Below, piece after piece: positions 1 through 59,443 of a stretch of DNA of 59,443 nt. The notes below the pieces were generated by a model. It searched no databases, was not told the origin of the DNA, and saw only the letters and a program-made list of their open reading frames with translations. How positions within the stretch are numbered: position 1 is the stretch's first letter; every line of letters starts with the position of its first letter. The position numbers and the translations under genes are program-made. Source of the DNA: a virus; the IMG/VR virus record IMGVR_UViG_3300034019_001057, positions 1 through 59,443 of that record. One strand, 5' to 3'.

Positions 1-1318
1 GCTCGTACATTTGCATGGCTTGCTTGTACATCTCTTGTTGTTCAGGAGGTGCTCCAGGTTCAAGTGCAACTGGCTTCTCAAGTTTTGCAGCTTGAGCTAA
101 CGTTGCTTTAAAGATTTGTTCTTCTTGGTAGATGATTAATTCAAAGCACCGACAAATACCATGCTCATAAATTGCGTTTGCTTTCTTCTTGGTTGTTGCC
201 GCAACACGACCAAACAGTGATTTGTATTCAGTAGCGGTAACGCCTGCGGAAATAGAAAGTTCGTCAACGCCACCAAGGGCAGTACGAATCTCTTCTCGGT
301 ATTGACGACCAAATGCATTTTGGTCTCCGGTGATTGCATCTGGAACAATGTAGCCAACGCGATCGTTTGGTTCCAGGTTTGCAATGACGCGTGGCACTCT
401 GATCTGTGCTTCCATGCCACGACTGACGGGATCTGCCTTGAACATGGATGCACTCATGGGGGATTGGCTAGCAAACCCTGAGTTAGCGGCAATCGAAGGA
501 CGCTGGATCGCCATGTCACCACCGGACTCCATGAGGTCGGTTTTGGGACGTGATGACAACAGCGTTGGGTTGCCAAAGAACGTGATGTTCTTACGCATCG
601 TACGCATCAATTCATCGTGCGTACAAATGGCATTGGCTAGTGCATCAAAGTCACCATGTCCTTCTGCGGAAAATCCCTGAGGATTGTTAGTGATTTCAAC
701 ACATGGAATGAAGTTGAGTGTGTTTGGGAACTTCTTGGTATCACCCGTTAAGGTGTACGTGGGCATGTCAAAGTTAAGTTCAGATTCAGAATGAGTCTCT
801 TCAATTGAATCTGCTTTGATTGACAAACGAATATATCTTTTTGCTCCGGGGCTATAAGCATTGTTAACACCGGGGGTATTGGTAAGACTCTTCATCTGGA
901 TGTCACCAAAGCCATTCATGGCCTTGCGCACCTTATAGCTGTAGATGATTACAACTTCGTCCAGTTCGCCATCAACGTTGTAATAGGAACGATATTCGTG
1001 TTTACGGAAATAATACAGACGGTAATTGTTCTTAGTAGGACGGATGTAAAAAAGTCCTTGGCCATCACAGATGAAATACTCCCAAATGGAATCAAGTCTC
1101 GTATCAAGTTTGTTGTATTTGCAAACGCGATCAAGAAAATCTTTACGCTGTGAACCGAAGTTATCTTGGGATGGGAAGAATTCAACCCCTTGGCGAATAC
1201 CAAAGAGTTTCATCTGTGCAATATGGGACGCAACAATGCCTGTGTCTACAACAACGCCACTATCTCGATCAAGATAAGCGTTGACAATTTCTTGAAGTCT
1301 GGCTTTAGCGTCCGCCAT
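1..1318 (-). CDS. Phage portal protein (3' end outside window)
   Basis: The frame is open from an ATG at 1318 leftwards past position 1, giving at least 439 residues. The protein would form the dodecameric portal through which DNA enters the head. Supporting segments are 'DELMRTMRKNITFFGNP' and the mixed acidic/aromatic N-terminal half (YFICDGQGLFYIRP), which resemble portal proteins of cyanophages. Its place three small genes downstream of the large terminase fits. The C-terminal part visible at the edge is rich in Gln/Glu and looks like the usual helical tail. Assignment by resemblance and context, not by alignment. Confidence 0.75.
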   Translation of the reverse strand, partial: MADAKARLQEIVNAYLDRDSGVVVDTGIVASHIAQMKLFGIRQGVEFFPSQDNFGSQRKDFLDRVCKYNKLDTRLDSIWEYFICDGQGLFYIRPTKNNYRLYYFRKHEYRSYYNVDGELDEVVIIYSYKVRKAMNGFGDIQMKSLTNTPGVNNAYSPGAKRYIRLSIKADSIEETHSESELNFDMPTYTLTGDTKKFPNTLNFIPCVEITNNPQGFSAEGHGDFDALANAICTHDELMRTMRKNITFFGNPTLLSSRPKTDLMESGGDMAIQRPSIAANSGFASQSPMSASMFKADPVSRGMEAQIRVPRVIANLEPNDRVGYIVPDAITGDQNAFGRQYREEIRTALGGVDELSISAGVTATEYKSLFGRVAATTKKKANAIYEHGICRCFELIIYQEEQIFKATLAQAAKLEKPVALEPGAPPEQQEMYKQAMQMYE

Positions 1319-1353
1319 TATTTGCTTTGGTTATTGAGTAATACTAGCAGGTT

Positions 1354-1764
1354 TTAAGAAACCGTCATATTCGAAAAACCTGCGGGTAAAGTGCCGCGAT
1401 AAAACGTTGCGTTTGCTGCGTTTGCACCGTTGGGTAGATAGCTCATCGCCGCACCATTCCCTGGGGCACTTGGGTCATAACGCCCACCCATCTGCGCCAT
1501 AGCGCCGTAAAGATTGCTGGAACCAAACGGACTACCTGCCATTGGAAGCTGAGGGAATCCTGGGGCTCCTGGCATTGGCTGCGGTTGCCCTGGGCCATAG
1601 ACGTCATCAATGTTCTTGCGATTCTCACCGGGAAGAATAGGCTTGTCTTTATTCTTTGCACCCGGAATTTGAAAACGAGGATCAAACGGACTTGCGGCCA
1701 TTGCTCCTGAATTACCTAAACCTGTGCCGTAAAAGCCACCGGGCTGCGTGAAATAGTTCTGCAC
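1354..1764 (-). CDS. Hypothetical Gly/Pro-rich protein
   Basis: 136 residues from a GTG start (MQNYFTQPGG). The composition is dominated by Gly, Pro, Ala and Asn with no predicted globular core. It lies between the portal gene and the AbrB-like gene in the leftward late operon, so a minor virion or scaffold-associated role is possible. No family recognised. Confidence 0.6.
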   Translation of the reverse strand: MQNYFTQPGGFYGTGLGNSGAMAASPFDPRFQIPGAKNKDKPILPGENRKNIDDVYGPGQPQPMPGAPGFPQLPMAGSPFGSSNLYGAMAQMGGRYDPSAPGNGAAMSYLPNGANAANATFYRGTLPAGFSNMTVS

Positions 1765-1791
1765 TCTAAATACTTCCGCTATGGGACTATT

Positions 1792-1974
1792 CTACTCTTC
1801 TATAACTTCGTAGCCAGCGGCATCATTGACTTTGGTGATGATAATGCCGGTGCCACGGACATCCCAATTAAGTACGTCGCCTTCTTGCCAGCCAAGCTCT
1901 TCGACTACTTCGTCGGGAAACGTAATGTACTGGTCTCCGTTCTCGTCCTCTTGAACTTCGAGAATGTAACTCAT
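1792..1974 (-). CDS. AbrB/MazE-like small protein
   Basis: 60 residues. The pattern 'ITFPDEVVEELGWQEGDVLNW' split over residues 17-38 matches the swapped-hairpin AbrB/SpoVT fold (p-x-E--ee-LgW-eGD-l), also seen in small cyanophage proteins. The ATG overlaps the stop of the upstream gene (ATGA), so translation is probably coupled. DNA binding is inferred from the fold only. Confidence 0.6.
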   Translation of the reverse strand: MSYILEVQEDENGDQYITFPDEVVEELGWQEGDVLNWDVRGTGIIITKVNDAAGYEVIEE

Positions 1975-2273
1975 TTTGATTCGAGCAATTTCTCCATTAG
2001 CTTATCAAGCTTATTGTTGATTTGATTGAAGTTGTCGTGCATTTGCTGGATTTCTCTTAGGAAGTCTACCTTGAGAACGTAATCTAAAGGCATGCGTTTT
2101 AAGTCGTCTTCCAAAACGTCAATCCTTCGTTTCTGCGAGCCGATGTAATTAAAAGCTTGTTGGATTTGGTCGTTTTGTCTTCCAAGGATTTTACCTGCGA
2201 CCCAACTGCCACCGGTAATAGCGGATACAACGGCCGTTAAACCGATAGCAATATATTCAGGCCCCACGACCAA
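1971..2273 (-). CDS. Small membrane protein with coiled coil (holin-like topology)
   Basis: About 100 residues. A hydrophobic segment at about residues 7-26 (IAIGLTAVVSAI...) is followed by a long amphipathic helix (IGSQKRRIDVLEDDLKRM ... INNKLDKLMEKLLES). One TM segment plus a cytoplasmic coiled coil is typical of phage holin-like or structural accessory proteins, but no family is certain. The start is either TTG at 2273 or GTG at 2267. Next gene overlaps by ATGA. Confidence 0.55.
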   Translation of the reverse strand: MVVGPEYIAIGLTAVVSAITGGSWVAGKILGRQNDQIQQAFNYIGSQKRRIDVLEDDLKRMPLDYVLKVDFLREIQQMHDNFNQINNKLDKLMEKLLESK

Positions 2274-2298
2274 ATTCGCTTTTTTCTAATTCTAAGGT

Positions 2299-3825
2299 TT
2301 AGTAATCGACGTGTAGTTTTCCTTTGCGCATTAATCCGTTAATCATCCAGACCAAAGCATCAACGCAGTCATCATGACTGCTCACACCAAAATTAGTCAG
2401 CTCTTCAAACATCGCGGTAAAGTTGCGGTAGCGATTGAAGATTAGTTTGCGATCTTCAAACAAACCCATGCACCCACGAAAACGTGCCAACTTATCAGCG
2501 CGGAATCCTTTGACGGGATGCCAATTCAAGTTGTAAAGGCTCTCATTGGTTAGACATACGCGTTTAAAGTCAGCCTCCAAGGAAGCCTGGTACTGCACTG
2601 CTTCCGAATAAATGTCGCACGTTGAATATGTTGGGTAGTAATTGCCATTCTCATCTTGCCCAAGGATGTTCCAGTCGTTGAGAAGCTCTTTAAGCGCATC
2701 AAGTTTCTCAAGGTTTCCCATGACACGTAATCGACGATAGTCGATGACATGAATGCGATCTCCAATGCGACCACCCAATACCATGACAGTGTAGTCATTC
2801 TTCTCCTTGGTGCCCGCCGATAAGTCAACGCCTACCGCAAGACAATCAAATTCAGTTGCAATCTCCGCTTTAACAATCAGCTCTGGTGCCAGGGACAATT
2901 CGTTTTGCCTGACAACTTGATTCATGTACTGAAAAGAAAACGCAATTGGTGCTTGTCGTTTCTTTTCTTTTAGGTAATCAAGTGACCACATGTCAGGCCA
3001 ATATGAAACTTCTTCTCCCGTCTTGGGATCAGTAAGAATAGCAGATAACACAATTTGAAGCCAATTGTTTTGCGTGTTAAATGTCGTTGCATGGATGTCA
3101 TCATGTCGGAAGCGCGTACCAAGGCAAATAGCCCTGGCTCCTTCAAACATCGTTGGTGCAATCACAGCATTCCAGTTGTCCTGCATCTGTTTACGGATGT
3201 CAGGGTTGGAGATGTCTGCGGCAGATTTAATGGCGTCATCAATGATCACCAGGTGTGAACGCTTGGAGGTCACCGAGCCTTTGAGACCTGCGGCACAGAG
3301 TGTAAATTGTTCCTCACCCGTGGTATCAATACCAGCGAACTTGTGGTCAATTGACCAGTACTCATTACTGGTTACGTTCTTGAGAAGACGTACGGTTGGA
3401 AAAACTTCTTGGTACCGCTTGCTTTCAATGATGCGTTTAATAGTTGCTGACTTAGAGCGTGCAATGTCAACCGTATAGGAAAGATAAAGAATCTGTAGTG
3501 GCTTCTTTGCTTGAGTATGCAGACCAATGGCCCATGCTGTAAACAAACCTAAGATTGTGGACTTAGCAGATCCACGTGGTGCCAGGAGATCAACATTGGG
3601 TCCTGCAATTTTTAAAAGACACGCACTATCTTCGCCTGTAACAAAGTGACGATGCCATTCTTTGTGATGTTGAGCCGGAGGTTTGTCCGCAACATAATCA
3701 CAGAAATACCCAAAGTCTTCTCTTGCTTTTTTTAGAGACTCAAGATTACGTGGTACACGAATTTGTTGCCTACGTGCAGCAGCTTGCGCGTTACGTCGAT
3801 ATGCAAGATGTTGATATGCAGGCAC
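2299..3825 (-). CDS. terL: Terminase large subunit
   Basis: 508 residues from a GTG start. It is the packaging motor ATPase plus nuclease. Walker A 'APRGSAKST' is at residues 82-90, Walker B 'LVIIDD' at 192-197, a coupling 'GTRF' near 236-239, the RNase H-like nuclease motif 'VGVDLSAG' at 331-338 and the C-terminal acidic motif 'HDDCVDAL' at 484-491. Length and motif order are those of a complete TerL. It lies upstream of the portal in the leftward transcription unit, the usual order. Confidence 0.93.
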   Translation of the reverse strand: MPAYQHLAYRRNAQAAARRQQIRVPRNLESLKKAREDFGYFCDYVADKPPAQHHKEWHRHFVTGEDSACLLKIAGPNVDLLAPRGSAKSTILGLFTAWAIGLHTQAKKPLQILYLSYTVDIARSKSATIKRIIESKRYQEVFPTVRLLKNVTSNEYWSIDHKFAGIDTTGEEQFTLCAAGLKGSVTSKRSHLVIIDDAIKSAADISNPDIRKQMQDNWNAVIAPTMFEGARAICLGTRFRHDDIHATTFNTQNNWLQIVLSAILTDPKTGEEVSYWPDMWSLDYLKEKKRQAPIAFSFQYMNQVVRQNELSLAPELIVKAEIATEFDCLAVGVDLSAGTKEKNDYTVMVLGGRIGDRIHVIDYRRLRVMGNLEKLDALKELLNDWNILGQDENGNYYPTYSTCDIYSEAVQYQASLEADFKRVCLTNESLYNLNWHPVKGFRADKLARFRGCMGLFEDRKLIFNRYRNFTAMFEELTNFGVSSHDDCVDALVWMINGLMRKGKLHVDY

Positions 3826-3852
3826 AATAAGTAATCAGCTAATAACTGAATA

Positions 3853-4242
3853 CTACTTCATTCGTTGACGTTTTTGTTTTTCCTCTTCTGTACCTGGTAC
3901 TGACGTGCCTTGTCCAGGGCTGCTTGGTGTTTGTCCTTGTCCGACATTGGGCTGTTGTCCTGGTTGCGGGCTTCCCGTTCTTTGAGGTGCGCCAGGATTT
4001 GGGGAAGTTGTTGGCGGTTGGTTTCCATTCTGTTTATTACGTGTTTCTGCAACGGCGCTCAATACTCTTGCGCCTTCGGCTGCAGGACTTTTAGCTTCGC
4101 CACCAATGGGTGCTCCTTGTAATTCACGGCGTCCACCAAACCGATTGCGATTCTCTTGTAATCTTTGCACAGCGGCGCCAAGGCTACCAGCAAGCGTTGC
4201 GTCGTTACCTTGGCCTGTAGTTGGTTGTAGTGAATTCATCAT
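3853..4242 (-). CDS. Hypothetical disordered protein
   Basis: 129 residues starting MMNSLQPTTG. The C-terminal half is Pro/Gln/Gly/Ser-rich and ends in a basic KQKRQRMK tail, so it is probably disordered. It sits between the possible small terminase and TerL. No family recognised. Confidence 0.6.
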   Translation of the reverse strand: MMNSLQPTTGQGNDATLAGSLGAAVQRLQENRNRFGGRRELQGAPIGGEAKSPAAEGARVLSAVAETRNKQNGNQPPTTSPNPGAPQRTGSPQPGQQPNVGQGQTPSSPGQGTSVPGTEEEKQKRQRMK

Positions 4243-4256
4243 ATGTGTATTTTAAC

Positions 4257-4883
4257 TTAACTGTCTTCGTATTGCATTTTGGCCCAGATACTCATGGACG
4301 CTTCTTCCAAGGGAATTTCAATTGGGTCATCCTTAAAAATGATTTGTAATTCACGTAGGGCACGATCTGCACCAGCCATTAGCAATCCTTTGCGATCACG
4401 GCTAGATGTGAATAATTCGATCTGTGCAATAGTGCCACGTAATTCTTTTTGCATGCCAGCGATACGTGCCACGCCAGCATCACGTTTGACAACGCCGTTA
4501 TCAACGTCTTCTCGTAACTTACGAATGTCTTCCTGCATCTCCTCAATTTCGTAGAGGAGTTTCTTGCGATGATCCGGTTTTTTGTAATGAGCTTTAACCC
4601 ATAGATCACACGCAGAAATACTACCTCCATAGCCAAGGAACCTGGCATAGAGATAGCATTCAATCACCGAGAAAGTTTCCTCGGCAAAACTACAAAACGC
4701 ATCTTGATCTGAAGACGTTAAGTTGTCGACCCATTGGTCAAACAACTCAATATCGATAGCCTCGTTGCGCCTGGTTGTAGTCTCTGGCTTCTTCTGTATC
4801 TTTGAATTGCTGGGCTTGCTCTGCGGAAGTGCGTTGTTCAGACGCACCTTTGCCGATGGTTTCGCGTTCTTGGGATCCAGCAT
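4257..4883 (-). CDS. Possible terminase small subunit
   Basis: 208 residues, mostly helical and charged, with a central coiled-coil-like stretch (LYEIEEMQEDIRKLREDV at about 110-127). Position just upstream of TerL, size and helical character fit a DNA-recognising small terminase, but I see no diagnostic motif. Its first 46 codons overlap the neighbouring gene at 4747-5001 in another frame, so the true start might be further in. Confidence 0.45.
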   Translation of the reverse strand: MLDPKNAKPSAKVRLNNALPQSKPSNSKIQKKPETTTRRNEAIDIELFDQWVDNLTSSDQDAFCSFAEETFSVIECYLYARFLGYGGSISACDLWVKAHYKKPDHRKKLLYEIEEMQEDIRKLREDVDNGVVKRDAGVARIAGMQKELRGTIAQIELFTSSRDRKGLLMAGADRALRELQIIFKDDPIEIPLEEASMSIWAKMQYEDS

Positions 4884-5001
4884 CTTCTAATTTTTGCTTG
4901 GAGAAACTATAAGCCACTTCAGCGGCCTGTCGATATTTGTCAATATCAAACGGGTCGTCCTCAGTTGTTTTATTATCTTGGCCGGGAGGCAACGTTGTCA
5001 T
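4747..5001 (-). CDS. Hypothetical charged protein
   Basis: 84 residues, very polar (Gln, Glu, Lys, Ala), starting MTTLPPGQDN. Overlaps the start of the next gene by 137 bases, which is unusual for this block. Either both frames are used or the downstream gene starts later. Function unknown. Confidence 0.5.
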   Translation of the reverse strand: MTTLPPGQDNKTTEDDPFDIDKYRQAAEVAYSFSKQKLEDAGSQERETIGKGASEQRTSAEQAQQFKDTEEARDYNQAQRGYRY

Positions 5002-5021
5002 GGCTTATAGCTGCCTCAAGA

Positions 5022-5219
5022 TCAGAAGTTAGACATCATGCTGGCGAGACCCTGTTGGAAGATGTCACGACGACCTTCAACAGACTTCTGGCGTTGCTGA
5101 CGACCTTTCGATGCTTCAAGACGCTCAAGAAGCTTCTCAAAGTTACTCAGGTCAAAATTAGTAGCGGTATCAGTGCCGGTGTTCGTAAGTGCGTTACCGG
5201 GAGTTGTCGAAGCAGTCAT
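5022..5219 (-). CDS. Hypothetical protein
   Basis: 65 residues; a polar Thr/Asn-rich N-terminus precedes a charged helix (NFEKLLERLEASKGRQQR). In the late leftward operon, 21 bases from the next gene. Function unknown. Confidence 0.55.
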   Translation of the reverse strand: MTASTTPGNALTNTGTDTATNFDLSNFEKLLERLEASKGRQQRQKSVEGRRDIFQQGLASMMSNF

Positions 5220-5263
5220 TTGCTATTAACCAATGTGTAGGTCTCTAAGTATTATAAACAGAC

Positions 5264-5953
5264 TTAACCAAAAGCAAGTCCAAGAAGATTGTACATTTTC
5301 TGATCGGCATCCATTTTGGCAATGTCTTTGTCGGCTTGCGTCCTAAGTCCCATTATCTGGGTGTCATATTTACCTTTGGCTTCTACGTTTTTAAGCGAGT
5401 AGCTACCTTCAATCTCTGCTACGTCTTTTAAGCCGGCGTTAATGATATTTTGGAGGGATGCTTTTTTGTCGCCCTCGATTGTGGCAACAGCTTGCCGCCA
5501 ACGCTCTTCGGAATCCGCAGCGTACTTAGTTCCTTCAAGCTGACGGTCATAGCCGTAGTTAGATGCAGCGGCATTGATCTTTGCAATCTCTTGATTAGAT
5601 AATCCTCGAATTCTTTCACTTTCAGTAGCAGCACCTGCTTGAATTCCGCCAAGTTCTATTTGTAGATTGGCATATTTATCCCAAGGGAATTCTGCATTGG
5701 TAACTTGTGTTCCGGATCCACTGCCTGATCCACTGCCAGACCCAGTTTGGTTGACAGTGTTTACATTTTGATTGTAGTAATTTTTCCCACTGGTGTTTAA
5801 AGAAGCTCCTTTGTTTAGTATTGTTTCTTTTAGATCAGAAACCGATCTACCAGTTGCTGCTGCAATTTTTTCAAATTCACCATAGCCTACTTCATTACCA
5901 ACGTCAAACTTTTGACCGCCAATTTCAATTTTTGTTGATTTTTTCTGTGCCAT
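5264..5953 (-). CDS. Probable virion-associated protein with Gly-Ser linker
   Basis: 229 residues. The N-terminal 50 residues look globular (IEIGGQKFDVG...), then a (GS)n linker at about 72-81, then a long Ala/Lys/Asp-rich helical tail. A globular head, flexible linker and helical stalk are common in phage structural proteins. It sits in the late operon among similar proteins. Confidence 0.55.
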   Translation of the reverse strand: MAQKKSTKIEIGGQKFDVGNEVGYGEFEKIAAATGRSVSDLKETILNKGASLNTSGKNYYNQNVNTVNQTGSGSGSGSGSGTQVTNAEFPWDKYANLQIELGGIQAGAATESERIRGLSNQEIAKINAAASNYGYDRQLEGTKYAADSEERWRQAVATIEGDKKASLQNIINAGLKDVAEIEGSYSLKNVEAKGKYDTQIMGLRTQADKDIAKMDADQKMYNLLGLAFG

Positions 5954-5963
5954 TAGTTATTAC

Positions 5964-6602
5964 CTACGCGTTTAAAACGGGTGTACCATATCTACCTGTT
6001 AGTCTACCAGAGGCGTCTCTCTCTGGTGTACCAAAGATATTTGAGAGCATTTGCTGATCAGCGCTCATTACGCGCCCACTGGCAATCATGTCTGCTTTAA
6101 GTAAGTTTTCAAATGCCGCACCACTTCTGATATTTTCTGCTTTTGCTTTACTTGCAAAACGATCATAATCCTGCGGACTATATCCAACACCTTGTTGGTT
6201 ATATAGACTACTGGCAATATCTTGAAAATTTTTACCGTAGTAATCAACAGGTTTGCTGTAGCTTTTAGCTAAGCGTTTTTCAATAAACTCAGGGTTGGTG
6301 AAGCGATCAACGTAGCCTTCAAGCAATGCTTCTGCTGCACCACGATCTCCGCCTTCTCTTAAATTTCTTGCTTCATTAAGAATTGTGCGCTTACGAAGAG
6401 GTGTTGCGCGGACTTGATTAAGTGCGTAATCTTGAAGCTTTTCTTCCCTTGGTGTCAAACCATACTCAAGAGATTGGCCGCCACCGCCAAATAAGCCACC
6501 AAGACCGCCAAGTAGACCACCTGCAGCCGCACCCCAGGGGCCAAGCGACATGCCTGCTAACGCACCACTGGAGGCACCACTGACAGCACTACCGAAAGAC
6601 AT
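5964..6602 (-). CDS. Probable internal virion/DNA-ejection protein with Gly-rich membrane segment
   Basis: 212 residues. Residues 5-42 are a Gly/Ala/Leu-rich hydrophobic stretch (GAAAGGLLGGLGGLFGGGG), the rest is soluble and charged. Phage internal and pilot proteins that insert into the host envelope have such segments. Several neighbours repeat this design. Function is inferred from composition and location. Confidence 0.5.
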   Translation of the reverse strand: MSFGSAVSGASSGALAGMSLGPWGAAAGGLLGGLGGLFGGGGQSLEYGLTPREEKLQDYALNQVRATPLRKRTILNEARNLREGGDRGAAEALLEGYVDRFTNPEFIEKRLAKSYSKPVDYYGKNFQDIASSLYNQQGVGYSPQDYDRFASKAKAENIRSGAAFENLLKADMIASGRVMSADQQMLSNIFGTPERDASGRLTGRYGTPVLNA

Positions 6603-6644
6603 AATAACTACACTCTCTTTCTCATTATTTTAAAGCGTTAACAT

Positions 6645-7148
6645 TTAAGCAAGGAAGCCGCCAAGCTGTCCATACTTACCTGCTAAGTTGGCAAGATCTG
6701 CTCTACGATCAGCTTGCCGAATACTCGGATCATTTGCACGCATTTTGGCAACGATACGAGGAATTCTAAATTGATCTGCAATATCTACGTTTCGCTCAAA
6801 CAGTGCAGATCCAAAGTCTGCATCTCGTTTGTCGGCCATAAAATCTAAATATTCCTGACCTGCTTGTGTTCCTTGTGCATTACCAAGCTGATTAAAAAGT
6901 GTATTGGCAATGCCTCCGATGGCTTGCATGCCACCCCAGGAACCTAATCCGCTTGTCCCACCAAATGCATTAGCGGCTGCGCCACCACTATAATCAGCAG
7001 TTATTCCACCTCCTGGAACGAACCCCGAGATGTTACCGGCTTGAAAAGGTTGGCTAAAATCAAAATTCTGAGTGCCGGTAATATCGTACGTTCCTAACGG
7101 TGCGTTGAAATAATCAGCTTGGTTTGGCAACCTAAAAGAGCCGGCCAT
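6645..7148 (-). CDS. Probable virion-associated protein
   Basis: 167 residues, Gly/Ala-rich first half and an Ala/Arg/Asp-rich helical second half (ALFERNVDIADQFRIPRIV). A good ribosome binding site (AAAGGAAAA) precedes the ATG on the minus strand. Similar in style to its neighbours at 5964 and 7160; no family recognised. Confidence 0.55.
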   Translation of the reverse strand: MAGSFRLPNQADYFNAPLGTYDITGTQNFDFSQPFQAGNISGFVPGGGITADYSGGAAANAFGGTSGLGSWGGMQAIGGIANTLFNQLGNAQGTQAGQEYLDFMADKRDADFGSALFERNVDIADQFRIPRIVAKMRANDPSIRQADRRADLANLAGKYGQLGGFLA

Positions 7149-7159
7149 TTTATTTTCCT

Positions 7160-7648
7160 TTAGACGTTAAAAGTAATTCTACTGCTAAATGGTTTGGACG
7201 CTGTATTGCTATCCCGCATTGCCTGAATCACAGGATTAATAAAGTCAAACTTACGTGCCATTGCCTCACCATATCGGTCAGGCGCTTTTAAAACATTGGC
7301 AAAAATATGACCCTTCATTGCACGTTCAGATGCTTTATCTGCTAGTTGATTCATGGGATCAACATAGGCTTGTGCTTGCATGGCAATGACACGTGGATCA
7401 TTGGCAAGCATCGTTTGAACCTGCTGATCTTTAATCAACTTAGAAAAAACAGAAGTAGGATCTTTGGGATCAAAATTAGTATCGCTGCCGTATTTAGTTT
7501 GGTACTCAGCAACGACATCTGCGTAACTACCAGCAAGATTTGGATTGCCTGTTGCTTCTCCTGACGTAGAACGCCAGTCGCCATAAGGCTGGTTCATAAA
7601 ACCACCCTGGCCTCCTCCGCCAAATAACCCACCAAGAAATCCTGCCAT
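7160..7648 (-). CDS. Probable internal virion protein with short Gly/Phe N-terminus
   Basis: 162 residues beginning MAGFLGGLFGGGGQ, the same N-terminal style as the gene at 5964. The remainder is mostly helical (QTMLANDPRVIAMQAQAYV). Late operon. Probably part of the same virion subassembly, by resemblance only. Confidence 0.5.
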   Translation of the reverse strand: MAGFLGGLFGGGGQGGFMNQPYGDWRSTSGEATGNPNLAGSYADVVAEYQTKYGSDTNFDPKDPTSVFSKLIKDQQVQTMLANDPRVIAMQAQAYVDPMNQLADKASERAMKGHIFANVLKAPDRYGEAMARKFDFINPVIQAMRDSNTASKPFSSRITFNV

Positions 7649-7660
7649 TGTTCGTACCTA

Positions 7661-8842
7661 TCAGAAACTAATGTTGGGGGCTTGAAGGACTGCGTTGGCG
7701 TATGGCGCAGCAGTCATCATTTGACGCAGGTTGGCACCTGCATTGGCTTGTGCTCCAAGAGCAAGCTTACCTGTCGTTGCCATGCCGCCAAGCATGGCAA
7801 AGTTTGCTCCCATGCTGTTCATGATCTGCTGTTGGCGCACAACATCATTATTACGTTGTTGCTCCAACATCGGGAACATTGCTTGCATGTGAGTGCGCTC
7901 TTGTTCCAAGGAATGAGCCAACATATCTTTGGCACCAGCGTTGGCTGCATTCATTAATGCAACATTACCTTCAAGGCCTACTTTCTGCAGTTGTTCAATG
8001 CGACCTAATTGAGTAGACAGTGCATTGGGATCTCCTTCACCGGTTTCCCGTTGACGTTGTTTTTGTACCGTCTTACCAACTAACTCTTGGGCACCCATGC
8101 CAAGTAGTGGAGCTGCTAACTGAAGAGCAGCGCCTTTACCACCGCCTAAAGCACGTCCTGCTGCACGTGTTAAATACGTAGCACCTAAGCCTGCTCCTGC
8201 CCCTGCTGCAACTGCTTGTGCGGATTGACCTTCAGTGTAATCTTGGAAAGCGCCAAGTGCAGGTGCCAAGTAACCTAAACGGCCAAGATTACGAGTTACA
8301 GCTTCTCTGTTAAGTTCACCACCAAACAAATTACCTAAACTATTTAATGCACCGCCGCGTGCATTGGGATTCGATGGGTCGTTAGGAGGATTGCTCCCGC
8401 CGCCTCCACCGCCTCCACGAGGAGGATTTCTTCCATTATTTCCGCCATCATCTGGAGGTAAGTTTCCTCCTCCTGTAACGGTAATAGAACGTCTTTCTTC
8501 AGGCATCTCTACTTGATTACCGGTAATAGGACGCCTCACATCAACGCCACTACTACGCCCACCTGATTGAGTAACACGCGCACCTTCAGAGACACCGGTA
8601 ATACGTGGATCATTCGGAGTATCGCCGGTAATCAGGATATTGTTTGCAGTCGTATTAGGAGCGGCACCTTGAAATAACCCAACAATGCCTTGGCCTACAG
8701 TGCCAAGAGCTGCCATCACTTGGGAAAGTGCATCTGAAGCAAAATTTTGAGCTTCCTGTTGATTGTACCGAGCGGCATTTCCACGGCGACTATAGCTAGA
8801 GCCGGTATAATCTCCAACTGGACTACCTGTTATCAATGCCAT
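7661..8842 (-). CDS. Virion protein with RITG motifs, Gly/Pro-rich linker and hydrophobic Ala/Gly domain
   Basis: 393 residues. The short motif ITG recurs at residues 4, 71, 81 and 106 (contexts LITGS, LITGD, RITGV, PITGN). A Gly/Pro/Asn-rich linker follows at about 127-165, then a hydrophobic Ala/Gly domain at about 200-255 and a Gln/Met/Asn-rich helical C-terminus. The same motif occurs in the 1098-residue protein at 11395 and the 63-residue protein at 15836. Probably an internal or ejection protein. Confidence 0.55.
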   Translation of the reverse strand: MALITGSPVGDYTGSSYSRRGNAARYNQQEAQNFASDALSQVMAALGTVGQGIVGLFQGAAPNTTANNILITGDTPNDPRITGVSEGARVTQSGGRSSGVDVRRPITGNQVEMPEERRSITVTGGGNLPPDDGGNNGRNPPRGGGGGGGSNPPNDPSNPNARGGALNSLGNLFGGELNREAVTRNLGRLGYLAPALGAFQDYTEGQSAQAVAAGAGAGLGATYLTRAAGRALGGGKGAALQLAAPLLGMGAQELVGKTVQKQRQRETGEGDPNALSTQLGRIEQLQKVGLEGNVALMNAANAGAKDMLAHSLEQERTHMQAMFPMLEQQRNNDVVRQQQIMNSMGANFAMLGGMATTGKLALGAQANAGANLRQMMTAAPYANAVLQAPNISF

Positions 8843-8873
8843 GTTTACGACTATCTGTTATCAGCTAATTCTA

Positions 8874-9866
8874 TCACTGCATTTCTTCTGAATATTCAGT
8901 GACTGTTGGTAACTTAGGACGATTAGCTTGTGCAATAGCAGCGTTAACTGCCGCGCCTACTGCAGCACCAGCAAGTGCACCTGTTGCTCCACCGATCAAA
9001 CCACGGCGTGTTAATCCACTACGCACCGTTTCAGTTGTATGTGAACGATAGCCTTTACCTGGTACTTGTTTAGACGGCGTGTTGCGAATACCTGTTGCTA
9101 ATCCAGCTAGTCCACCAAGAGCAGTCGTCGCAGTTGCAATGTTAACTGGATAACCAAGCATACGAGCTTCTGGAATTCCTTCCAGGTTTTCAGGAGTTAC
9201 TTTTAAGAGCCCCATGAAGCCGCTATCTTGATAGTAGTTCTGCATGAAATTTGCATAACGCTCTGGCGTCAAACTTGGAATCTCTGCTTTTGCAGTTTCA
9301 TATTTTAAAGGCGCACCTTGACGGCCAAGGAAGAAACGATCGAACAATTCTTGGACTGGTTGTTCTGTTTCTCTACGATCATCCGTGCCTTCAGGTGAGT
9401 ACGTTTGTGCGTAGCCAGTGGCACGGAAGGCTTGGCCTGGATTGAGAATATTAAAAGCACCACTCATGATCGTGGTTGGGATCGCAATACTTGCTGCCAT
9501 CAACCCGGTTTTTGTTTTACCTAAATCTCGGTACGCATCTTTACCAACCATTGCTTTCATTGTATTCTCAACGCCAGCATCTAATACTGCTAACGGATGG
9601 TTATAACGCCAGTACACACCTCTGGTTCCGTCGTTTGTTAAGTCCGTTGCCAAACGTGTACCAAAAGCTCCAATGGCTTGGATTGGTGTTTCTCTTAAAC
9701 TGACACCTTGCGCACGTAAAGCTTTGTTATATTTACCAGCAACGTTTAACACGCTTGGATAAACTTCTTCTGCAATACGTGTAGCCTTCTCGCTTTTGCG
9801 CGCACCTTCTTTTAGTGCTTGGGAAGTATCTGATAATAGTTGCTGAAATCGATTTGGCTTAGACAC
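8874..9866 (-). CDS. Probable internal virion protein with C-terminal membrane segment
   Basis: 330 residues from a GTG start that overlaps the previous stop, with GGAG upstream. The N-terminus is helical and basic. Hydrophobic stretches lie at about 123-145, 243-260 and 289-314 (GGATGALAGAAVGAAVNAA). It belongs to the train of membrane-active late proteins. No named family. Confidence 0.5.
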   Translation of the reverse strand: MSKPNRFQQLLSDTSQALKEGARKSEKATRIAEEVYPSVLNVAGKYNKALRAQGVSLRETPIQAIGAFGTRLATDLTNDGTRGVYWRYNHPLAVLDAGVENTMKAMVGKDAYRDLGKTKTGLMAASIAIPTTIMSGAFNILNPGQAFRATGYAQTYSPEGTDDRRETEQPVQELFDRFFLGRQGAPLKYETAKAEIPSLTPERYANFMQNYYQDSGFMGLLKVTPENLEGIPEARMLGYPVNIATATTALGGLAGLATGIRNTPSKQVPGKGYRSHTTETVRSGLTRRGLIGGATGALAGAAVGAAVNAAIAQANRPKLPTVTEYSEEMQ

Positions 9867-10512
9867 CGGCTATGCTCCCCATCATTTGTTGGATGTCGCC
9901 AAGGTTGGCGTTAACTCTTGTGTTAAACATCTCATCACGCATTGACTGACTATTAGGCAAACCATACGATTGGAACATAGTGCCAGGGGCATAGCGACCG
10001 GCTAAATCATTTGCATGATTAATGACCTCACGCTGTTTGTTTTGTTGAAGAATTGTAAGAATCTGTTCGTCAGATAACTGGGCTAACTCCTGGCCCGTCA
10101 TCTTGGTTAGATCAGTATTATTTGGATCAGTGTTTTGTTGTGTTTGCTGTTGTGCGTCTTGTCCAGTTAATTGGAAACCATTGAATAAAGACGGACGACC
10201 AAGCGCAGCACTAACTAAGTTGGCTGATCCAAGGGAGGCCACAAGGTTAGCTGGTGCTTCCCATCCACTGCCTTGATATTCGTTAGTAACTTTACCGGTC
10301 TTTACATCTTTGATTTCTACATTTCTACCTGGTTTAAGTGCGCGCACACCAGCGACCGCACCCGCTGATCCCAATACGTCAGCAGCGCCGTAAAGCAATG
10401 CAACGGGTAACGACTCACCCGTCATCAAACTTAGTCCCGTACTAATACCACCGCTTGTTAAGCCTGGGCGAAGCGCCTCGAGCAATCCTTGGAATAGCTT
10501 TCCCTTGGCCAT
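9859..10512 (-). CDS. Probable internal virion protein
   Basis: 217 residues. Hydrophobic Gly/Ala/Leu-rich first third (about 10-60), a Gln/Asn/Thr-rich linker near 118-135, then a helical segment. Stop overlaps the GTG start of the next gene by 8 bases, so the two are coupled. Function inferred from context. Confidence 0.5.
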   Translation of the reverse strand: MAKGKLFQGLLEALRPGLTSGGISTGLSLMTGESLPVALLYGAADVLGSAGAVAGVRALKPGRNVEIKDVKTGKVTNEYQGSGWEAPANLVASLGSANLVSAALGRPSLFNGFQLTGQDAQQQTQQNTDPNNTDLTKMTGQELAQLSDEQILTILQQNKQREVINHANDLAGRYAPGTMFQSYGLPNSQSMRDEMFNTRVNANLGDIQQMMGSIAGV

Positions 10513-10542
10513 TGGAATATAGTTTTCTTTTATTATAAAGCG

Positions 10543-11145
10543 TTAGGCCTTGGACTCTTTTTCATCTTTATCTTCTTTTTTGTTGGAGAGTAATTGAGCA
10601 ATTGATTTGTTACCTTCTACTTCGTTCTCCGCCCTTGCTTGTGCTTGTTCAAAGAGCCGGTTTTCGGGGTCTGGATTGGTTGTGGTTGGCATAGGACTTT
10701 TACTACGTTTAGGTACAGTGGGACTATACGCATACATTTCTTTCCACATTGGATTGTAATCTGGCTGATCTTCTGGAGTTTGCTTGGTGTTAGGGCGGCC
10801 TGTATCAAAGTTATAGTCGCGTTGGCGATTAAAGGGTCTACCGATACCAGCGAACACTTCATTGGGAATCACGCGACCTTCTTCGTCTTGTTTAAATTCG
10901 ACAAAACCAAGGCCTGGGTTTAATCGTTGTTTTCGTGCTGAAATATTTTTCCTGATGTCAGTTTCAGTAAAACGCCCAGGAGAAAATGGTGTCTCAAAAC
11001 TGTCTGCGGGAATAGTAAAAAGATCTGCATAGTTTAGATTTTTCTTTTTCTCAAAAACATCTTTTGTAAAGTCAATGTAGCGCTGGGGTTCATTTTTGGA
11101 AAAGTAGTCGCTCCCATGCCCAGTAAGACGTGCATCCCGTGCCAT
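10543..11145 (-). CDS. Hypothetical charged late protein
   Basis: 200 residues, rich in Lys, Arg, Asn, Glu and Pro, with an acidic/basic tail (KKEDKDEKESKA). The start has a clear GAGGAA ribosome binding site six bases upstream on the minus strand. No hydrophobic segment. Function unknown. Confidence 0.55.
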   Translation of the reverse strand: MARDARLTGHGSDYFSKNEPQRYIDFTKDVFEKKKNLNYADLFTIPADSFETPFSPGRFTETDIRKNISARKQRLNPGLGFVEFKQDEEGRVIPNEVFAGIGRPFNRQRDYNFDTGRPNTKQTPEDQPDYNPMWKEMYAYSPTVPKRSKSPMPTTTNPDPENRLFEQAQARAENEVEGNKSIAQLLSNKKEDKDEKESKA

Positions 11146-11369
11146 TAATCTTCCTCAGCTTTGCGGTACTTTTTCTTTTTCAATGATACTAAAGTCTTTC
11201 GTAAGTTTGCTTGCTTGACGGTGGACTTATCATAATCCTCTGGATTGGCAAGTACATTCTCTTGTAACTGCGCAGTGGTAATACCTTTTTTAGCTGCTTT
11301 CTTGGTGAACGCACCTTTTTTAATTTCAGCCTTGTCAATCCAGTTTTTGTCTTTCTTGTCTTTAGTCAT
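11145..11369 (-). CDS. Hypothetical Lys-rich small protein
   Basis: 74 residues, about one third Lys (MTKDKKDKNWIDKAEIKKG...). It could bind nucleic acid, by charge only. Stop codon abuts the next gene's ATG. Confidence 0.5.
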   Translation of the reverse strand: MTKDKKDKNWIDKAEIKKGAFTKKAAKKGITTAQLQENVLANPEDYDKSTVKQANLRKTLVSLKKKKYRKAEED

Positions 11370-11394
11370 GGCTTAATTGTGTTTAAGAAGTCTA

Positions 11395-14300
11395 TCAAAG
11401 TTGGTTTGGGTCAACTTGATAGGTGCGAATTGGGCCACCACGGCGATACGCAGAACGCATTAGATCATCACGCCAATCTTCTGCTCCGGGATTAATACCG
11501 TAGCGCGGAACATTGGTAATAGTTTCCCCACGGAAACCACGTGCTTGAGCTAATTTATCCATACGTGGATAAGCAATCCTCTGTCCTTGGGGAGTGAGCT
11601 GTGTAACAGGAAGACCGCCTGCACCTTGTACAGTTTGTTGAGCCATACCGCCAATGCGAGATAATCCTGGAGATTGTGTTAAAGGACCAATAGGAGCCGG
11701 CTCTAATCCAGTTACAAAAGGTTCCTGGGGAGAGTCGTTAAAGTAACGTGCTCTTTCTCCACGGCGAGTTAGATCATTTAACCTATTGGGTGGATAGAAC
11801 ATATCGCGTCGTATCCCAGGGGTAACATTGGCTGTTGGTTGAACAACAACAGTACCACCAGACATTTCACCAATGAAAGGGCTCAAGGGTACAGGTACGC
11901 TACGACCGGGTTGATATTGTGTATACAACGTACGTTTGCTGGGATCGATGCCAGGGGCGCCCAGTGTTCCTGCAAGACGCAGGGGAGAAACAGTTGCAAC
12001 TTGTGAGACTTGAGCGGGGCTGGCATCATTGAGAGGCATAAGGTTTCCATCCTCATCAATAGGGAAAAGCTCTAATTGACTTGTTACTGAACCTCTAGGT
12101 GTCACGTAAGATTCAGGATCACTAATAGCTTTGGTCTTCATTCCACCAGTGATAGCATCTGCTAAGAAAGCTTGGGCATTGGCTTCAACGCGCTCTGAAA
12201 TGTCACGATTTGCCCGCGTGCCCGCAACGTTATAAACAGTGCCAAGGACATCGGGATTGTCTTGCGTTAAGTAACGCCCTGTCGGGGTATCAACGGAGCC
12301 AATAATACCGGGTCCACGAATAACGCTATTTGCCTTACTTTTGCCTGTGAAAATGACAGGACCTGCTGCTTCTGCGGCTGCTCCTGTATATACATCAGAA
12401 GCACCAAGTACAGGACCTAAGATTGGTTCATTGTCATCTACATAACCAGCCCTAAGTTGGCTAATAGGAGGAAGTACGGGTAAAGGCTCAGAAGGATCAA
12501 CAATCATTCCACGCCTTAACGTTTCCATGGAACGCGCTAAATCTTGGGCTGGTCCAGGGGCAACCACTGGTCGTTGTTGGCTTTGATTGCGAGCTTCTTG
12601 AAGAACTTGCTCCGACGCAGCAACAGAAGCTCTTGCACGATTTAAAGCTGCGGCTTGTAAAGGAGTGGGGTTTGGATTTTTTAAAGCCCTTGTAACTAAA
12701 GTTTGAGAGGCAAGCCGGGTAACAAAAGAATCTAATGATGTGCTAATAGCCTCTTGTTCAGCACCCATCAAATTACCTGGTAGATTTAATTGCCTTGGAT
12801 CCTGATAAGTAGTTAGTCGTTTAGCCGCACGTTCTTTTAATTCTTGGCGGAACGGAGATTGCTGTCCTTCTAACAGCAACGAAGTTAAATCTTCATCAGA
12901 TGCCCTGCCAAGGAGTGGTTTAATCTCGTTAGTCAAAAGTGCTCGTGCTTGAAATTCAGGGCCTTGACCCTGTCTAGCTTTTACTCCTGTATCAGCAGAA
13001 GCATAAATACTGGCATCATCTAAATAAGTAATGTCGCCTACCCTATTAAGTTTGCCACCACGTAAAGCTTTCCCGCGCATTGTGGTCTCAACAACTGGGA
13101 CATCGCCAAGGAGTAAAGATTGTACATCTTCCCCTTCAATGCCAGGTTGTGCTCCAAGTAGTTCATTACGTTGGCGAGCGTTATCAACAAGTTGAAGCTG
13201 ATCGTTTAACTCTTCTCGATACTGTTTATTAAAAGCAGCTTCATTAAATTGTTTAGGATCTGATTGGCTACCTGAAAGCTCAGCAAGAATCCTGTTGGCT
13301 TCATTTTGAAGTAATTGTGCCCTTTGAATACGATCTTGAACTTGTGCAGCCTGTCTTCTGTTTTCTGCAGAGTAATCAAAATCGGTATCAATTTCTTGTG
13401 CACGCAGATATTGGCGAGCCTCTTGCACTAAAGGATCTTGCGCTTGTTCCAGGCCCAGGGCTCTAGGTGAAATACGTACAGCTTGGTTTTGCCGTACGTC
13501 CAGTATGGGTTTACCTTGTCTTACCAAGTCCCGTACGGTTAGACCCTCTGCTTGGTCAACAGGTAATCCATCAGGTAAAGCTTGTGCAACCGTATTGATT
13601 GCGACGTCACTTTCAACACCAGACCATTCGCTGGGATTAGATCCCAACATTGCTTTATAGTCTGCATCTGCTTGCGCTTCTAATTGTGCAATTTGGGTTT
13701 TATCCAGATCTTCGTTACGTGATAGTTGTTGCCACGTACGCCCTGTTTGTTGTGCCGCACCAGATTCAACTGCATCTACTGCTTGGTTTTGTAAATTGCT
13801 GTTTTCTAGTTCACGACGAAAATCAAGAAGCATGTTTTGTGCACGTGCTTTTTCTACTCCTTCGATATTTTGAACGTTTCGAGCTGCACGTCGCATTTCA
13901 GCTTGTGCTTCAGGTGTAGCGGAATAACGTTCCGCTTCTTCTAATTCAAGTTGTTTCGCAAATTCAACATCGTCCAGGAAATCACTGAGATCTACTGTTC
14001 CAGTTGGAATGGCTGGTTGTTTTTGTTGTAAAGATGAAAGCGGTACCATGCGTCCTTGACGACGCACCATTCGTTCCCGTGGGGCGGAAGCAACGACTTC
14101 TGGTAGGTCCGTTACAATGTTGCCTGCCAGTTCTGCCGCTTTACTTGCAAAATAGGAACCGCCACCACCCCTACGGTAAATCTCACCAGTGTTGGGGTCG
14201 GTAATAAGCATTTCTTCGGTCGTACCACCTTGGGGTTTGTATACCCTTGGTAATTCAGACTCAGGCTTGGCAGCTACATTGGCATACACCTGGGAACGTA

Positions 14301-14691
14301 ATTCAGAAGTAGGTGTAGTCGGCGGTACGCTCGGTGGAACATTCGAATATTGCTCTGGTGCATGCGGTGCTACCGGCCGTGGGTTGACAGGTGCACCCAT
14401 GTCGCCCGTAACACGGGTAGGACGACGGTTCGGAAGTTGCGTATTCCCAGTAATGCGTGGGTCGTAACCAGTGTCACCGGTAACGCGAGAACTAAGGTCA
14501 CCCATTTGTACACCACGGGGGCGTTCACTGCGTGCGGCACGGGTTAATGCCTCTGCCGCCGCACCTTTTCCCTTGAGGTTACGTAATGCGTAGTAGCCAC
14601 CAGCTCCAGCAAGGGCGCCTAAGCCAAGAAGACCGGCCATTCCCAAGAAATTAGGACCTTCATTCCGTGATTCGCCGTAATATTCCGCCAT
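11395..14691 (-). CDS. Giant virion protein with N-terminal TM and RITGD repeats
   Basis: 1098 residues, the largest product of the window and first gene of the leftward late block. An AGGAA site precedes its ATG. A Gly/Leu/Ala-rich segment at 13-36 could span a membrane. The motif [RV/RI]TG[D/N] repeats at 69-73, 79-83 and 93-97. The rest is Gln/Arg/Ala-rich helical sequence (about 220-520 and 640-760) alternating with Pro-rich stretches. Size, position and composition suggest an internal core or DNA-ejection protein or a tape-like structural protein. No family match is obvious. Confidence 0.55.
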   Translation of the reverse strand: MAEYYGESRNEGPNFLGMAGLLGLGALAGAGGYYALRNLKGKGAAAEALTRAARSERPRGVQMGDLSSRVTGDTGYDPRITGNTQLPNRRPTRVTGDMGAPVNPRPVAPHAPEQYSNVPPSVPPTTPTSELRSQVYANVAAKPESELPRVYKPQGGTTEEMLITDPNTGEIYRRGGGGSYFASKAAELAGNIVTDLPEVVASAPRERMVRRQGRMVPLSSLQQKQPAIPTGTVDLSDFLDDVEFAKQLELEEAERYSATPEAQAEMRRAARNVQNIEGVEKARAQNMLLDFRRELENSNLQNQAVDAVESGAAQQTGRTWQQLSRNEDLDKTQIAQLEAQADADYKAMLGSNPSEWSGVESDVAINTVAQALPDGLPVDQAEGLTVRDLVRQGKPILDVRQNQAVRISPRALGLEQAQDPLVQEARQYLRAQEIDTDFDYSAENRRQAAQVQDRIQRAQLLQNEANRILAELSGSQSDPKQFNEAAFNKQYREELNDQLQLVDNARQRNELLGAQPGIEGEDVQSLLLGDVPVVETTMRGKALRGGKLNRVGDITYLDDASIYASADTGVKARQGQGPEFQARALLTNEIKPLLGRASDEDLTSLLLEGQQSPFRQELKERAAKRLTTYQDPRQLNLPGNLMGAEQEAISTSLDSFVTRLASQTLVTRALKNPNPTPLQAAALNRARASVAASEQVLQEARNQSQQRPVVAPGPAQDLARSMETLRRGMIVDPSEPLPVLPPISQLRAGYVDDNEPILGPVLGASDVYTGAAAEAAGPVIFTGKSKANSVIRGPGIIGSVDTPTGRYLTQDNPDVLGTVYNVAGTRANRDISERVEANAQAFLADAITGGMKTKAISDPESYVTPRGSVTSQLELFPIDEDGNLMPLNDASPAQVSQVATVSPLRLAGTLGAPGIDPSKRTLYTQYQPGRSVPVPLSPFIGEMSGGTVVVQPTANVTPGIRRDMFYPPNRLNDLTRRGERARYFNDSPQEPFVTGLEPAPIGPLTQSPGLSRIGGMAQQTVQGAGGLPVTQLTPQGQRIAYPRMDKLAQARGFRGETITNVPRYGINPGAEDWRDDLMRSAYRRGGPIRTYQVDPNQL

Positions 14692-14798
14692 GTGATTCCT
14701 ATTGTCTGATATTTCTATGATATCTGTATTTTAAGGTGCAAAATTCAAGAAATAACAACGTACGTTAGACTATATACAAGAAAAGTACCAAGAAATCA
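14692..14798. promoter_or_regulatory. Divergent intergenic region between leftward late block and rightward block
   Basis: 107 bases separate two divergent starts. It is AT-rich and holds TATA-type hexamers (GATATC, TATATA) that could be -10 elements in both directions, but I cannot place a convincing promoter. Confidence 0.3.
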
Positions 14799-15035
14799 AT
14801 GGATCCGGTAGATAGAATGCAACGTGCCGTAGCAATGCGTGCCATTGCAAGTAAAACGGAGGACTTAGAGAACGCAGGCGCGGATCCTGTTACCGTCAAA
14901 ACGTTTTCTTCGGGTGCATTGCGGGAATTAGCGCGTCAAGTACCCGATTCCGATAAGTATAAAAGCGCATTCATGGCGGCAAGCCACTTTAAAAACCAAA
15001 ATTCCAAAATTCCTAGCCCTGATTCCAATTTTTAA
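14799..15035 (+). CDS. Hypothetical small protein
   Basis: 78 residues, Ala/Ser/Asp-rich and helical (MQRAVAMRAIASKTEDLE). It is isolated from the next gene by a terminator and about 530 bases. Function unknown. Confidence 0.6.
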   Translation: MDPVDRMQRAVAMRAIASKTEDLENAGADPVTVKTFSSGALRELARQVPDSDKYKSAFMAASHFKNQNSKIPSPDSNF

Positions 15036-15071
15036 TTTTTAATTTTTTAGTAAATAATTAAATCTACGTAA

Positions 15072-15098
15072 AGCCGGGGTAGAATCCCCGGCTATTTT
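15072..15098 (+). terminator. Rho-independent terminator
   Basis: Eight-base-pair stem AGCCGGGG/CCCCGGCT with a six-base TAGAAT loop, followed by ATTTTGT. It sits 37 bases after the stop of the gene at 14799. Confidence 0.75.
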
Positions 15099-15570
15099 GT
15101 CTAAAAACTTGGGCAAACTCCTTGCAGCGTCTACGCTTTTTGTTGATAGTGTACGATTTCTCGTGAAAATGGCCCCTATATACCCAAAATAGGGAAAATA
15201 TTTTTCTGACGGTTCTTACAACACCTGTGGGAATGCGAATGTGCATAGAAAAAAAAGAACGGTGGGCGGGTAGAGAATAAGTCGGAGCGAAGCGGGGGCA
15301 TGCACGAGTTTTCCACAGGTTTTTCCACAGGCTGCAACACTTTCAGACAGCGTACGAATCCCTGAGATCCCTTCGCGCGCAAGGCTTTTCGGCTACGCGT
15401 CACTGCGGGAGATACAGAACAGTTCATCGAGAAGCTCGAGGTAATTGTCACTGTTTCAACACAAGCAAGACAGAAGAGTTAGCAATAGATCCAAGGGTCA
15501 TTCGTCAAGCTGGACGTTAAACGCAGCCGTTACTTCTGCGCACGTCAGTCGCAGATCAAGAGGATCAATC
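15099..15570 (+). other. Non-coding leader region with two DnaA-box-like sites
   Basis: No convincing gene in about 470 bases. Two TTTTCCACA sites, the cyanobacterial form of the DnaA box, lie in direct repeat at 15309-15317 and 15321-15329. A GACGTTAAAC sequence closed by GCTG/CAGC lies at 15509-15527 and resembles the T3 loop. This may be an early promoter or leader region, or part of an origin. Confidence 0.45.
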
Positions 15571-15759
15571 ATGATCATCTACTTCACCCTGACTACAGAC
15601 ACTGCTGTGTATCAGTTCCAGGTGAACAAGGAGGAGAACTTGGTGCGTGTCACCAAGCTTGTCCTCAAAGGCCAAGAGTGGGGCGAGTGGCATCGCTCCA
15701 CACTTATGACCGTAGACGCAGGGCGCAAGCTCGTGCGTCAACTACAACAGACCAGGTGA
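15571..15759 (+). CDS. Hypothetical protein
   Basis: 62 residues starting MIIYFTLTTD, with an AGAGGA site 7 bases before the ATG. Beta-rich first half. First gene of the tightly packed rightward series. Its last codons form one strand of the T1-1 RNA element. Confidence 0.6.
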   Translation: MIIYFTLTTDTAVYQFQVNKEENLVRVTKLVLKGQEWGEWHRSTLMTVDAGRKLVRQLQQTR

Positions 15760-15819
15760 GTTATAGCTCCCAAGCCAGGTGCAATGCCTGGCTCTGGTCA
15801 TTGCCACAATCCAGTGGCA
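15750..15819 (+). promoter_or_regulatory. T1-1 tRNA-like intercistronic RNA element
   Basis: Closing stem P1 is GACCAG (15750-15755) with CTGGTC (15794-15799). P2 is GAG-TTATAG-CTC. P3 is AGCCAGG-TGCAAT-GCCTGGCT, a T-loop-like hairpin. A TGCCAC/GTGGCA hairpin follows at 15802-15819, 16 bases before the next ATG. The stop codon TGA (15757-15759) lies inside the element. Confidence 0.7.
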
Positions 15820-15835
15820 TCTACTACCTAACACC

Positions 15836-16027
15836 ATGGGTTTCCGTACATCCCTCGGACGTGCATTCTCTGCAGCTACTCAGGCTGCATCACAAGAGTG
15901 GCACGAGTCTCAGCTTGATCGTCGCATCACAGGCGACGTCATCCGTTACAACGACCGTCGTATTACTGGCGACTACGCGCCAATCAACCAACGTAACAAC
16001 TCCCGCGTTACTTATAGCGGGCGCTGA
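15836..16027 (+). CDS. Small protein with two RITGD motifs
   Basis: 63 residues. An amphipathic N-terminus (MGFRTSLGRAFSAATQAA) is followed by RRITGD at 29-34 and again at 41-46. The same motif occurs in late proteins at 7661 and 11395, on the opposite strand with different codons. Start chosen at the ATG after the AC-rich T1 leader. Function unknown; possibly virion-directed. Confidence 0.6.
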   Translation: MGFRTSLGRAFSAATQAASQEWHESQLDRRITGDVIRYNDRRITGDYAPINQRNNSRVTYSGR

Positions 16028-16085
16028 TCCGTAAGCGGACAGGGAGGTGCAAGTCCTCCCATCAGCATTGCCACACTCAGTGGCA
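16023..16085 (+). promoter_or_regulatory. T1-2 tRNA-like intercistronic RNA element
   Basis: P1 GCTGAT (16023-16028) pairs with ATCAGC (16061-16066). P2 is CCG-TAAG-CGG. P3 is GGGAGG-TGCAAGT-CCTCCC, whose loop matches the tRNA T-loop. P1 contains the TGA stop of the gene before. The TGCCAC-ACTCA-GTGGCA hairpin follows. Confidence 0.75.
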
Positions 16086-16103
16086 TCTACACCACACCAT
16101 ACA

Positions 16104-16301
16104 ATGGACTACACCGTCAACATCATCGAGCGTAACGGCGAGTACTTCCTCCAAGAAGTTTTTGCTGTCACTGATTTCCAGTACGTGGAACAGGTGACTG
16201 CAGGTCCGTTCAAAACTCGATGGGAAGCAGACGTTAAGCGCTCATGGTTATACCCAGGTTATCAAGGACTAACCGATGAGCATTGCTGTCTGCAGCACTG
16301 A
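16104..16301 (+). CDS. Hypothetical protein
   Basis: 65 residues (MDYTVNIIERNGEYFLQEVF...), probably alpha/beta. No family recognised. Flanked on both sides by T1 elements. Confidence 0.6.
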   Translation: MDYTVNIIERNGEYFLQEVFAVTDFQYVEQVTAGPFKTRWEADVKRSWLYPGYQGLTDEHCCLQH

Positions 16302-16362
16302 GTACCAAGCGTGATGCCGGGGGATCGAATCCCCCTACTCAGCATTGCCACACTCAGTGGCA
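16298..16362 (+). promoter_or_regulatory. T1-3 tRNA-like intercistronic RNA element
   Basis: P1 CTGAGTA (16298-16304) pairs with TACTCAG (16336-16342). P3 is GGGGG-ATCGAAT-CCCCC, a textbook T-arm, stacked directly on P1 as in tRNA. P2 is weak (GCGTGATGC). The stop TGA lies in P1. The TGCCAC/GTGGCA hairpin follows. Confidence 0.75.
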
Positions 16363-16379
16363 TCTACTTCACACCAACC

Positions 16380-16562
16380 ATGACCGAACACATCGCATCT
16401 ATTGTCATTGCCGCGGCCACAATCATGGGCATTGGTACTCAGGTCACCGTCCATCAATTGGATAAGGCGACCGCAAAGCAATGCATCAATCATGAGTGGC
16501 CAGTAGAAGCACATGACATCCACCTTGCGTGGTGCGCAGCTAACAACTATCCAACCAACTGA
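16380..16562 (+). CDS. Small secreted or membrane protein of cyanophage type
   Basis: 60 residues. A hydrophobic N-terminus (IASIVIAAATIMGIG) looks like a TM or signal segment. The C-terminus has 'CINHEWPVEAHDIHLAWC', a pattern with paired Cys and His that I have seen in small cyanophage proteins. Function unknown. Confidence 0.6.
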   Translation: MTEHIASIVIAAATIMGIGTQVTVHQLDKATAKQCINHEWPVEAHDIHLAWCAANNYPTN

Positions 16563-16623
16563 TCCGTCTAAGCGGGTGACCAGGTGCAAACTCTGGTCCA
16601 GTTATTGCCACAATCCCGTGGCA
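16557..16623 (+). promoter_or_regulatory. T1-4 tRNA-like intercistronic RNA element
   Basis: P1 AACTG (16557-16561) pairs with CAGTT (16599-16603). P2 is CCG-TCTAAG-CGG. P3 is GACCAG/CTGGTC closing a GTGCAAACT loop. The stop TGA lies in P1. TGCCAC-AATCCC-GTGGCA hairpin at 16606-16623. Confidence 0.72.
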
Positions 16624-16641
16624 TTTACTCAACTCAACACC

Positions 16642-16836
16642 ATGTATTACATCGTGATTGACGGCGTGCAGCATGGCTTCTCCTTCCAATGGGAAGAAGC
16701 TCTTATCGAAGCTGCACAACAAGACTTCCAACTTAATTCACCAGAGTTAAACGACGGCATCCAAGGCACGCATGACGTGCAGATCATGTCCTTCCAGGAG
16801 ATGATGGAGGCCGACGACGTTGTGATGGTCATCTGA
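16642..16836 (+). CDS. Hypothetical acidic protein
   Basis: 64 residues (MYYIVIDGVQHGFSFQWEEA...), beta-rich start and acidic helical end. Leader CAACTCAACACC precedes the ATG; no Shine-Dalgarno sequence. Function unknown. Confidence 0.6.
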   Translation: MYYIVIDGVQHGFSFQWEEALIEAAQQDFQLNSPELNDGIQGTHDVQIMSFQEMMEADDVVMVI

Positions 16837-16894
16837 CCAGGCGTGAGCCGGGGGATCAAATCCCCCACACAACAATTGCCACAATCCCGTGGCA
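16819..16894 (+). promoter_or_regulatory. T1-5 tRNA-like intercistronic RNA element
   Basis: P1 GTTGTG (16819-16824) pairs with CACAAC (16868-16873). P2 is GGTC-ATCT-GACC and contains the stop codon. P3 is GGGGG-ATCAAAT-CCCCC. TGCCAC-AATCCC-GTGGCA follows at 16877-16894. Confidence 0.72.
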
Positions 16895-16910
16895 TCTACT
16901 ACACAACACC

Positions 16911-17144
16911 ATGCTGATCTACCAGCCTCAGTTCGATACTCGTCATCGCGTCATCTGGAATGGAGGTGAAAGCTCTATGCTTCACTTCCAGAAGATCAAA
17001 GATGGCGAATGGAAAGATCTTGATTCCATGACATTCATGTCAGGTATACCGACAGGTACCAAGGAGCTTTACTACGAGATGCGCGAGTATTACAACTACT
17101 CCATGACCATGCTCCAGGACATCATGTATGCAGTAGCATTCTGA
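16911..17144 (+). CDS. Hypothetical protein
   Basis: 77 residues, rich in Tyr, Met and Trp (MLIYQPQFDTRHRVIWNGGE). Leader ACACAACACC before the ATG. Function unknown. Confidence 0.6.
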   Translation: MLIYQPQFDTRHRVIWNGGESSMLHFQKIKDGEWKDLDSMTFMSGIPTGTKELYYEMREYYNYSMTMLQDIMYAVAF

Positions 17145-17146
17145 TC

Positions 17147-17219
17147 CCTGCACTTAACCCTTCCGTTGTGGTATGCATGTACTACGACGGTGGGTTTACT
17201 GCAGGACTCAACATCCTGC
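17147..17219 (+). promoter_or_regulatory. T4-1 branched intercistronic RNA element
   Basis: P1 CCTGCA/TGCAGG, P2 AACCC/GGGTT, P3 CCGT/ACGG and an apical GTGGTA/TACTAC stem stack into one long arm. A second hairpin GCAGGA-CTCAACA-TCCTGC follows and shares bases with P1, so the two may be alternative folds. The second copy is at 17853. Confidence 0.6.
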
Positions 17220-17241
17220 TCATCAACACCACAGTATTCTC

Positions 17242-17625
17242 ATGTTCAGCTCCACAATCATTGGCTATGTCACCGACCTCAAGGTGCTCAAGTCCAGGGA
17301 AGACGATAGTTATTTTCTAGCAGTAAGTATTGCAGTCAACGATCCATTCGGTGGTTCGTGCCGCTTGCGGTTTACGAACAGCAATGGGTTACTTGCTGCA
17401 TACAACAAGGGCACCTTGGTGACAGGCCATCAGCTCATTCTCACGCAGTGGAATGTACGCATCAGCACAATCAAGACGCACTACCAGAAGGATGGACAAC
17501 TAGTGACACTCAAGTACCCTGAGATCAAACTCACAGGTGTACGTGCCACTATCGGTGCAGCACCCAAGCCTAAAGCTATTGCTACACCATCTCAACCTGA
17601 GGAAGAAGACTACCTGGACTTCTGA
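17242..17625 (+). CDS. SSB-like single OB-fold protein
   Basis: 127 residues from the ATG at 17242 (MFSSTIIGYVTDLKVLKSRE). The first 100 residues read as a single OB fold with alternating beta strands. The end 'EEEDYLDF' mimics the acidic C-terminal tip with terminal Phe by which SSB proteins recruit partners. A single-stranded DNA binding role is inferred. A second, larger SSB is encoded at 33320. Confidence 0.55.
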   Translation: MFSSTIIGYVTDLKVLKSREDDSYFLAVSIAVNDPFGGSCRLRFTNSNGLLAAYNKGTLVTGHQLILTQWNVRISTIKTHYQKDGQLVTLKYPEIKLTGVRATIGAAPKPKAIATPSQPEEEDYLDF

Positions 17626-17653
17626 CACACCATCTAAATCCAACTAACAACTC

Positions 17654-17851
17654 ATGTCCAACTCATTCAAAGACTCCTGTGTTGCTCTTGTCATTGGCAT
17701 TGGTAGTGGCTTACTCCTATCTACTGGAGTACAGAAGCTACTCAACCAACACTACGAAGAGCACTGCAACGCAAGACCAAACCACAACCTTGTACGTACA
17801 CAAGGATTCCTAGGGGACACGTACTACTGCATCCACAGTAAGTACCTGTAA
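17654..17851 (+). CDS. Small membrane-anchored protein
   Basis: 65 residues. A hydrophobic segment at about 10-27 (VALVIGIGSGLLLSTGVQ) is followed by a Cys/His-containing tail (EHCNARPNHNLV ... YCIHSKYL). Probably a membrane-anchored small phage protein. Function unknown. Confidence 0.6.
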   Translation: MSNSFKDSCVALVIGIGSGLLLSTGVQKLLNQHYEEHCNARPNHNLVRTQGFLGDTYYCIHSKYL

Positions 17852-17852
17852 T

Positions 17853-17917
17853 CTGCACATAACTCTCCCGGTAGTACACATGTATTGCCGGTGAGTTTTC
17901 TGCAGGTCACACCTGCA
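17853..17917 (+). promoter_or_regulatory. T4-2 branched intercistronic RNA element
   Basis: Same architecture as T4-1 with changed stems: CTGCA/TGCAG, AACTC/GAGTT, CCGG/CCGG and an apical TACA/TGTA. Then TGCAGGT-CAC-ACCTGCA. It starts one base after the stop of the preceding gene. Confidence 0.6.
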
Positions 17918-17945
17918 CTACACCACACGACACCAACTGGAGACC

Positions 17946-18185
17946 ATGACTCCTAAAGCTGTTGAACAACTGCTGACCCAAGACGCACGTCTATTGGCTC
18001 GCAGAGACTCCCCTGCCATTGACCAAGAGATTGAAGAACAGCGTCAAGCTGCACTACAACTCTTCTTCCAATGGCAAGATGGGTTAGCCCAGTTCCAAGA
18101 CCTAGTCCCATTCTGCGTGGTACTCCAACACAAAGTAGATCTCAACAGGGATCTGCTCCGTTGGGAACGCAGGCATGAGGACTGA
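17946..18185 (+). CDS. Hypothetical helical protein
   Basis: 79 residues, almost entirely helical with many Gln, Glu, Leu and Arg (EIEEQRQAALQLFFQWQDG). No TM segment. Function unknown. Confidence 0.6.
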   Translation: MTPKAVEQLLTQDARLLARRDSPAIDQEIEEQRQAALQLFFQWQDGLAQFQDLVPFCVVLQHKVDLNRDLLRWERRHED

Positions 18186-18196
18186 CTCCTGATTGG

Positions 18197-18235
18197 AGGG
18201 GCTTCGGCCCTTCCCACCAGGACTCAACATCCTGG
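18197..18235 (+). promoter_or_regulatory. Pair of leader hairpins
   Basis: A UUCG-capped hairpin (AGGGGC-TTCG-GCCCTT, 18197-18212) is followed by CCAGGA-CTCAACA-TCCTGG (18217-18235). The second has the same CTCAACA loop as the last hairpin of T4-1 with an outer pair changed from G-C to C-G. Confidence 0.6.
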
Positions 18236-18257
18236 ATTCCATTCCATTGCATTTAAC

Positions 18258-18533
18258 ATGGCACTACTAGTTGGCAAAGAAGAGCTTGACTCTGCACTTG
18301 CAGTGTTCAAGATCAATCACTACCACTTGGAGTTCGATGACAACACCGTCTATCTCCATTGGGTAGCGACAACATCCCAAGCTCGTGAGTACATCGATGC
18401 ATTCCTTGAGTGTCTCGATGTACTAATTGACGAGCGATGGGTAGATACCTACGGTTCGCACGAACGAGGTAACTTTGTTCAGCTACCAGATGAAGACTAC
18501 ATTTGCTGTCGCTATATCCTGGAGACCGTTTGA
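18258..18533 (+). CDS. Hypothetical protein
   Basis: 91 residues, mixed alpha/beta and acidic (LEFDDNTVYLHWVATTSQAR). Function unknown. Two bases from the next ATG. Confidence 0.6.
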   Translation: MALLVGKEELDSALAVFKINHYHLEFDDNTVYLHWVATTSQAREYIDAFLECLDVLIDERWVDTYGSHERGNFVQLPDEDYICCRYILETV

Positions 18534-18534
18534 C

Positions 18535-18741
18535 ATGAAGACGATCTATCGCATGCGTAACGGTTTCATCCACCTCGATTCTTATGGTGAGATTCATAAG
18601 TCTCACCATCTACTGAAAGCTGTGGTGGCGGCACTCATACTTGCGGCTAGCATTAGCACCATCGCAGCACTAGCCAGTAAGTACACGACGCTTGGCCCAC
18701 AGCTCATCAAGGCTGACAAGCCTTACGTCTTAGGTTACTGA
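18535..18741 (+). CDS. Small membrane protein
   Basis: 68 residues with one clear TM helix at about 27-48 (LLKAVVAALILAASISTIAA). Start at the ATG immediately after the previous stop. Function unknown. Confidence 0.55.
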   Translation: MKTIYRMRNGFIHLDSYGEIHKSHHLLKAVVAALILAASISTIAALASKYTTLGPQLIKADKPYVLGY

Positions 18742-18750
18742 CCTACAAAC

Positions 18751-18784
18751 CCTGGGCTTTCCTCCATGAGGATATAAGTCCCAG
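18751..18784 (+). promoter_or_regulatory. T2-1 intercistronic RNA element
   Basis: CTGGG/CCCAG outer stem. Inner hairpin TCCTC-CAT-GAGGA, then the joining sequence TATAAGT before CCC. Divergent member of the T2 family. Confidence 0.55.
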
Positions 18785-18809
18785 TTACCCAACCAACTCA
18801 TCAATCCCC

Positions 18810-19184
18810 ATGCGCAATCGAGTATCCATCGTCAAGGAAGATCGGATCTGGCAACTCAGGTGCCAGGGATATGACTACGACTCAATCGGTAGCATTGTCA
18901 ATTGTAATCCTCGTTACATGACAATTGTATTGCGTCGAGTGAGGCGTCGTCCTCCGATCGAGAAAGACCCAATCAAGCGTGGTCGTCGCAGTAATTTTCT
19001 CAGCGATAACCAAGTAGAAGATATTCGTATGCGCAAAGCACAAGGTGAGACTGCACTATCTATTGCTAAGGACTATCACATTGGTGAGTCAGCGATCTGT
19101 AAGATTGCTAACAACGTAACGTATAAGGAACCTGCATACGACAGCGGCTACAAATATAACTTTACTAATCGTCTCACTCGTTAA
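18810..19184 (+). CDS. Helix-turn-helix DNA-binding protein
   Basis: 124 residues with two HTH-like segments: 'WQLRCQGYDYDSIGSIVNCN' at about 14-33 and 'RMRKAQGETALSIAKDYHIG' at about 73-92, the second with the A-x-x-Y/H-x-I-G-x-S-x-I pattern of resolvase-type HTH. Likely a small phage regulator. Weakly related in design to the zinc ribbon-HTH protein at 26279. Confidence 0.6.
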   Translation: MRNRVSIVKEDRIWQLRCQGYDYDSIGSIVNCNPRYMTIVLRRVRRRPPIEKDPIKRGRRSNFLSDNQVEDIRMRKAQGETALSIAKDYHIGESAICKIANNVTYKEPAYDSGYKYNFTNRLTR

Positions 19185-19188
19185 CAAC

Positions 19189-19227
19189 ACTAGGCATCCA
19201 CACACAATGTGTGGTGTAAGTCCTAGT
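19189..19227 (+). promoter_or_regulatory. T2-2 intercistronic RNA element
   Basis: Outer stem ACTAGG/CCTAGT differs from other copies yet stays paired. Inner hairpin CCACAC/GTGTGG. Joining sequence TGTAAGT before CC. Confidence 0.7.
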
Positions 19228-19255
19228 ACAAACCTTACTTAACTCAACTCAAACC

Positions 19256-19612
19256 ATGACAACACAACTAGCCGAGCACATCCAAGTACTTGAGGCTCGC
19301 ATCAATTGCCTCATCGACAAACTCCTTGCTAGCTACGCTAAGCGTTATGGAGATGGCGGCATTACCTTTGACATTGTTAAAGGTACCAAGTACTACAAAC
19401 TTATTCAACGTGACGTCAAGCGTTCAACCATTGACGGCAAGACTGGTGCATCAGTCCATGCATTTATTGATCGTCAATCTGGTTCTGTCTACAAACCAGC
19501 AAGCTGGGCGTCACCAGCTAAGCACGTACGTTACAACCTCATGGACGACGTATCGTTTGCCACCTGCATCCAGGATGCAGATTGGTCGGGCTCATACCTT
19601 TACATGAAGTGA
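19256..19612 (+). CDS. Conserved phage protein of unknown function
   Basis: 118 residues. The segment 'SVHAFIDRQSGSVYKPASW' followed by 'PAKHVRYNLMDD' is a recurring signature in unrelated tailed phages (VHAFVD..TGDVYK..SW..PA..VRYNL). Function unknown, probably cytoplasmic and early. Confidence in coding is high. Confidence 0.75.
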   Translation: MTTQLAEHIQVLEARINCLIDKLLASYAKRYGDGGITFDIVKGTKYYKLIQRDVKRSTIDGKTGASVHAFIDRQSGSVYKPASWASPAKHVRYNLMDDVSFATCIQDADWSGSYLYMK

Positions 19613-19618
19613 CTAATA

Positions 19619-19669
19619 CATGGGCGTCCACTATTGAGAACCATTCGCAAGAGTGGTGTAAGTCCCATG
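19619..19669 (+). promoter_or_regulatory. T2-3 intercistronic RNA element
   Basis: Outer stem CATGGG/CCCATG, inner stem CCACT/AGTGG with an enlarged loop, then TGTAAGT. The outer pair changes preserve pairing relative to other copies. Confidence 0.7.
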
Positions 19670-19697
19670 CTCAACTATTCACCTACCTCAACTCAAC

Positions 19698-19922
19698 ATG
19701 GGCGCACTCATGGATCAGACTGAAGACAACAAGCGGTACCACCTCATCATCAACGTTGATGAGAAGTATGCAATCGTCAACGCACTAGCCTTCTATCATG
19801 CACATCACACACTGGGTGCATTGATGGATGAGGATGAGCGTGAACAATACATGCTCGCATTCCAAGAAGATGGTCCAATCTTTGTTGATTCCTTAGCAAC
19901 AAAGGTGGCCAATACCTTCTGA
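19698..19922 (+). CDS. Hypothetical acidic protein
   Basis: 74 residues, helical, acidic, with many His and Ala (ALAFYHAHHTLGALMDEDER). Leader CTCAACTCAAC precedes the ATG. Function unknown. Confidence 0.6.
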   Translation: MGALMDQTEDNKRYHLIINVDEKYAIVNALAFYHAHHTLGALMDEDEREQYMLAFQEDGPIFVDSLATKVANTF

Positions 19923-19923
19923 T

Positions 19924-19966
19924 CCCTGGGCAGCACCGACGTAAGTACGGTGTGTAAGTCCCAGGG
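19924..19966 (+). promoter_or_regulatory. T2-4 intercistronic RNA element
   Basis: Outer stem CCCTGGG/CCCAGGG, inner CACCG/CGGTG, joining TGTAAGT. It begins one base after the stop codon. Confidence 0.7.
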
Positions 19967-19994
19967 TTTACTGTCCATCTACTCAGCTCATGCA

Positions 19995-20132
19995 ATGACT
20001 GAACTCGATCCCAACTACAACGCTGACTTGCTTGATGCCATGGCTGACATGGCATATGAACAAGAGCAAGCCATGCGTGAAGAATACGAACTCAACCCAC
20101 CTGAACTGGAGACCTACGATGACCAAGCCTAA
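19995..20132 (+). CDS. Very acidic 45-residue protein
   Basis: 45 residues, about one third Asp/Glu (MTELDPNYNADLLDAMADMA...). Its stop overlaps the start of a membrane-segment frame at 20119. Function unknown. Confidence 0.5.
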   Translation: MTELDPNYNADLLDAMADMAYEQEQAMREEYELNPPELETYDDQA

Positions 20133-20550
20133 GTACACACTGCGTCAAGCATGGGATGACGGTGACATCATCGTCATCCTGATCGCAATCATTTCAATCA
20201 TCATCACGGAGTTTGCATCATGTCTTACATCTCAGAACTCAAGAAGTTCTACCCCAAGTCCTACAAAGCACGCTTCGCAATCAATGCTTACAACGTGCAC
20301 AAGTACTTCGAGCACAAAGACCCAACGGTTGTCACGGTCCACGAAACCTACCTTAGGTACGGCGGACCCGAAGAAGGAGGTTGGTACTACACCCAAGGAG
20401 AACCGCTTGTCAGCCACTGCATCTTCTCCAAGAGGCAAGCGGTCCGAATCTACGTCAACTACTTCGAAGAGTACGAGATCGAAGGCCAGCCGTCTCTTGG
20501 AGATACAACAACTCGATCCAACATCGACATCAGTTTCTCCAACGAACTAG
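20119..20550 (+). CDS. Possible small membrane protein; frame stays open through the next gene
   Basis: ATG at 20119 starts MTKPKYTLRQAWDDGD followed by a strong TM helix at about 17-35 (IIVILIAIISIIITEFASC). No stop follows until 20550, so about 110 further codons run through the gene at 20220 in another frame, and this Ser/Thr/Pro-rich tail looks like a shadow. Either it is a real overlap or the genuine gene is shorter and has lost its stop. Confidence 0.35.
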   Translation: MTKPKYTLRQAWDDGDIIVILIAIISIIITEFASCLTSQNSRSSTPSPTKHASQSMLTTCTSTSSTKTQRLSRSTKPTLGTADPKKEVGTTPKENRLSATASSPRGKRSESTSTTSKSTRSKASRLLEIQQLDPTSTSVSPTN

Positions 20551-20588
20551 CTAAGGCTTACCCTGAATCCCGTCCGTACTACTGCTGA
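20220..20588 (+). CDS. Hypothetical protein
   Basis: 122 residues, Tyr-rich (MSYISELKKFYPKSYKARFA...), mixed alpha/beta. Codon pattern and charge distribution support this frame over the overlapping one. Function unknown. Confidence 0.65.
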   Translation: MSYISELKKFYPKSYKARFAINAYNVHKYFEHKDPTVVTVHETYLRYGGPEEGGWYYTQGEPLVSHCIFSKRQAVRIYVNYFEEYEIEGQPSLGDTTTRSNIDISFSNELAKAYPESRPYYC

Positions 20589-20591
20589 TCA

Positions 20592-20834
20592 ATGCAAGCA
20601 ACTGCAACACCTGCACTCAGTATCAACCAGCGTAATTTATATCAGTATTACTTGAATCACAAGAAGAAGTATGGGAACACAGCATGCTTCGTACCTAAGC
20701 TTCCATCGCAAAGCTCAAGGCTTGAGCAATATCTCCAGGCCTTGGTGCGACTGGAAGAGTACGGATTGATACGTGTAGACAGAAGCAGTGCTAACTACAC
20801 AGCATGGATCATGCTTGCACCAAAGGAACAATAA
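20592..20834 (+). CDS. Small winged-helix-like protein
   Basis: 80 residues. The pattern 'LEQYLQALVRLEEYGLIRVD' followed by a short beta hairpin (YTAWIMLAP) resembles a winged-helix DNA-binding domain. Last gene before a large non-coding region with iterons; a role in binding there is conceivable but not shown. Confidence 0.5.
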   Translation: MQATATPALSINQRNLYQYYLNHKKKYGNTACFVPKLPSQSSRLEQYLQALVRLEEYGLIRVDRSSANYTAWIMLAPKEQ

Positions 20835-21321
20835 GCTACGTCACATAACACCAGCGTTATATCATTCGCTATTTGCGAATGGCGAATAGATTATCTCGAG
20901 TAATCAAAGTATTGGCATGTATTGGCAATTCTTTGTTGCCAGACAATATTAAGTATTAATACTTACCCATCCCTGGTATGTACCTCTGACTAGTGGGTAT
21001 GTACCAGGGATATCCTTCATTCATATCTATATCTAGTACACACGTACCAAAGATATCTTCTCTTATACCAGGGAATAGTACACATGTACATGGGGAAGAC
21101 GGGGGAAACCGTCAATACCATCTTATTCAACAGTGAATACAGTCTTATCTAACCCTCTATAGGGTTTCATACTCTTCTAGAAAGTTGTATGGATAAGCTG
21201 GTATTCATCCCTTAGACACCAGGTTTAATACACTTTTTTAACAACGTATGAAACCCTATATCTAAGATAATAAGACGGTATTCACCCTTCTATAACACGG
21301 TATTCATCCTTTTACCCATCC
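20835..21321. other. Non-coding region with palindromes and iterons, candidate origin
   Basis: No gene in 487 bases. From left to right: CTATTTGC/GCGAATAG hairpin (about 20870-20891), a 14-base AAGTATTAATACTT palindrome (about 20950), TCCCTGGTA/TACCAGGGA inverted repeat (20970-20978 and 21002-21010), then the 151-base inverted-repeat cassette. The octamer GGTATTCA or its complement recurs at about 21134, 21200, 21277 and 21299. Confidence 0.6.
21134..21284. repeat. Inverted-repeat/iteron cassette, copy A
   Basis: The left arm 21134-21172 is 39 bases identical to 54786-54824, and 21246-21266 is 21 bases identical to 54897-54917. The two arms are inverted copies of each other (TGAATACaGTCTTAT ... 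TATAGGGTTTCATAC against its complement). The centre is about 73 bases and differs from copy B. Confidence 0.85.
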
Positions 21322-21570
21322 TCACCCAACCACAGACCTCACCTCAGGTCCAAACCTACGCATCTGATCTAGCATTCTTATCTCTGCTTGTTTGTTTTGC
21401 ATTGGAATACTTTCATTCCGTATTACAGATGTCAAGAAGTCCATCACCTTTTCAGGTGGTGGCATGGAACCCTGTGCTTTCATGTACTCTTGCTTCCATC
21501 CCTCAAGGAATGGGCTACCACCAACTGCATACCTACCAGCAATTAACATAAGTACAAACTCAGATCTCAT
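21322..21570 (-). CDS. Hypothetical protein on the opposite strand
   Basis: 82 residues (MRSEFVLMLIAGRYAVGGSP...), helical. One of the few leftward genes inside the rightward block and adjacent to the iteron region. No family recognised; coding status moderately supported by composition. Confidence 0.45.
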   Translation of the reverse strand: MRSEFVLMLIAGRYAVGGSPFLEGWKQEYMKAQGSMPPPEKVMDFLTSVIRNESIPMQNKQAEIRMLDQMRRFGPEVRSVVG

Positions 21571-21581
21571 CTAAGTTTAAG

Positions 21582-21620
21582 CCTGGGCATCCACACATTT
21601 AGTGTGGTGTAAGTCCCAGG
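21582..21620 (+). promoter_or_regulatory. T2-5 intercistronic RNA element
   Basis: Outer stem CCTGGG/CCCAGG, inner CCACAC-ATTTA-GTGTGG, joining TGTAAGT. The cleanest member of the T2 family. Confidence 0.75.
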
Positions 21621-21645
21621 GCATCTCCACTTACTCACAGCAACC

Positions 21646-21900
21646 ATGCTTGTTTCCAAACTGATTGATCAACTACTTAAAGCACAGAACAAATACGGAG
21701 ACTTTGACATTTGCGTTTGCGATTCTTCCGAAGCAAACAATGTCGAATATATTACTGACGGAGTTGATTTTAACTTCCGTTTGTTCAACGAGAAAACTTA
21801 TGAAGAATTACCTGGAATTAGTTTTGAAGAAGAAGAAGAAGAACAAGATGTTGAGCCTCAAAGTACTAAGTACTTTGGTGTAATCTTCCGTGACTACTAA
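21646..21900 (+). CDS. Conserved small phage protein
   Basis: 84 residues. The start 'LVSKLIDQLLKAQNKYGDFD' resembles a widespread phage family (kLi..L......yGD..v.). It has an EEEEEEQD run at about 61-68. Function unknown. Confidence 0.6.
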   Translation: MLVSKLIDQLLKAQNKYGDFDICVCDSSEANNVEYITDGVDFNFRLFNEKTYEELPGISFEEEEEEQDVEPQSTKYFGVIFRDY

Positions 21901-21906
21901 TTAATA

Positions 21907-21936
21907 CCTGGGCATCCACAGGGTGTAAGTCCCAGG
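21907..21936 (+). promoter_or_regulatory. T2-6 intercistronic RNA element
   Basis: Outer stem CCTGGG/CCCAGG with a minimal inner hairpin CC-ACAG-GG, then TGTAAGT. Confidence 0.7.
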
Positions 21937-21966
21937 ATTCACATCAACTTCACCTTCAACTTAACC

Positions 21967-22200
21967 ATGGCAAACACCAAGTATCCAACAATTGACTGGA
22001 CATCAAACGAATACCACAAGCTACAAGAGATTGTGGATCTACTTAAGGCAGTCCTTGAACGTGAGTCAAAGCGTTCATGTACTTGTCAACACTTGGTTCC
22101 AGGGGATGAAGATGTTCTATATGAAGTGATTGCAATGCTTGAGGAAAGGATCGACTACGATCCAACACCTCAGTATGACCCAAGCCTTGCAGGAATCTAA
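21967..22200 (+). CDS. Hypothetical helical protein
   Basis: 77 residues, helical (HKLQEIVDLLKAVLERESKR), with one CTC-type Cys pair near the middle. Function unknown. Confidence 0.6.
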   Translation: MANTKYPTIDWTSNEYHKLQEIVDLLKAVLERESKRSCTCQHLVPGDEDVLYEVIAMLEERIDYDPTPQYDPSLAGI

Positions 22201-22202
22201 CA

Positions 22203-22276
22203 TCAGGTAGTACATAAGTACTGGCCGTGTATTAGTATCTCTGATGCATGGCCTTTACCTTGACTACCCTGGTAGA
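22203..22276 (+). promoter_or_regulatory. Branched leader RNA, single copy
   Basis: TCAGGTA pairs with TACCTTGA with one bulge. Inside are AGTAC/GTACT and GGCC/GGCC stems. CTACC-CT-GGTAG follows at 22265-22276. Same location type as T1-T4, different sequence. Confidence 0.5.
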
Positions 22277-22303
22277 CTGACCTAGTTAATCAACTCAATT
22301 CAA

Positions 22304-22513
22304 ATGACATCCTCCAACACTCCTCGCATTCCCGACTCCCTTGACATGCAACGCCTGCAGGCCATGCAGCTTGTAGCAAAGATGAAGGAATCAGCCGAGA
22401 GACATGGCATTGGTTTCATTGGGGGCTTCATTGCTCCCAATGGAGAGAAATTTGTAATGACAAACATGGATGACGATGATGCCATGGCACTCATGCCGGA
22501 GGATCTCAAGTGA
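22304..22513 (+). CDS. Hypothetical protein
   Basis: 69 residues, Met-rich and acidic (DMQRLQAMQLVAKMKESAER). Leader CAACTCAATTCAA precedes the ATG. Stop overlaps the GTG of the next gene. Confidence 0.6.
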   Translation: MTSSNTPRIPDSLDMQRLQAMQLVAKMKESAERHGIGFIGGFIAPNGEKFVMTNMDDDDAMALMPEDLK

Positions 22514-22707
22514 CTAAGAAATCTCCCATTAGTTTTGATCGCACCATTCATGGTGTGAACATCACTGAACATGGTATCAAGTCAGTAAGTAAACAGATCA
22601 AGCTTGGTCCATTCCAACTGACTGTCAACGCCAGCCCCAATGGCGTCAAAGGATCAGTCAGTATCCCTGGCACAGGCTTGAGTATTCCAAACATTAAATT
22701 ATTCTAA
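22510..22707 (+). CDS. Hypothetical beta-rich protein
   Basis: 65 residues from a GTG that overlaps the previous stop (GTGA). The C-terminal 'NGVKGSVSIPGTGLSI' recalls the DUF4236-type pattern (GpfrLt.s..G...S.G.pGtGlsi). Function unknown. Confidence 0.55.
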   Translation: MTKKSPISFDRTIHGVNITEHGIKSVSKQIKLGPFQLTVNASPNGVKGSVSIPGTGLSIPNIKLF

Positions 22708-22711
22708 AGAT

Positions 22712-22741
22712 CCTGGGCATCCTTACGGTGTAAGTCCCAGG
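22712..22741 (+). promoter_or_regulatory. T2-7 intercistronic RNA element
   Basis: Outer stem CCTGGG/CCCAGG, minimal inner hairpin CC-TTAC-GG, joining TGTAAGT. Confidence 0.7.
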
Positions 22742-22767
22742 TCCTGTCCACTAACGCAACTCAACTC

Positions 22768-22953
22768 ATGTCTGCTTACGTCGACTATCTCAACATGTTT
22801 GATCGCATCAATCTTGCTGACTGCGCAAAGCGCAGAGCAAGTGCAAATGTTTTAGATGAAACACGATTCAATGGCGAGTACGACACAGCACGTCTGTGGA
22901 TGAAGTACCGCCTCATCAAGACCACCCACCATTCCTACGTGGAGGACAACTGA
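22768..22953 (+). CDS. Hypothetical protein
   Basis: 61 residues (MSAYVDYLNMFDRINLADCA...), helical. TGATG overlap with the next gene. Function unknown. Confidence 0.55.
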   Translation: MSAYVDYLNMFDRINLADCAKRRASANVLDETRFNGEYDTARLWMKYRLIKTTHHSYVEDN

Positions 22954-23204
22954 TGACAGTCCTTGCAATCGAAGATACTTACTTCACACAAACTCATGTC
23001 ACAGTTACAGCAGTTGTTGACGACATGCGCCTGCTCTATCGGGCGACTCGCTTCGACCCTGAAGAGTGGGCTCCTGCATTGTGCACAACAACTATTGAGT
23101 TGGATCCAGAGGAACCGATTCCTCTTGACGAAGATGGCTTCTGCAGTTATCTTGATCAACTCGATCCTCTCTGGCAACTACTCGATCTGAGTGACTACGA
23201 ATGA
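22953..23204 (+). CDS. Hypothetical acidic protein
   Basis: 83 residues, beta-rich then very acidic, Pro/Asp/Leu-rich C-terminus. ATG overlaps the previous stop (TGATG). Function unknown. Confidence 0.6.
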   Translation: MTVLAIEDTYFTQTHVTVTAVVDDMRLLYRATRFDPEEWAPALCTTTIELDPEEPIPLDEDGFCSYLDQLDPLWQLLDLSDYE

Positions 23205-23452
23205 TTGGCTTTTCACTTGAATTCAAACGCTGGTACTTTGTACTGCGTGGCCCCAAGGGTCGAGTGTACTTGGCAACTGGCTTTGCTAAATGCATGCCAG
23301 TTTTTGCGAATGGACGCAGTGTCAGTCTTCACGATATCATTAACGATGATGACGTGAAATACGGTACTTATTGCTGCGACCAACGCATTGGTCCATGGGA
23401 AGGTGATGAGACTGACGAAGAACTTTTGCGTCAGTTAAAAGAGATCCGCTAA
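23201..23452 (+). CDS. Hypothetical protein
   Basis: 83 residues (MIGFSLEFKRWYFVLRGPKG...), a beta-rich start and acidic helical end. ATG overlaps the previous stop. Function unknown. Confidence 0.6.
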   Translation: MIGFSLEFKRWYFVLRGPKGRVYLATGFAKCMPVFANGRSVSLHDIINDDDVKYGTYCCDQRIGPWEGDETDEELLRQLKEIR

Positions 23453-23458
23453 TCAACC

Positions 23459-23485
23459 GTCCTGGGCATGACGTTAAACTGCCTA
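23459..23485 (+). promoter_or_regulatory. T3-1 leader hairpin
   Basis: GTCC, then stem TGGGCA/TGCCTA closing the 11-base loop TGACGTTAAAC. It precedes the AC-rich leader of the PcfJ-like gene. Confidence 0.7.
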
Positions 23486-23510
23486 TACTCAACTCAACTC
23501 CAACCTCATC

Positions 23511-25226
23511 ATGTATTTCCATCTCCCCTCCAGCCTGCAACAAGAACTCTTGGCTTATGATCCAAAGCTCAAGGCTTTGGTCAAAGAGCAAGAACCTAAG
23601 AAGTCTACGAAGAAAGCTAAGTATCCACTGGGTAATATCCCACATCTCATCCCTGAGAATGTGATACGTGCTGGCTATCAACAAGATGCGATTGATCGCA
23701 TCAATGCATCAGGTGTATCTGAGCGTTATCACCGCTTTACCAAGGTAGTTGATATTGCTACACCACAAGCACGTACGATTACCATTGCAGTTCTCTATCA
23801 CTTCGAGCAATGCTGGTATGCCGCATGGTTACCTGCCAAGGGAGAGGACTATCTCTATGGCTATGCCTTTGCATTCAAGAATACTGCTGCTGCAGCTAAA
23901 ATGTTGCCTCGCCGTATTTGGGAAAGTAAAGATCAATGCACTGAACACACCATTGGTCGTGGCTCACAGACCTTTACATACTCACGTACTATAACCAAGG
24001 AAGATGTTATTGCTGGTAATGATGCACGCAACTGGCGTGCCATGGGTATTGCTAGTTATTATCAGAAGTCACGTGATATGAATGATGCAATCAATAGCTT
24101 TGAGAAAACTTTGATGGAAACATTTCCAACATGGGACGATTGTCGTTCTATGTTTGAGCGCATCAAATGTAATAACTTTCTTGATGCACTTGAGTTTCCA
24201 TCTGCATTAACAAACTGCATTGAAGATCGTTCAGCGTTTAAGTTAACGGTTGATGGTATGGTCAACCTTGCTAATGCATGGACAGCTAAGAATAACTATG
24301 TATCTACAACCTACATAACCATACAGAATATTGAACACATTATTACTACACCTTCTATCAAGAAACAACTTCAACTTATGCTTGACAAATCTGTAGCTGA
24401 ATACAATAACCCTGAGAACAATCAGCGCAAGGCAGTCAAGTATGGCTACAAAGAGTTTGAGCAAACGACAAACTCTATCTACTTCATTAATCGTGTATGG
24501 CCTGATTGCCCACTTGATCACTACCGTACATACTTTGAAGAACTGCGTATTGTTAATCTCAATCATCTACGTACCAATGATGCTTTGCTTACTTGGCTAC
24601 GTGAGCACATGTCTGTTACATCATTCCTCAATATGATGCGCAAGCATGTTGAGAAAACAAATGAAGAGACTCGTCGGATCTCTTCTCTATCTGATCATGA
24701 CTTTATTATCCATGCATGGTATGAGATGAATGACACATTCTCAATGCTAATGCGTATCTTTGAGAACGGCAAGACTATCGAAGCACCTAAACGTTGGCGC
24801 ATGCCTGACTTCCATGATTATGTGCAAGCAGAAGCATGGAAGATAGCTAACAAGAAGGAATCATTGCACCAGGATTTATTCCCTACACCTGTCAAGGTCA
24901 ACATGGGTGACAGTGACTGGACATTCCTCCAACCCATTGACACCCATCAGCTAGCGCAATGGGGCCAAGCTGTTCGTAACTGTGTTGGCTCTGCGTCCCA
25001 GTATGCAGAGGACATCAAGAAACGTAAGCACTTCATTGTGCTTTGTATGATTGATGGCAAGCCAACCTTCACCATCCAACTGGATGTATCCATGGGTGTG
25101 ATGAATGTCAAGCAGATTGCTGGCGTCGGCAACCAGCGATTGGACGACGATCAGAAGGAGAAGTACTCCAATGCATTCAAACTGGCCTTGCAATTTCGCA
25201 ATGATGAGCTAAGCTCTAAGAGCTGA
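23511..25226 (+). CDS. PcfJ-like protein
   Basis: 571 residues. The C-terminal third carries 'WGQAVRNCVGSASQYAEDI' and then 'FIVLCMIDGKPTFTIQLDV ... VKQIAGVGNQ', the arrangement of PcfJ-domain proteins known from conjugative plasmids and phages (h.cvg.Y...i......l.......Ti.l......i.Q..G..N). The first 400 residues are basic, aromatic and helical. The biochemical role of the family is unknown. Preceded by a T3 hairpin and an SD-less leader. Confidence 0.7.
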   Translation: MYFHLPSSLQQELLAYDPKLKALVKEQEPKKSTKKAKYPLGNIPHLIPENVIRAGYQQDAIDRINASGVSERYHRFTKVVDIATPQARTITIAVLYHFEQCWYAAWLPAKGEDYLYGYAFAFKNTAAAAKMLPRRIWESKDQCTEHTIGRGSQTFTYSRTITKEDVIAGNDARNWRAMGIASYYQKSRDMNDAINSFEKTLMETFPTWDDCRSMFERIKCNNFLDALEFPSALTNCIEDRSAFKLTVDGMVNLANAWTAKNNYVSTTYITIQNIEHIITTPSIKKQLQLMLDKSVAEYNNPENNQRKAVKYGYKEFEQTTNSIYFINRVWPDCPLDHYRTYFEELRIVNLNHLRTNDALLTWLREHMSVTSFLNMMRKHVEKTNEETRRISSLSDHDFIIHAWYEMNDTFSMLMRIFENGKTIEAPKRWRMPDFHDYVQAEAWKIANKKESLHQDLFPTPVKVNMGDSDWTFLQPIDTHQLAQWGQAVRNCVGSASQYAEDIKKRKHFIVLCMIDGKPTFTIQLDVSMGVMNVKQIAGVGNQRLDDDQKEKYSNAFKLALQFRNDELSSKS

Positions 25227-25236
25227 AGCCACAGCA

Positions 25237-25268
25237 GGGGCATCCTATCCTCGTAAATGGGATGCCTC
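25237..25268 (+). promoter_or_regulatory. Leader hairpin
   Basis: GGGGCATCC pairs with GGATGCCTC around a 13-base loop. It lies between the PcfJ-like gene and the next ATG. Confidence 0.55.
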
Positions 25269-25275
25269 TTTACCT

Positions 25276-25485
25276 ATGGACTACACCGATGATCAGCTCC
25301 TTGCCATGGCCATGGCTAACATTGGTGAATACATCACGGACAACTCACCACAGTACATCCTGATTGAAGACGATCCTCGTAATGAGGATGACTATGATAG
25401 CTGGACTTACGGAATGGAAGTCCTACCTCAAGACCACACTTGGCAGTCAGATTCAATTGACGTAAGTCCAAGTGAGGCCGACTAG
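25276..25485 (+). CDS. Hypothetical acidic protein overlapping a tRNA
   Basis: 69 residues, very acidic (ILIEDDPRNEDDYDSW). Its last ten bases, including the TAG stop, are the 5' end of the tRNA-Leu gene. Function unknown. Confidence 0.6.
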   Translation: MDYTDDQLLAMAMANIGEYITDNSPQYILIEDDPRNEDDYDSWTYGMEVLPQDHTWQSDSIDVSPSEAD

Positions 25486-25551
25486 CCCAACGGCAGAGGC
25501 AAGCGACTTAAAATCGCTACAGTCCCGGTTCGAATCCGAGGTCGGCTACCA
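25476..25551 (+). tRNA. tRNA-Leu (anticodon UAA)
   Basis: Acceptor GGCCGAC/GTCGGCT, D-arm GCC/GGC, anticodon stem AGCGA/TCGCT with loop CTTAAAA, T-arm CCCGG-TTCGAAT-CCGAG (one mismatch) and an encoded ACCA end. The anticodon TAA implies leucine, but the variable loop is only about 5 bases, unlike the long arm of cellular tRNA-Leu. It overlaps the upstream stop codon. Confidence 0.85.
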
Positions 25552-25574
25552 ACTCAACACATTACACCACAACA

Positions 25575-25934
25575 ATGGACATCATTCGTTCGATCAAGTG
25601 CCTTATTCCTGAGTTTCATGCATTTAGTGCTGAAGACAGGGGCTATCACGTTGGTGCTACCTGGACTGACGACCAGGGGTTGCGTGACTATCACAACGTT
25701 GAACTCAAGTACACACGGAACTCAGAACGCCTAGCTCTCCAGGGTAAGCAACAGCCTGATGGCAGCTGGCTTTACATTGAACCCAATGGTCGTTGCCATG
25801 TCATGTCAGCAGAACGTGCTGCTCACTTCATGGCACAGGCACAAGCACAAGCTGCGATCCTAGAGCAAATGTTACAGAACATGAACACGGATGGAGGCGA
25901 TGGAGTGGTAGACACCACTGCCATAACTGTGTAA
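25575..25934 (+). CDS. Hypothetical protein
   Basis: 119 residues. The N-terminus is helical/beta, the C-terminus has a Gln/Ala/Met-rich helix (HFMAQAQAQAAILEQMLQNM). Function unknown. Confidence 0.65.
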   Translation: MDIIRSIKCLIPEFHAFSAEDRGYHVGATWTDDQGLRDYHNVELKYTRNSERLALQGKQQPDGSWLYIEPNGRCHVMSAERAAHFMAQAQAQAAILEQMLQNMNTDGGDGVVDTTAITV

Positions 25935-25958
25935 GATCATCTAGCCAAGGACTACTCA

Positions 25959-25978
25959 GCCCCTGCGTAAGCGGGGGC
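25959..25978 (+). promoter_or_regulatory. GNRA-capped leader hairpin
   Basis: Eight-base-pair stem GCCCCTGC/GCGGGGGC with a GTAA tetraloop, 8 bases before the next ATG and without a T-tract, so not a terminator. Confidence 0.6.
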
Positions 25979-25986
25979 CTTCCTTC

Positions 25987-26307
25987 ATGACAAACGATTC
26001 TATTGATCTTGACCTTGTTGATCAAACGATTGCACTGATACCAGAGCAAGCATGGACTCAAGTGAGACAAGCAATTGTTACAGCCTTAGTTGATAACATG
26101 CCTGGCTTTGCACTTGAGAAGTTGACAGGTACTTATGATGGCTTCGATCGTGCAGAAGAAATTCTGTATGACTACTATCAACTTCCTGATTTAAAACAAG
26201 ATCTTATTGTTGATGCATTCAAAATTATGGGTGCAATCAATTGTCTTGAACTACTCAGCTCATTGAATCTTACTGAAGATGAATTGCAGACAATGCAACA
26301 GCAGTAA
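25987..26307 (+). CDS. Hypothetical helical protein
   Basis: 106 residues, acidic and helical (LVDQTIALIPEQAWTQVRQA). Overlaps the next gene by 29 bases. Function unknown. Confidence 0.65.
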   Translation: MTNDSIDLDLVDQTIALIPEQAWTQVRQAIVTALVDNMPGFALEKLTGTYDGFDRAEEILYDYYQLPDLKQDLIVDAFKIMGAINCLELLSSLNLTEDELQTMQQQ

Positions 26308-26614
26308 CACACGCGTTACTTGTACTGAACATCTAGGATCTGATGTAACCAAACGTTATTGTCGTTGTCTTGATTGTGGTTGCAAGTACCGTACTGTTGA
26401 ACGGTATGAAGTTGCTAAACCAATTCCATTGAAAGCCTACAAACCTATTGGTACCAGGAATGGAAACTCTTTCTTGACTGATAATGATGTGTTGATGATT
26501 CGTCATCTACATCAGAAAGGATTGAGCAATGGTCAGATAGCAATACGCTATGACACTGCTCGCAGTACAATCTCACGTATTGTCAACTACAAAACTTACA
26601 CCAACATCAAATGA
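26279..26614 (+). CDS. Zinc ribbon plus helix-turn-helix regulator
   Basis: 111 residues. An N-terminal zinc ribbon 'MNCRQCNS' then 'RYCRCLDCGCKYRTVERYE' (CxxC ... CxCxxC), similar to the NrdR ribbon. The C-terminal part 'HLHQKGLSNGQIAIRYDTAR' is a resolvase/MarR-type HTH. NrdR's ATP-cone is absent, so it is not NrdR. Likely a phage transcription factor. Confidence 0.65.
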   Translation: MNCRQCNSSNTRVTCTEHLGSDVTKRYCRCLDCGCKYRTVERYEVAKPIPLKAYKPIGTRNGNSFLTDNDVLMIRHLHQKGLSNGQIAIRYDTARSTISRIVNYKTYTNIK

Positions 26615-26937
26615 CACAACAACACCCCATCACCCCACCGTCGGAGCTGGTAGAGCAGTGGGCACATTTGACTGCCGATTGGAATACGGTTGCTCCCTTT
26701 ATTGCCCAATGGGGCGCCGACCAAGAGCTAGAGGCGTGCTGTGAGTGGGTGGATTGGAAGTGGTCGGGAATCAAGAGCAGGGAACTCCGCGCCACACGCC
26801 GGCCCAAGCCACCGAGCTTGAAGGAGCAGGCGTTACAAGCACTTGCTGAAGCTGACGCTGGCCTAACAGAATTGGAGTGGCCTCAATGTTCCGACACCAT
26901 CCGCCGCGCCCTTGAACAACTTCCCGACAACAACTAA
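26611..26937 (+). CDS. Picocyanobacterial/cyanophage paralogous family, copy 1
   Basis: 108 residues with the signature 'QWGADQELEACCEWV' and 'RRPKPPSLKEQALQAL'. This small family recurs in Synechococcus genomes and phages. Function unknown. Two paralogues follow at 27247 and 28561. ATG overlaps the previous stop. Confidence 0.75.
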   Translation: MTQQHPITPPSELVEQWAHLTADWNTVAPFIAQWGADQELEACCEWVDWKWSGIKSRELRATRRPKPPSLKEQALQALAEADAGLTELEWPQCSDTIRRALEQLPDNN

Positions 26938-26945
26938 TTATTACA

Positions 26946-27245
26946 ATGACAACCAAGCGACAGTTTGATTACAAGATTGGTGACCGTGTTGCTGAACGTC
27001 CCAAACCCCATGGGATCTACACAAACAACCAACAAACAAGAGAACGCATCTCTCAGTACAGGAGCCAGCGGTACGGTGAAGTGGTTGGCATCAACTACAA
27101 AAACAACTCACGTGGTGCTACCCAAAAGTTCTTGCTTGTTCGTTGGGATCATTTACCTAGCCCAACTGAACATGCCACTGCACGCATCTGTCCTGTGTCA
27201 GCACTAGAACGTCTGACCAAAGAAGTCCTTGTCCCTGGTGAATAA
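26946..27245 (+). CDS. Conserved small cyanophage protein
   Basis: 99 residues, basic, beta-rich (FDYKIGDRVAERPKPHGIYT ... YGEVVGINYKNN), resembling SH3-like or Tudor-like barrels in pattern. Function unknown. Confidence 0.6.
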   Translation: MTTKRQFDYKIGDRVAERPKPHGIYTNNQQTRERISQYRSQRYGEVVGINYKNNSRGATQKFLLVRWDHLPSPTEHATARICPVSALERLTKEVLVPGE

Positions 27246-27246
27246 C

Positions 27247-27576
27247 ATGACACAAGAAAACCCAATTACTCCTTCGACTGAGTTGGTGCAGCAGTGGGTT
27301 GACACTTACTTTGGTGGCAAAATTTCACAGTCCAATTTTCATCTAGACCTTGCCACCCGCGCTGCCCAATGGGGTGCAGACCAGGAGCTGAAGGCGTGCT
27401 GTGATTGGCTTAGTGTTCCTTGCCCCAGTTACGGACGTGAACTTCGCAATGCTCGCCGCCCCGAGTTGCTAAGTTTAAAAGAAAGAGGATTGAAAGCTCT
27501 TCTGGAATGTTACAGATATATTCCAGATGATTTGTATGGTGAAATTACAGAAGCAATTGAATCTTTGCCTGATTGA
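27247..27576 (+). CDS. Picocyanobacterial/cyanophage paralogous family, copy 2
   Basis: 109 residues with 'AAQWGADQELKACCDWL' and 'RRPELLSLKERGLKAL'. Paralogue of the genes at 26611 and 28561. Start chosen at ATG 27247. Function unknown. Confidence 0.75.
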   Translation: MTQENPITPSTELVQQWVDTYFGGKISQSNFHLDLATRAAQWGADQELKACCDWLSVPCPSYGRELRNARRPELLSLKERGLKALLECYRYIPDDLYGEITEAIESLPD

Positions 27577-27577
27577 C

Positions 27578-27787
27578 ATGACTGAAAATCACATTCAATT
27601 CCTTCGTGGTTGTTGCGCAACAATCCTTGCGTTTGCAGCTACTGGTTTAATCGCTGCAATCTTTTTGTCACCTGATCAACCTAAGAACAACTCTAAGTTT
27701 GAAGTCCTTGATCAGTACGAAGGTTGTTCAGTAATCCGTTACACTGATCCCACATCTCGCTGGCATTACTTCCTTAAGTGCTCATGA
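27578..27787 (+). CDS. Small membrane protein with conserved C-terminal motif
   Basis: 69 residues. TM helix at about 10-30 (GCCATILAFAATGLIAAIFL). The C-terminus 'CSVIRYTDPTSRWHYFLKC' is a recurrent motif in small phage membrane proteins. Function unknown. ATGA overlap with thyX. Confidence 0.65.
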   Translation: MTENHIQFLRGCCATILAFAATGLIAAIFLSPDQPKNNSKFEVLDQYEGCSVIRYTDPTSRWHYFLKCS

Positions 27788-28425
27788 ACGTACAACTTGT
27801 TTGGGCAACGCCCAATGCAGAAGAGATGATCACGCGCATGGCACGCGTCTCTGCACCCAAGAATCAAGACAACATGGATACCGCACCCAAGTTGTTGCGT
27901 TATCTGATTAAACATCAGCACTGGTCACCGTACGAGATGGCCAACATGTGTGTTGAAATCAACACAACACGTGCAATCTCACCGCAAATACTTAGGCATC
28001 GTTCATTCTCGTTCCAGGAATTCAGTCAACGTTACGCAGATACCAGTGAACTTGGCTCAGCTGTTATTCCTCATCTGCGTCGACAAGACTTTAAGAATCG
28101 TCAAAACAGTATTGATGATTTGTCTGCTGATGCAATCAGTAGTTATTACCGCCGCATTAGCAAGTTGTATGAAGACGCTGAACATCTCTACCGCGAGATG
28201 GTTAGCAGCGGCGTTGCAAAAGAATGTGCCAGGTTCATCCTGCCACTTTCAACACAGACCCGTCTCTTCATGAACGGCACCATCAGATCTTGGATCCATT
28301 ATCTACAACTGCGGACACATGAATCAACCCAACTCGAACACAGAGAAATTGCAGAAGCAATCAAAGGAATCTTCTGCAAAGAATTCCCAATCATCGGAGA
28401 GGCTGTGTTCTCAACAGATCAATGA
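27784..28425 (+). CDS. thyX: Flavin-dependent thymidylate synthase
   Basis: 213 residues from the ATG at 27784, which overlaps the previous stop. ThyX makes dTMP from dUMP using FAD, NADPH and methylene-tetrahydrofolate. The diagnostic motif RHR-x2-S-x-Q-E-x-S-x-R-Y is intact at residues 71-84. Length fits the family. It supplies thymidylate for phage replication and is a common gene of cyanophages. Confidence 0.95.
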   Translation: MNVQLVWATPNAEEMITRMARVSAPKNQDNMDTAPKLLRYLIKHQHWSPYEMANMCVEINTTRAISPQILRHRSFSFQEFSQRYADTSELGSAVIPHLRRQDFKNRQNSIDDLSADAISSYYRRISKLYEDAEHLYREMVSSGVAKECARFILPLSTQTRLFMNGTIRSWIHYLQLRTHESTQLEHREIAEAIKGIFCKEFPIIGEAVFSTDQ

Positions 28426-28537
28426 TCTGATTGAGAGATATAAAGAACCAGAGCAAGCACGCCAGTTTCTTATGGAAGCTGGCATCATTGATGAGAATGG
28501 AGACCTCATGCCTCCATATCAAAACACCTCAACGTAA
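28319..28537 (+). CDS. Hypothetical small protein overlapping thyX
   Basis: 72 residues if started at 28319, of which the first 36 overlap thyX in another frame and look atypical (Ser/Gln/Asn-rich). The non-overlapping part 'EPEQARQFLMEAGIIDENGD' looks genuine. A later start (ATG in 'FLMEAG', about 28472) is possible. Confidence 0.5.
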   Translation: MNQPNSNTEKLQKQSKESSAKNSQSSERLCSQQINDLIERYKEPEQARQFLMEAGIIDENGDLMPPYQNTST

Positions 28538-28560
28538 GTAACTATTACCACTAATCACCC

Positions 28561-28899
28561 ATGACACAACAACATCCCATTGTCCCACCACCGGACAAAA
28601 TCCACAACTGGCTCCAGTCAGAAAAGATTGGCTGCACCATCGAGCAAATTATTACTGCGGCTGCCCAATGGGGCAGCGACCAAGAGCTAGAAGCGTGCTG
28701 TGATTGGATTAACTCATTCCAAAACAAATTTGTTCATGCCCATGATCTTCGTCTTGTTCGCCGCCCCAAGCCGCCGAGCTTGAAGGAGCAGGCGCTTGAG
28801 CAGTTGGATGGAATTGCAGCCGTATTCCGAGTGTCTCACGGTGGCGATCTCGTGTGCGACAAAATCCGCCGCGCACTGGAGGCCCTACCCAATGACTGA
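28561..28899 (+). CDS. Picocyanobacterial/cyanophage paralogous family, copy 3
   Basis: 112 residues with 'AAQWGSDQELEACCDWI' and 'RRPKPPSLKEQALEQL'. Starts MTQQHPI like copy 1. Function unknown. Overlaps the next gene by 8 bases. Confidence 0.75.
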   Translation: MTQQHPIVPPPDKIHNWLQSEKIGCTIEQIITAAAQWGSDQELEACCDWINSFQNKFVHAHDLRLVRRPKPPSLKEQALEQLDGIAAVFRVSHGGDLVCDKIRRALEALPND

Positions 28900-29122
28900 C
28901 CTTTCCCCCGCCGCACAGTATATAGTTAACGCAGCGGTTGAATCCGGTGGTGGATACGGACGTGCCACGCCAGTACTACACGCACGTCTTGCCGCCGCCC
29001 TGCGAGCTGCTGCAGAGCAGATTGAAAACCTGTACTGCGATGGCGATGTGGAAGACAGTCCTGGCATCGTGTTCGCCTTGCGTCAATTAATGCTTATTGC
29101 CAACGAGCTTGAAGCCCAGTAG
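28892..29122 (+). CDS. Small cyanophage protein of the SPAAQ family
   Basis: 76 residues starting MTDLSPAAQYIVNAAVESGG with 'AALRAAAEQIENLY'. This helical family is frequent in Synechococcus and its phages beside the QWGxDQELEACC family, as here. Function unknown. Confidence 0.7.
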   Translation: MTDLSPAAQYIVNAAVESGGGYGRATPVLHARLAAALRAAAEQIENLYCDGDVEDSPGIVFALRQLMLIANELEAQ

Positions 29123-29131
29123 TCACCTTCA

Positions 29132-29248
29132 CTAAAAGGTTGCAGCACTTTGCTTCTTCAGTTCTGTGACGGCATGCTTGGACTCCACATCTTTGCGTGC
29201 CAGCTTTTTCTTTTTGTCCACCAGGTAAACGATCAGTGCCTTGTTCAT
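29132..29248 (-). CDS. 38-residue basic protein
   Basis: MNKALIVYLVDKKKKLARKD and on, about 30% Lys/Arg. It has a clear GGAGG ribosome binding site and its ATG overlaps the stop of the leftward gene upstream (ATGA). Together they form a two-gene leftward island. Function unknown. Confidence 0.6.
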   Translation of the reverse strand: MNKALIVYLVDKKKKLARKDVESKHAVTELKKQSAATF

Positions 29249-29397
29249 TTGATTTGTCCTCCAGTGACGTAAGGAAAGTAGCAGATGTTACGGTAGGTCA
29301 GGCAAAGCCATGGACGGTGTGCTAAGTTCCACCATGCCTTGTCTGTCTTGGCCTGATCTTCTTGGTTGTATTTGCAACCACGATACGTTAACGTCAT
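29245..29397 (-). CDS. DUF4278-type YRG protein
   Basis: 50 residues from the ATG at 29397 (MTLTYRGCKYNQ ... LCLTYRNICYF). The LTYRG-x-x-Y start followed by a second YR repeat matches the cyanobacterial DUF4278 family. Function unknown. Supports a cyanobacterial host. It is antisense to its neighbours. Confidence 0.6.
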   Translation of the reverse strand: MTLTYRGCKYNQEDQAKTDKAWWNLAHRPWLCLTYRNICYFPYVTGGQIK

Positions 29398-29471
29398 GGC
29401 TTTAGTATCTATTGATACGGAAAGTATATGATGATTGATGTATATGATGTAGTTCACCCAGTAACACAACC

Positions 29472-29663
29472 ATGATCTCTATTTCAGAAACCTGCAAAGA
29501 GTTCAACAAGGCAATGGGTATCAAAGGAAGGTTTTTCCTTTTTGTCCTTGGTTTTATTGGGCTATTGTTTCCAGGTTGGGTAGCCTATGTTGTTCTCTCT
29601 GGGCTTGCTAAATGCACAGAAGATAAAAATATGTATGCACTTTTAAAACAACTTGCAGACTAA
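29472..29663 (+). CDS. Small membrane protein
   Basis: 63 residues with one long hydrophobic segment at about 21-46 (FFLFVLGFIGLLFPGWVAYV). Function unknown. Confidence 0.6.
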   Translation: MISISETCKEFNKAMGIKGRFFLFVLGFIGLLFPGWVAYVVLSGLAKCTEDKNMYALLKQLAD

Positions 29664-29665
29664 CA

Positions 29666-29854
29666 ATGTCTTTTCTTTTGGCTCGTGTCACAGATGAATC
29701 TGATCTTCCAGATGATTACTATGCATTTGTCCAACAGTTTACATATTGGCAAGGAAGCTACGCTTCTCAACTTGATACAGAATCATTGATGATCTTGCTA
29801 TGGCAAATGGACAAACGTATTAAAGAACTTGAGGCAAATCAAAGTAATCTGTAA
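29666..29854 (+). CDS. Hypothetical protein
   Basis: 62 residues, acidic and helical, ending 'LLWQMDKRIKELEANQSNL'. Two bases after the previous stop. Its TAA overlaps the next ATG by one base. Function unknown. Confidence 0.6.
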   Translation: MSFLLARVTDESDLPDDYYAFVQQFTYWQGSYASQLDTESLMILLWQMDKRIKELEANQSNL

Positions 29855-30150
29855 TGAAAGGATTTAGCTCCACCAAACAACACACACGTTCATCTAGTTA
29901 TTGGGTTGCTTCCTACACAAAAGACAATCAGGATGAACCACTTGGCATTCACAAGAAAGTCTTGTCCTATAAACCAGGGCAAGATAAAGAAGTCTTGATG
30001 ACAAACTATTGCAACTCCATTATGAAAATCAACAGAAACATATGGGAGATCTTGGTGCACCAAGGTCCATCTGAGGTCCCAGACTCAGGTGATCAGATCG
30101 TGATTCGTTTATCACGTGAGCCTTTCAAAGGCTGTAGTCAACTGCAATAA
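29854..30150 (+). CDS. Hypothetical protein
   Basis: 98 residues, mixed (SSYWVASYTKDNQDEPLGIH). Starts one base inside the previous stop. Function unknown. Confidence 0.6.
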   Translation: MKGFSSTKQHTRSSSYWVASYTKDNQDEPLGIHKKVLSYKPGQDKEVLMTNYCNSIMKINRNIWEILVHQGPSEVPDSGDQIVIRLSREPFKGCSQLQ

Positions 30151-30169
30151 TCCCGAACGGGAAGATGGA

Positions 30170-30194
30170 CCTGAGCACGTCCTTAAACTACTCA
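30170..30194 (+). promoter_or_regulatory. Possible degenerate T3 hairpin (T3-5)
   Basis: Stem TGAGCA/TACTCA with one C-A mismatch closes an 11-base loop ending TTAAAC, like the T3 family. It lies upstream of the SD-less leader of the Gp88-like gene. Confidence 0.4.
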
Positions 30195-30229
30195 TTAGTT
30201 TTTATTATCATTCAACTCAACTCAACACC

Positions 30230-30988
30230 ATGAAACTTCTCAAGTTTTCCACAGGTAACGGCAAGCTCAAGAACCGTCTGATCTTCAACATCCCAGCGGG
30301 CTATGCATGTCCACACGCTGGTGTCTGTAAAACCATGGCTGATCGTGTCACTGGCAAGATCATGGACCTACCTCAGTTCACTGGCACAGAAGCAGATGAG
30401 TATCGTTGCTTTGCTGCCATGGCAGAGACCAGGCCGACCGTACGTGAAGCTCGTTGGCACAACTGGGATCTGTTGCGTGAGACCATGCATATGAATGGGA
30501 ATCAAGCCATGCTTTTGCGTGATCTGATCGACCTATCACTCTCGATGCAGCCATCGAAGAAGCTGCTTCGGATCCATGAGTCAGGTGACTTCTGGACTGA
30601 GAACTACATGCGTGCTTGGATCATGGTCGCACAAGAGCGTCCTAAACAAACCTTCTACGCATACACCAAGTCGCTTGGCATGTGGCTAAACCTTAAGGAC
30701 ATCATCCCATCTAACTTCTATCTCACTGCGTCGCAAGGTGGGACTCTCGACTATTTGATCCCCAAGTACCCTGAAGTGTTCCAGCGCATTGCTCATGTGG
30801 TCTACACAGAAGAGGAAGCGCAAGAGCGTGGGCTAAAGATCGATCACGACGACAGCCATTGCCTTGGTGACAAGCCGTTCGCACTCTTGGTTCATGGCTC
30901 GCAACGTGCTGGATCTGATGCCATGAAAGCCTTAACGCAACGGAAGAAAGAAGGTAAGTTCGTAGGTTACGGTAAGTCACAAAGGTAG
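30230..30988 (+). CDS. Gp88-family phage protein
   Basis: 252 residues from the ATG at 30230, preceded by CTCAACTCAACACC. The start 'KFSTGNGKLKNRLIFNIPAG' with 'YACPHAGVCKT' and later 'LLRIHESGDFWTENYMRAW' match the phage 'gene product 88' family. Conserved Cys residues near the N-terminus suggest a metal site. Function unknown. Confidence 0.75.
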   Translation: MKLLKFSTGNGKLKNRLIFNIPAGYACPHAGVCKTMADRVTGKIMDLPQFTGTEADEYRCFAAMAETRPTVREARWHNWDLLRETMHMNGNQAMLLRDLIDLSLSMQPSKKLLRIHESGDFWTENYMRAWIMVAQERPKQTFYAYTKSLGMWLNLKDIIPSNFYLTASQGGTLDYLIPKYPEVFQRIAHVVYTEEEAQERGLKIDHDDSHCLGDKPFALLVHGSQRAGSDAMKALTQRKKEGKFVGYGKSQR

Positions 30989-30995
30989 TTATCAC

Positions 30996-31028
30996 GATAA
31001 GACCTGGTACCATATGCCTGGTCTTATC
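30996..31028 (+). promoter_or_regulatory. Strong leader hairpin
   Basis: GATAAGACC pairs with GGTCTTATC (9 bp), extended by inner GG/CC pairs. It ends 7 bases before the next ATG and has no T-tract. Confidence 0.55.
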
Positions 31029-31035
31029 CTGCTCA

Positions 31036-31269
31036 ATGGCTTACATCATTAGTACGTTGGTGGATGGTGTGCCACACGCCATCCATGCCAATAGTTCCGA
31101 CTCCAAGTTTGAACTGTTAGCTTTGGATTCTGCTAGTTCACTTAGTAGAATTTACTCCCATCCTTATCGGGCTGGTGCTTATCAAGTTCTAAGTTGGATC
31201 CTGGACAATGAACCCACACTCTCCTGTTATGAGCTCCAGGTTTCCGATGAAGCCCGGTTCCAAAAATGA
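31036..31269 (+). CDS. Hypothetical protein upstream of DNA polymerase
   Basis: 77 residues, mixed composition (MAYIISTLVDGVPHAIHANS). It overlaps the polymerase frame by 62 bases if the polymerase starts at 31208, or by 23 if it starts at 31247. Function unknown. Confidence 0.55.
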   Translation: MAYIISTLVDGVPHAIHANSSDSKFELLALDSASSLSRIYSHPYRAGAYQVLSWILDNEPTLSCYELQVSDEARFQK

Positions 31270-33070
31270 ATCTTGGTTAGTCTTTGATATTGAAACCGAT
31301 GGCCTCTACGATAAAGTCACGAAAGTTTTTTGTATTGTTATCTACGATATCAACCGAGAAGAAACTTTTGCTTATGGGCCTGATCGCATTGATGATGCTC
31401 TTGCTCATCTGGCAACCGGTGATGTACTTATTGGTCACAATGTGATCTTCTACGACGTACCGGTTCTGCAAAAACTACATTCATTCAACTGCAAAGCACG
31501 CATCCTTGACACACTCATCTGCACACGACTCATCTGGCCCAAGGAAAAACTCTACGACCTTGACGTACAACTCTATCCGGAAGTTCCGAAGAACTACCGC
31601 GGGATGGCCGGTCTTAAAGCCTGGGGTTACCGCCTCTCCGATAACAAGATTGAGTTCAAAGATTTCTCAGAGTACTCAGAAGAAATGCTTGTCTATTGCA
31701 AGCAAGACGTCTCGGTTACTTCAAAACTTTGGAGGCATATCGCCAACCAAGGTTATCCAGAGCAGGCTCTCAAACTTGAACACGACTTTGCTCTTGCCAT
31801 TAATAAGCAAATTAGAGCAGGTGTTCCTTTTGATGTGGATGCAGCTATTGATCTTGTGGATAATCTCCGAGCAAGAGAAGCACAGCTTGAAGCGGAACTA
31901 AAAGAAATTTTTCCGCCAATCGAACATCGCAATTGGTTTACTCCTAAGGTCAACAATAAAAATCGTGGCTATGTCAAAGGAGTACCTTTTGAAAAGATCC
32001 ATTACGAAGAATTCAATCCTGGATCTCGTGATCAAATTGCTGATCGACTCAAGGCTAAGTACGGATGGCAACCAGAAAAGACAACTGAAAAAGGAAATCC
32101 AATCCTTAATGATGAAGTGTTAGAGGCATTGCCTTACCCAGAAGCCAAGCCTCTGGCAGAATACATGCTCATCAAGAAACGCCTTGGTCAAATTGCAGAT
32201 GGCAACAACGCTTGGCTCAAGCTGGTTAATAATGATAGCAGTCGTATGCACGGTGACGTTGTTACTAACGGCTGCGTCACTGGTCGTTGTGCTCACCGAT
32301 ACCCAAATATGGGTCAGGTGCCAGCGGGCTATTCGCCATATGGCAAAGAATGTCGTTCTTTATTTCATGCACCACAAGGATGGGACATGATTGGTATTGA
32401 TGCCAAAGCATTGGAGCTACGGTGTCTTGCTGGTTACCTTGCCATCTATGACGGTGGTGAGTATGCACGTGTCGTCACTGATCCAACAATTGACATTCAC
32501 GTGTACAACCAAGAGCGTTTTGGTGTGGCTACCAGGGACATCAGTAAACGTTTACTGTATGCCGTGTTGTATGGCGCTGGTCACCTCAAGGCTGGCAGCA
32601 TTGTGGATCCGAATGAAAAAGATGAAGAAGTTCTGCGTAAACTAGGAAGAACTGCAATAAATTCATTCATGGCTGAGGTGCCAGCCTTGAAAGAACTTAA
32701 GGAACGTATTGAATCTCAGATTGCAAACAATGATTGTCTCATTGGATTAGATCGCCGTATTCTTTATTGTCGTTCGGCATTCAAAGGATTGAATGTTTTA
32801 TTGCAATCAGCAGGTGCAATCCTCATGAAGCAAGTTGTTATTAACATTCATGACAACATTGAGTCTGCCCTCACTCTGCCCCATGGGGCAGAGTGGGAAC
32901 AAGTCTTGATGGTTCATGACGAAGTGCAACTGGTTTGTAGTCCCAAACACACTGAACAGATCAGAGCCCAAGCGTTGGCAGCTTTCCCACAAGCACAGCA
33001 ATTCTTTGGATTTCTCTGTGACATCGAGGGAGATTCTCGTGTAGGATCCAACTGGAGCCAAACGCACTAA
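31208..33070 (+). CDS. Family A DNA polymerase (T7 type) with 3'-5' exonuclease
   Basis: 620 residues (607 if it starts at the ATG at 31247). Exonuclease motifs: FDIET at 26-30, GHNVIFYD at 76-83 and YCKQDV at 163-168. Polymerase motif A 'IDAKALELR' 397-405 with D398, motif B R443-x3-K447-x3-Y451-x3-YG, motif C 'VHDE' 569-572. The residue aligned to E. coli Phe762/T7 Tyr526 is Tyr. There is no 5' nuclease domain. It replicates the phage genome with the SSB (33320) and primase-helicase (50436). Confidence 0.95.
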   Translation: MNPHSPVMSSRFPMKPGSKNESWLVFDIETDGLYDKVTKVFCIVIYDINREETFAYGPDRIDDALAHLATGDVLIGHNVIFYDVPVLQKLHSFNCKARILDTLICTRLIWPKEKLYDLDVQLYPEVPKNYRGMAGLKAWGYRLSDNKIEFKDFSEYSEEMLVYCKQDVSVTSKLWRHIANQGYPEQALKLEHDFALAINKQIRAGVPFDVDAAIDLVDNLRAREAQLEAELKEIFPPIEHRNWFTPKVNNKNRGYVKGVPFEKIHYEEFNPGSRDQIADRLKAKYGWQPEKTTEKGNPILNDEVLEALPYPEAKPLAEYMLIKKRLGQIADGNNAWLKLVNNDSSRMHGDVVTNGCVTGRCAHRYPNMGQVPAGYSPYGKECRSLFHAPQGWDMIGIDAKALELRCLAGYLAIYDGGEYARVVTDPTIDIHVYNQERFGVATRDISKRLLYAVLYGAGHLKAGSIVDPNEKDEEVLRKLGRTAINSFMAEVPALKELKERIESQIANNDCLIGLDRRILYCRSAFKGLNVLLQSAGAILMKQVVINIHDNIESALTLPHGAEWEQVLMVHDEVQLVCSPKHTEQIRAQALAAFPQAQQFFGFLCDIEGDSRVGSNWSQTH

Positions 33071-33072
33071 CC

Positions 33073-33267
33073 ATGGAATTAGGAACAAAGGAACTAGAAA
33101 CAAAAAGGTTCATTCAAGTAAAGCCAACAACTTTAAAAGTTGTTTGCCCTATACATGGAGAACATGATCAATATATTAAAAGCACAATCGAAGGTCATGA
33201 AGGTTATTGGTGCATGATCTGTTGGCTTGAAAGCCTTGGCGATCCAATCCCAACTATTAAAGAATGA
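33073..33267 (+). CDS. Small zinc-finger protein of cyanophage type
   Basis: 64 residues. 'VCPIHGEHDQYIKSTIEGHEG' split around residues 24-44 is followed by 'WCMICWLESLG': CxxH and CxxC pairs fit a single zinc site. Similar short proteins occur in many cyanophages. Function unknown. Confidence 0.65.
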   Translation: MELGTKELETKRFIQVKPTTLKVVCPIHGEHDQYIKSTIEGHEGYWCMICWLESLGDPIPTIKE

Positions 33268-33273
33268 TTTCTC

Positions 33274-33300
33274 GTCCTAAGTATGACGCTAAACTACTTA
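33274..33300 (+). promoter_or_regulatory. T3-4 leader hairpin
   Basis: GTCC then stem TAAGTA/TACTTA closing the loop TGACGCTAAAC. All variable stem positions stay paired compared with other copies. It precedes the SSB gene. Confidence 0.72.
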
Positions 33301-33319
33301 TCACCTACTGTTTGAACAC

Positions 33320-34120
33320 ATGAACTTTGTTACAGTTTGCGCTCAACTCAACGACACACCTCGCGAAGTTTATACTTCTGCCACGTCAAGCAACTATGTT
33401 GCAGAGGTAATGCTTCCTCCTGTAGGAAAAAATAAATCTGCAACATCTCTTGCTCTTCATGTTTACGGCAAGGCTGCTGAGAAATTCAGGATGCTTGATC
33501 GTGGTGCTCGTCTGTATGTACACGGTTCAAAGATCCGTTACGACATTGATGCCAAGGCATACTCACTGCACGGCGGTGTTATTGCAGTTGTTAATGATTC
33601 GTTTCCAATCTTTAACGATGTGATTCTTACTGGTCGTTGCATTAAAGACATCGATCAAGAAGATGCACGTGCGTTCAAGACAACACCAGATGGTTTGATG
33701 ATTGCCAATCAAACCATCTCAGTTAATACTGGTCGGAACCAAGGAGACTTGTTCAACTTCTATGCAATTAATAGCAAGGATGACAAGTTAAATAACGCTG
33801 AGTTGATGGTCAACTTTACGCGGAAAGGAACTGGGCTTACTATCCGTGGCCGTCTTGTTACCGATGCATGGACTGATAAAGAAACGCAACAACGCCGGAC
33901 ACTGACCAAGATCCAGCTTGTGCAGATGACCTTGGCGCCAAAGCCTGGCGTCAACGAGCCAAAGCCCGTAGCGTCCCAGACGACGGTTGCTTCCTCTGAT
34001 AATGTTGCTACACTGTGGGGCGGCAAGACTGCCGAAGACTCCTTCAGTCAAGGGCTGCCTGATCTCCCTGGTCAGTATGGACCAGCTCCTGAGCCTACTC
34101 CTGAATTCATTCCGTTCTGA
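33320..34120 (+). CDS. ssb: Single-stranded DNA-binding protein with two OB folds
   Basis: 266 residues. Two OB-fold-like segments lie at about 1-90 and 98-200, the second including 'LTIRGRLVTDAWTDKET'. They are joined to a Pro/Gln-rich linker and the acidic/aromatic tip 'PEFIPF', which imitates the DDIPF tail of bacterial SSB. Its position after DNA polymerase and a T3 leader supports a replication role. Confidence 0.75.
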   Translation: MNFVTVCAQLNDTPREVYTSATSSNYVAEVMLPPVGKNKSATSLALHVYGKAAEKFRMLDRGARLYVHGSKIRYDIDAKAYSLHGGVIAVVNDSFPIFNDVILTGRCIKDIDQEDARAFKTTPDGLMIANQTISVNTGRNQGDLFNFYAINSKDDKLNNAELMVNFTRKGTGLTIRGRLVTDAWTDKETQQRRTLTKIQLVQMTLAPKPGVNEPKPVASQTTVASSDNVATLWGGKTAEDSFSQGLPDLPGQYGPAPEPTPEFIPF

Positions 34121-34123
34121 TTC

Positions 34124-34354
34124 ATGCCTCTTCAACTTGATTTACAAGAACAAGATCTTCTTTCTTTAGAAGACGCTATTGCGTACGAATTTTTTATGGA
34201 GAGTGCATACGAAATTATGCACAGTGCTAATGAAAAGGATTTAGACATTGCTGAACAAGTTGCAAAACTTGCTACAGCCTCCTATCTAATTGCGCACATT
34301 TTTTGCGAAGCACGTTTAGTTAACTCACAACAAACTAATGACACCGACGCATGA
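34124..34354 (+). CDS. Hypothetical helical acidic protein
   Basis: 76 residues, helical (YEFFMESAYEIMHSANEKDL), no TM segment. Starts four bases after ssb and overlaps the next gene by 17 bases. Function unknown. Confidence 0.6.
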   Translation: MPLQLDLQEQDLLSLEDAIAYEFFMESAYEIMHSANEKDLDIAEQVAKLATASYLIAHIFCEARLVNSQQTNDTDA

Positions 34355-34577
34355 TCAGTTCACTCTCCTCTATGAGGATGAGCACACTAAACTTCTGTAT
34401 GAATTCAAAGCTCTTGTTGCTGACGATGTAATCAATCACCTTGTGGATTTCCTCAAGGGTTGTGGCTACATGGAAAGCAGCATCTTTGAGTGCATGAAAG
34501 AATCTTCTGAGGCGTATTTCGATTCATTAAGTACTCAGCAGTACGTAATGAAATGGGACAAGCCTGATCCAGAATAA
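34338..34577 (+). CDS. Hypothetical acidic protein
   Basis: 79 residues (MTPTHDQFTLLYEDEHTKLL...), mainly helical. Function unknown. Followed by T3-2. Confidence 0.6.
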   Translation: MTPTHDQFTLLYEDEHTKLLYEFKALVADDVINHLVDFLKGCGYMESSIFECMKESSEAYFDSLSTQQYVMKWDKPDPE

Positions 34578-34583
34578 GGATCC

Positions 34584-34610
34584 GTCCTGAGCATGACGTT
34601 AAACTGCTCA
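34584..34610 (+). promoter_or_regulatory. T3-2 leader hairpin
   Basis: GTCC, then stem TGAGCA/TGCTCA (6 bp) closing the loop TGACGTTAAAC. Stem pairs differ from T3-1 in compensatory manner. Confidence 0.75.
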
Positions 34611-34630
34611 CTCCTGACTACGAAACAACC

Positions 34631-35647
34631 ATGACTGCTTCCATGACCACCAAGAAAACTTCTGCGCTTACATCCAGGGGACTTGATTCCTTTAAGCTTT
34701 TTCAATCCAAAGAATTTGTTTCGGGTTACCAAAACCTTGTCACAATCCAACCTCTCAACAAGTCCAAGACACGAGGTTGGTTCGTGCGGAAGTCAGATCT
34801 GGACACTTGTGGATGGAGTGCCACTGAAGATCAGTTTGCTAAAGATTCAGTTATCTGGAACTACAAGCAAACTTTTGGTATGGCTCCCAACACTTCAGTT
34901 GAAGAAGGACTCAATTTTGTTGAGCCTCGAGTTCAAATCCTTTTACGTTCTCCCCTCATGGTTGAGGAAACCACAGGGATGAGGCAAACGATCGGAACCT
35001 TTGAAGATCCAGAGGTGAAGATCATGTTTGAAAACGACAAGATTGCATCCGACCTTGCCAACAGCAAGGGCGAGATGTACAAGCGTAAGTACAGTGTACG
35101 TACAAAGTACCTGGTGTACATCCTGACCCAGGACAACAAGCGTGCTCATAAGATCCCCATGGTGCTAACACTCAAGGGTCTTAACGGCACTGATGTTTCC
35201 GACAAGGTCAAACTGTACGAAAAGGAAATGTCTAAGTGCCTGAGCAAGGCACTGGACTCTGAGGTACCGCTGGCATTCAACGAGAAGTTCTACGCCACTA
35301 CGGTGTTTACTCCCGTCCTTGCCAACGAAATGCGTGGCGCCAACAACGTAGAGATTTGCGCCATCGAATCTTTTGACATCCCTGACTACAGCTCCCAAGA
35401 GGAAGCGGTTGCATCATTGGGCCGTCTTTCGATTCCTGATGAAGATCGTGAATCGACTTGGAAGTACCAAGAGATGTTTAATGATTACATTAATCAACAT
35501 TCTCGGCAAGATGCACAACGTCTTGGTGGTGCCTATGGAATCAAGGCTGGCGTTGAGATTCTTCCCGTCTCACGCATCGCAGATGCAGTTGATGTGAAAG
35601 CATTGCCTGCACGCAATGAACTAACCGGAGAAGATCTTAGCCTTTGA
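34631..35647 (+). CDS. DUF5895-like protein
   Basis: 338 residues. 'NFVEPRVQILLRSPLMVEE' and 'VRTKYLVYILTQDNKRAHKI' followed by 'PMVLTLKGLNG' resemble the cyanobacterial/cyanophage DUF5895 pattern (pR.lvl..S.l ... tryLvylv......h..PlqltlkG). Its place behind SSB and polymerase suggests a DNA metabolism role, unproven. Preceded by a T3 hairpin. Confidence 0.6.
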   Translation: MTASMTTKKTSALTSRGLDSFKLFQSKEFVSGYQNLVTIQPLNKSKTRGWFVRKSDLDTCGWSATEDQFAKDSVIWNYKQTFGMAPNTSVEEGLNFVEPRVQILLRSPLMVEETTGMRQTIGTFEDPEVKIMFENDKIASDLANSKGEMYKRKYSVRTKYLVYILTQDNKRAHKIPMVLTLKGLNGTDVSDKVKLYEKEMSKCLSKALDSEVPLAFNEKFYATTVFTPVLANEMRGANNVEICAIESFDIPDYSSQEEAVASLGRLSIPDEDRESTWKYQEMFNDYINQHSRQDAQRLGGAYGIKAGVEILPVSRIADAVDVKALPARNELTGEDLSL

Positions 35648-35876
35648 GGCGGTTCAAGATGTCATGGTCAACTTGATTACTCATCAAGTCCATGGCATCC
35701 TTTACTAATCCTTTAATAGCAACTTGACGCATCGTGGCGATCTTCGTTAGTAAGGTCGCCATTTCTTTTAGCTCACTCATTGAACTGCATTCTTTAATGG
35801 AACGTATCATCTTCTCTTGCCAGAAGGCTTCTTCTGGCCCCATTTCAAATTGCAACATGGGATTCAATTGTTTCAA
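35637..35876 (-). CDS. Hypothetical helical protein on opposite strand
   Basis: 79 residues, two amphipathic helices (EEAFWQEKMIRSIKECSSMS; SELKEMATLLTKIATMRQVA). Overlaps the end of the rightward gene by 11 bases. An NblA-like topology came to mind but the NblA sequence pattern is absent. Function unknown. Confidence 0.5.
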   Translation of the reverse strand: MKQLNPMLQFEMGPEEAFWQEKMIRSIKECSSMSELKEMATLLTKIATMRQVAIKGLVKDAMDLMSNQVDHDILNRLKG

Positions 35877-35936
35877 CGTATTATAACTACGACGTAAACT
35901 TAATTAAACCTTTCGTTTGTGTTAGGGATTCAACAC

Positions 35937-36125
35937 ATGAAACCAGAAGACAAAGCTGCTCTTACCGTTGGTGCTCAAACTGCATTGGTGACAGCCGCTG
36001 CTGCTATCCTTCTGCCCAACCCAGTCTCCTGGGCGGCTGCTATAGTGGCAACGTACCGCATGGCCAAGCGTGCTCGCATCCAATCTCTGATTGACCAAGG
36101 GCAAGCCAAGTACTGGAGGGGGTAA
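35937..36125 (+). CDS. Small membrane-active protein
   Basis: 62 residues. Hydrophobic segment at about 10-38 (AQTALVTAAAAILLPNPVSW), then a basic C-terminus (YRMAKRARIQSLIDQG). Start taken as the ATG at 35937 after ATTCAACAC. Function unknown. Confidence 0.6.
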   Translation: MKPEDKAALTVGAQTALVTAAAAILLPNPVSWAAAIVATYRMAKRARIQSLIDQGQAKYWRG

Positions 36126-36161
36126 CCACCTGGTACAACACACCAACTCAATTCAAATCAA

Positions 36162-37094
36162 ATGCAAACACAAGTTGAGCTTAATGCAGCGCAAGCTGCA
36201 ATCTATACACGCACAAATCTCTCGCGTGCCTTTCAGGACTTTGATGACACCGACATTGGTGGCATCTATTTGCGAGGCGATGATTGTCTTGTGGTGCGTC
36301 GCGATGGTAGCGAGCAAGCTTACAACAGGGAACTAATCAAGACTTTCTTTAACACTTACACCCACCGTCTTAAAGATTTCTTTTCCTATCTTGGTCCCAA
36401 TTATCGTGGCCCTAGTGTATGGCACAACAATGCTTACATTCTTTTTAAGGGCTGGAACTACTCGCACTCGCTCGGACATCTAAGTTCTAATGCAAAACTA
36501 CAAGCGCACTGGGCTGACAAATTTATACATGTATCAAACACCGACAAAGTCTTGCACCTCCTCCAGTCCGATCAAACGGATATTGGACATTTGGTTGCGC
36601 CAGACGGATTGCGGCTTCCGAATCGGCCCATTGACATTGACGGTGACATGGAAGCTGACGACTCCGAGCCTGTCATGGGTGAACCTTGGTGTTCGTGTGG
36701 GTCGTATCAGCGTCAGCTCAGCAACGTATCTGACTTTGCGGCCGAGATCGAAGGATTCAAACCCTGGTGCATCCACCTGAGTTGGTTCAATAAGTACCGT
36801 GAGCTGCTGTGCAAGCGCACCGAAGCACGGAATGCCAGCCCCAGTGGTACACCTGAGAAGTGTGTTGCTTGGTGGTACGCACCACCCGCTGACCACATCA
36901 GTGATGGACGCTTTGTATTGTTGTATACAAATTCAGGAGCACAAGCTCCGCTGACACATTGGCGTACCTACAAACCGAAGGAGATCTTTACGCAGTATGA
37001 TGCATGGGATCTGTTTTTCAATATGATGGAGGCTGGGTATGTACCATTTCCTGGTACTGCCTTGCCACAACTCAAGTCTGCTATCAAAAAATGA
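36162..37094 (+). CDS. SWIM zinc-finger protein
   Basis: 310 residues. A SWIM-type zinc motif CxC-xn-CxH is formed by C177, C179, C203 and H205 (WCSCG ... KPWCIH). The flanking parts are aromatic-rich and of unknown fold. SWIM domains bind DNA or proteins in other contexts; here the role is unknown. ATGA overlap with the next gene. Confidence 0.65.
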   Translation: MQTQVELNAAQAAIYTRTNLSRAFQDFDDTDIGGIYLRGDDCLVVRRDGSEQAYNRELIKTFFNTYTHRLKDFFSYLGPNYRGPSVWHNNAYILFKGWNYSHSLGHLSSNAKLQAHWADKFIHVSNTDKVLHLLQSDQTDIGHLVAPDGLRLPNRPIDIDGDMEADDSEPVMGEPWCSCGSYQRQLSNVSDFAAEIEGFKPWCIHLSWFNKYRELLCKRTEARNASPSGTPEKCVAWWYAPPADHISDGRFVLLYTNSGAQAPLTHWRTYKPKEIFTQYDAWDLFFNMMEAGYVPFPGTALPQLKSAIKK

Positions 37095-37321
37095 AGGAGG
37101 CAATCATTGAAGTCAGCCATGACATTCTTGAATACGCACGTCAACTTGCAACTCAACCTCTCATGACAAAACCTACGCGTTACGATCTCGATCTCCCAGA
37201 AGACACACACTGGGAGCTTGTAAAGTTAGCTGCTGAACTTAAGATGCATCATGAAGACTACGCACTAAACGTACTAATTGGTCATGTCGAATCTGAGTTG
37301 GATCGAAAAGTTCAAGCTTGA
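37091..37321 (+). CDS. Hypothetical small protein
   Basis: 76 residues from the overlapping ATG at 37091. An internal ATG (about 37163, MTKPTRYDLD) could be the real start because the part from there, 'LDLPEDTHWELVKLAAELKM', looks like a ribbon-helix-helix-type segment. Function unknown. Confidence 0.55.
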   Translation: MKEAIIEVSHDILEYARQLATQPLMTKPTRYDLDLPEDTHWELVKLAAELKMHHEDYALNVLIGHVESELDRKVQA

Positions 37322-37502
37322 ATGCATTGACGAAGAGGATGGCACCATGACTATCCACATCGAGTGGGATGAGAATGATCCTGAACTTGCCTATTGGACT
37401 TCTTTGGGTCCACAAGGTCAAGAAGAATTTATTTTGACTGCACTACGAGAGGCTTGTGCCCCTTACACTGACACCGAAGTTTTTGATGATCATGTCGATT
37501 GA
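37284..37502 (+). CDS. Hypothetical acidic protein
   Basis: 72 residues (MSNLSWIEKFKLECIDEEDG...). Acidic. Overlaps both neighbours by a few codons. Function unknown. Confidence 0.55.
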   Translation: MSNLSWIEKFKLECIDEEDGTMTIHIEWDENDPELAYWTSLGPQGQEEFILTALREACAPYTDTEVFDDHVD

Positions 37503-37908
37503 CACCTACGGCCTTTCTTCTGAGCAGTACACCGAGTTCTTCCACAAGAACATCCGTGCTGCTGCCAAGCTTTACCTTGATACCTGCAACATTTTGAGCA
37601 GCGAAGGGGTCGGCAATGTTGACTTCAAAACTGTCTCAGAGATGTATCAAGAAGCTGTGTACACTACCAATGATGATTGCCGTCGTTACCAAAAGAGTAA
37701 CAATCCTAACGCATTGAAAGAAAACGATGTGTATGGTATGGTTCCTTCTCACCAAGAAATCATTGATATGATTGAAACTTTGGTGACATACACTGAAGCT
37801 CTTGACGCCAAGCTCCAGGCGCTAACCGACTACGTCAGTAATCTGGTCACGATTACCACGGCAGGTCTCGAAGGGATCGCTACAACTCTTGACGATACGG
37901 TAGACTGA
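37492..37908 (+). CDS. Hypothetical protein
   Basis: 138 residues. Helical, with a C-terminal heptad-like stretch (LDAKLQALTDYVSNLVTITT). Function unknown. Followed by a 14-base palindrome AACCCTGCAGGGTT at 37918-37931 and T3-3. Confidence 0.6.
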   Translation: MSIDTYGLSSEQYTEFFHKNIRAAAKLYLDTCNILSSEGVGNVDFKTVSEMYQEAVYTTNDDCRRYQKSNNPNALKENDVYGMVPSHQEIIDMIETLVTYTEALDAKLQALTDYVSNLVTITTAGLEGIATTLDDTVD

Positions 37909-37934
37909 GCACGCATAAACCCTGCAGGGTTGCC

Positions 37935-37961
37935 GTCCTGGTCATGACGTAAAACTGACCA
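37935..37961 (+). promoter_or_regulatory. T3-3 leader hairpin
   Basis: GTCC, then stem TGGTCA/TGACCA closing the loop TGACGTAAAAC. Leader CTCAACACCACACC follows before the ATG at 37981. Confidence 0.73.
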
Positions 37962-37980
37962 CCTATCTCAACACCACACC

Positions 37981-38094
37981 ATGTTTGAATCTTTGTTTGC
38001 CGCCGTACTTCCGGTGATGAAAGACTTGCTTTGGGCAGCGGCTGGCATAGCGTTGACCTATCTCTTCAACAAGTTTCAAACTCAATTCAACTGA
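37981..38094 (+). CDS. 37-residue membrane protein
   Basis: MFESLFAAVLPVMKDLLWAA and on, nearly all hydrophobic to residue 29, ending KFQTQFN. It has the typical T3 hairpin plus AC-rich leader, and the Gp157-like gene starts three bases after its stop. Function unknown; size and topology recall small phage membrane peptides. Confidence 0.6.
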   Translation: MFESLFAAVLPVMKDLLWAAAGIALTYLFNKFQTQFN

Positions 38095-38097
38095 ACC

Positions 38098-38817
38098 ATG
38101 ACCCAAATCACACAGGCTAAACTCAAGGACTTAACCGTTATCAAGCTCTACGAGCACTACAATGCTCTTGAAAAATCACTGCCTTTACTTACTCCTGAGT
38201 CCCAGGAGCTGGCCAAAGCTGAGCTTGAAAGTTGTGCCCACCTACGCTCAGAAAAGATTGATCGTATCTATTACGCAATGGCGTCCCATGAGGATGCATT
38301 GGAACGCATCAAGAAAGAAGGTGACTTGATTACGCAGTCCAAGCGGCACCACGAATCCCAGTTGCGGTCGCTGAAAGGCCTGTTAAATTACCTACGTCGA
38401 GTCCTTCCTTTAGACTCGAACAAAATCACAGGTCGCAATTATCAGTTCACCCTTGTCCGCAAAAAAGAACTTACCGTCGAAGTCACCACGGATCCAGAGT
38501 TTTGGCACACTCAAGAGCGAGCAGATTATTGCATTGAAGAAGAAGTCACAACAACGAAGCAAGTTGTTGTACGATCAATGTCAGGAGAAGTTCTATCCAC
38601 CAGAACTGAACCTAAAACCGTCACTAAAATCCTCCCTAATCTCGATGCCATACGCAGCGCCTATCAAGAAGGTCGGCAACTTCCAACAGGAGTCAAGGTC
38701 GTCCAAGAATACTCTGTCCGTTCCAAACGAATCTTCAGTGAACCCCGAATGGAATTGGTTTCATCCGAGTATCCAGACGAGCTTCTACGAGAAGATCCCA
38801 GCACCGACGAATCTTGA
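38098..38817 (+). CDS. Siphovirus Gp157-like protein
   Basis: 239 residues. The N-terminal 90 residues, 'IKLYEHYNALEKSLPLLTPE' then a coiled coil with alternating Lys/Glu (DALERIKKEGDLITQSKRHH) and 'LLNYLRRVLP', match the Gp157 family described in Streptococcus phages in connection with phage resistance. The C-terminal half is beta-rich. Role in this phage unknown. Confidence 0.65.
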   Translation: MTQITQAKLKDLTVIKLYEHYNALEKSLPLLTPESQELAKAELESCAHLRSEKIDRIYYAMASHEDALERIKKEGDLITQSKRHHESQLRSLKGLLNYLRRVLPLDSNKITGRNYQFTLVRKKELTVEVTTDPEFWHTQERADYCIEEEVTTTKQVVVRSMSGEVLSTRTEPKTVTKILPNLDAIRSAYQEGRQLPTGVKVVQEYSVRSKRIFSEPRMELVSSEYPDELLREDPSTDES

Positions 38818-39058
38818 AGATGCGTGCATCAAGATGGATTGTCATCTACATGCCGTCAAAGATTTTGAATTGCAACTTGAGATGAACAAGTTGCAAATTG
38901 ACATGGTCAAAGATGGTGGTGAGGTGGCACCTTATTGCATGGATGAATACGAAGACCTAGAGCAAAAGAAGCTTAAGCTTCTTGTTGGCAAACGGTTTCA
39001 TCAGAACGCATCCAATGCGTACTGGTACTACTTGCAAAAAGAAAAAGCAAGTAAGTAA
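38738..39058 (+). CDS. Hypothetical protein, GTG start inside gp157-like gene
   Basis: 106 residues if started at GTG 38738 (MNPEWNWFHPSIQTSFYEKI). This start gives aromatic, plausible protein sequence for the 80-base overlap; the first ATG after the overlap (38834) would remove 32 residues. The remainder is helical and acidic. Function unknown. Confidence 0.55.
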   Translation: MNPEWNWFHPSIQTSFYEKIPAPTNLEDACIKMDCHLHAVKDFELQLEMNKLQIDMVKDGGEVAPYCMDEYEDLEQKKLKLLVGKRFHQNASNAYWYYLQKEKASK

Positions 39059-39092
39059 ATGCCAGTACAATAGTTAAAGCAGTAGGAGTTCC

Positions 39093-39356
39093 ATGGGCGG
39101 TGATCCAGTCCTTAACAAATTAATTGCTGGGTTTACCCAGGATGGAACTCCTCTTTCCGCAACGATTGGTTCCAAGATGGAGCATGGTGTTGTCATCTTG
39201 ACAGCAGCCATGCTTTCTAATGAAAACCTTGCGGCATCAATGGATGCAGAAGAGATGGTAGATGCTGCCATCAATTACTACAACATTATTCAAAAACGTC
39301 TTGGTTATTACCAAGAGCATCAAGCCCATTCATTAGAGCGTCTATTAAATAACTAA
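39093..39356 (+). CDS. Hypothetical protein
   Basis: 87 residues with a good AGGAG ribosome binding site before the ATG, unlike the SD-less genes upstream. 'EEMVDAAINYYNIIQKRLGY' is helical. Start of a sub-block of more conventional genes. Confidence 0.65.
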   Translation: MGGDPVLNKLIAGFTQDGTPLSATIGSKMEHGVVILTAAMLSNENLAASMDAEEMVDAAINYYNIIQKRLGYYQEHQAHSLERLLNN

Positions 39357-39357
39357 A

Positions 39358-39723
39358 ATGCCTGACGTATTTGGTACGCCGCAAGATAAAGCAGCTAATA
39401 CTGCTAGTAGATTGGCTAGTCGTTACGATGCCAATACTGCATGGAATTCTTTAGATGCAACATCTCCTTGGCAACTTGGAGGTGATCGTTTTGCGCAATA
39501 CAGTCAACACCTTCCGCGTCGAGGTTATAGTCAAATTAATATTTCTGTAAACCCAAGCGATATTGAAATTGATCGTACTAGTGTTTCTTCCCCACGTGTG
39601 GACATATCCTCTTCTTCCTTGGGACCAGGAGAAGTCATGCGTATGGCACAAAAGTTTCCTAGCGTTATGCAAGATACTGTAATGAATCCAATCAAAAAAC
39701 TTGCCGGTAAATTCATGGTGTAG
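39358..39723 (+). CDS. Hypothetical protein, possibly virion-associated
   Basis: 121 residues, Ser/Asn/Ala-rich first half and a Met/Lys-rich C-terminus. One base after the previous stop. Composition resembles the late leftward proteins. Confidence 0.55.
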   Translation: MPDVFGTPQDKAANTASRLASRYDANTAWNSLDATSPWQLGGDRFAQYSQHLPRRGYSQINISVNPSDIEIDRTSVSSPRVDISSSSLGPGEVMRMAQKFPSVMQDTVMNPIKKLAGKFMV

Positions 39724-39766
39724 CTTCCAAAAATCTGGTAGGCTGGAACCGTCATCATCACTAGCA

Positions 39767-39961
39767 ATGGACCCTGTCTACGTACCTAAGCTCACCGTCT
39801 CATACACGGTTGACGTCGAGGTAGCTTACAACACTTTCAATGGCAAAACTGCCGATGAAATAGCTGACTTCATTCAAGACGAAATGCATGACATGTTATT
39901 TGACATTGAGCAAGTAACCGGTGTAACCTCTGATAACACTGCCCTTTACTTCAACGACTGA
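39767..39961 (+). CDS. Hypothetical acidic protein
   Basis: 64 residues (MDPVYVPKLTVSYTVDVEVA...), beta-rich then acidic helix. TGATG overlap with the next gene. Function unknown. Confidence 0.55.
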   Translation: MDPVYVPKLTVSYTVDVEVAYNTFNGKTADEIADFIQDEMHDMLFDIEQVTGVTSDNTALYFND

Positions 39962-40212
39962 TGATGAACACCGATTACCTCCGTGACTTTGATCACAAGG
40001 AAGAAGCTAAAAAACAAATCTTCCTTGATCACATGTACAAGTGTTCGGGACGCGAAGATCCCAGTCATTCAATGCACAGTCTGTACACTGGGTTGTACCA
40101 AGACTTTTGCATAAGGGAAGCTGGTCCTCTTGCTCGTGAACGTTGGTTTGAAATGCAAGAAGCCATTCGCCTTTATCATGAAAAAAAACTACAGCCTGTC
40201 ATTCTTGACTGA
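39961..40212 (+). CDS. Hypothetical protein
   Basis: 83 residues, His/Tyr/Glu-rich helical. Both ends overlap neighbours by one base (TGATG), indicating translational coupling. Function unknown. Confidence 0.6.
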   Translation: MMNTDYLRDFDHKEEAKKQIFLDHMYKCSGREDPSHSMHSLYTGLYQDFCIREAGPLARERWFEMQEAIRLYHEKKLQPVILD

Positions 40213-40562
40213 TGGAACATCCTCATGAACCCGTAGATGCCATCAAAGGTTGGCAAGACTGGTACAAAAAACACAGAATTGTTGCACAAATGGATAAGCC
40301 TCTAGTGACTAAAGATTCACGTGAGAACCTGCACGACACTACTGACGCTGTTGATAGTGCAGCCAAGGTAATGTGGATGAGCAAAGCTCAGGAACACTTT
40401 GCTGACACCCTTGCTGAATTCCAGTACGAACTTTCTGGTAAAGATTTGTACAAAGCTTTTTATAAAGCTGCGTATGAAAACGCAGAGGCTGCTCGTAAAG
40501 AATATGAAAAGACAAAAGAGTTGATGGACATGCTTCGTTACAGCAACCTTGGACAAGATTGA
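40212..40562 (+). CDS. Hypothetical helical protein
   Basis: 116 residues, helical and charged (KAFYKAAYENAEAARKEYEK). TGATG coupling on both sides. Function unknown. Confidence 0.6.
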   Translation: MEHPHEPVDAIKGWQDWYKKHRIVAQMDKPLVTKDSRENLHDTTDAVDSAAKVMWMSKAQEHFADTLAEFQYELSGKDLYKAFYKAAYENAEAARKEYEKTKELMDMLRYSNLGQD

Positions 40563-40801
40563 TGGTGCGTTCCAGGGATCCTGAATATCCTGCGTGGATC
40601 TGCCATAGCTGTGGCGAGACCTATGGCACGTGGTACAAACGCGGCTCATACGTTGGGCCGCCCCATCACTGCGCAACCTTTCATAAGGGAACTTGTGAGA
40701 TGTGTGAAGCAGAAGATGCGCTTGTCACCGAGCCTCGAGACTATGGGCATCTACGTGCGGATTGGAGGCGTGCCATCATACAAAGTAAAAACTCCCAGTA
40801 A
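40562..40801 (+). CDS. Small zinc-ribbon protein
   Basis: 79 residues. CxxC pairs 'CHSCG' and 'CEMCE' are separated by about 30 residues with further His and Cys, typical of a zinc ribbon. Function unknown. Confidence 0.6.
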   Translation: MVRSRDPEYPAWICHSCGETYGTWYKRGSYVGPPHHCATFHKGTCEMCEAEDALVTEPRDYGHLRADWRRAIIQSKNSQ

Positions 40802-40838
40802 ATCAATGCGATAATAAAGAATATATAGATTAAATAAC

Positions 40839-42161
40839 ATGCCGTTATATAGAGACCCAAGTCGTAAAGATCTTCTTTATGAAGTTATCAAAGTACAGAC
40901 GTGTAGTGGAGAACCACTAGAAGTCACAACGGCAAGTGGTACAAGTACTTACGTGCAACCTGCAGGAATGGCAGGAGATGCATTTGGACGTACGCGTGTA
41001 TCAGCACCTCTGACCCTATTTGATTCAAGCCATCGTTATAACGACAATGGATTGTGGTCTACCTCCAGTGGTACTGGTGGCACGTTTGTATTTAATGAAA
41101 ACCAAGGCCTTGTTGATCTCAATGTAACCACTACATCTGGTTCTGAGATCATCAGAGAAACCAACAAGGTCTGTTCATATCAACCAGGGAAATCCCTGTT
41201 GTTTATGTCGACCTTTGTCATGAATGCGGCAAAGACAAACCTACGGCAACGGGTCGGTTACTATGGTGCTGCTAATGGCATGTACTTAGAAGTCAGTGGT
41301 ACCACAGAACCAGTCTTGGTTGAACGTAGTTCTGTAAGTGGAAGCCTTGCTGAAACACGAGTAGCACAAGCCAACTGGAACATTGACAAACTAGATGGCA
41401 ATGGACCTTCAGGTTTTACGCTTGATCTCACCAAAGCACAGATCCTTTGGTTTGATATTGAATGGCTTGGCCTTGGTACTGTACGTGCAGGGTTTGTCAT
41501 CAACGGTGCATTCATTCACTGCCATTCATTCCATCACGCCAATCTAATTACATCCACTTATATAACAACGGCATCTTTGCCGTTGCGTTATGAAATTACT
41601 AATGTAGGTACTACGGCAAGCAACAGTACTTTAAAGCAAGTTTGTTCGACAGTCCTATCAGAAGGCGGATATGAACTGCGTGGAGCACAGTCTGCCATTG
41701 GTACTCCGATTGCATCACCACGTGATTTAACAAGCGCTTCTACGGATTATCCTGTTATTTCTATTCGTCTCAAATCAACACGCCTTGATGCAATTGTTAT
41801 TTTGACCGCCCTATCAATCATGGGTATTACCAACAATGCAAACTACAACTGGAAAGTAATTGCCGGTGGTACAACCACAGCTGGATCATGGGCTACTACT
41901 GGAGCAGCTTCTTCGGTTGAATATAACATTACTGGCACTTCCTTTACCATAGGAACAGGACGTGTGTTAGCAAGTGGTTTTACCAACGGTTCTAACCAAG
42001 GTTCAACTGTTATTGATATCCTGAAAGAAGCTTTGTTTTCATTCCAGTTAGAGCGTAATGGTCTTACTAGTACTGCAATAGAATTGACCTTGGCATGCAG
42101 CAGTGCATCTGCTGGAGCTGATGTCCTTTCTTCCATGGACTGGGAAGAAATCTCGAGATGA
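40839..42161 (+). CDS. Phage structural or receptor-binding protein
   Basis: 440 residues. 'GDAFGRTRVSAPLTLFDSSH' at about 46-65 is the recurrent phage pattern DAFGRlRvS.P.tlFds, known from virion structural proteins of large phages. The rest is Ser/Thr/Gly-rich beta sequence with a 'WFDIEWLGLGTVRAGFVING' segment. Probably a capsid-decoration, neck or tail-associated adhesin. Not a homologue of T4 fibres as far as I can see. Confidence 0.65.
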   Translation: MPLYRDPSRKDLLYEVIKVQTCSGEPLEVTTASGTSTYVQPAGMAGDAFGRTRVSAPLTLFDSSHRYNDNGLWSTSSGTGGTFVFNENQGLVDLNVTTTSGSEIIRETNKVCSYQPGKSLLFMSTFVMNAAKTNLRQRVGYYGAANGMYLEVSGTTEPVLVERSSVSGSLAETRVAQANWNIDKLDGNGPSGFTLDLTKAQILWFDIEWLGLGTVRAGFVINGAFIHCHSFHHANLITSTYITTASLPLRYEITNVGTTASNSTLKQVCSTVLSEGGYELRGAQSAIGTPIASPRDLTSASTDYPVISIRLKSTRLDAIVILTALSIMGITNNANYNWKVIAGGTTTAGSWATTGAASSVEYNITGTSFTIGTGRVLASGFTNGSNQGSTVIDILKEALFSFQLERNGLTSTAIELTLACSSASAGADVLSSMDWEEISR

Positions 42162-42206
42162 GTCGTTGATTTGTTTTTGATAAACTAGAACTATTGATTA
42201 AAAGCT

Positions 42207-42770
42207 ATGTATACCCCTGGTCCTCAAACGCAACAACCACCCCAGATGGGGGTAGAACCACTCAATTCTGGGGTAACTCCAGAGCCTCAAGCAAAGCCTA
42301 AAGCCCCTGGTAAAAGCAAGGGAAATGATGTGGGTGGTTTTATCCAGCAGTTGATTGGACTAATGGCTTATGTGCATCAGCTTCAGGTGCAGTCACACCT
42401 CATTCATTTCAACTACGAGGGTTCTAACTTCCTAGGTGTACACAAGTTCCTAGGCAAACAATACGAAGCTCATCAAGATCAATTTGATAAGTTAGGTGAG
42501 TTTATTCGTTCAATGGACTACTTATTACCTTCTTGCCACAATGGCTTAATGGAAGCAAGTCCTGAATTCAAACACTGCACCAGCTATAAACCAGGTGAAA
42601 TGCTGGGTGTTTACTATAAAAACCTTGAAGAGCTGGGCATGAAAACCAAAAAGCTAGAGCCCATTGCCGCCAAAGTTGGTGCCATTGATATTCAGAACTA
42701 CATGGCTGAGCTGTGTGGTGAAGCCTTCAAAGCTGCTTGGATGATTAAAGCTTCTCTTCGAAATGGGTAA
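42207..42770 (+). CDS. Dps-like ferritin-fold protein
   Basis: 187 residues. A Pro/Gln-rich 40-residue extension precedes a four-helix ferritin-like core. The Dps signature H-x(11)-H-x(14)-D-x3-E is present as H67, H79, D94 and E98, within 'HFNYEGSNFLGVH' and 'FDKLGEF'. The Asp normally found four residues after the second His is Gly83. Dps proteins oxidise and store iron and protect DNA. Iron activity here is uncertain. Its 3' end overlaps the convergent HNH gene by 26 bases. Confidence 0.7.
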   Translation: MYTPGPQTQQPPQMGVEPLNSGVTPEPQAKPKAPGKSKGNDVGGFIQQLIGLMAYVHQLQVQSHLIHFNYEGSNFLGVHKFLGKQYEAHQDQFDKLGEFIRSMDYLLPSCHNGLMEASPEFKHCTSYKPGEMLGVYYKNLEELGMKTKKLEPIAAKVGAIDIQNYMAELCGEAFKAAWMIKASLRNG

Positions 42771-43005
42771 GACGGTGGCAATTGCAGCAAAGCGGGATGC
42801 ACTTCTCGATTTCTGCTTCTACTCGCTTCCAGGAATAACCGTGGTTCACCATGGATGAGATGTTATTGTCCTTGTCACCTATGTGGTGGAACTCAAGGAC
42901 ACGATGATCATTCAGCCCACACTTCTTGCACTGCAAAGTCTTCTTGTACTCCAGAAGCTTCTGTCGATTCTTATCGATACGTTTTTTAGCAGTGCTCCAT
43001 GTCAC
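42745..43005 (-). CDS. HNH endonuclease (homing type)
   Basis: 86 residues. CxxC (residues 26-29, CKKC), 'LEFHH' and 'CIPLCCNCHRLTH' form a Cys-coordinated HNH fold with the catalytic His pair. Short length is typical of free-standing phage homing nucleases. It sits at the junction of convergent blocks beside tRNA genes. Confidence 0.8.
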   Translation of the reverse strand: MTWSTAKKRIDKNRQKLLEYKKTLQCKKCGLNDHRVLEFHHIGDKDNNISSMVNHGYSWKRVEAEIEKCIPLCCNCHRLTHFEEKL

Positions 43006-43080
43006 GTCTAGTTTTTGTGCACGTGTACCTATAATTTATCAGTTTTCTCAATAAACGTGGTTTATTAAGATTCTTAATAG

Positions 43081-43155
43081 CACCTGGGTAGGAGTCGAAC
43101 CTACATCGTCCTGCAGCGGCAGTAACCGTCTTATCCAATTAGCTCGGACCAGGTG
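43081..43155 (-). tRNA. tRNA-like gene with abnormal anticodon arm, isotype undetermined
   Basis: Perfect acceptor stem CACCTGG/CCAGGTG and T-arm GTAGG-TTCGACT-CCTAC. The D-loop keeps AATTGGATA, but the D-stem is only CCG/CGG with a 16-base loop. The anticodon region does not form a 5-bp stem with a 7-base loop. It folds instead as a bulged hairpin with CTGC/GCAG and a CGCT tetraloop. No CCA encoded. It may be decayed or a novel tRNA-like RNA. Confidence 0.6.
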
Positions 43156-43157
43156 AT

Positions 43158-43230
43158 CGGAGATGCAGGATTTGAACCTGCGACCCATTGCTCCCAAAGC
43201 AATTGCGCTACCAAGCTGCGCTAATCCCCG
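43158..43230 (-). tRNA. tRNA-Pro (anticodon UGG)
   Basis: Acceptor CGGGGAT/ATCTCCG, D-arm GCGC/GCGC, anticodon stem ATTGC/GCAAT with loop TTTGGGA giving UGG, T-arm GCAGG-TTCAAAT-CCTGC. No encoded CCA. Only two bases separate it from the tRNA-like gene downstream. Confidence 0.92.
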
Positions 43231-43486
43231 AGTGACCCCCAGGTTTGTGCATCATCCTGAAAACCATTTTGTTGACGTCAACAAAATGGTCTACGTATAG
43301 GAGCTAAGCATAGGGGGTGTTGTTAATAGATGGATGCAGTGTAACTGGCGTACCGACAATCGGGCTGTGAATTAACCAGGCGTATCCAGACAGTGACTGC
43401 ACCTCTATCTTGGGCTCTCCTTCTAGACTATTTGCCTAACGAGTCACCCAAGCTGCCCCATCAGAAAGAGAGGGGGAACTCAATTA
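43231..43486. other. Non-coding stretch upstream of tRNA genes, with a 28-base perfect palindrome
   Basis: 43263-43290 is a loop-less perfect palindrome (ACCATTTTGTTGAC and its complement). It lies 33 bases upstream of tRNA-Pro in the leftward direction, so a protein-binding site is likelier than a terminator. The remaining roughly 195 bases hold no gene I can support. Confidence 0.6.
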
Positions 43487-44158
43487 TTATACATCTTCAT
43501 TAGGTGTTCTCCAAAAGTACTCATCGTTTTCTCCAAGACGACCCCACTTGGGGGCGTGTTCTACATCAAAGTAGCGTGTTGATACCTTGAAGTCTGGTGT
43601 CTTGAGATTGTGATAACTCAATGATGGATCAACCATGCGACACCGATTGTTGGGATAAGCGCCAATTTGACCGTTGTCCAAAGCCACAATGTTATGGGAT
43701 TTGTGCTCATCAGGAAACTCCGAGAAGTAAAAATCAGGTTCGTTCCTATGAGGATGATAGTTGTCTACGGTAAATAAATATGTGCCCTTCATTACACCTG
43801 CGCTTCGTGTCAGGACTTCAAAACCCATGTTGAAGATTAAATTTTTTTCAACGACCGTAAGTCCATGGTCAAACCCATTCCAGAACTGAAGGTCGGTTAG
43901 CTCCAGGTCAGGTGTAGGTTCTTTGGGTTTATCTGGATAGTCTGAGTCCCATGCAAGAAATGCACTGATAGGAAGCTTGTCATATAGTGCTCCATACTCA
44001 GTTAAGTACGTTTCAAACTGTAATGCTCGACCAGTTAAAGATTTACAAGTTACCCAGTAACCTGGAGTGTACTCACCATGTCCATCTCTTAAGTCTCGAA
44101 GATATTCTCGGCGAACCCATACTTTAATTGGCGGAACGTTGGCAACAAGAGTTGTCAT
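43487..44158 (-). CDS. Conserved phage protein of unknown function
   Basis: 223 residues (VWVRREYLRDLRDGHGEYTP near the start). The composition is balanced, beta-rich with many Tyr, Phe, His and Pro. The start overlaps the endonuclease VII gene by 35 bases. I have a faint memory of similar sequences in phages but no family name. Confidence 0.65.
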   Translation of the reverse strand: MTTLVANVPPIKVWVRREYLRDLRDGHGEYTPGYWVTCKSLTGRALQFETYLTEYGALYDKLPISAFLAWDSDYPDKPKEPTPDLELTDLQFWNGFDHGLTVVEKNLIFNMGFEVLTRSAGVMKGTYLFTVDNYHPHRNEPDFYFSEFPDEHKSHNIVALDNGQIGAYPNNRCRMVDPSLSYHNLKTPDFKVSTRYFDVEHAPKWGRLGENDEYFWRTPNEDV

Positions 44159-44558
44159 GTGTTTTTAAATAAGTAGAGGCAAGAATTAACAACGCAGGGT
44201 CGTCATCAAAAAAACCGATCCCAGCGTTGCACTTAGCACATAATAGCCCTCTGACAACTCCAGTGGCATGGCAATGGTCTACAACTAAAGAATCATTCCT
44301 GCCTCTAGCTTTTGGATGCTGCTTGCAACAAGCACATAAACCTTGTTGACGTTTTTCCATTTCTTTATATTGTTGTTTTGATATTCCATATTTTTTTTCA
44401 ATATCTTTCCAACGTTTTATGTTAATGTAATGTACTTTGTTATTTTCTTTATAACAATCTTTGCACCAACAAGTATGTCCATCTGAATATCGTTTGTCTA
44501 TCCGAAAAAACTGTAAAGATAGCTCTTTGCGGCAACGGCTACAAGTTTTAGTACCCAC
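44124..44558 (-). CDS. Recombination endonuclease VII-like protein
   Basis: 144 residues from a GTG. Zinc ligands CxxC at 6-9 and 'CWCKDC', then 'CACCKQHP ... VVDHCHATG ... LLCAKCNAGIGF', the endonuclease VII core with the catalytic DHCH. Probably a free-standing homing nuclease. It begins within the foot of a terminator and ends inside the next gene's start. Paralogues at 46314 and 49480. Confidence 0.85.
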   Translation of the reverse strand: MGTKTCSRCRKELSLQFFRIDKRYSDGHTCWCKDCYKENNKVHYINIKRWKDIEKKYGISKQQYKEMEKRQQGLCACCKQHPKARGRNDSLVVDHCHATGVVRGLLCAKCNAGIGFFDDDPALLILASTYLKTHDNSCCQRSAN

Positions 44559-44584
44559 AAAAAATCCCGGTGTAATACCGGGAT
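44557..44584 (-). terminator. Rho-independent terminator (leftward)
   Basis: ATCCCGGT-GTAAT-ACCGGGAT stem-loop followed on the minus strand by six T. It ends transcripts from the small basic genes to the right. The endonuclease VII GTG start lies at its 3' edge. Confidence 0.75.
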
Positions 44585-44691
44585 CATAGCTTCCTTCTCA
44601 CCCAACTTGTTGCTAAGCACTACGTCTGTAACGTGAAGGAGCTTTCGACTATTGGCTCCAGAGCGGTATTGCTCTGTATGTCAGGATACCA

Positions 44692-44859
44692 TCATTTCTT
44701 CTTCTTTGCGGCTGCTTCCTTTTTCTTGGCAATCATCTCTTTAAACTTGTCGCGTGCAGCAGCTTGCTTGTCGGTACCACCTGTTTTGCCCTTGGGAGGT
44801 ACGGCTTTACCCTTGGGAGGTACGGCTTTGCCGCCTGCAGGTTTCTTAGCTTGTGCCAT
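44692..44859 (-). CDS. Lys-rich 55-residue protein with tandem repeat
   Basis: MAQAKKPAGG followed by two tandem GKAVPPK repeats encoded by nearly identical DNA, then a Lys/Ala helix ending in AAAKKKK. Histone-tail-like composition suggests DNA or RNA binding. The hairpin CAGAGC/GCTCTG at 44659-44676 lies just downstream. Confidence 0.6.
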   Translation of the reverse strand: MAQAKKPAGGKAVPPKGKAVPPKGKTGGTDKQAAARDKFKEMIAKKKEAAAKKKK

Positions 44860-44889
44860 GATTGTTAAGTAACTCTTTTGATTATAAAG

Positions 44890-45090
44890 TTACTTACCTT
44901 CTTTGTAACGACGAGCGGCACGCCCAGCTTTCTTGGCACGTTCAGTGTTAGGTACAAATTGTTTCCCTTCTCTACTACCAGCTCTTTTCTTTTGGTCGGT
45001 CTCCGCACGTTCTTCTTTAGACAGTGATGCCCAAGCTTTCTCTGGTAGGTAACGCTTGGTGTATCCTTTTTGAATTGCTTTGTCTGCCAT
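44890..45090 (-). CDS. DUF5872-type C-terminal half
   Basis: 66 residues, basic. 'KRYLPEKAWASLSKEERAET' and 'GKQFVPNTERAKKAGR' match the C-terminal half of DUF5872-type proteins of phages and large viruses, which normally continue from a KYTKPELRE...GGGYKG half. Here that first half is a separate gene at 46010-46321. Function unknown, presumably nucleic-acid-binding. Confidence 0.65.
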   Translation of the reverse strand: MADKAIQKGYTKRYLPEKAWASLSKEERAETDQKKRAGSREGKQFVPNTERAKKAGRAARRYKEGK

Positions 45091-45092
45091 AA

Positions 45093-46010
45093 TTAAGGAA
45101 TATTGATAGGGTACATAAACGATTTATCTGGCATTTTCATTACAATTGAACGACCAAAAAATGTAAGTGGATGTGCACTAGGTGGAGGAGCGGCGCCATT
45201 GGGCAATCCCATTCCTGTTACTGAAGTTAAAGCCGCTTCTTGAGAGGGATTTAGTGGGGCAATTCCACCAGGAAGTTGTTGCATGGGAACTTTTCTATCT
45301 GCAGCACCGTAAACAAAATCATATTTCTCGTCTGCAGTATAACCTTTTTTGTCGGGACTAAACCAAACATTACCAAAAGAAGTAGCAGGCGAAGTTAAAG
45401 GATTATTCTCAGTTGAAGTTGAATAAGGGGTATAGGGAATATCGCCTGTTCGCATTCTTTTTATTCTGCTCCTTGTTTCAGCTAATGCATTATTTGCAAA
45501 TTTACGCATTTCAGGCGAATTCATGCCTGCAGCATTCGGAGAGTTCAAGATAGTACTCAAAGTTTTTTCTTCTTCTATGGAATCAGTAAGAAGTTTTTGG
45601 AAATAATCAGGTTTAGCTATGGCTGTACCAACTTGTTTTGTCATGGCTTCTGGTATTTCTAGGCCAGTTGCGCCGATGCCGGTGTAATACCTGCCAAAAA
45701 GATTTGCGCTAAAAGGTAATGCATTCAATCCTCTTGATACGGTTTGTTGAACTACAGGAGAAGCAGCTTGCAATGTTCTTTCCACAACAGGCTGTGCCTT
45801 TGCAACACCGGTAGCTGCCGCATCAATTAAAGCTGCTTTTCTGCGATCAAAATCAGATGGCTGTTGGTTTTTGGGAAGACCAGACCTTTGAAATGCTGCA
45901 CCAATTGGAGTTGCTGCTCCCCCAGGTAATAACCCACCAAACACATTTTTATCTACCTGACCGTAACCACGATTTACGCGATTAAGAAATTTTTGAAAGA
46001 AATCGCCCAT
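45093..46010 (-). CDS. Conserved phage protein, possibly virion-associated
   Basis: 305 residues from the ATG at 46010, which overlaps the stop of the upstream gene (TGATG). 'VDKNVFGGLLPGG' and 'LFGRYYTGIGATGLEIP' look like conserved blocks; the C-terminus ends in a beta-rich segment (FFGRSIVMKMPDKSFMYPI). No named family. Confidence 0.6.
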   Translation of the reverse strand: MGDFFQKFLNRVNRGYGQVDKNVFGGLLPGGAATPIGAAFQRSGLPKNQQPSDFDRRKAALIDAAATGVAKAQPVVERTLQAASPVVQQTVSRGLNALPFSANLFGRYYTGIGATGLEIPEAMTKQVGTAIAKPDYFQKLLTDSIEEEKTLSTILNSPNAAGMNSPEMRKFANNALAETRSRIKRMRTGDIPYTPYSTSTENNPLTSPATSFGNVWFSPDKKGYTADEKYDFVYGAADRKVPMQQLPGGIAPLNPSQEAALTSVTGMGLPNGAAPPPSAHPLTFFGRSIVMKMPDKSFMYPINIP

Positions 46011-46321
46011 CACTTACTCTCTTTATATTTCTTGGCAGCAGCTTTAGCCTTACTACGTTTTTCATACTCATTTTTGGTCTGCCACTTTTCTTCGCCCCAT
46101 TTCTCCAAAGACTTTTGTTTCTCACCCTTGCCACCTTTATATCCACCACCTGCTTCTTTGTACTCACTTGCGACAAGCTGAGCCTTACGCGCCGAAATAA
46201 TTAGTTAGCCTTACGGCTACGACCATTCTCCCGGTTTACCCCCACGGCCTTCCCGCATAACTTTGTTTTTGATGCGCTCACGCAAGTCTGGTTTTGTGTA
46301 CTTGCTTTTGTCTTCAGCCAT
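46010..46321 (-). pseudogene. DUF5872-type N-terminal gene interrupted by a 24-base stop-containing insert (broken or recoded)
   Basis: The ATG at 46321, with GAGGAA upstream, gives 34 residues (KYTKPDLRERIKNKVMREGR ... KPGEWS) to the codon TCG at 46222-46220, then TAG. After 24 bases with three in-frame stops a second TCG at 46195-46193 is followed by ARKAQLVASEYKEAGGGYKG and on to TGA at 46012-46010. Joining the two at the TCG codons restores an expected 94-residue DUF5872-type protein (GEWS+ARKAQL). The downstream part remains intact and its stop overlaps the next start, suggesting it is still expressed. Without joining, an ATT start at 46198 would be needed. Confidence 0.65.
46196..46219 (-). 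other. 24-base insert with GTAA-loop hairpin, candidate bypass element
   Basis: Reading TAG-CCG-TAA-GGC-TAA-CTA-ATT on the minus strand. UAGCC-GUAA-GGCUA folds as a 5-bp GNRA hairpin that begins at the stop. It is bounded by TCG codons on both sides and contains a 9-base copy (CGTAAGGCT) of the coding sequence just after the second TCG. Confidence 0.55.
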
Positions 46322-46922
46322 AACTTCCTCGTTCTTTAAGATAAGTGACTGCGTTTGTCAATACATCTATATTATCACCAAATAAACCTAGGGCTCTATT
46401 GCACTCTTTGCACAATAAACCTCTGAACTCATTGGTTTGATGATTATGGTCCATGGCTAAAGATTGTTTATCCTTAGGAGGCTCTTGGCAAATTGCGCAT
46501 AAACCTTCCTGTGCCTCAAACACAATGTCGTATTGTTCTTTTGTTATCTTTCTGCGTTCGTATTTTTTGTGGTTGTGATGCAATAAATCTTGCCCTTGTT
46601 TTTTAACTTTTTGATAATGTTCTTTGTTATTATCTACCCATTTATTCCAGGTTATTCTGTTACAGGTTTTGCATGAAGAATGAAGATATAATTTCCCATC
46701 TTGTTTGCGTCTTCTAAAGCAATCCCAATCTAAATAATGAGCACATTTAGAACATTGTTTTTGGCCGTCTGCTCCATACAAAAGCCTAAATCGACGATTG
46801 ACTAAAGATCTGCAATCCTTGCATACGCTGTCTCTTTTTATATTGCCGGCTGAGTTGTACCCTTTGTTTGCAAAATTTTCATACGGCTTTCTAGTTCCGC
46901 ATTCCCGGCAAAGCTTTTGCAT
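46314..46922 (-). CDS. Recombination endonuclease VII-like protein
   Basis: 202 residues from the ATG at 46922 (MQKLCRECGTRKPYENFANK). It has three CxxC zinc pairs and the core 'CAICQEPP ... AMDHNHQTNEFRGLLCKECN'. The catalytic motif is DHNH. It lies between two copies of a DUF5872-type 5' gene part and overlaps the second by 8 bases. Likely a homing nuclease. Confidence 0.83.
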   Translation of the reverse strand: MQKLCRECGTRKPYENFANKGYNSAGNIKRDSVCKDCRSLVNRRFRLLYGADGQKQCSKCAHYLDWDCFRRRKQDGKLYLHSSCKTCNRITWNKWVDNNKEHYQKVKKQGQDLLHHNHKKYERRKITKEQYDIVFEAQEGLCAICQEPPKDKQSLAMDHNHQTNEFRGLLCKECNRALGLFGDNIDVLTNAVTYLKERGSYG

Positions 46923-46957
46923 TGGTTGGTTTGTGCTTTTCTTACTATAGCACAAAA

Positions 46958-47054
46958 TCACTGCCCAGGTTTTCCACCTTTAGATCCTGCCATCACGCGA
47001 TCTTTAATATGTTCGCGTAATTCAGGCTTAGTGTATTTATTTTTTTTCTGACAT
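46958..47054 (-). pseudogene. Truncated DUF5872-type 5' fragment with A8 frameshift
   Basis: From the ATG at 47054, MSE is followed by a run of eight A. In a shifted frame the sequence reads KYTKPELREHIKDRVMAGSK and GGKPGQ, then TGA. With seven A the frame would be continuous (31 residues). The missing part (WSARKAQL...) is found only after the endonuclease gene. It is a remnant, or an expressed short peptide by slippage. Confidence 0.6.
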
Positions 47055-47055
47055 G

Positions 47056-47313
47056 TCAAATAAATGAATTAGGTGTTTTTAAACGAATATTAGTTGGTCT
47101 ACCTGCACCAAGATTAGGCACAAATGTTTTCATTTGTTCATCATATTTAACCGGAGTACTTGGCCCTTGATTAACCTGGGATAGTTCAAAGCTATTTTGT
47201 TGAAGAATACTGTTTAAAAAATTATTAAACGGTTGTGTAGGATTGTAAGTTTCAACTCCACCAAGGGAAACCTGAAAGGGAGTTGACAAACCATATATGT
47301 TTAAAGGTTGCAT
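47056..47313 (-). CDS. Hypothetical late-type protein
   Basis: 85 residues, Asn/Pro/Phe-rich (MQPLNIYGLSTPFQVSLGGV...). Composition like virion-associated proteins. Overlaps the upstream gene by 13 bases. Function unknown. Confidence 0.55.
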   Translation of the reverse strand: MQPLNIYGLSTPFQVSLGGVETYNPTQPFNNFLNSILQQNSFELSQVNQGPSTPVKYDEQMKTFVPNLGAGRPTNIRLKTPNSFI

Positions 47314-47465
47314 ACATCTTTTTTTTCTTTTAGTATTTTAGCCCACTTACATGGACGTGCTATCGCTTCTTCTATTTCCTTACTCATGATGTAAGGAAAT
47401 TCTTTCGTTAATCTTGCAAAGTATTTTTCGAGGCGTTCAGCCTCGGAAGGAATGTGGCACTTCAT
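47301..47465 (-). CDS. Hypothetical protein
   Basis: 54 residues from the ATG at 47465 (MKCHIPSEAERLEKYFARLT), helical and basic. Overlaps the 3' end of the upstream gene by 29 bases. Function unknown. Confidence 0.55.
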   Translation of the reverse strand: MKCHIPSEAERLEKYFARLTKEFPYIMSKEIEEAIARPCKWAKILKEKKDVCNL

Positions 47466-47646
47466 GGTTGATATCAAATTTCTCAATGATCATGTCAATT
47501 TTTTCCAGGGAATCAAGACGACACATCAACTCCGTAATTGCATTGATGGTAACGGGGTGCTCAGTGCGTGCTGCAAAAGCAAGTGCATCGCGCAGATGAC
47601 GACCTGCTTCATCCAAGGATTCTTTAACTTGATTAGAAAGAGCCAT
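47437..47646 (-). CDS. Conserved small cyanophage protein
   Basis: 69 residues (MALSNQVKESLDEAGRHLRD; ALAFAARTEHPVTINAITEL). The 'L..aLafAARtE.P' pattern recurs in cyanophages. Helical, function unknown. Confidence 0.6.
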   Translation of the reverse strand: MALSNQVKESLDEAGRHLRDALAFAARTEHPVTINAITELMCRLDSLEKIDMIIEKFDINHEVPHSFRG

Positions 47647-47671
47647 TACTTTTCTTGGCAGTACAACTAGA

Positions 47672-48259
47672 TTAACACCAGATCCAACCGATTTGATAGG
47701 AGTCAAAGTACGGTTCTACCCCAAGAGATTCCATCAGTTCGTACACAAGGCGTCCTTTGCCATGGCGACGACCGTCAGGTGCCTTGATATTGTCGTCCAC
47801 CACAATCAACGTGTTAGGCCCTAGGAGGCCAGACGCTGCAAACAATTCTTTTAGATGATGAGAAGCAGGCGCCCAATCATGATTCCAATCTGTGATGTTG
47901 TACGAATCCAAGTACAGGAGAGATACGTGGCCGCACATTGTATCAAGAGCTTCGACAGAATCTGATTCAACAACGTCTGCATGTTTGGTAGATGTACGCG
48001 CTAGCTCACAAGCCTTTGGATCAATGTCAATTGAAATCAGTTGACCTTTCCCACGGATATCAATGTAGTTATCAAACAACAAGGTTGAGCAGCCATCGCC
48101 TGTATAGTTGTTTTCCTCTCGGTACGTACCAGTCTCAACAATGATTGGCTCGTCACACGAGTCAAGGTGTGCAAAGATTTTTTCAAAGGTTTCTTTGCGG
48201 GCACCTAGCTGTGCCTTAAGAGGAGCAAAGTAAGTATCCCAGGTACGTTTCTTGGTCAC
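47672..48259 (-). CDS. Class I SAM-dependent methyltransferase
   Basis: 195 residues. Motif I-like 'VETGT' at 41-45 with 'GDGCST' at 54-59, an acidic strand end 'SIDIDP' at 76-81, and 'LLYLDSYN' plus 'LIVVDDN' further on match the Methyltransf_24/O-methyltransferase type. Substrate unknown, possibly DNA, sugar or small molecule. In a phage carrying a glycosyltransferase, surface glycan modification is one option. Confidence 0.7.
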   Translation of the reverse strand: MTKKRTWDTYFAPLKAQLGARKETFEKIFAHLDSCDEPIIVETGTYREENNYTGDGCSTLLFDNYIDIRGKGQLISIDIDPKACELARTSTKHADVVESDSVEALDTMCGHVSLLYLDSYNITDWNHDWAPASHHLKELFAASGLLGPNTLIVVDDNIKAPDGRRHGKGRLVYELMESLGVEPYFDSYQIGWIWC

Positions 48260-48528
48260 AGGTCTACGCGTGTATATGGTACGTCCTGTGATTGTAGCTC
48301 CCTTTCGTACTCGTCAGCCTCAATGGTCTCCACGTCTTTGTACGCCAAGTTGACAAAGCAACCAGTGCGGCACTCGTCGTCAAAGTCAAAATAGAACCGA
48401 GTTAAATTTGCAGTCATTTTCCAAAAACAAAACTTAGTTAAAAATTGCAACAACCATTTCCAGATTGCTGGCACAAGCCAGCCAAAACAAGAGTAGTACC
48501 CCTGAACACCAAGTAAAAACTTGTTCAT
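48256..48528 (-). CDS. Small protein with possible N-terminal membrane segment
   Basis: 90 residues from the ATG at 48528, which overlaps the upstream stop (ATGA). A Trp/Leu/Phe-rich segment covers about 5-35. The soluble part 'FYFDFDDECRTGCFVNLAYK' is like small cyanophage proteins that usually start at MTANLTRFYF (ATG at 48417), so the shorter 53-residue form may be the real product. Confidence 0.5.
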   Translation of the reverse strand: MNKFLLGVQGYYSCFGWLVPAIWKWLLQFLTKFCFWKMTANLTRFYFDFDDECRTGCFVNLAYKDVETIEADEYERELQSQDVPYTRVDL

Positions 48529-48647
48529 TGGCGGGATGCGACCTCCATGAAAAACAGGTAAGCATCCATGCTAATGACTACAAACATAGCCCCAAGGATT
48601 GAAGCAATTGCGTAGTTGAATCCGTCCATGGCAGTAGGTTTCTTCAT
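48525..48647 (-). CDS. 40-residue membrane protein
   Basis: MKKPTAMDGFNYAIASILGA then a continuous hydrophobic helix to about residue 36. Stop overlaps the next ATG. First gene of the leftward block, divergent from the exonuclease gene. Function unknown. Confidence 0.55.
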   Translation of the reverse strand: MKKPTAMDGFNYAIASILGAMFVVISMDAYLFFMEVASRQ

Positions 48648-48680
48648 CTGTTAGACTAATGGTAATACACAAAACCATCA

Positions 48681-49535
48681 ATGGTTGCTAGACTAAATAC
48701 GTCAGACCCTTGGATTAAAGCCAAGGACGAGCAACCAGAAGTCATGCGGTCGTTGAATAGGACCGCAGCCAGAATTTCTCTTAACGGTCGACGTCACTAT
48801 ACAACGCCGTTACCCACTGGTCCTGCGCCTTCCGTAACCACTATCATTGGCGAGACCGCTTCCGAAGCAAACAAACGGAAGCTCGAAATGTGGTCGAAAG
48901 CAAATCCAGGTGTCAAAGAGCAAGCGGCCGAAAGGGGTACTGCCATTCACTATGGCATGGAACAATACCTCAAGGGGAATAAAAATCCTGAAATTAAGGA
49001 GGAATATGCGGACTTTTGGGCGGGTATGCCGCCAATCCTGGATCAATTTGAGGAGATTCTATGGGCCGAATCGCCTGTTTTGGATAAATTTAACTTTACT
49101 ATTGGTTCTGATGACGTTGCTCGCGTATGGGGCTGTGACTCAGAAGGTCGTGCTTGGGCTGGTGCTCCTGATATTATTGCTGTTGCCAATAACAAATTGA
49201 CGCTTGCTGACCTGAAGACCAGTGTTAAACCCTATAGCCGCAAGTGGCCAAAAGATTTGGAGAAGGGGTCCCAGGAGTGGAGAGACCTGCTTGGTGGTCA
49301 CATGAAATTCAAGAAGACTTGTAAACAACTCGCCGCATACGACATTGCTATTAGCCAGACCCTTGGGCTAAAGGTTCAACAAGCTGCAATACTAGTTTCA
49401 ACCCCTACTCGCACCCAAATTTTTAAAATTTCACGTCGTTACCTTGATATGCTACATGAAGACTGGTACAAAATTGTAGATGAGTACTATAAACAAATTG
49501 AAAACTGCAACGTTTACGATTCTGATCTTATTTGA
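48681..49535 (+). CDS. PD-(D/E)XK exonuclease (RecB/Cas4-like)
   Basis: 284 residues. 'RGTAIH' with H90, 'GAPDIIAV' with D164, 'LADLKTS' with D177 and K179, and 'QLAAYDIA' at 216-223 give the full G-x-x-x-H / G-x-PD / D-x-K / Q-x-x-Y motif set. It probably processes DNA ends in recombination or replication. Its 3' end overlaps the following endonuclease VII frame by 56 bases. Confidence 0.85.
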   Translation: MVARLNTSDPWIKAKDEQPEVMRSLNRTAARISLNGRRHYTTPLPTGPAPSVTTIIGETASEANKRKLEMWSKANPGVKEQAAERGTAIHYGMEQYLKGNKNPEIKEEYADFWAGMPPILDQFEEILWAESPVLDKFNFTIGSDDVARVWGCDSEGRAWAGAPDIIAVANNKLTLADLKTSVKPYSRKWPKDLEKGSQEWRDLLGGHMKFKKTCKQLAAYDIAISQTLGLKVQQAAILVSTPTRTQIFKISRRYLDMLHEDWYKIVDEYYKQIENCNVYDSDLI

Positions 49536-49962
49536 AAATGGAGAAAAAATTTGTACTCTTTGTAAAGAGCTAAAAACTTTAGCGTGCTTTAGCAAAGCAG
49601 GTCGAAAAGATTCGCTTAGAAGTGATTGCAAAAAATGTAATGCTAAAAAATATAAACAATGGAAAGAAAAAAACAGGACCGCATATTTACGTGGGGCAAC
49701 CAATGCAGGATTAAAAATAAAATATGGAATCACTCTTGAAGAATATGAGCAAATGCTAAAAAATCAAAACCAGTGTTGTAAAATTTGCAAAAGTAAAAAA
49801 CCTGGAAGAAAAGGTGTTAAAAGATTTGCAGTAGATCACTGTCATAAAACCAATAAAGTAAGAGGATTGCTGTGCATGTCCTGTAATACAGCAATAGAAT
49901 TATTAAATGAAAACCCGGTTCTTTTTGACGCTGCAAAACAGTATTTAGAAGAGTATTCTTGA
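49480..49962 (+). CDS. Recombination endonuclease VII-like protein
   Basis: 160 residues. 'KICTLCKELKTLACFS' and 'CKKCNAKK' are zinc pairs; core 'CCKICKSK ... AVDHCHKTNKVRGLLCMSCN' includes DHCH. The ATG at 49480 lies inside the exonuclease gene, giving an atypical N-terminus of about 19 residues. A homing nuclease that landed at the 3' end of the exonuclease gene is the simplest view. AT-richer than its neighbours. Confidence 0.83.
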   Translation: MSTINKLKTATFTILILFENGEKICTLCKELKTLACFSKAGRKDSLRSDCKKCNAKKYKQWKEKNRTAYLRGATNAGLKIKYGITLEEYEQMLKNQNQCCKICKSKKPGRKGVKRFAVDHCHKTNKVRGLLCMSCNTAIELLNENPVLFDAAKQYLEEYS

Positions 49963-49999
49963 AACCCTTATTAAATGAAACCACTTGCGCCTTGGTAGG

Positions 50000-50185
50000 A
50001 TGGCAGCTTACAACCCCCATGGGAAGATGGAGTGCCGGAAGCGTCTAGCTTGGACGATCGCCTGCGAGCAAGCCGTTGTCACAAAAGAGGATGCTGTAAC
50101 AATCTATAACAGACTCATGGATGAATTTAATGGGATGGATAAGAGAAATAAATACAAACAGACTGAGTCTAATAAGTCTCAGTGA
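50000..50185 (+). CDS. Hypothetical protein
   Basis: 61 residues (MAAYNPHGKMECRKRLAWTI...), helical and basic. Start taken at the ATG at 50000 with GGTAGG just upstream. Function unknown. Confidence 0.55.
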   Translation: MAAYNPHGKMECRKRLAWTIACEQAVVTKEDAVTIYNRLMDEFNGMDKRNKYKQTESNKSQ

Positions 50186-50253
50186 TTTAACGATATCTTA
50201 GGAGACGTCTTGGGTTGGTGGCCGTAGGATAAAAAGACAAGCCAAAAAACCTC

Positions 50254-50439
50254 ATGTGCACCCACGTCATCGGCGTGGGCGAATGGATGCATACCCTTGT
50301 TAGCCGCATGGCCAATGCGGCGGATGGGGATTTGTTTTGTCTTCCAACGCCTATGCATTTACATGCTTACAACTTGGTAAAGGACGATCAATATCCCGAT
50401 CGCAGCTTTAGAATCTCTCTTACCTACCCAACGAAATGA
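50254..50439 (+). CDS. Small protein upstream of primase
   Basis: 61 residues. 'MANAADGDLFCLPTPMHLHAY' split at residues 19-39 looks like a conserved phage segment (A.dGD.i.lPt..H..A). ATGA overlap with the primase-helicase gene. Function unknown. Confidence 0.55.
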   Translation: MCTHVIGVGEWMHTLVSRMANAADGDLFCLPTPMHLHAYNLVKDDQYPDRSFRISLTYPTK

Positions 50440-53069
50440 CGTCGAGTATGAACCAGCAGGCAGTAAAACCGGGCGAAATTCGGCTCGATCTCATTCCCAT
50501 TGACTGGCCCTTGACCCCACTGGGTCCCAACAAAGATCCCTACGTCATGGGATGGCAAAACAAACCGTTTACTAAAGAAGAAATTGAAAATGAAATTATC
50601 AACGGAGAATGTAAAGCTATCGGATTACTTGGTGGTCCTGCCTACAACCATCCTTATGGTCTCGTTTGGGTTGATGTTGACGGACCATCCGTTTATGAAC
50701 TCATCGAACAGATTTCCAACCTCCCAATACTCGATGCGTTGCCACCCACCCTTACCATCCTCAGTGGTAAAGCAGGCCGAGAGCGTCGCCTCTACAAAGT
50801 AAGTAAAGAAAAACAAAAGCATTTCATTCGTAACAAATACACATGGACCTCGCAGGGGTCCATGGAAAAACTTGAGATCTTGTGGAAGCGGCACCAAGGC
50901 GTATTGATGGGTGCGCATCCAGATACGCAAGGTTACTTCACTGCCGAAGGTTTGGGATTTGAATGGGCAGACAAATTACCTGAACTTCCAGATTGGGTAT
51001 TGAATGGCATCATCACCAGGAATGCGAAACAAGGGCGTCCTGCTCAAGAAGTCTCACGCATCATCGGTAACTCGTTCGCAATCACCAGTCGCATTGGATT
51101 GGAACGTGATATGCAATTGGCAGTTTCTGCGATGTGGGCACTCCCCATTGAGGCAGTCGATGACTATGACATCTGGATTGCGATCGGACAATCGCTCCAT
51201 GAATTGGACGAATCCCTGCTTGATCAATGGGATGAATGGTCCAAACAAAGTGACAAATACAAAGAGAACGAATGCCATAAGCGTTGGTTATCCTTTACAA
51301 AAGGTGGTGGCCGGGGCATTGGTACGCTTTACCATCTGGCTGAGCAGAATGGATGGAAGCGTCCGCAGGAAGACAAGGTTTCTTCCCCTGACGATGCTAC
51401 GATCAATCTGGCGGCAAGCATTCTTCCCGAAATCGAAAGAAATGTGGAAGAAGAAATGAATCGCCTTCTCAACACTGCAACTCCAACCGACACAACTCTA
51501 ATGAACACCGAAGATTATGGCGATGATGTACAACCTAAAAGCACCAGGAAGAATAAAGAGAAGGAACTCAGGCAACCTAAGAACGAAGTTGCGGACAAAC
51601 TACTTGGAATCTATGCAAACAATCTGCTCTTTAGTCTTCCGCACAATCAATTCTTTATGTATGACCCTAGCCAGGGTCTGTGGAACAAAGTAAGCAAGAT
51701 TGAAATGCTTGGTGATATCCGTTCCAAGCTACAAGCTCTCCTTACTAGTGGTTGGTTGCGCGAAGGGTTTAGCTTTCAAATGCTTGATGATATGTTCAAG
51801 CAACTGCAAGCAATGGTCCCGTGTGATAAATGGCACGAGGCAACGGACGTCCTGCTATTCACCAACGGTGTACTTGACGTCACAACAAAGGAACTGCGGC
51901 CATTTGACCGTAATTTGCATATGACGCAACAAATGCCATATGCCTATAACCCTCAAGCAACCTGCGAACCGATCATTGATTGGCTTCGTTACACGCAGCA
52001 TGGTTCCGAAAAACGTACGCAAGTTCTTCGTGCATGGCTGCGAGCAACTCTTCTTGGTCGCCACGAACTTCAAAAGTTTCTTGAGTTGGTTGGTCCTGGT
52101 AAGTCTGGTAAATCCACCTACGCAAACCTATGTGTTGCATTGGTAGGCAAACGTAACGTCTGCTCCACAGAGTTAGAACAGATTGAGAAGAACCGATTTG
52201 AAACTGCAAGTTTCATGGGTAAGAAAATCATTCTGTTCCAGGACTCTGACCGTTATGGTGGCAGTGTTTCGAAACTAAAAGCCATCACTGGTGGTGACTG
52301 GATTCGTTCTGAGTTCAAGTATCAAGCAGATCAACTAGAGCCTTTCCAGTTCCAAGGTGTTGTCATTATTACTGCTAACGAAGCAATTCAATCCACCGAC
52401 TACACCTCAGGTCTTGCTCGTCGCCGCCTCACTATTCCGTTCGACCGCCCCTTCACTGGTGGGCAAGCGCAACAACGTACCTTAATGGGTTTTGATAGTA
52501 AGGGTACTCCTGAAGGAGATTTTGCACCCTTGCTTCCAGGGCTTGTTAACTGGATCCTAGATATGTCTGAGTCGGAAATGCGTGACTACTTGATGGAGAC
52601 ATCAAAGCACGTTGACTTCTTCCAGGCTTATGAGAAGGATCAAGCCATTCGTTCCAATCCGATTTTGGATTGGCTGGATAAACGCGTTATCTTTGTACCT
52701 GGGGCAGAAGTTGCTATGGGTACTTGTAAGCCTTCACCAGGAGGCGTAAATTACTATGTCGACTGGACTACGCAAGTGTATCCGTCTTACGCAGAGCATT
52801 GTCGTAGTGCCAACGTTGGTGTGTCGGGGCGTTCTCGCTTTGAAGTCCTACTCATGGACATCTGTAAAAACCAACTGAAACTAAATGTCTACGCAACCAA
52901 AAAGACCAATGGTCTGGTAATTCACAATATCTTGATACGTGATGGCGTCAGGGATGACTACAAGTGTTACCCCTCCATTCTGGAAGTAGCTGCAGATCCT
53001 GCCAAGTACAAAGTAGAGTACGGTGTTAATCCTGCAATAATGGAAGAAGACATCGCAACAGATCATTGA
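50436..53069 (+). CDS. Primase-polymerase/SF3 (D5-like) helicase
   Basis: 877 residues. The N-terminal prim-pol-like domain has 'VDVDG' at 79-83. A PriCT-2-like segment lies near 225-310 ('DYDIWIAIGQSLHEL' to 'GIGTLYHLAEQNGW'). A charged linker is at about 360-385. The C-terminal SF3 helicase has Walker A 'GPGKSGKST' 553-561, Walker B near 598-605 (IILFQDSD) and a sensor 'IITANE' near 643-650. This is the replicative primase-helicase of plasmid and phage type. Close to the copy B iteron cassette. Confidence 0.9.
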   Translation: MTSSMNQQAVKPGEIRLDLIPIDWPLTPLGPNKDPYVMGWQNKPFTKEEIENEIINGECKAIGLLGGPAYNHPYGLVWVDVDGPSVYELIEQISNLPILDALPPTLTILSGKAGRERRLYKVSKEKQKHFIRNKYTWTSQGSMEKLEILWKRHQGVLMGAHPDTQGYFTAEGLGFEWADKLPELPDWVLNGIITRNAKQGRPAQEVSRIIGNSFAITSRIGLERDMQLAVSAMWALPIEAVDDYDIWIAIGQSLHELDESLLDQWDEWSKQSDKYKENECHKRWLSFTKGGGRGIGTLYHLAEQNGWKRPQEDKVSSPDDATINLAASILPEIERNVEEEMNRLLNTATPTDTTLMNTEDYGDDVQPKSTRKNKEKELRQPKNEVADKLLGIYANNLLFSLPHNQFFMYDPSQGLWNKVSKIEMLGDIRSKLQALLTSGWLREGFSFQMLDDMFKQLQAMVPCDKWHEATDVLLFTNGVLDVTTKELRPFDRNLHMTQQMPYAYNPQATCEPIIDWLRYTQHGSEKRTQVLRAWLRATLLGRHELQKFLELVGPGKSGKSTYANLCVALVGKRNVCSTELEQIEKNRFETASFMGKKIILFQDSDRYGGSVSKLKAITGGDWIRSEFKYQADQLEPFQFQGVVIITANEAIQSTDYTSGLARRRLTIPFDRPFTGGQAQQRTLMGFDSKGTPEGDFAPLLPGLVNWILDMSESEMRDYLMETSKHVDFFQAYEKDQAIRSNPILDWLDKRVIFVPGAEVAMGTCKPSPGGVNYYVDWTTQVYPSYAEHCRSANVGVSGRSRFEVLLMDICKNQLKLNVYATKKTNGLVIHNILIRDGVRDDYKCYPSILEVAADPAKYKVEYGVNPAIMEEDIATDH

Positions 53070-53428
53070 GCAACGGTCGTCATCTGATCCTTGACCTTTA
53101 TGGTTGTGATCAAAACCTTTTAGATAACTACGAGGAGCTCCAGCGTTTGCTGGAAGCTTCTCTTGTTTTGGCGGGAGCAAATATCTTACGTATCTTTGGT
53201 GAGAAATTTGAACCGCAAGGCGTTACATTGTTGGCACTACTGTCTGAATCCCACGCATCTATCCACACGTGGCCAGAAGTAGGGTATGCGGCAGTTGATC
53301 TGTACACATGCGGTGATACCACGCTCACACATCGTGCCGCAGAATTCTTGAAAGCAAAACTCAAAGCAACAACAGCGGAAGAAAAAGAGCTTGTGCGATC
53401 AATTGAACCTCTTAATTGTGTAGAGTAA
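53066..53428 (+). CDS. speD: S-adenosylmethionine decarboxylase
   Basis: 120 residues from a TTG that overlaps the primase stop. It makes decarboxylated AdoMet for spermidine synthesis via a self-cleaved pyruvoyl group. The processing site 'SESHASIHTWPE' has E61-S62, with H67 and C82 (TCG) completing the catalytic set. Prokaryotic SpeD length. A well-known auxiliary gene of marine cyanophages. Confidence 0.92.
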   Translation: MSNGRHLILDLYGCDQNLLDNYEELQRLLEASLVLAGANILRIFGEKFEPQGVTLLALLSESHASIHTWPEVGYAAVDLYTCGDTTLTHRAAEFLKAKLKATTAEEKELVRSIEPLNCVE

Positions 53429-53448
53429 ATCGGAATTATTCCGATCTA

Positions 53449-54711
53449 ATGACTAAAAAAGCAAAACTTTTGTGGTGTGGTGACATCGTTGCCATGACCG
53501 GCTTTGCACGTGTAACTGAAAATGTTATCTCTCGTCTGAAAGACGACTTTGAAATTGTTGTTCTTGGTAACAACTGGTGGGGTGATCCAACGCCACTTCA
53601 GCAGGAGTACAAGATGTACCCGTCATCTAACCGTCATCAGACCGCACCCTTTGGTGAGCAACGCATTCGTGAGATTGTTGAGCGTGAGCAACCCGACGTG
53701 GTATTTACGATCAATGATATGTGGATTATTAATGAGCAATACAATCAAATCAAGGATCTGCACAAGGCTGGCAAGTTTAAATTTGTTGGCTATGCACCGA
53801 TGGATTCGTATGCATGGACAGGTTGCTTAGCAGATACTGCCAATGAATGGGACGCTGTAGTTTCGTACACAGAATTTGGTGCACACGAATTTATGGCTGG
53901 TGGTATCACCAGGCCTATCTCTATTATTCCGCATGGTGTGACTCCTGGTCAGTTCTATCCGGTAGATAAGGCAGAGGCACGCCGCAAGCTGGGACTTAAA
54001 GAAGACAGCTTCATTGTTTTCAATGGTAACCGCAATCAATTCCGTAAACGGATCGACATCACAATCAAAGCATTTGCTGCGTTTGCGGTAGATAAACCTG
54101 ATGCAATGCTTTACCTGCACATGGGGCTCAAGGACCAGGGCTGGGACATCATGGAGGTGTTTGCACGTGAGATGACACGTGTAGGCCTTGATCCAAATGG
54201 ACGCATCATTATGACGTCAAATCAACCCAGTCCTCCGAATGTATCGGTGGAAATGCTGAATGACATCTATAACGCATGTGATGTGGGTGTCAATACGTGT
54301 AAAGGTGAGGGCTGGGGTCTTGTCAACTTTGAACACGCTGCCTGTGGTGTGCCGCAGGTAGTGCCCGACCATACGTCATGCAAAGAGATCTTCGAGGGCT
54401 ACGGCGAACTAATCCGTTGCGACCACATCGATGTGGATACCAACTACGCACGTGAGATGCCATGCCCGTCCTCTGACCACCTTGCTGAGATCTTGACGTA
54501 CCTGTACCAAGACAAAGGCATTCGTGAATGGGTTGGTACACGCTGCCGGGAACGTGTGCTGGACTCACAGTTCTCATGGGACACAGTTGCGTCTCAATTT
54601 GGTGGCATCTTTGAGGAGGTGTTGTCCCAAGAACCTGAACCTGTGGCAAAACCTAAAGAAAAACGGAAGGAACGAAAGGATCGTACGAAGACCCGGAAGC
54701 TTGGTAAGTGA
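53449..54711 (+). CDS. Glycosyltransferase (GT4-like, GT-B fold)
   Basis: 420 residues from the ATG at 53449. Rossmann-like N-terminal half, then 'SFIVFNGNRNQFRKRIDITI' and 'NDIYNACDVGVNTCKGEGWG' with the retaining E-x7-E pair at E287 and E295 (EGWGLVNFE). A Lys/Arg-rich tail ends the protein. Probably modifies a virion protein or phage DNA base; target unknown. A small hairpin ATCGGAAT/ATTCCGAT sits just before the start. Confidence 0.85.
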   Translation: MTKKAKLLWCGDIVAMTGFARVTENVISRLKDDFEIVVLGNNWWGDPTPLQQEYKMYPSSNRHQTAPFGEQRIREIVEREQPDVVFTINDMWIINEQYNQIKDLHKAGKFKFVGYAPMDSYAWTGCLADTANEWDAVVSYTEFGAHEFMAGGITRPISIIPHGVTPGQFYPVDKAEARRKLGLKEDSFIVFNGNRNQFRKRIDITIKAFAAFAVDKPDAMLYLHMGLKDQGWDIMEVFAREMTRVGLDPNGRIIMTSNQPSPPNVSVEMLNDIYNACDVGVNTCKGEGWGLVNFEHAACGVPQVVPDHTSCKEIFEGYGELIRCDHIDVDTNYAREMPCPSSDHLAEILTYLYQDKGIREWVGTRCRERVLDSQFSWDTVASQFGGIFEEVLSQEPEPVAKPKEKRKERKDRTKTRKLGK

Positions 54712-55021
54712 CATTTGATGGTACGCATGTACTGTGGAAAACGTACGGAGAGGGGTAAAACAATGAATACCGTCCTATTCAAGGATGAATACAGTCTTAT
54801 CTAACCCTCTATAGGGTTTCATACGTTGTTAAAACAGTGTTGCATTTGTGGAAAAAATCATGAAGCCACACAGAGGTGCAACACTTTTTCAACACAGTAT
54901 GAAACCCTATATCTAAGTAAATAAGGCGGTATTCATCCCTCCACAAGCCGGTATTCACAGTTTCTCTTGCGTACACTTCCCAACAGTGGTACAGTGTCAT
55001 GGTCCCCACCACCAGGAGGTC
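54712..55021. other. Non-coding region with iteron cassette and DnaA-box-like sites
   Basis: Contains TGTGGAAAA (complement of TTTTCCACA) at 54733-54741 and 54847-54855, TGAATACCG at about 54764, and CGGTATTCA at about 54928 and 54949 around the repeat cassette. GGAGG at its right end serves the next gene. Confidence 0.55.
54786..54935. repeat. Inverted-repeat/iteron cassette, copy B
   Basis: Shares 39 identical bases (54786-54824) and 21 identical bases (54897-54917) with copy A at the same spacing. The centre begins GTTGTTAAAACAGTG, which resembles the reverse complement of the right end of copy A's centre (GTTGTTAAAAAAGTG), as if the centre were inverted. Confidence 0.85.
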
Positions 55022-55450
55022 ATGGCACGCACCTACCTAGAGATGCTTCCGCTTTGGTACGTACAGGACCAGCTAGAGCTCTCTGACCAATACGCGACAG
55101 GTCTTGCGTGGAAGACGCAAGCACGTGGTCACAAGCCCGGTGACATGGCTGGCCGGCAGCATGGCAAGTACTGTTACGTCTCTCTTTGCGGCGCACGGTA
55201 CCAAGCGCATCGCATCGTGTACTACTTACGTACTGGTAGCGATCCAGGGAACGCAGACGTCGTTCACGACCCCTCCAACGTCACGTACGACAACCGTCAG
55301 GAACTAGCCCTCAAACAACGCCGCACCCGTCCTGCGCCTTCATACCGACGCCGCACACGTAACGCCGAAGGAGAGCTGGTCTACAACCTAGAGAACGGCA
55401 TGTCCTTTCACAAGTACCAACGCCTCATCGGCAACCCACTCAGTTCCTAA
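55022..55450 (+). CDS. HNH-type endonuclease
   Basis: 142 residues from the ATG at 55022, with GGAGG 5 bases upstream. 'KYCYVSLCGARYQAHRIVYY' then 'VVHDPSNVTYDNRQEL' follow the HNH_3 pattern (y..v...g..y.aHR.v......G......vvdH...n..DnR..nL), with the usual DH replaced by VHD. The C-terminus is Arg-rich. Probable homing nuclease. Confidence 0.7.
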   Translation: MARTYLEMLPLWYVQDQLELSDQYATGLAWKTQARGHKPGDMAGRQHGKYCYVSLCGARYQAHRIVYYLRTGSDPGNADVVHDPSNVTYDNRQELALKQRRTRPAPSYRRRTRNAEGELVYNLENGMSFHKYQRLIGNPLSS

Positions 55451-55452
55451 TC

Positions 55453-56172
55453 ATGGCCAACTACACCAAACGCATCAAAGAACTGGCTTCTGTACTGTCG
55501 CCTTTCCGGTACGTCGCCAGCATTGAGTTACTTACGGATGCACAGTTAAGTGCACACGGTTATTACAGGGGCTTCATATGCCCCCATGGGCATACCATTC
55601 GTGACAAGACCTATCATTGGTGTTACGAATGTGTTCGTAAAATTTCCAATAACAACTGTGGTTTTGACATCAACTATATTGATGGCTTGTACAAACATCG
55701 CCTGCTATCCATCTGGAGCAAGATACCTGTAAAAGATTTTGAAGAGTGCTGGGAAGCACCTGTGTTAACAAAGTCGCGCATTCGTTTCCCTTCCTATCGT
55801 TCTGCTAACAGTAAAAACCTAGCTGAAAACATTAGTGCACATAAAGTCATTTATCAATGTGCATGGGGAGATGTCGGCAAGATGGTTGTAACACGTACGT
55901 GCCGCAATAAAGATTGTCTTAATCCTTTGCATATGATTTCAAGTTGGAATCGCACTTTCCCACCCGTTGAGATCCAACCGTTTCATCACACGTTTGATCC
56001 CAGTAAACTGATGCACGCCGCAGATAACCAGCTAAAAAAAACACCTGAACCCATTATGAAAGCTAAGTACAAACAAACGATTCAACATCCGTTGGTGAAC
56101 AAAAACACCCCGGATTATGATGATACACAGGAGCTGTATTACGGTTCATATGCCCAGGGATTCAGTAGTTAG
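55453..56172 (+). CDS. Zinc-finger HNH-like protein
   Basis: 239 residues. 'FICPHGHTI ... WCYECVRK' is one zinc site. 'AHKVIYQCAWG' then 'TCRNKDCLNPLHM' is the beta-beta-alpha zinc HNH ending (C..NK.CLNPxH) found in phage HNH_3 proteins. Follows another HNH gene by two bases. Likely nuclease. Confidence 0.65.
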   Translation: MANYTKRIKELASVLSPFRYVASIELLTDAQLSAHGYYRGFICPHGHTIRDKTYHWCYECVRKISNNNCGFDINYIDGLYKHRLLSIWSKIPVKDFEECWEAPVLTKSRIRFPSYRSANSKNLAENISAHKVIYQCAWGDVGKMVVTRTCRNKDCLNPLHMISSWNRTFPPVEIQPFHHTFDPSKLMHAADNQLKKTPEPIMKAKYKQTIQHPLVNKNTPDYDDTQELYYGSYAQGFSS

Positions 56173-56893
56173 TCAAGAGCAACGAACTAAAAATAATCCA
56201 TTAGTACTTGGTACTTTTGATCAGCTTTCGCTGCGTTATTTACGTGGCAATCTTGGTGCAAAGTACCAAGTAAAAACCAACGGGTTTGGCGGCGGTACGT
56301 ACAACAATTGGTTTCAGGTCAACCTTTCGGCACCTGCTTGGATCATTGTTGCCAAAGGGCCGCCGCGCCCTACATACATTAACGTCAGCGTTTATGATCT
56401 CAACAACATCCCTCAGACAGATCTGCCTGTGTTCCAGGCTGATTCACTGACTAATGGTGTTAACAATCTAGGGGATGTGTACATTCCTTACCTTGACACG
56501 GTAATGAGTGTTCAATCCGATTTATACAATACGTTTGATCGGTTACGTCTTGATCGTGGTGATGATCGCTATTTTCCCTTAGGACCAGGTAGTTATCTTA
56601 TTTGTGTTTCATCTACACGCAATGAACCGCTTGCTTACGAACTTGGTGTTGTTATTGAATTTACCGACAACGAATCTTTTTTTGAATTAGAAGATCTTGA
56701 CGGTAGTGTTTGCTTGCAAGAAGACGCTATTGATGAAGAAAACGCTAAGATTATTCTTGAGGTAGGCAATGATGAGTATTACACCACAATACACGATCAC
56801 TCCTTGTCGGAATGGGAAAATGCATGGTATAGAGAACATCAAGATACCGATCGTTTCCCCGAAGTTTTTATTCCGTTAACAAACAGGCCATGA
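56150..56893 (+). CDS. Conserved beta-rich phage protein
   Basis: 247 residues from the ATG at 56150, overlapping the previous gene by 23 bases. 'PAWIIVAKGPPRPTYINVSV' and 'GDDRYFPLGPGSYLICVSST' suggest a beta-sandwich like structural or carbohydrate-binding modules. The C-terminus is acidic. Function unknown, possibly virion surface. Confidence 0.6.
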   Translation: MPRDSVVSQEQRTKNNPLVLGTFDQLSLRYLRGNLGAKYQVKTNGFGGGTYNNWFQVNLSAPAWIIVAKGPPRPTYINVSVYDLNNIPQTDLPVFQADSLTNGVNNLGDVYIPYLDTVMSVQSDLYNTFDRLRLDRGDDRYFPLGPGSYLICVSSTRNEPLAYELGVVIEFTDNESFFELEDLDGSVCLQEDAIDEENAKIILEVGNDEYYTTIHDHSLSEWENAWYREHQDTDRFPEVFIPLTNRP

Positions 56894-57012
56894 TCAAATT
56901 TCTACGTTCTTTGTTTAAGAAAAAAGTATTAAGACACTCACCAACAACCGCTTGGTTAAGCTATTGTAAAAGCAATCCATCGGCATTAGAGTGCCGCATG
57001 TATGACGTATGA
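56890..57012 (+). CDS. 40-residue basic protein
   Basis: MIKFLRSLFKKKVLRHSPTT and on, ATG overlapping the previous stop (ATGA) and stop overlapping the next start. Basic amphipathic N-terminus. Function unknown. Confidence 0.55.
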   Translation: MIKFLRSLFKKKVLRHSPTTAWLSYCKSNPSALECRMYDV

Positions 57013-57149
57013 CCCTCTTAGATCCTCCTCAGAAACCGCAAGAACCCAAAAAAGTACCCGCTCGGGTCACAGAAGCTACTGAAAAAGACTGGGAAGATTT
57101 TTTTGCCGAGCAAGAAAATCTAGAATACTTAAGAGAATTTGACCGGTAG
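57009..57149 (+). CDS. 46-residue acidic protein
   Basis: MTLLDPPQKPQEPKKVPARV then an acidic helix (EKDWEDFFAEQENLEYL). ATGA overlap with the previous gene. Function unknown. Confidence 0.55.
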   Translation: MTLLDPPQKPQEPKKVPARVTEATEKDWEDFFAEQENLEYLREFDR

Positions 57150-57172
57150 AATAAAGAAAAATATGTGTTGTT

Positions 57173-57361
57173 ATGAATTTAAACAACTATGTTGAAGCTG
57201 CGCTTGCTGTTCATGCAGCGGCTTCTGCTATTACTGCGTTAACGCCAACCCCCAAAGATGATGCTGTTGCAGTAAAAGCGTATCGCGTAATTGAATTGCT
57301 TGCATTGGTTGTAGGCCGTGCTAAAGAACCAGGTACCGAAAAACGACGTAAGCGTCGTTGA
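57173..57361 (+). CDS. Hypothetical helical protein
   Basis: 62 residues, Ala/Val-rich helices with a basic RRKRR end (AALAVHAAASAITALTPTPK). Function unknown. Stop is two bases from the convergent endolysin gene. Confidence 0.6.
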   Translation: MNLNNYVEAALAVHAAASAITALTPTPKDDAVAVKAYRVIELLALVVGRAKEPGTEKRRKRR

Positions 57362-57363
57362 TC

Positions 57364-58386
57364 TTAGTAGTTCCAACGAACGCGAGGCTTGCCTTCTCTA
57401 ACGCCAAGGTGTACAAATCCTTTTGGTGCTCCATGGCCTACTGAGTACGGCCAATTTCTATCGCACCATTCTTGCACAGCATAGATCCCATCTCCTTCAA
57501 CATAAAAATCAATAGCGCCCTTGGACGGTGCGTCGTAAGTATGCTCACTGTTCTTGGCGCCACCTACTTGTGTATTGATGGGTTCTGGACGAGAAGCACT
57601 AGTAATGATAAGTGGCTTGTTACCAAATTGTTTGCGGACTTTTTCCAGGAATAAACAAAGTTCTTTTGCTGTGTCACATTGATATTGCTTGGTAAAACGG
57701 CGCGCTTCTTGGTTTAATGTCAATTCACCATAAGTAATATTGGGTGTGATTTTGTAAGTAAATGGGCTCCAAGGAGTAAAGTTATTTACATGCGGGTCAA
57801 TATCATCCTTTTCTCCTATGCTTTGAAGTTGACGATCCATAATTTGAATTAATTTTGTGCTGTATTCAGGATCTGTAGCGTAACCTTCTTGAACTAGTAA
57901 ACGTGCGCATTCATTCCTGCTAGCAGCTTTGTTAACGCCTTTGTATTGTTTATAGTCTTTGTACCAACGATTCACAAGGTATGTGACACAGGTTGCAAGA
58001 TCAGGAAAATCAAGGAACCCTGCTTTGATTGTGATCCACTGACCGTTAATAAATTCTTTAGTGTCAACCGTAGAGCCAGATCCTTTTAAACCAAAGTAAT
58101 TGTTTTGACCTGATGTGTGTTTACCCCAACCAGATTCAAGTGCCCACTGCGCACTAACGCATTCCGGGAATTTGGCACCAGCTTGTTTTGCCGCTGCGTA
58201 AACACCGTCCCAAGTGTTTTCTGCTTCTAGAGAAGGTTTAGGTTTAGGTTTAGGCTTGGTTCTGTACTTAGACGCAAAAATGTCCAGGGTCTCTGCCGTA
58301 AGAGTCCCCTGGAGCCAATTCCATGCTTCAATTTGATGCGGCTCTTCGCTAAAAAATTTAGCTGCATCCGCAAGTTTAATAGACAT
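57364..58386 (-). CDS. Two-domain endolysin: glucosaminidase plus M15-like peptidase
   Basis: 340 residues. A KPKPKPK linker at 44-51 leads to a GH73/FlgJ-like glucosaminidase (residues about 57-190) with catalytic E84 in 'AQWALESGWG' and 'NNYFGLKG'. The C-terminal domain is a peptidase M15-like zinc enzyme with H282, D293 and H326 (SEHTYDA ... GAIDFYV ... FVHLGV). It would cleave both glycan and peptide bonds of the cyanobacterial wall. No signal peptide. Confidence 0.87.
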   Translation of the reverse strand: MSIKLADAAKFFSEEPHQIEAWNWLQGTLTAETLDIFASKYRTKPKPKPKPSLEAENTWDGVYAAAKQAGAKFPECVSAQWALESGWGKHTSGQNNYFGLKGSGSTVDTKEFINGQWITIKAGFLDFPDLATCVTYLVNRWYKDYKQYKGVNKAASRNECARLLVQEGYATDPEYSTKLIQIMDRQLQSIGEKDDIDPHVNNFTPWSPFTYKITPNITYGELTLNQEARRFTKQYQCDTAKELCLFLEKVRKQFGNKPLIITSASRPEPINTQVGGAKNSEHTYDAPSKGAIDFYVEGDGIYAVQEWCDRNWPYSVGHGAPKGFVHLGVREGKPRVRWNY

Positions 58387-58390
58387 ATTA

Positions 58391-58417
58391 ACCTAGAGCG
58401 TTAGTACAACTCTAGGT
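58391..58417 (-). promoter_or_regulatory. Hairpin immediately before the endolysin start
   Basis: ACCTAGAG/CTCTAGGT 8-bp stem with an 11-base loop, ending four bases from the endolysin ATG. It could limit access to the start, or end the upstream transcript. No T-tract in the leftward direction. Confidence 0.5.
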
Positions 58418-58429
58418 CAGGTTTATTTT

Positions 58430-58603
58430 TCACTCAGCAATTTCTTCTGTTGGTTCTTCTGTTTTTTCAGGAGCAAACTCAAGGGTTTCGACTAATTTAC
58501 CAATGAGATTGCCAGCAAACGCAACAAGGTTGCCATCACCAGTAGCACGTGCAGCGCCAAAAGAATTGATAGCGGAAATTAGCTCAGCCTTAGTGCAAGC
58601 CAT
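58430..58603 (-). CDS. Hypothetical 57-residue protein
   Basis: MACTKAELISAINSFGAARA and on, helical with an acidic tail (EKTEEPTEEIAE). Helical start followed by Gly/Ala segment. Function unknown. Confidence 0.6.
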   Translation of the reverse strand: MACTKAELISAINSFGAARATGDGNLVAFAGNLIGKLVETLEFAPEKTEEPTEEIAE

Positions 58604-58637
58604 AACGAAGCAATAACTTCAAAGAGTATAACAAAAA

Positions 58638-58961
58638 TCACCAGGGTACGCCAGCTTCAGAAGTCGGGTGTAATTTAGCTTCGATCTGGTTGTGAAGGGC
58701 TTCTTCAATCGAAACAACTTGATCAACGCCAAGTGCCGCCAGGGTCCAATTGACTACCTCTTCTTTAGTGAGTTCACTAAAAGGAGTGAAGTTATCAGGG
58801 TCGGGTTCACCAAGACCAACGCTGCCGTAGCAACTGGCAGTTTCACCGTCTTCTTCCAGTAATGCAGTCCAATGGACGGTGTATACAGCGCCATCAGGAC
58901 AGGTGTCACCATCAGGAAGATGACGTTCGAGGTTAGCAATATCCCAAACAGTGTTAGCCAT
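58638..58961 (-). CDS. Conserved cyanophage protein (DUF7936-like)
   Basis: 107 residues beginning MANTVWDIANLERHLPDGDT with 'VYTVHWTALLEEDGETAS ... YGSVGL'. The 'wdI.nlER...dG.v..vhW....dg....s.YG' pattern is common in cyanophages. Small beta barrel in pattern, function unknown. Confidence 0.7.
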   Translation of the reverse strand: MANTVWDIANLERHLPDGDTCPDGAVYTVHWTALLEEDGETASCYGSVGLGEPDPDNFTPFSELTKEEVVNWTLAALGVDQVVSIEEALHNQIEAKLHPTSEAGVPW

Positions 58962-59013
58962 AATTAATGATATTTTCTTTTATTTTACCAGGGGTGATCA
59001 ATGAAGACGGTTA

Positions 59014-59436
59014 CTAGCTATCAGCAAGTCTCTTCATACCATTACCGTTTTCTTTATAGAGGCGATCCAAAGCAGCCAGCGCAGCAGTTTCTTTGGGTGG
59101 TGTTTTGAATAATACGAAGGCATTCCCTGAATCGCCGCTCGTTTTCTTCTTCACTGATCTGAGGCTCAGTGGTAGCAGCAAGGTAGGCGCGAGCTTCGTC
59201 AGCCATAGCGTGAATCCGAGCAACGTTGCCGGGAAGATCATGTTTTTCCTGAAAATAACTGGATGCATAATTCCCCCAGCCTTCAACATCATCGGCGGCA
59301 TCGTGCAACGCAGAATGTCCTTCTTTGCCCGCTTGACTTTGTAGAAGTCAGTCTGCGGTTTGTGCTCTTTGCAGATGTTGCACTGACGCAGCGCGGGGCA
59401 TGTCATCACCACGTGCTGATTGCGGTGCGCTTCCAT
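59014..59436 (-). pseudogene. Small cyanophage gene with two compensating frameshifts
   Basis: The N-terminal frame gives 'QCNICKEHKPQTDFYKVKR'. Coding sense then moves to another frame (EGHSALHDAADDVEGWGNYA; ADEARAYLAATTEPQISEEE) near a GGGC run at 59328-59331, and back again near 59088-59100 (CCC/AAA) to end 'AALAALDRLYKENGNGMKRL'. Both shifts sit at short homopolymers close to the window end, so sequencing or assembly error is likely. The middle resembles small Synechococcus phage proteins. Start may lie outside the window. Confidence 0.6.
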
Positions 59437-59443
59437 GTGTTTG

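Follow-up and report, generated by a model that had tools for sequence, protein, structure and literature searches.

A repeated tRNA-like RNA element overlaps stop codons in the gaps between small genes of cyanophages

All five gaps separating the first six small rightward genes of the virus record IMGVR_UViG_3300034019_001057 (IMG/VR) are occupied by one tRNA-like element (TLS) each, and elements of the same architecture recur between genes of cultured cyanophages. On balance, we think that these gaps carry a tRNA-mimic punctuation module that is processed by the tRNA-maturation enzymes of the host, with RNase Z as the likeliest cutter. tRNA mimicry and tRNA punctuation are already known; what appears to be new is a repeated module, with the stop codon embedded in it, in the early operons of phages. 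No description of the element was found in the open-access papers searched.

The window analysed here is the whole of that virus record (59,443 bases). Leftward genes, a terminase gene among them, lie to the left of 15 kb, while rightward genes begin at 15571 and run on into DNA polymerase and primase genes. The six small genes, none with a confident Pfam or PHROGs match, stand at the head of the rightward operon and presumably form the start of the early operon. A long leftward open reading frame adjoins the divergent control region and is likewise without a PHROGs match, and the window holds two ordinary tRNA genes (Table 1).

Table 1. Positions of the elements, neighbouring genes and related hairpins (window coordinates unless another genome or locus is named).
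Feature	Position	Strand	Details
Leftward open reading frame	11395-14691	-	1098 aa
Six small genes	15571-17144	+	Starts 15571, 15836, 16104, 16380, 16642, 16911; 60-77 aa
TLS 1 (type A)	15750-15799	+	P1 15750-15755/15794-15799; T-arm 15773-15779/15787-15793; T-loop TGCAATG 15780-15786; stop TGA 15757-15759 inside
P4 hairpin of TLS 1	15802-15819	+	TGCCAC-aatcca-GTGGCA, 3′ of discriminator A15800 and T15801
TLS 2	16023-16066	+	P1 GCTGAT/ATCAGC (6); T-arm GGGAGG/CCTCCC (6); loop TGCAAGT; stop TGA 16025-16027
P4 hairpin of TLS 2	16069-16085	+	
TLS 3	16298-16342	+	P1 CTGAGTA/TACTCAG (7); T-arm GGGGG/CCCCC (5); loop ATCGAAT; stop TGA 16299-16301
P4 hairpin of TLS 3	16346-16362	+	
TLS 4 (type B)	16557-16603	+	P1 AACTG/CAGTT (5); P2 ATCCG/CGGGT; T-arm GACCAGG/TCTGGTC (7); loop TGCAAAC; stop TGA 16560-16562; 78 bits
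P4 hairpin of TLS 4	16606-16623	+	
TLS 5	16819-16873	+	P1 GTTGTG/CACAAC; insert hairpins TGGTCATCTGACCA and GGCGTGAGCC; T-arm GGGGG/CCCCC; loop ATCAAAT; stop TGA 16834-16836
P4 hairpin of TLS 5	16877-16894	+	
T2 hairpin	17146-17206		
T2 hairpin	17851-17907		
T2 hairpin, S-EIV1 (L004)	about 2286-2328		
T2 hairpins, loci L079-L083	early gaps		
tRNA-Leu(UAA)	25476-25551	+	
tRNA-Pro(UGG)	43155-43231	-	

The original prediction held that these gaps share one three-way-junction fold resembling tRNA, and the observation of five tRNA-like spacers in the window is confirmed: all five folds were located where they had been placed, the five closing stems (P1) that it quoted are each present exactly, and the upstream stop codon, TGA in every copy, lies within the structure (Table 1). 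Measured against dinucleotide shuffles, each element together with the hairpin that follows it (P4) folded with z-scores of −4.45, −4.01, −3.33, −4.14 and −5.23 for TLS 1 to 5, and 0 or 1 of 200 shuffles folded as well as the real element in each of the five cases. Some details needed amendment. P1 and the T-arm had been described as separate stems; both exist, but their individual lengths trade off within a constant sum of ~12 bp. A short P2 had been reported in four of the five copies; the insert of TLS 5 holds two hairpins rather than one, TGGTC-ATCT-GACCA and GGC-GTGA-GCC. The ATTGCCAC...GTGGCA hairpin that had been called invariant is so within this array, but relatives elsewhere carry one of several covarying types.

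A blastn search returned short matches in the cultured Synechococcus phages S-EIV1 and T7-like S-TIP37, within gaps between small genes. IMG/VR was scanned for the P2 arms of copies 4 (18 bases) and 1, and subsequently for two more classes, which together yielded about 100 stretches; 2 of the 53 that were of copy-4 type and roughly a dozen of the 25 of copy-1 type resembled chance matches and were excluded. A type-B covariance model built from 31 distinct sequences—a check that the original prediction had proposed, with a search of phages—made 132 matches, frequently in arrays, across 61 loci. A search by structural descriptor (T-loop, stem, closing stem and N-TT-hairpin) found 132 distinct elements at 84 viral loci (about 130 copies) and had 0 matches in block-shuffled sequence; taken together, the covariance-model matches and the empty shuffled control indicate that the elements are not products of chance. 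A locus holds up to six elements (seven under looser criteria), always on one strand and with a median spacing of 276 nt.

Several familiar origins for such elements were considered and rejected. Among 84,980 genomes of bacteria and archaea, none matched the exact type-B core, and the conserved hairpin CAGCGGAGATNGGNACCGCAC, when scanned for, turned up three times against about two estimated by chance, in each case outside the cyanobacteria and at sites where the covariance model was not significant, which speaks against a host-derived element. Membership in a known RNA family was rejected, as the element regions matched no family in Rfam 15, whether the gathering score or a relaxed threshold was applied. 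The Rfam tRNA model RF00005 gave no match at E ≤ 1-5 in element-bearing regions and did match the two true tRNAs of the window; a degenerate ordinary tRNA gene was also rejected, most copies being without an anticodon arm and ARAGORN making no call.

Covariation provides overwhelming evidence of an RNA structure. The 31 distinct type-B sequences have 98.7% of cells paired, with compensatory double changes at 9 of 17 pairs and up to five pair types per position of the T-arm, whereas register slips cut pairing to 24-49% (46-49% for a one-column slide); P2 is invariant in this type only because the search was keyed on it. For the 79 distinct minihelices of all classes taken together, pairing over the 12 coaxial positions reaches 97.6% and falls to 44-56% after a slide of one, and compensatory variation is seen at most positions; these figures, like those for type B, are counts over related sequences rather than independent events and carry no tree correction. 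The original prediction had named a lack of covariation among added homologues as one result that would speak against it; the opposite was found, and its tRNA-like junctions, T-loop hairpin, overlap with stop codons and pairing kept under sequence change are strongly supported by the homologues.

G-U pairs outnumber A-C pairs by 59 to 8, an excess which shows that the selected molecule is the RNA of the coding strand. A single-stranded-DNA (attC-like) or recombination element is unlikely, given this ratio and the finding that no locus has elements on both strands. Another explanation is a mobile or recombination module, the elements having spread as repeats that let small gene cassettes shuffle, with the RNA structure incidental; the gene-plus-element units are modular (~276 nt) and gene order is mosaic between contigs, yet compensatory changes, the G-U bias to the coding strand and the survival of the elements in distant genera whose sequences are not similar leave this explanation very improbable, and covariation has largely refuted it already.

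The acceptor stem (7 bp) and T stem (5 bp) of a tRNA together make 12 bp. In the elements, the split between P1 and T-arm varies (5+7, 6+6 or 7+5) and the total is the same 12 bp, capped by a T-loop of 7 nt that is TTCRANY-like or TGCAANN, as in the acceptor and T stack of tRNA. The distance from T-loop to discriminator was 12 nt in 82 of 101 copies and 13 nt in 17; with 8-17 nt allowed by the descriptor, it was 12, 13 and 14 nt in 110, 21 and 1 of 132 elements, and in 76 copies matched by no search pattern the corresponding numbers were 65, 10 and 1 (8-17 nt again allowed). The two loop-proximal pairs are nearly always G-C (78 of 79 each), like G53-C61 of tRNA, and the outermost P1 pair is weak, most often A-U and about a fifth to a quarter unpaired. 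In most classes the insert is a single short hairpin (8-17 nt), so that the anticodon arm plus D arm of a tRNA is not reproduced. Insert and loop classes co-occur, TGCAA with CCGTNNAAGCGG or GAGTYATAGCTC arms, NTCRA with GGCGTGATGCC arms and TTCGA with GGTGC arms, with few crossed or unassigned cases; such matching is the expected product of a contact between D-loop and T-loop, and we infer a tertiary contact of this kind.

Stop codons occupy a regular place in this structure. In 107 of 130 cases the element contains the end of an upstream open reading frame 35 or more codons long, compared with 74 of 1300 random same-strand stretches (5.7%), and the stop is TGA in 92 of the 107. At loci L011 and L024, TAA replaces TGA and the P1 partner is altered to match. 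In most copies the stop codon lies 2-3 nt inside the predicted 5′ cut, a position that points to a cut on the 3′ side (RNase Z) over one on the 5′ side (RNase P), and the downstream ATG is close by. A fixed stop codon with a start codon nearby would also suit an action on the ribosome without cleavage, in which tRNA mimicry beside the stop codon holds the terminating ribosome or passes it to the start codon ~35-45 nt downstream; most leaders are without a Shine-Dalgarno-like motif, as that scheme would have it. However, no bacterial system of such a kind is known, the acceptor/T-stem ruler would be unnecessary and some cultured copies are placed ahead of the first gene (S-RIP2 and, at ~577, S-SBP1) or after the stop codon (S-SBP1, 929), and we judge the scheme unlikely. 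The ribosome recruitment without a Shine-Dalgarno sequence that the original prediction had offered gained no specific support, an AGGAG-like leader sequence being present in 27 of 55 copies (about half) with one P4 hairpin type.

The 12-bp ruler and the UU 3′ of the discriminator make cutting of the RNase P/Z type the best fit among the roles first suggested. According to a review, the acceptor/T stack is what RNase P, RNase Z and the CCA-adding enzymes measure, and any RNA that presents such a stack is predicted to be processed by RNase P (PMC4919913). Were RNase P the main cutter, 5′ of P1 and perhaps followed by RNase Z, an RNA of ~45 nt would be excised and the upstream message left stop-less; translation of the upstream gene would melt P1 and P2 and so protect the site, and only untranslated messages would be cut. 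The ruler and T-loop suit this enzyme (PMC4919913), phage M3 and C4 RNAs, mRNAs and transient structures are known substrates (PMC11143913), and the place of the stop codons just within the predicted cut agrees with it. We nevertheless consider RNase P a poor candidate for the main cutter, because cutting on the 5′ side would deprive the upstream gene of its stop, the outermost pair of P1 is weak where a strong first pair is preferred, C, U and A are about equal at −1 without a clear preference for U, and ATTGCC follows in place of a 3′ RCC(A) or CCA, although these features are preferences of RNase P and not absolute requirements.

Features on the 3′ side are those expected of an RNase Z substrate. 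P1 is followed by a single unpaired nucleotide, the discriminator (A in 110 elements, C in 14, G in 5 and T in 3), then by TT and a hairpin. As TT was built into the descriptor, the unbiased figure comes from the 31 sequences picked by P2 arm alone, in which T-T is invariant even though its first T mostly stands unpaired; C-TG takes the place of N-TT after P1 in two S-TIP37/S-SBP1 copies. P4 takes several covarying forms in relatives (GCC/GGC, ACC/GGT, CCC/GGG and others), and the first unpaired T stays T. RNase Z cuts directly 3′ of the discriminator, C's in the positions that follow inhibit it (PMC7479834), and activation by a downstream U is the finding given in the title of Pellegrini 2012 (ref. 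74 of PMC4919913). The elements present the pre-tRNA-like features of an RNase Z substrate, namely the elbow, the 12-bp stack, no CCA and an unpaired nucleotide followed by U, in keeping with the enzyme's preference for a non-C, ideally U. A transcription terminator was rejected, there being no U-run 3′ of P4.

Two further observations concern P4. In the H2 type of this hairpin, found at many loci (e.g. L054, L049 and L019), the sequence TTRCCYNCAGCGGAGATRGGYACCGCAC is highly conserved, beyond its pairing needs, and about half of the leaders carry an AGGAG-like motif. The start codon annotated for AHV82201.1 in S-EIV1 (L004, 1269-1505) falls within the P4 hairpin, and covariation of ATGGG/ATAGG in other copies suggests that the true start may lie downstream.

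Among T7-like cyanophages, which include phages of Synechococcus and Prochlorococcus, the same architecture, in unrelated sequence, is found in S-SBP1 (two clear copies and one imperfect), S-TIP37 (two), S45C4 (two), S38C3, S-RIP2, P-SSP10 (two), 9515-10a (three) and NATL1A-7, S45C4 and S38C3 being fosmid genomes and not isolates; copies also occur in cultured S-EIV1, and P-GSP1 and P-SSP7 probably carry less regular ones. The two S-TIP37 elements lie at 986-1033 and 1441-1486 of MH540083.1, and the P-SSP7 candidates at about 603-648 and 975-1046 of AY939843.2. A scan of IMG/VR with the P-SSP10 hairpin found nothing. The orthologous gaps gp01-gp02 and gp02-gp03 hold TLS in S-SBP1, S-TIP37 and S45C4, and another hairpin, T2, in S-CBP3, S-CBP4 and S-RIP2. 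T2 has a conserved internal loop (YRCACTNA / TNNCTGYR) and covarying stems (94.2% paired, score 0.640 compared with 0.231 shuffled), lies near or over stop codons and is common to the window phage, S-EIV1 and several T7-like cyanophages, where it fills slots held elsewhere by TLS. That the two interchange at one place suggests a common task.

In coliphage T7, structured RNase III sites between the first genes yield monocistronic messages, and the gaps that correspond to those of the cyanophages hold such sites; the sharing of slots is only indirect evidence that TLS and T2 are both processing sites. TLS resembles the T7 sites in being a structured element between the first genes of T7-like phages. 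A T7-type RNase III site is a near-continuous duplex of ~20 bp, however, and the longest stack in TLS is 12 bp, within a three-way junction; TLS is an acceptor/T-arm mimic with a T-loop, and T2 may be the closer equivalent. A stable fold and hairpin in each gene gap might instead act uncut, as an exonuclease block protecting 3′ or 5′ ends made by termination or by other nucleases such as RNase E, which rises in P-SSP7-infected Prochlorococcus (PMC9692554). That possibility leaves the 12-bp ruler, the T-loop, the matched insert and T-loop classes and the UU unexplained, and we give it little credence.

In the processing that we favour, the module would begin with a mimic of the half of a tRNA that holds acceptor and T-arm (a T-loop, 12 bp in one coaxial stack and a short D-arm-like insert), followed by the discriminator, UU and a second hairpin, and the host's tRNA-maturation enzymes would recognise it by the distance from elbow to end. 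RNase Z cleavage just 3′ of the discriminator would be the most likely event. The upstream message would retain its stop codon and gain a tRNA-like, possibly CCA-tailed, nuclease-resistant 3′ end, and the downstream message would start with UU and a protective 5′ hairpin, so that a polycistronic early transcript would give stable monocistronic messages, as with RNase III in coliphage T7 and tRNAs in mitochondria. Recognition, cleavage, the choice of enzyme and the stabilising effect are predicted here from sequence.

Likenesses to other systems are partial. Mitochondrial tRNA punctuation also places tRNA-shaped RNAs, as proposed processing sites, between the genes of a polycistronic transcript (PMC8601606), but the phage elements are not tRNAs, mostly lack an anticodon arm, have no Rfam tRNA match, overlap stop codons and sit in early operons, and their cleavage is a proposal. 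The phage RNase P substrates C4 antisense RNA and M3 RNA also resemble tRNA to tRNA enzymes (PMC11143913), but are single RNAs, whereas TLS forms arrays of up to 6-7 in the gene gaps of an mRNA. The 3′ tRNA-like structures of plant viruses share tRNA mimicry on an mRNA and a pseudo-acceptor end (PMC4810235); TLS, in contrast, is internal, repeated and found in DNA phages, with a plain hairpin T-arm, a 7-nt loop and no pseudoknotted acceptor. In MALAT1/mascRNA, a tRNA-like fold sets the end of a long RNA through RNase P and RNase Z, but this is a eukaryotic, single-locus case without stop-codon overlap.

The elements constitute an RNA family missing from Rfam, in marine and freshwater cyanophages that infect the planet's most abundant photosynthetic cells, and a published engineering method for S-TIP37 (REEP; PMC8776855) makes the element directly testable in that phage. 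Tentatively, we also entertain a wider possibility, that of a general mRNA-processing code throughout a widespread family of cyanophages, in which host RNase Z, with or without CCA addition, might make the 3′ ends of nearly every early message, the stop codon being built into the mimic and the whole replacing the RNase III system of T7. If cleavage proves true, this would be tRNA-style punctuation of mRNA in a bacterial virus; more than 100 natural minimal tRNA mimics would be at hand for asking which features are measured by RNase Z, RNase P and the enzymes that add CCA, and the discrete early messages of T7-like cyanophages, in hosts whose RNase E rises during infection, would be accounted for.

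Follow-up and report, generated by a model that had tools for sequence, protein, structure and literature searches.

The gene examined here lies in a 59,443-nucleotide stretch of viral DNA (IMG/VR record IMGVR_UViG_3300034019_001057, referred to as the window in its full length) and is a functional-looking phage Dps that belongs to the core of its lineage and carries a non-canonical ferroxidase centre (Table 1). An initial annotation, made from the letters alone, had proposed a phage-encoded Dps-like ferritin, and this proposal was borne out at the level of domain, family and fold. The protein matched the Pfam domain PF00210 Ferritin (1.7e-11; 44.7 bits against a curated cut-off of 24.5) and PHROG 3636 (3.5e-35), and its top sequence match in the PDB was the Dps of Campylobacter jejuni, 3kwo (3.6e-11, or 6.5e-14 with the family profile). 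The AlphaFold2 (AF2) monomer model, obtained with a 26-row alignment as input, is predicted with confidence in the core, where 136 residues reach pLDDT >=90. Its four-helix bundle is ferritin-like, a short BC helix lying between helices B and C; the helices at residues 42-69, 75-102, 111-115 (the short one), 129-156 and 160-186 reproduce the Dps layout. The PDB matches listed by Foldseek were all Dps or Dps-type proteins, the best of them Dps dodecamers with Z up to 21, and the absence of a PDB family from these fold-match lists was not counted as its exclusion. With the MrgA protein of Bacillus subtilis (2chp), the predicted fold gave a Z of 21.0 and an rmsd of 1.6 Å over 145 residues. The Dps assignment had been staked beforehand on this fold prediction, and the predicted monomer is indeed a four-helix ferritin for which Dps proteins are the best matches. 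Furthermore, the gene is, to judge from its dN/dS ratios (medians: core 0.088, tail 0.27), under purifying selection. These low ratios, the Pfam and PHROG scores and the presence of relatives on at least 177 IMG/VR contigs argue against a chance ORF.

Table 1. Features of the Dps gene and its flanking genes in the window, with the evidence for each.
Feature	Position	Strand	Evidence
Dps-type mini-ferritin gene, 187 aa, ATG start	42207..42770	+	ORF, Pfam PF00210, PHROG 3636, AF2 fold, PDB fold matches
N-terminal tail, residues 1-40, Pro/Gln-rich, predicted disordered	42207..42326	+	pLDDT <50 at residues 1-37
Basic patch KPKAPGKSK, residues 30-38	42294..42320	+	3-5 K/R in almost every freshwater member; marine members lack the patch
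His67, ferroxidase ligand, partner-subunit site A (E. coli Dps H51 position)	42405..42407	+	invariant, 76/76; ungapped alignment to solved Dps
His79, ferroxidase ligand, site B (E. coli Dps H63 position)	42441..42443	+	invariant, 76/76
Gly83, replaces the usual site-B Asp/Glu (E. coli Dps position 67)	42453..42455	+	never acidic in 76
Asp94, ferroxidase ligand, site A	42486..42488	+	invariant, 76/76
Glu98, bridging ferroxidase ligand	42498..42500	+	invariant, 76/76
Upstream virion structural protein, 440 aa, lectin/glucanase-like fold at residues 47-277	40839..42161	+	PHROG 1645, AF2, fold match
Convergent HNH-like ORF, 86 aa, overlaps the Dps 3' end by 26 nt	42745..43005	-	ORF call

Phage Dps proteins as such are already known. 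They have been described in gut phages (PMC8008677), a ferritin has been reported from freshwater phages (PMC6802176), and the copies of Lactobacillus phages have been reported as oxidative-stress protection (PMC6669764). The Dps of Lactobacillus, Campylobacter and Grimontviridae phages share PHROG 3636 and the four iron ligands with the window protein; however, they are only 15-21% identical to it and lack a Pro-rich tail, and those of their gene neighbours that were examined are mostly replication, nucleotide or unassigned genes. The cellular Dps 3kwo is closer in sequence (27% identity over 142 columns), and differs in having a Glu four residues after the second His (the +4 position) and, in the solved chain, no long tail in the alignment. 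The closest isolate is Synechococcus phage S-EIV1 (KJ410740; host Synechococcus), which is also the only annotated phage with a close relative of the gene. Its Dps, already annotated as a DNA-binding ferritin-like protein (AHV82153.1), is an ortholog, about 80% identical, with the same ligands and the same type of tail, but it reads Gly-Glu at positions 83-84 where the window protein reads Gly-Lys, and it has no virion gene before it and a different gene after it.

Among 28 contigs chosen by their DNA polymerase, 24 carry the Dps gene, and the remaining four end before its expected place, about 11 kb on from the polymerase, so that they are no evidence against core status. Diverged marine relatives (43-55% identical) also sit on S-EIV1-like contigs. 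The distribution thus indicates that Dps is a core gene of the S-EIV1-like cyanophages, near-universal in the lineage, and the window virus is presumably itself a phage of a cyanobacterium. In the tree, which included few cellular sequences, a long stem of 4.26 changes per column (support 100/100) leads to the family above an unresolved backbone, and the tree thus points to no particular donor. A host-derived origin was considered and rejected, since the only yield of the one genome scan was a pair of contigs from a mis-binned MAG, both of them S-EIV1-like phage. PAZU01000030 and PAZU01000034 are S-EIV1-like phage contigs filed in a Euryarchaeota MAG, apparently by mis-binning.

The initial annotation had also read an intact H-x11-H-x14-D-x3-E signature with a glycine for the Asp expected after the second His, and both readings were confirmed. 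In the DNA and its translation the motif H67-x11-H79-x14-D94-x3-E98 is complete, with CAT encoding H67, CAC H79 and GGC G83. The four ligands align in register with those of solved Dps, so that the inter-subunit spacing of two His, Asp and Glu is present, and they are unchanged in all 76 distinct proteins of the lineage, down to 43% identity with the window protein. Such invariance argues for retained metal chemistry. Position 83 is Lys in 47 of these proteins, Gly in 27 and Arg in two, and acidic in none; the adjacent position 84 is Asp in 55 and Lys in the window protein. The canonical five-residue ferroxidase centre, which requires an Asp or Glu at the fourth position past the second His, was absent from all 76. 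Since no member has it, the window protein included, activity could be slow or restricted to one iron. Altogether, the comparison points to a Dps in the S-EIV1 lineage in which site A would be intact and site B weakened.

The changed ligand is no rarity: the whole lineage has it, it exists in known Dps and it is frequent in other phage Dps. The Dps4 of Nostoc punctiforme (NpDps4, 5hjh) and the DpsA of Halobacterium salinarum (HsDpsA, 1moj) have the Dps fold and, like the window protein, a non-acid at the position of the site-B carboxylate, their overall sequence identity to the phage protein being low. NpDps4, with Asn67, still binds two Fe and uses O2 to oxidise Fe2+ (PMC6675082), and the motif HLFLGE of HsDpsA places a Gly at the position equivalent to 83; a non-acid at this position is thus compatible with activity. 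In the alignment of solved Dps, CAIP has a Gln at the +4 position, which is mostly Glu or Asp in the cellular proteins (3kwo, PA0962, Dlp-1, TpF1, MrgA and those of B. brevis and M. smegmatis). A His-type ferroxidase centre is defined by a His replacing the first helix-B Asp, at position 78 (PMC6675082). This centre, found in NpDps4 and TeDpsA, was rejected for the phage family: where Dps4 has His78, the phage protein has Asp94, kept in 76 of 76. Besides, a second type of phage Dps, recognized by YHWNVxG, occurs on at least 586 other IMG/VR contigs. In the best 80 of these matches, a sample picked by similarity that includes near-copies, the +4 residue is Gly in 67 and acidic in four, and among 20 representatives of the sample the acidic and non-acidic states are intermixed in the tree. 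Loss of the site-B carboxylate is thus common in phage Dps.

With regard to the N terminus, the view that a Pro-rich extension replaces the Lys-rich DNA-binding tail of typical Dps did not hold, because a conserved basic patch, KPKxPxKSK, is present. Residues 30-38 of the window protein contain four Lys, conserved as K/R in freshwater relatives, whose tails are mostly 38-45 residues long, start in most cases with MYTPGP and end in KPKxPxKSK, which contributes about four basic residues. In marine relatives the tail has about 30 residues, is acidic, unrelated to the freshwater one and devoid of the patch (net charge -4 to -6 versus 0 to +3 in freshwater tails), which indicates that DNA binding is not a lineage-wide function of the tail. 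In the freshwater clade the patch may contribute weak contacts with DNA or protein, the function of the core being, on this comparison, independent of it. The tail of the window protein is 90-95% identical to those of some relatives that match its middle segment mostly at just 63-69%, whereas its middle segment is 86-95% identical to that of other relatives whose tails reach 36-66%. This difference in nearest relatives between tail and core suggests that the gene is a mosaic produced by recombination inside it.

The genomic position of the gene had been described as last in a rightward block and next to a structural gene, and ORF order and the PHROG match of the upstream gene agree with both statements. 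Dps is the final plus-strand gene before a leftward stretch that opens with an HNH-like ORF. The protein encoded upstream matches PHROG 1645, head and packaging (4e-147), its family is labelled as virion structural protein in many T4-like cyanophages, and its predicted lectin/glucanase-like domain gave Z up to 18.5; on the model, surface decoration is a likelier role for it than that of a core component binding DNA. This virion gene lies directly upstream of Dps in 67 of the 85 non-marine loci with room for it, typically at 26-45 nt, and is separated from it by one or two ORFs in six further non-marine loci. A search of the regions ahead of the virion gene established no conserved motif, as these regions align too poorly. 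On the other side, most freshwater loci have a member of the family of the convergent HNH-like ORF (cluster 1) downstream of Dps. HNH-like ORFs are dense around Dps in the window (42745-43005, 44124-44558, 46314-46961 and 49480-49962), and the first overlaps the Dps 3' end in most relatives. The relatives also have a variable slot downstream of Dps, absent from the window, whose gene often overlaps the Dps stop by 4 or 1 nt; the genes that fill it are unrelated to one another, and those tested had no PHROG match. One of them is S-EIV1 AHV82152 (L059 17153-18619), labelled sulfate adenylyltransferase, a label for which there is no Pfam or PHROG support.

The neighbourhood bears on the possibility that the protein is associated with the virion, packaged in the particle or docked on it through the Pro-rich tail, where it would protect the packaged DNA or be delivered at infection. 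The short distance to the lectin-fold virion gene in freshwater loci and the strongly conserved MYTPGP start speak for it, as do the Dps-fold domains that Foldseek finds in uncultured-phage proteins bearing the name prohead protease. However, the virion-gene neighbour is absent in the five marine loci with room and in S-EIV1, so that the linkage is a feature of one clade and weak evidence for a virion role; the marine tails are short, acidic and unrelated, and a search of all window ORFs found the tail motif in no other. The prohead-protease matches (BFVD A0A6J7WPK9, A0A6J7XDU5 and A0A6J7WIS1, from uncultured Caudovirales), possibly fusions of Dps with a capsid protease, rest on protein names, and the best 80 YHWNVxG-type matches contained no such fusion, all being stand-alone proteins of up to 162 aa. 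No report on proteomics of this Dps was found in a literature search. Overall we regard virion association as unlikely. The more specific picture of a site-B-depleted mini-ferritin of the S-EIV1 lineage, anchored in or on the virion by its MYTPGP...KPKxPxKSK tail so that the genome would be accompanied by an antioxidant cage, is unlikely too, and a little more so. The suggestion of the initial annotation that the protein might be a virion part using the ferritin fold only was not substantiated, given the ligands invariant in 76 of 76 proteins and the missing virion-gene link in marine relatives and S-EIV1.

Two other readings concern what the cage does inside the cell. It might gather iron from degraded photosystems for host metalloenzymes or new virions rather than serve in defence, which would fit the retained iron site and Dps fold; but none of the genes beside Dps was recognised as an iron-release, uptake or Fe-S gene, and we give this reading a slim chance. 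The one nearby label that suggests iron is that of the minus-strand gene at 43487-44158, which has ferredoxin as its best PHROG label (4e-96) and only two Cys, which makes an Fe-S ferredoxin unlikely. An even slimmer chance is left for a protein that only compacts DNA, with fold and basic tail binding DNA and a vestigial iron chemistry. The KPKxPxKSK patch of the freshwater clade and the loss of the canonical site-B acid are in line with it, yet the four ligands are invariant, the patch is absent from marine relatives and the core is under stronger selection than the tail.

Family knowledge together with ligand invariance makes iron detoxification the best-supported role, and we consider it probable that the protein acts as an intracellular, non-canonical Dps ferroxidase limiting Fenton damage during infection of a cyanobacterium. 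Produced in the infected cell, the phage Dps would assemble as a 12-mer and bind Fe2+ at each dimer interface, in a site A formed by H67 of one subunit and D94 and E98 of the other, next to a site B weakened by the missing carboxylate at position 83. Fe2+ would then be oxidised with H2O2 or O2 and the Fe3+ stored, so that Fenton damage to phage DNA and proteins would be limited in the iron-rich, illuminated host cell.

If the Dps-fold proteins named prohead protease were real fusions, delivery of Dps with the capsid would be a more widespread theme. Separate groups of phage Dps have repeatedly lost the site-B carboxylate, a testable pattern of how viruses may tune these proteins, for example between O2 and H2O2 as oxidant. 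An iron-detoxifying cage would be a fixed part of the gene set in a widespread lineage of cyanophages and not an occasional acquisition, and its fixation suggests that the infection of picocyanobacteria is probably under constant constraint from iron and oxidative stress.
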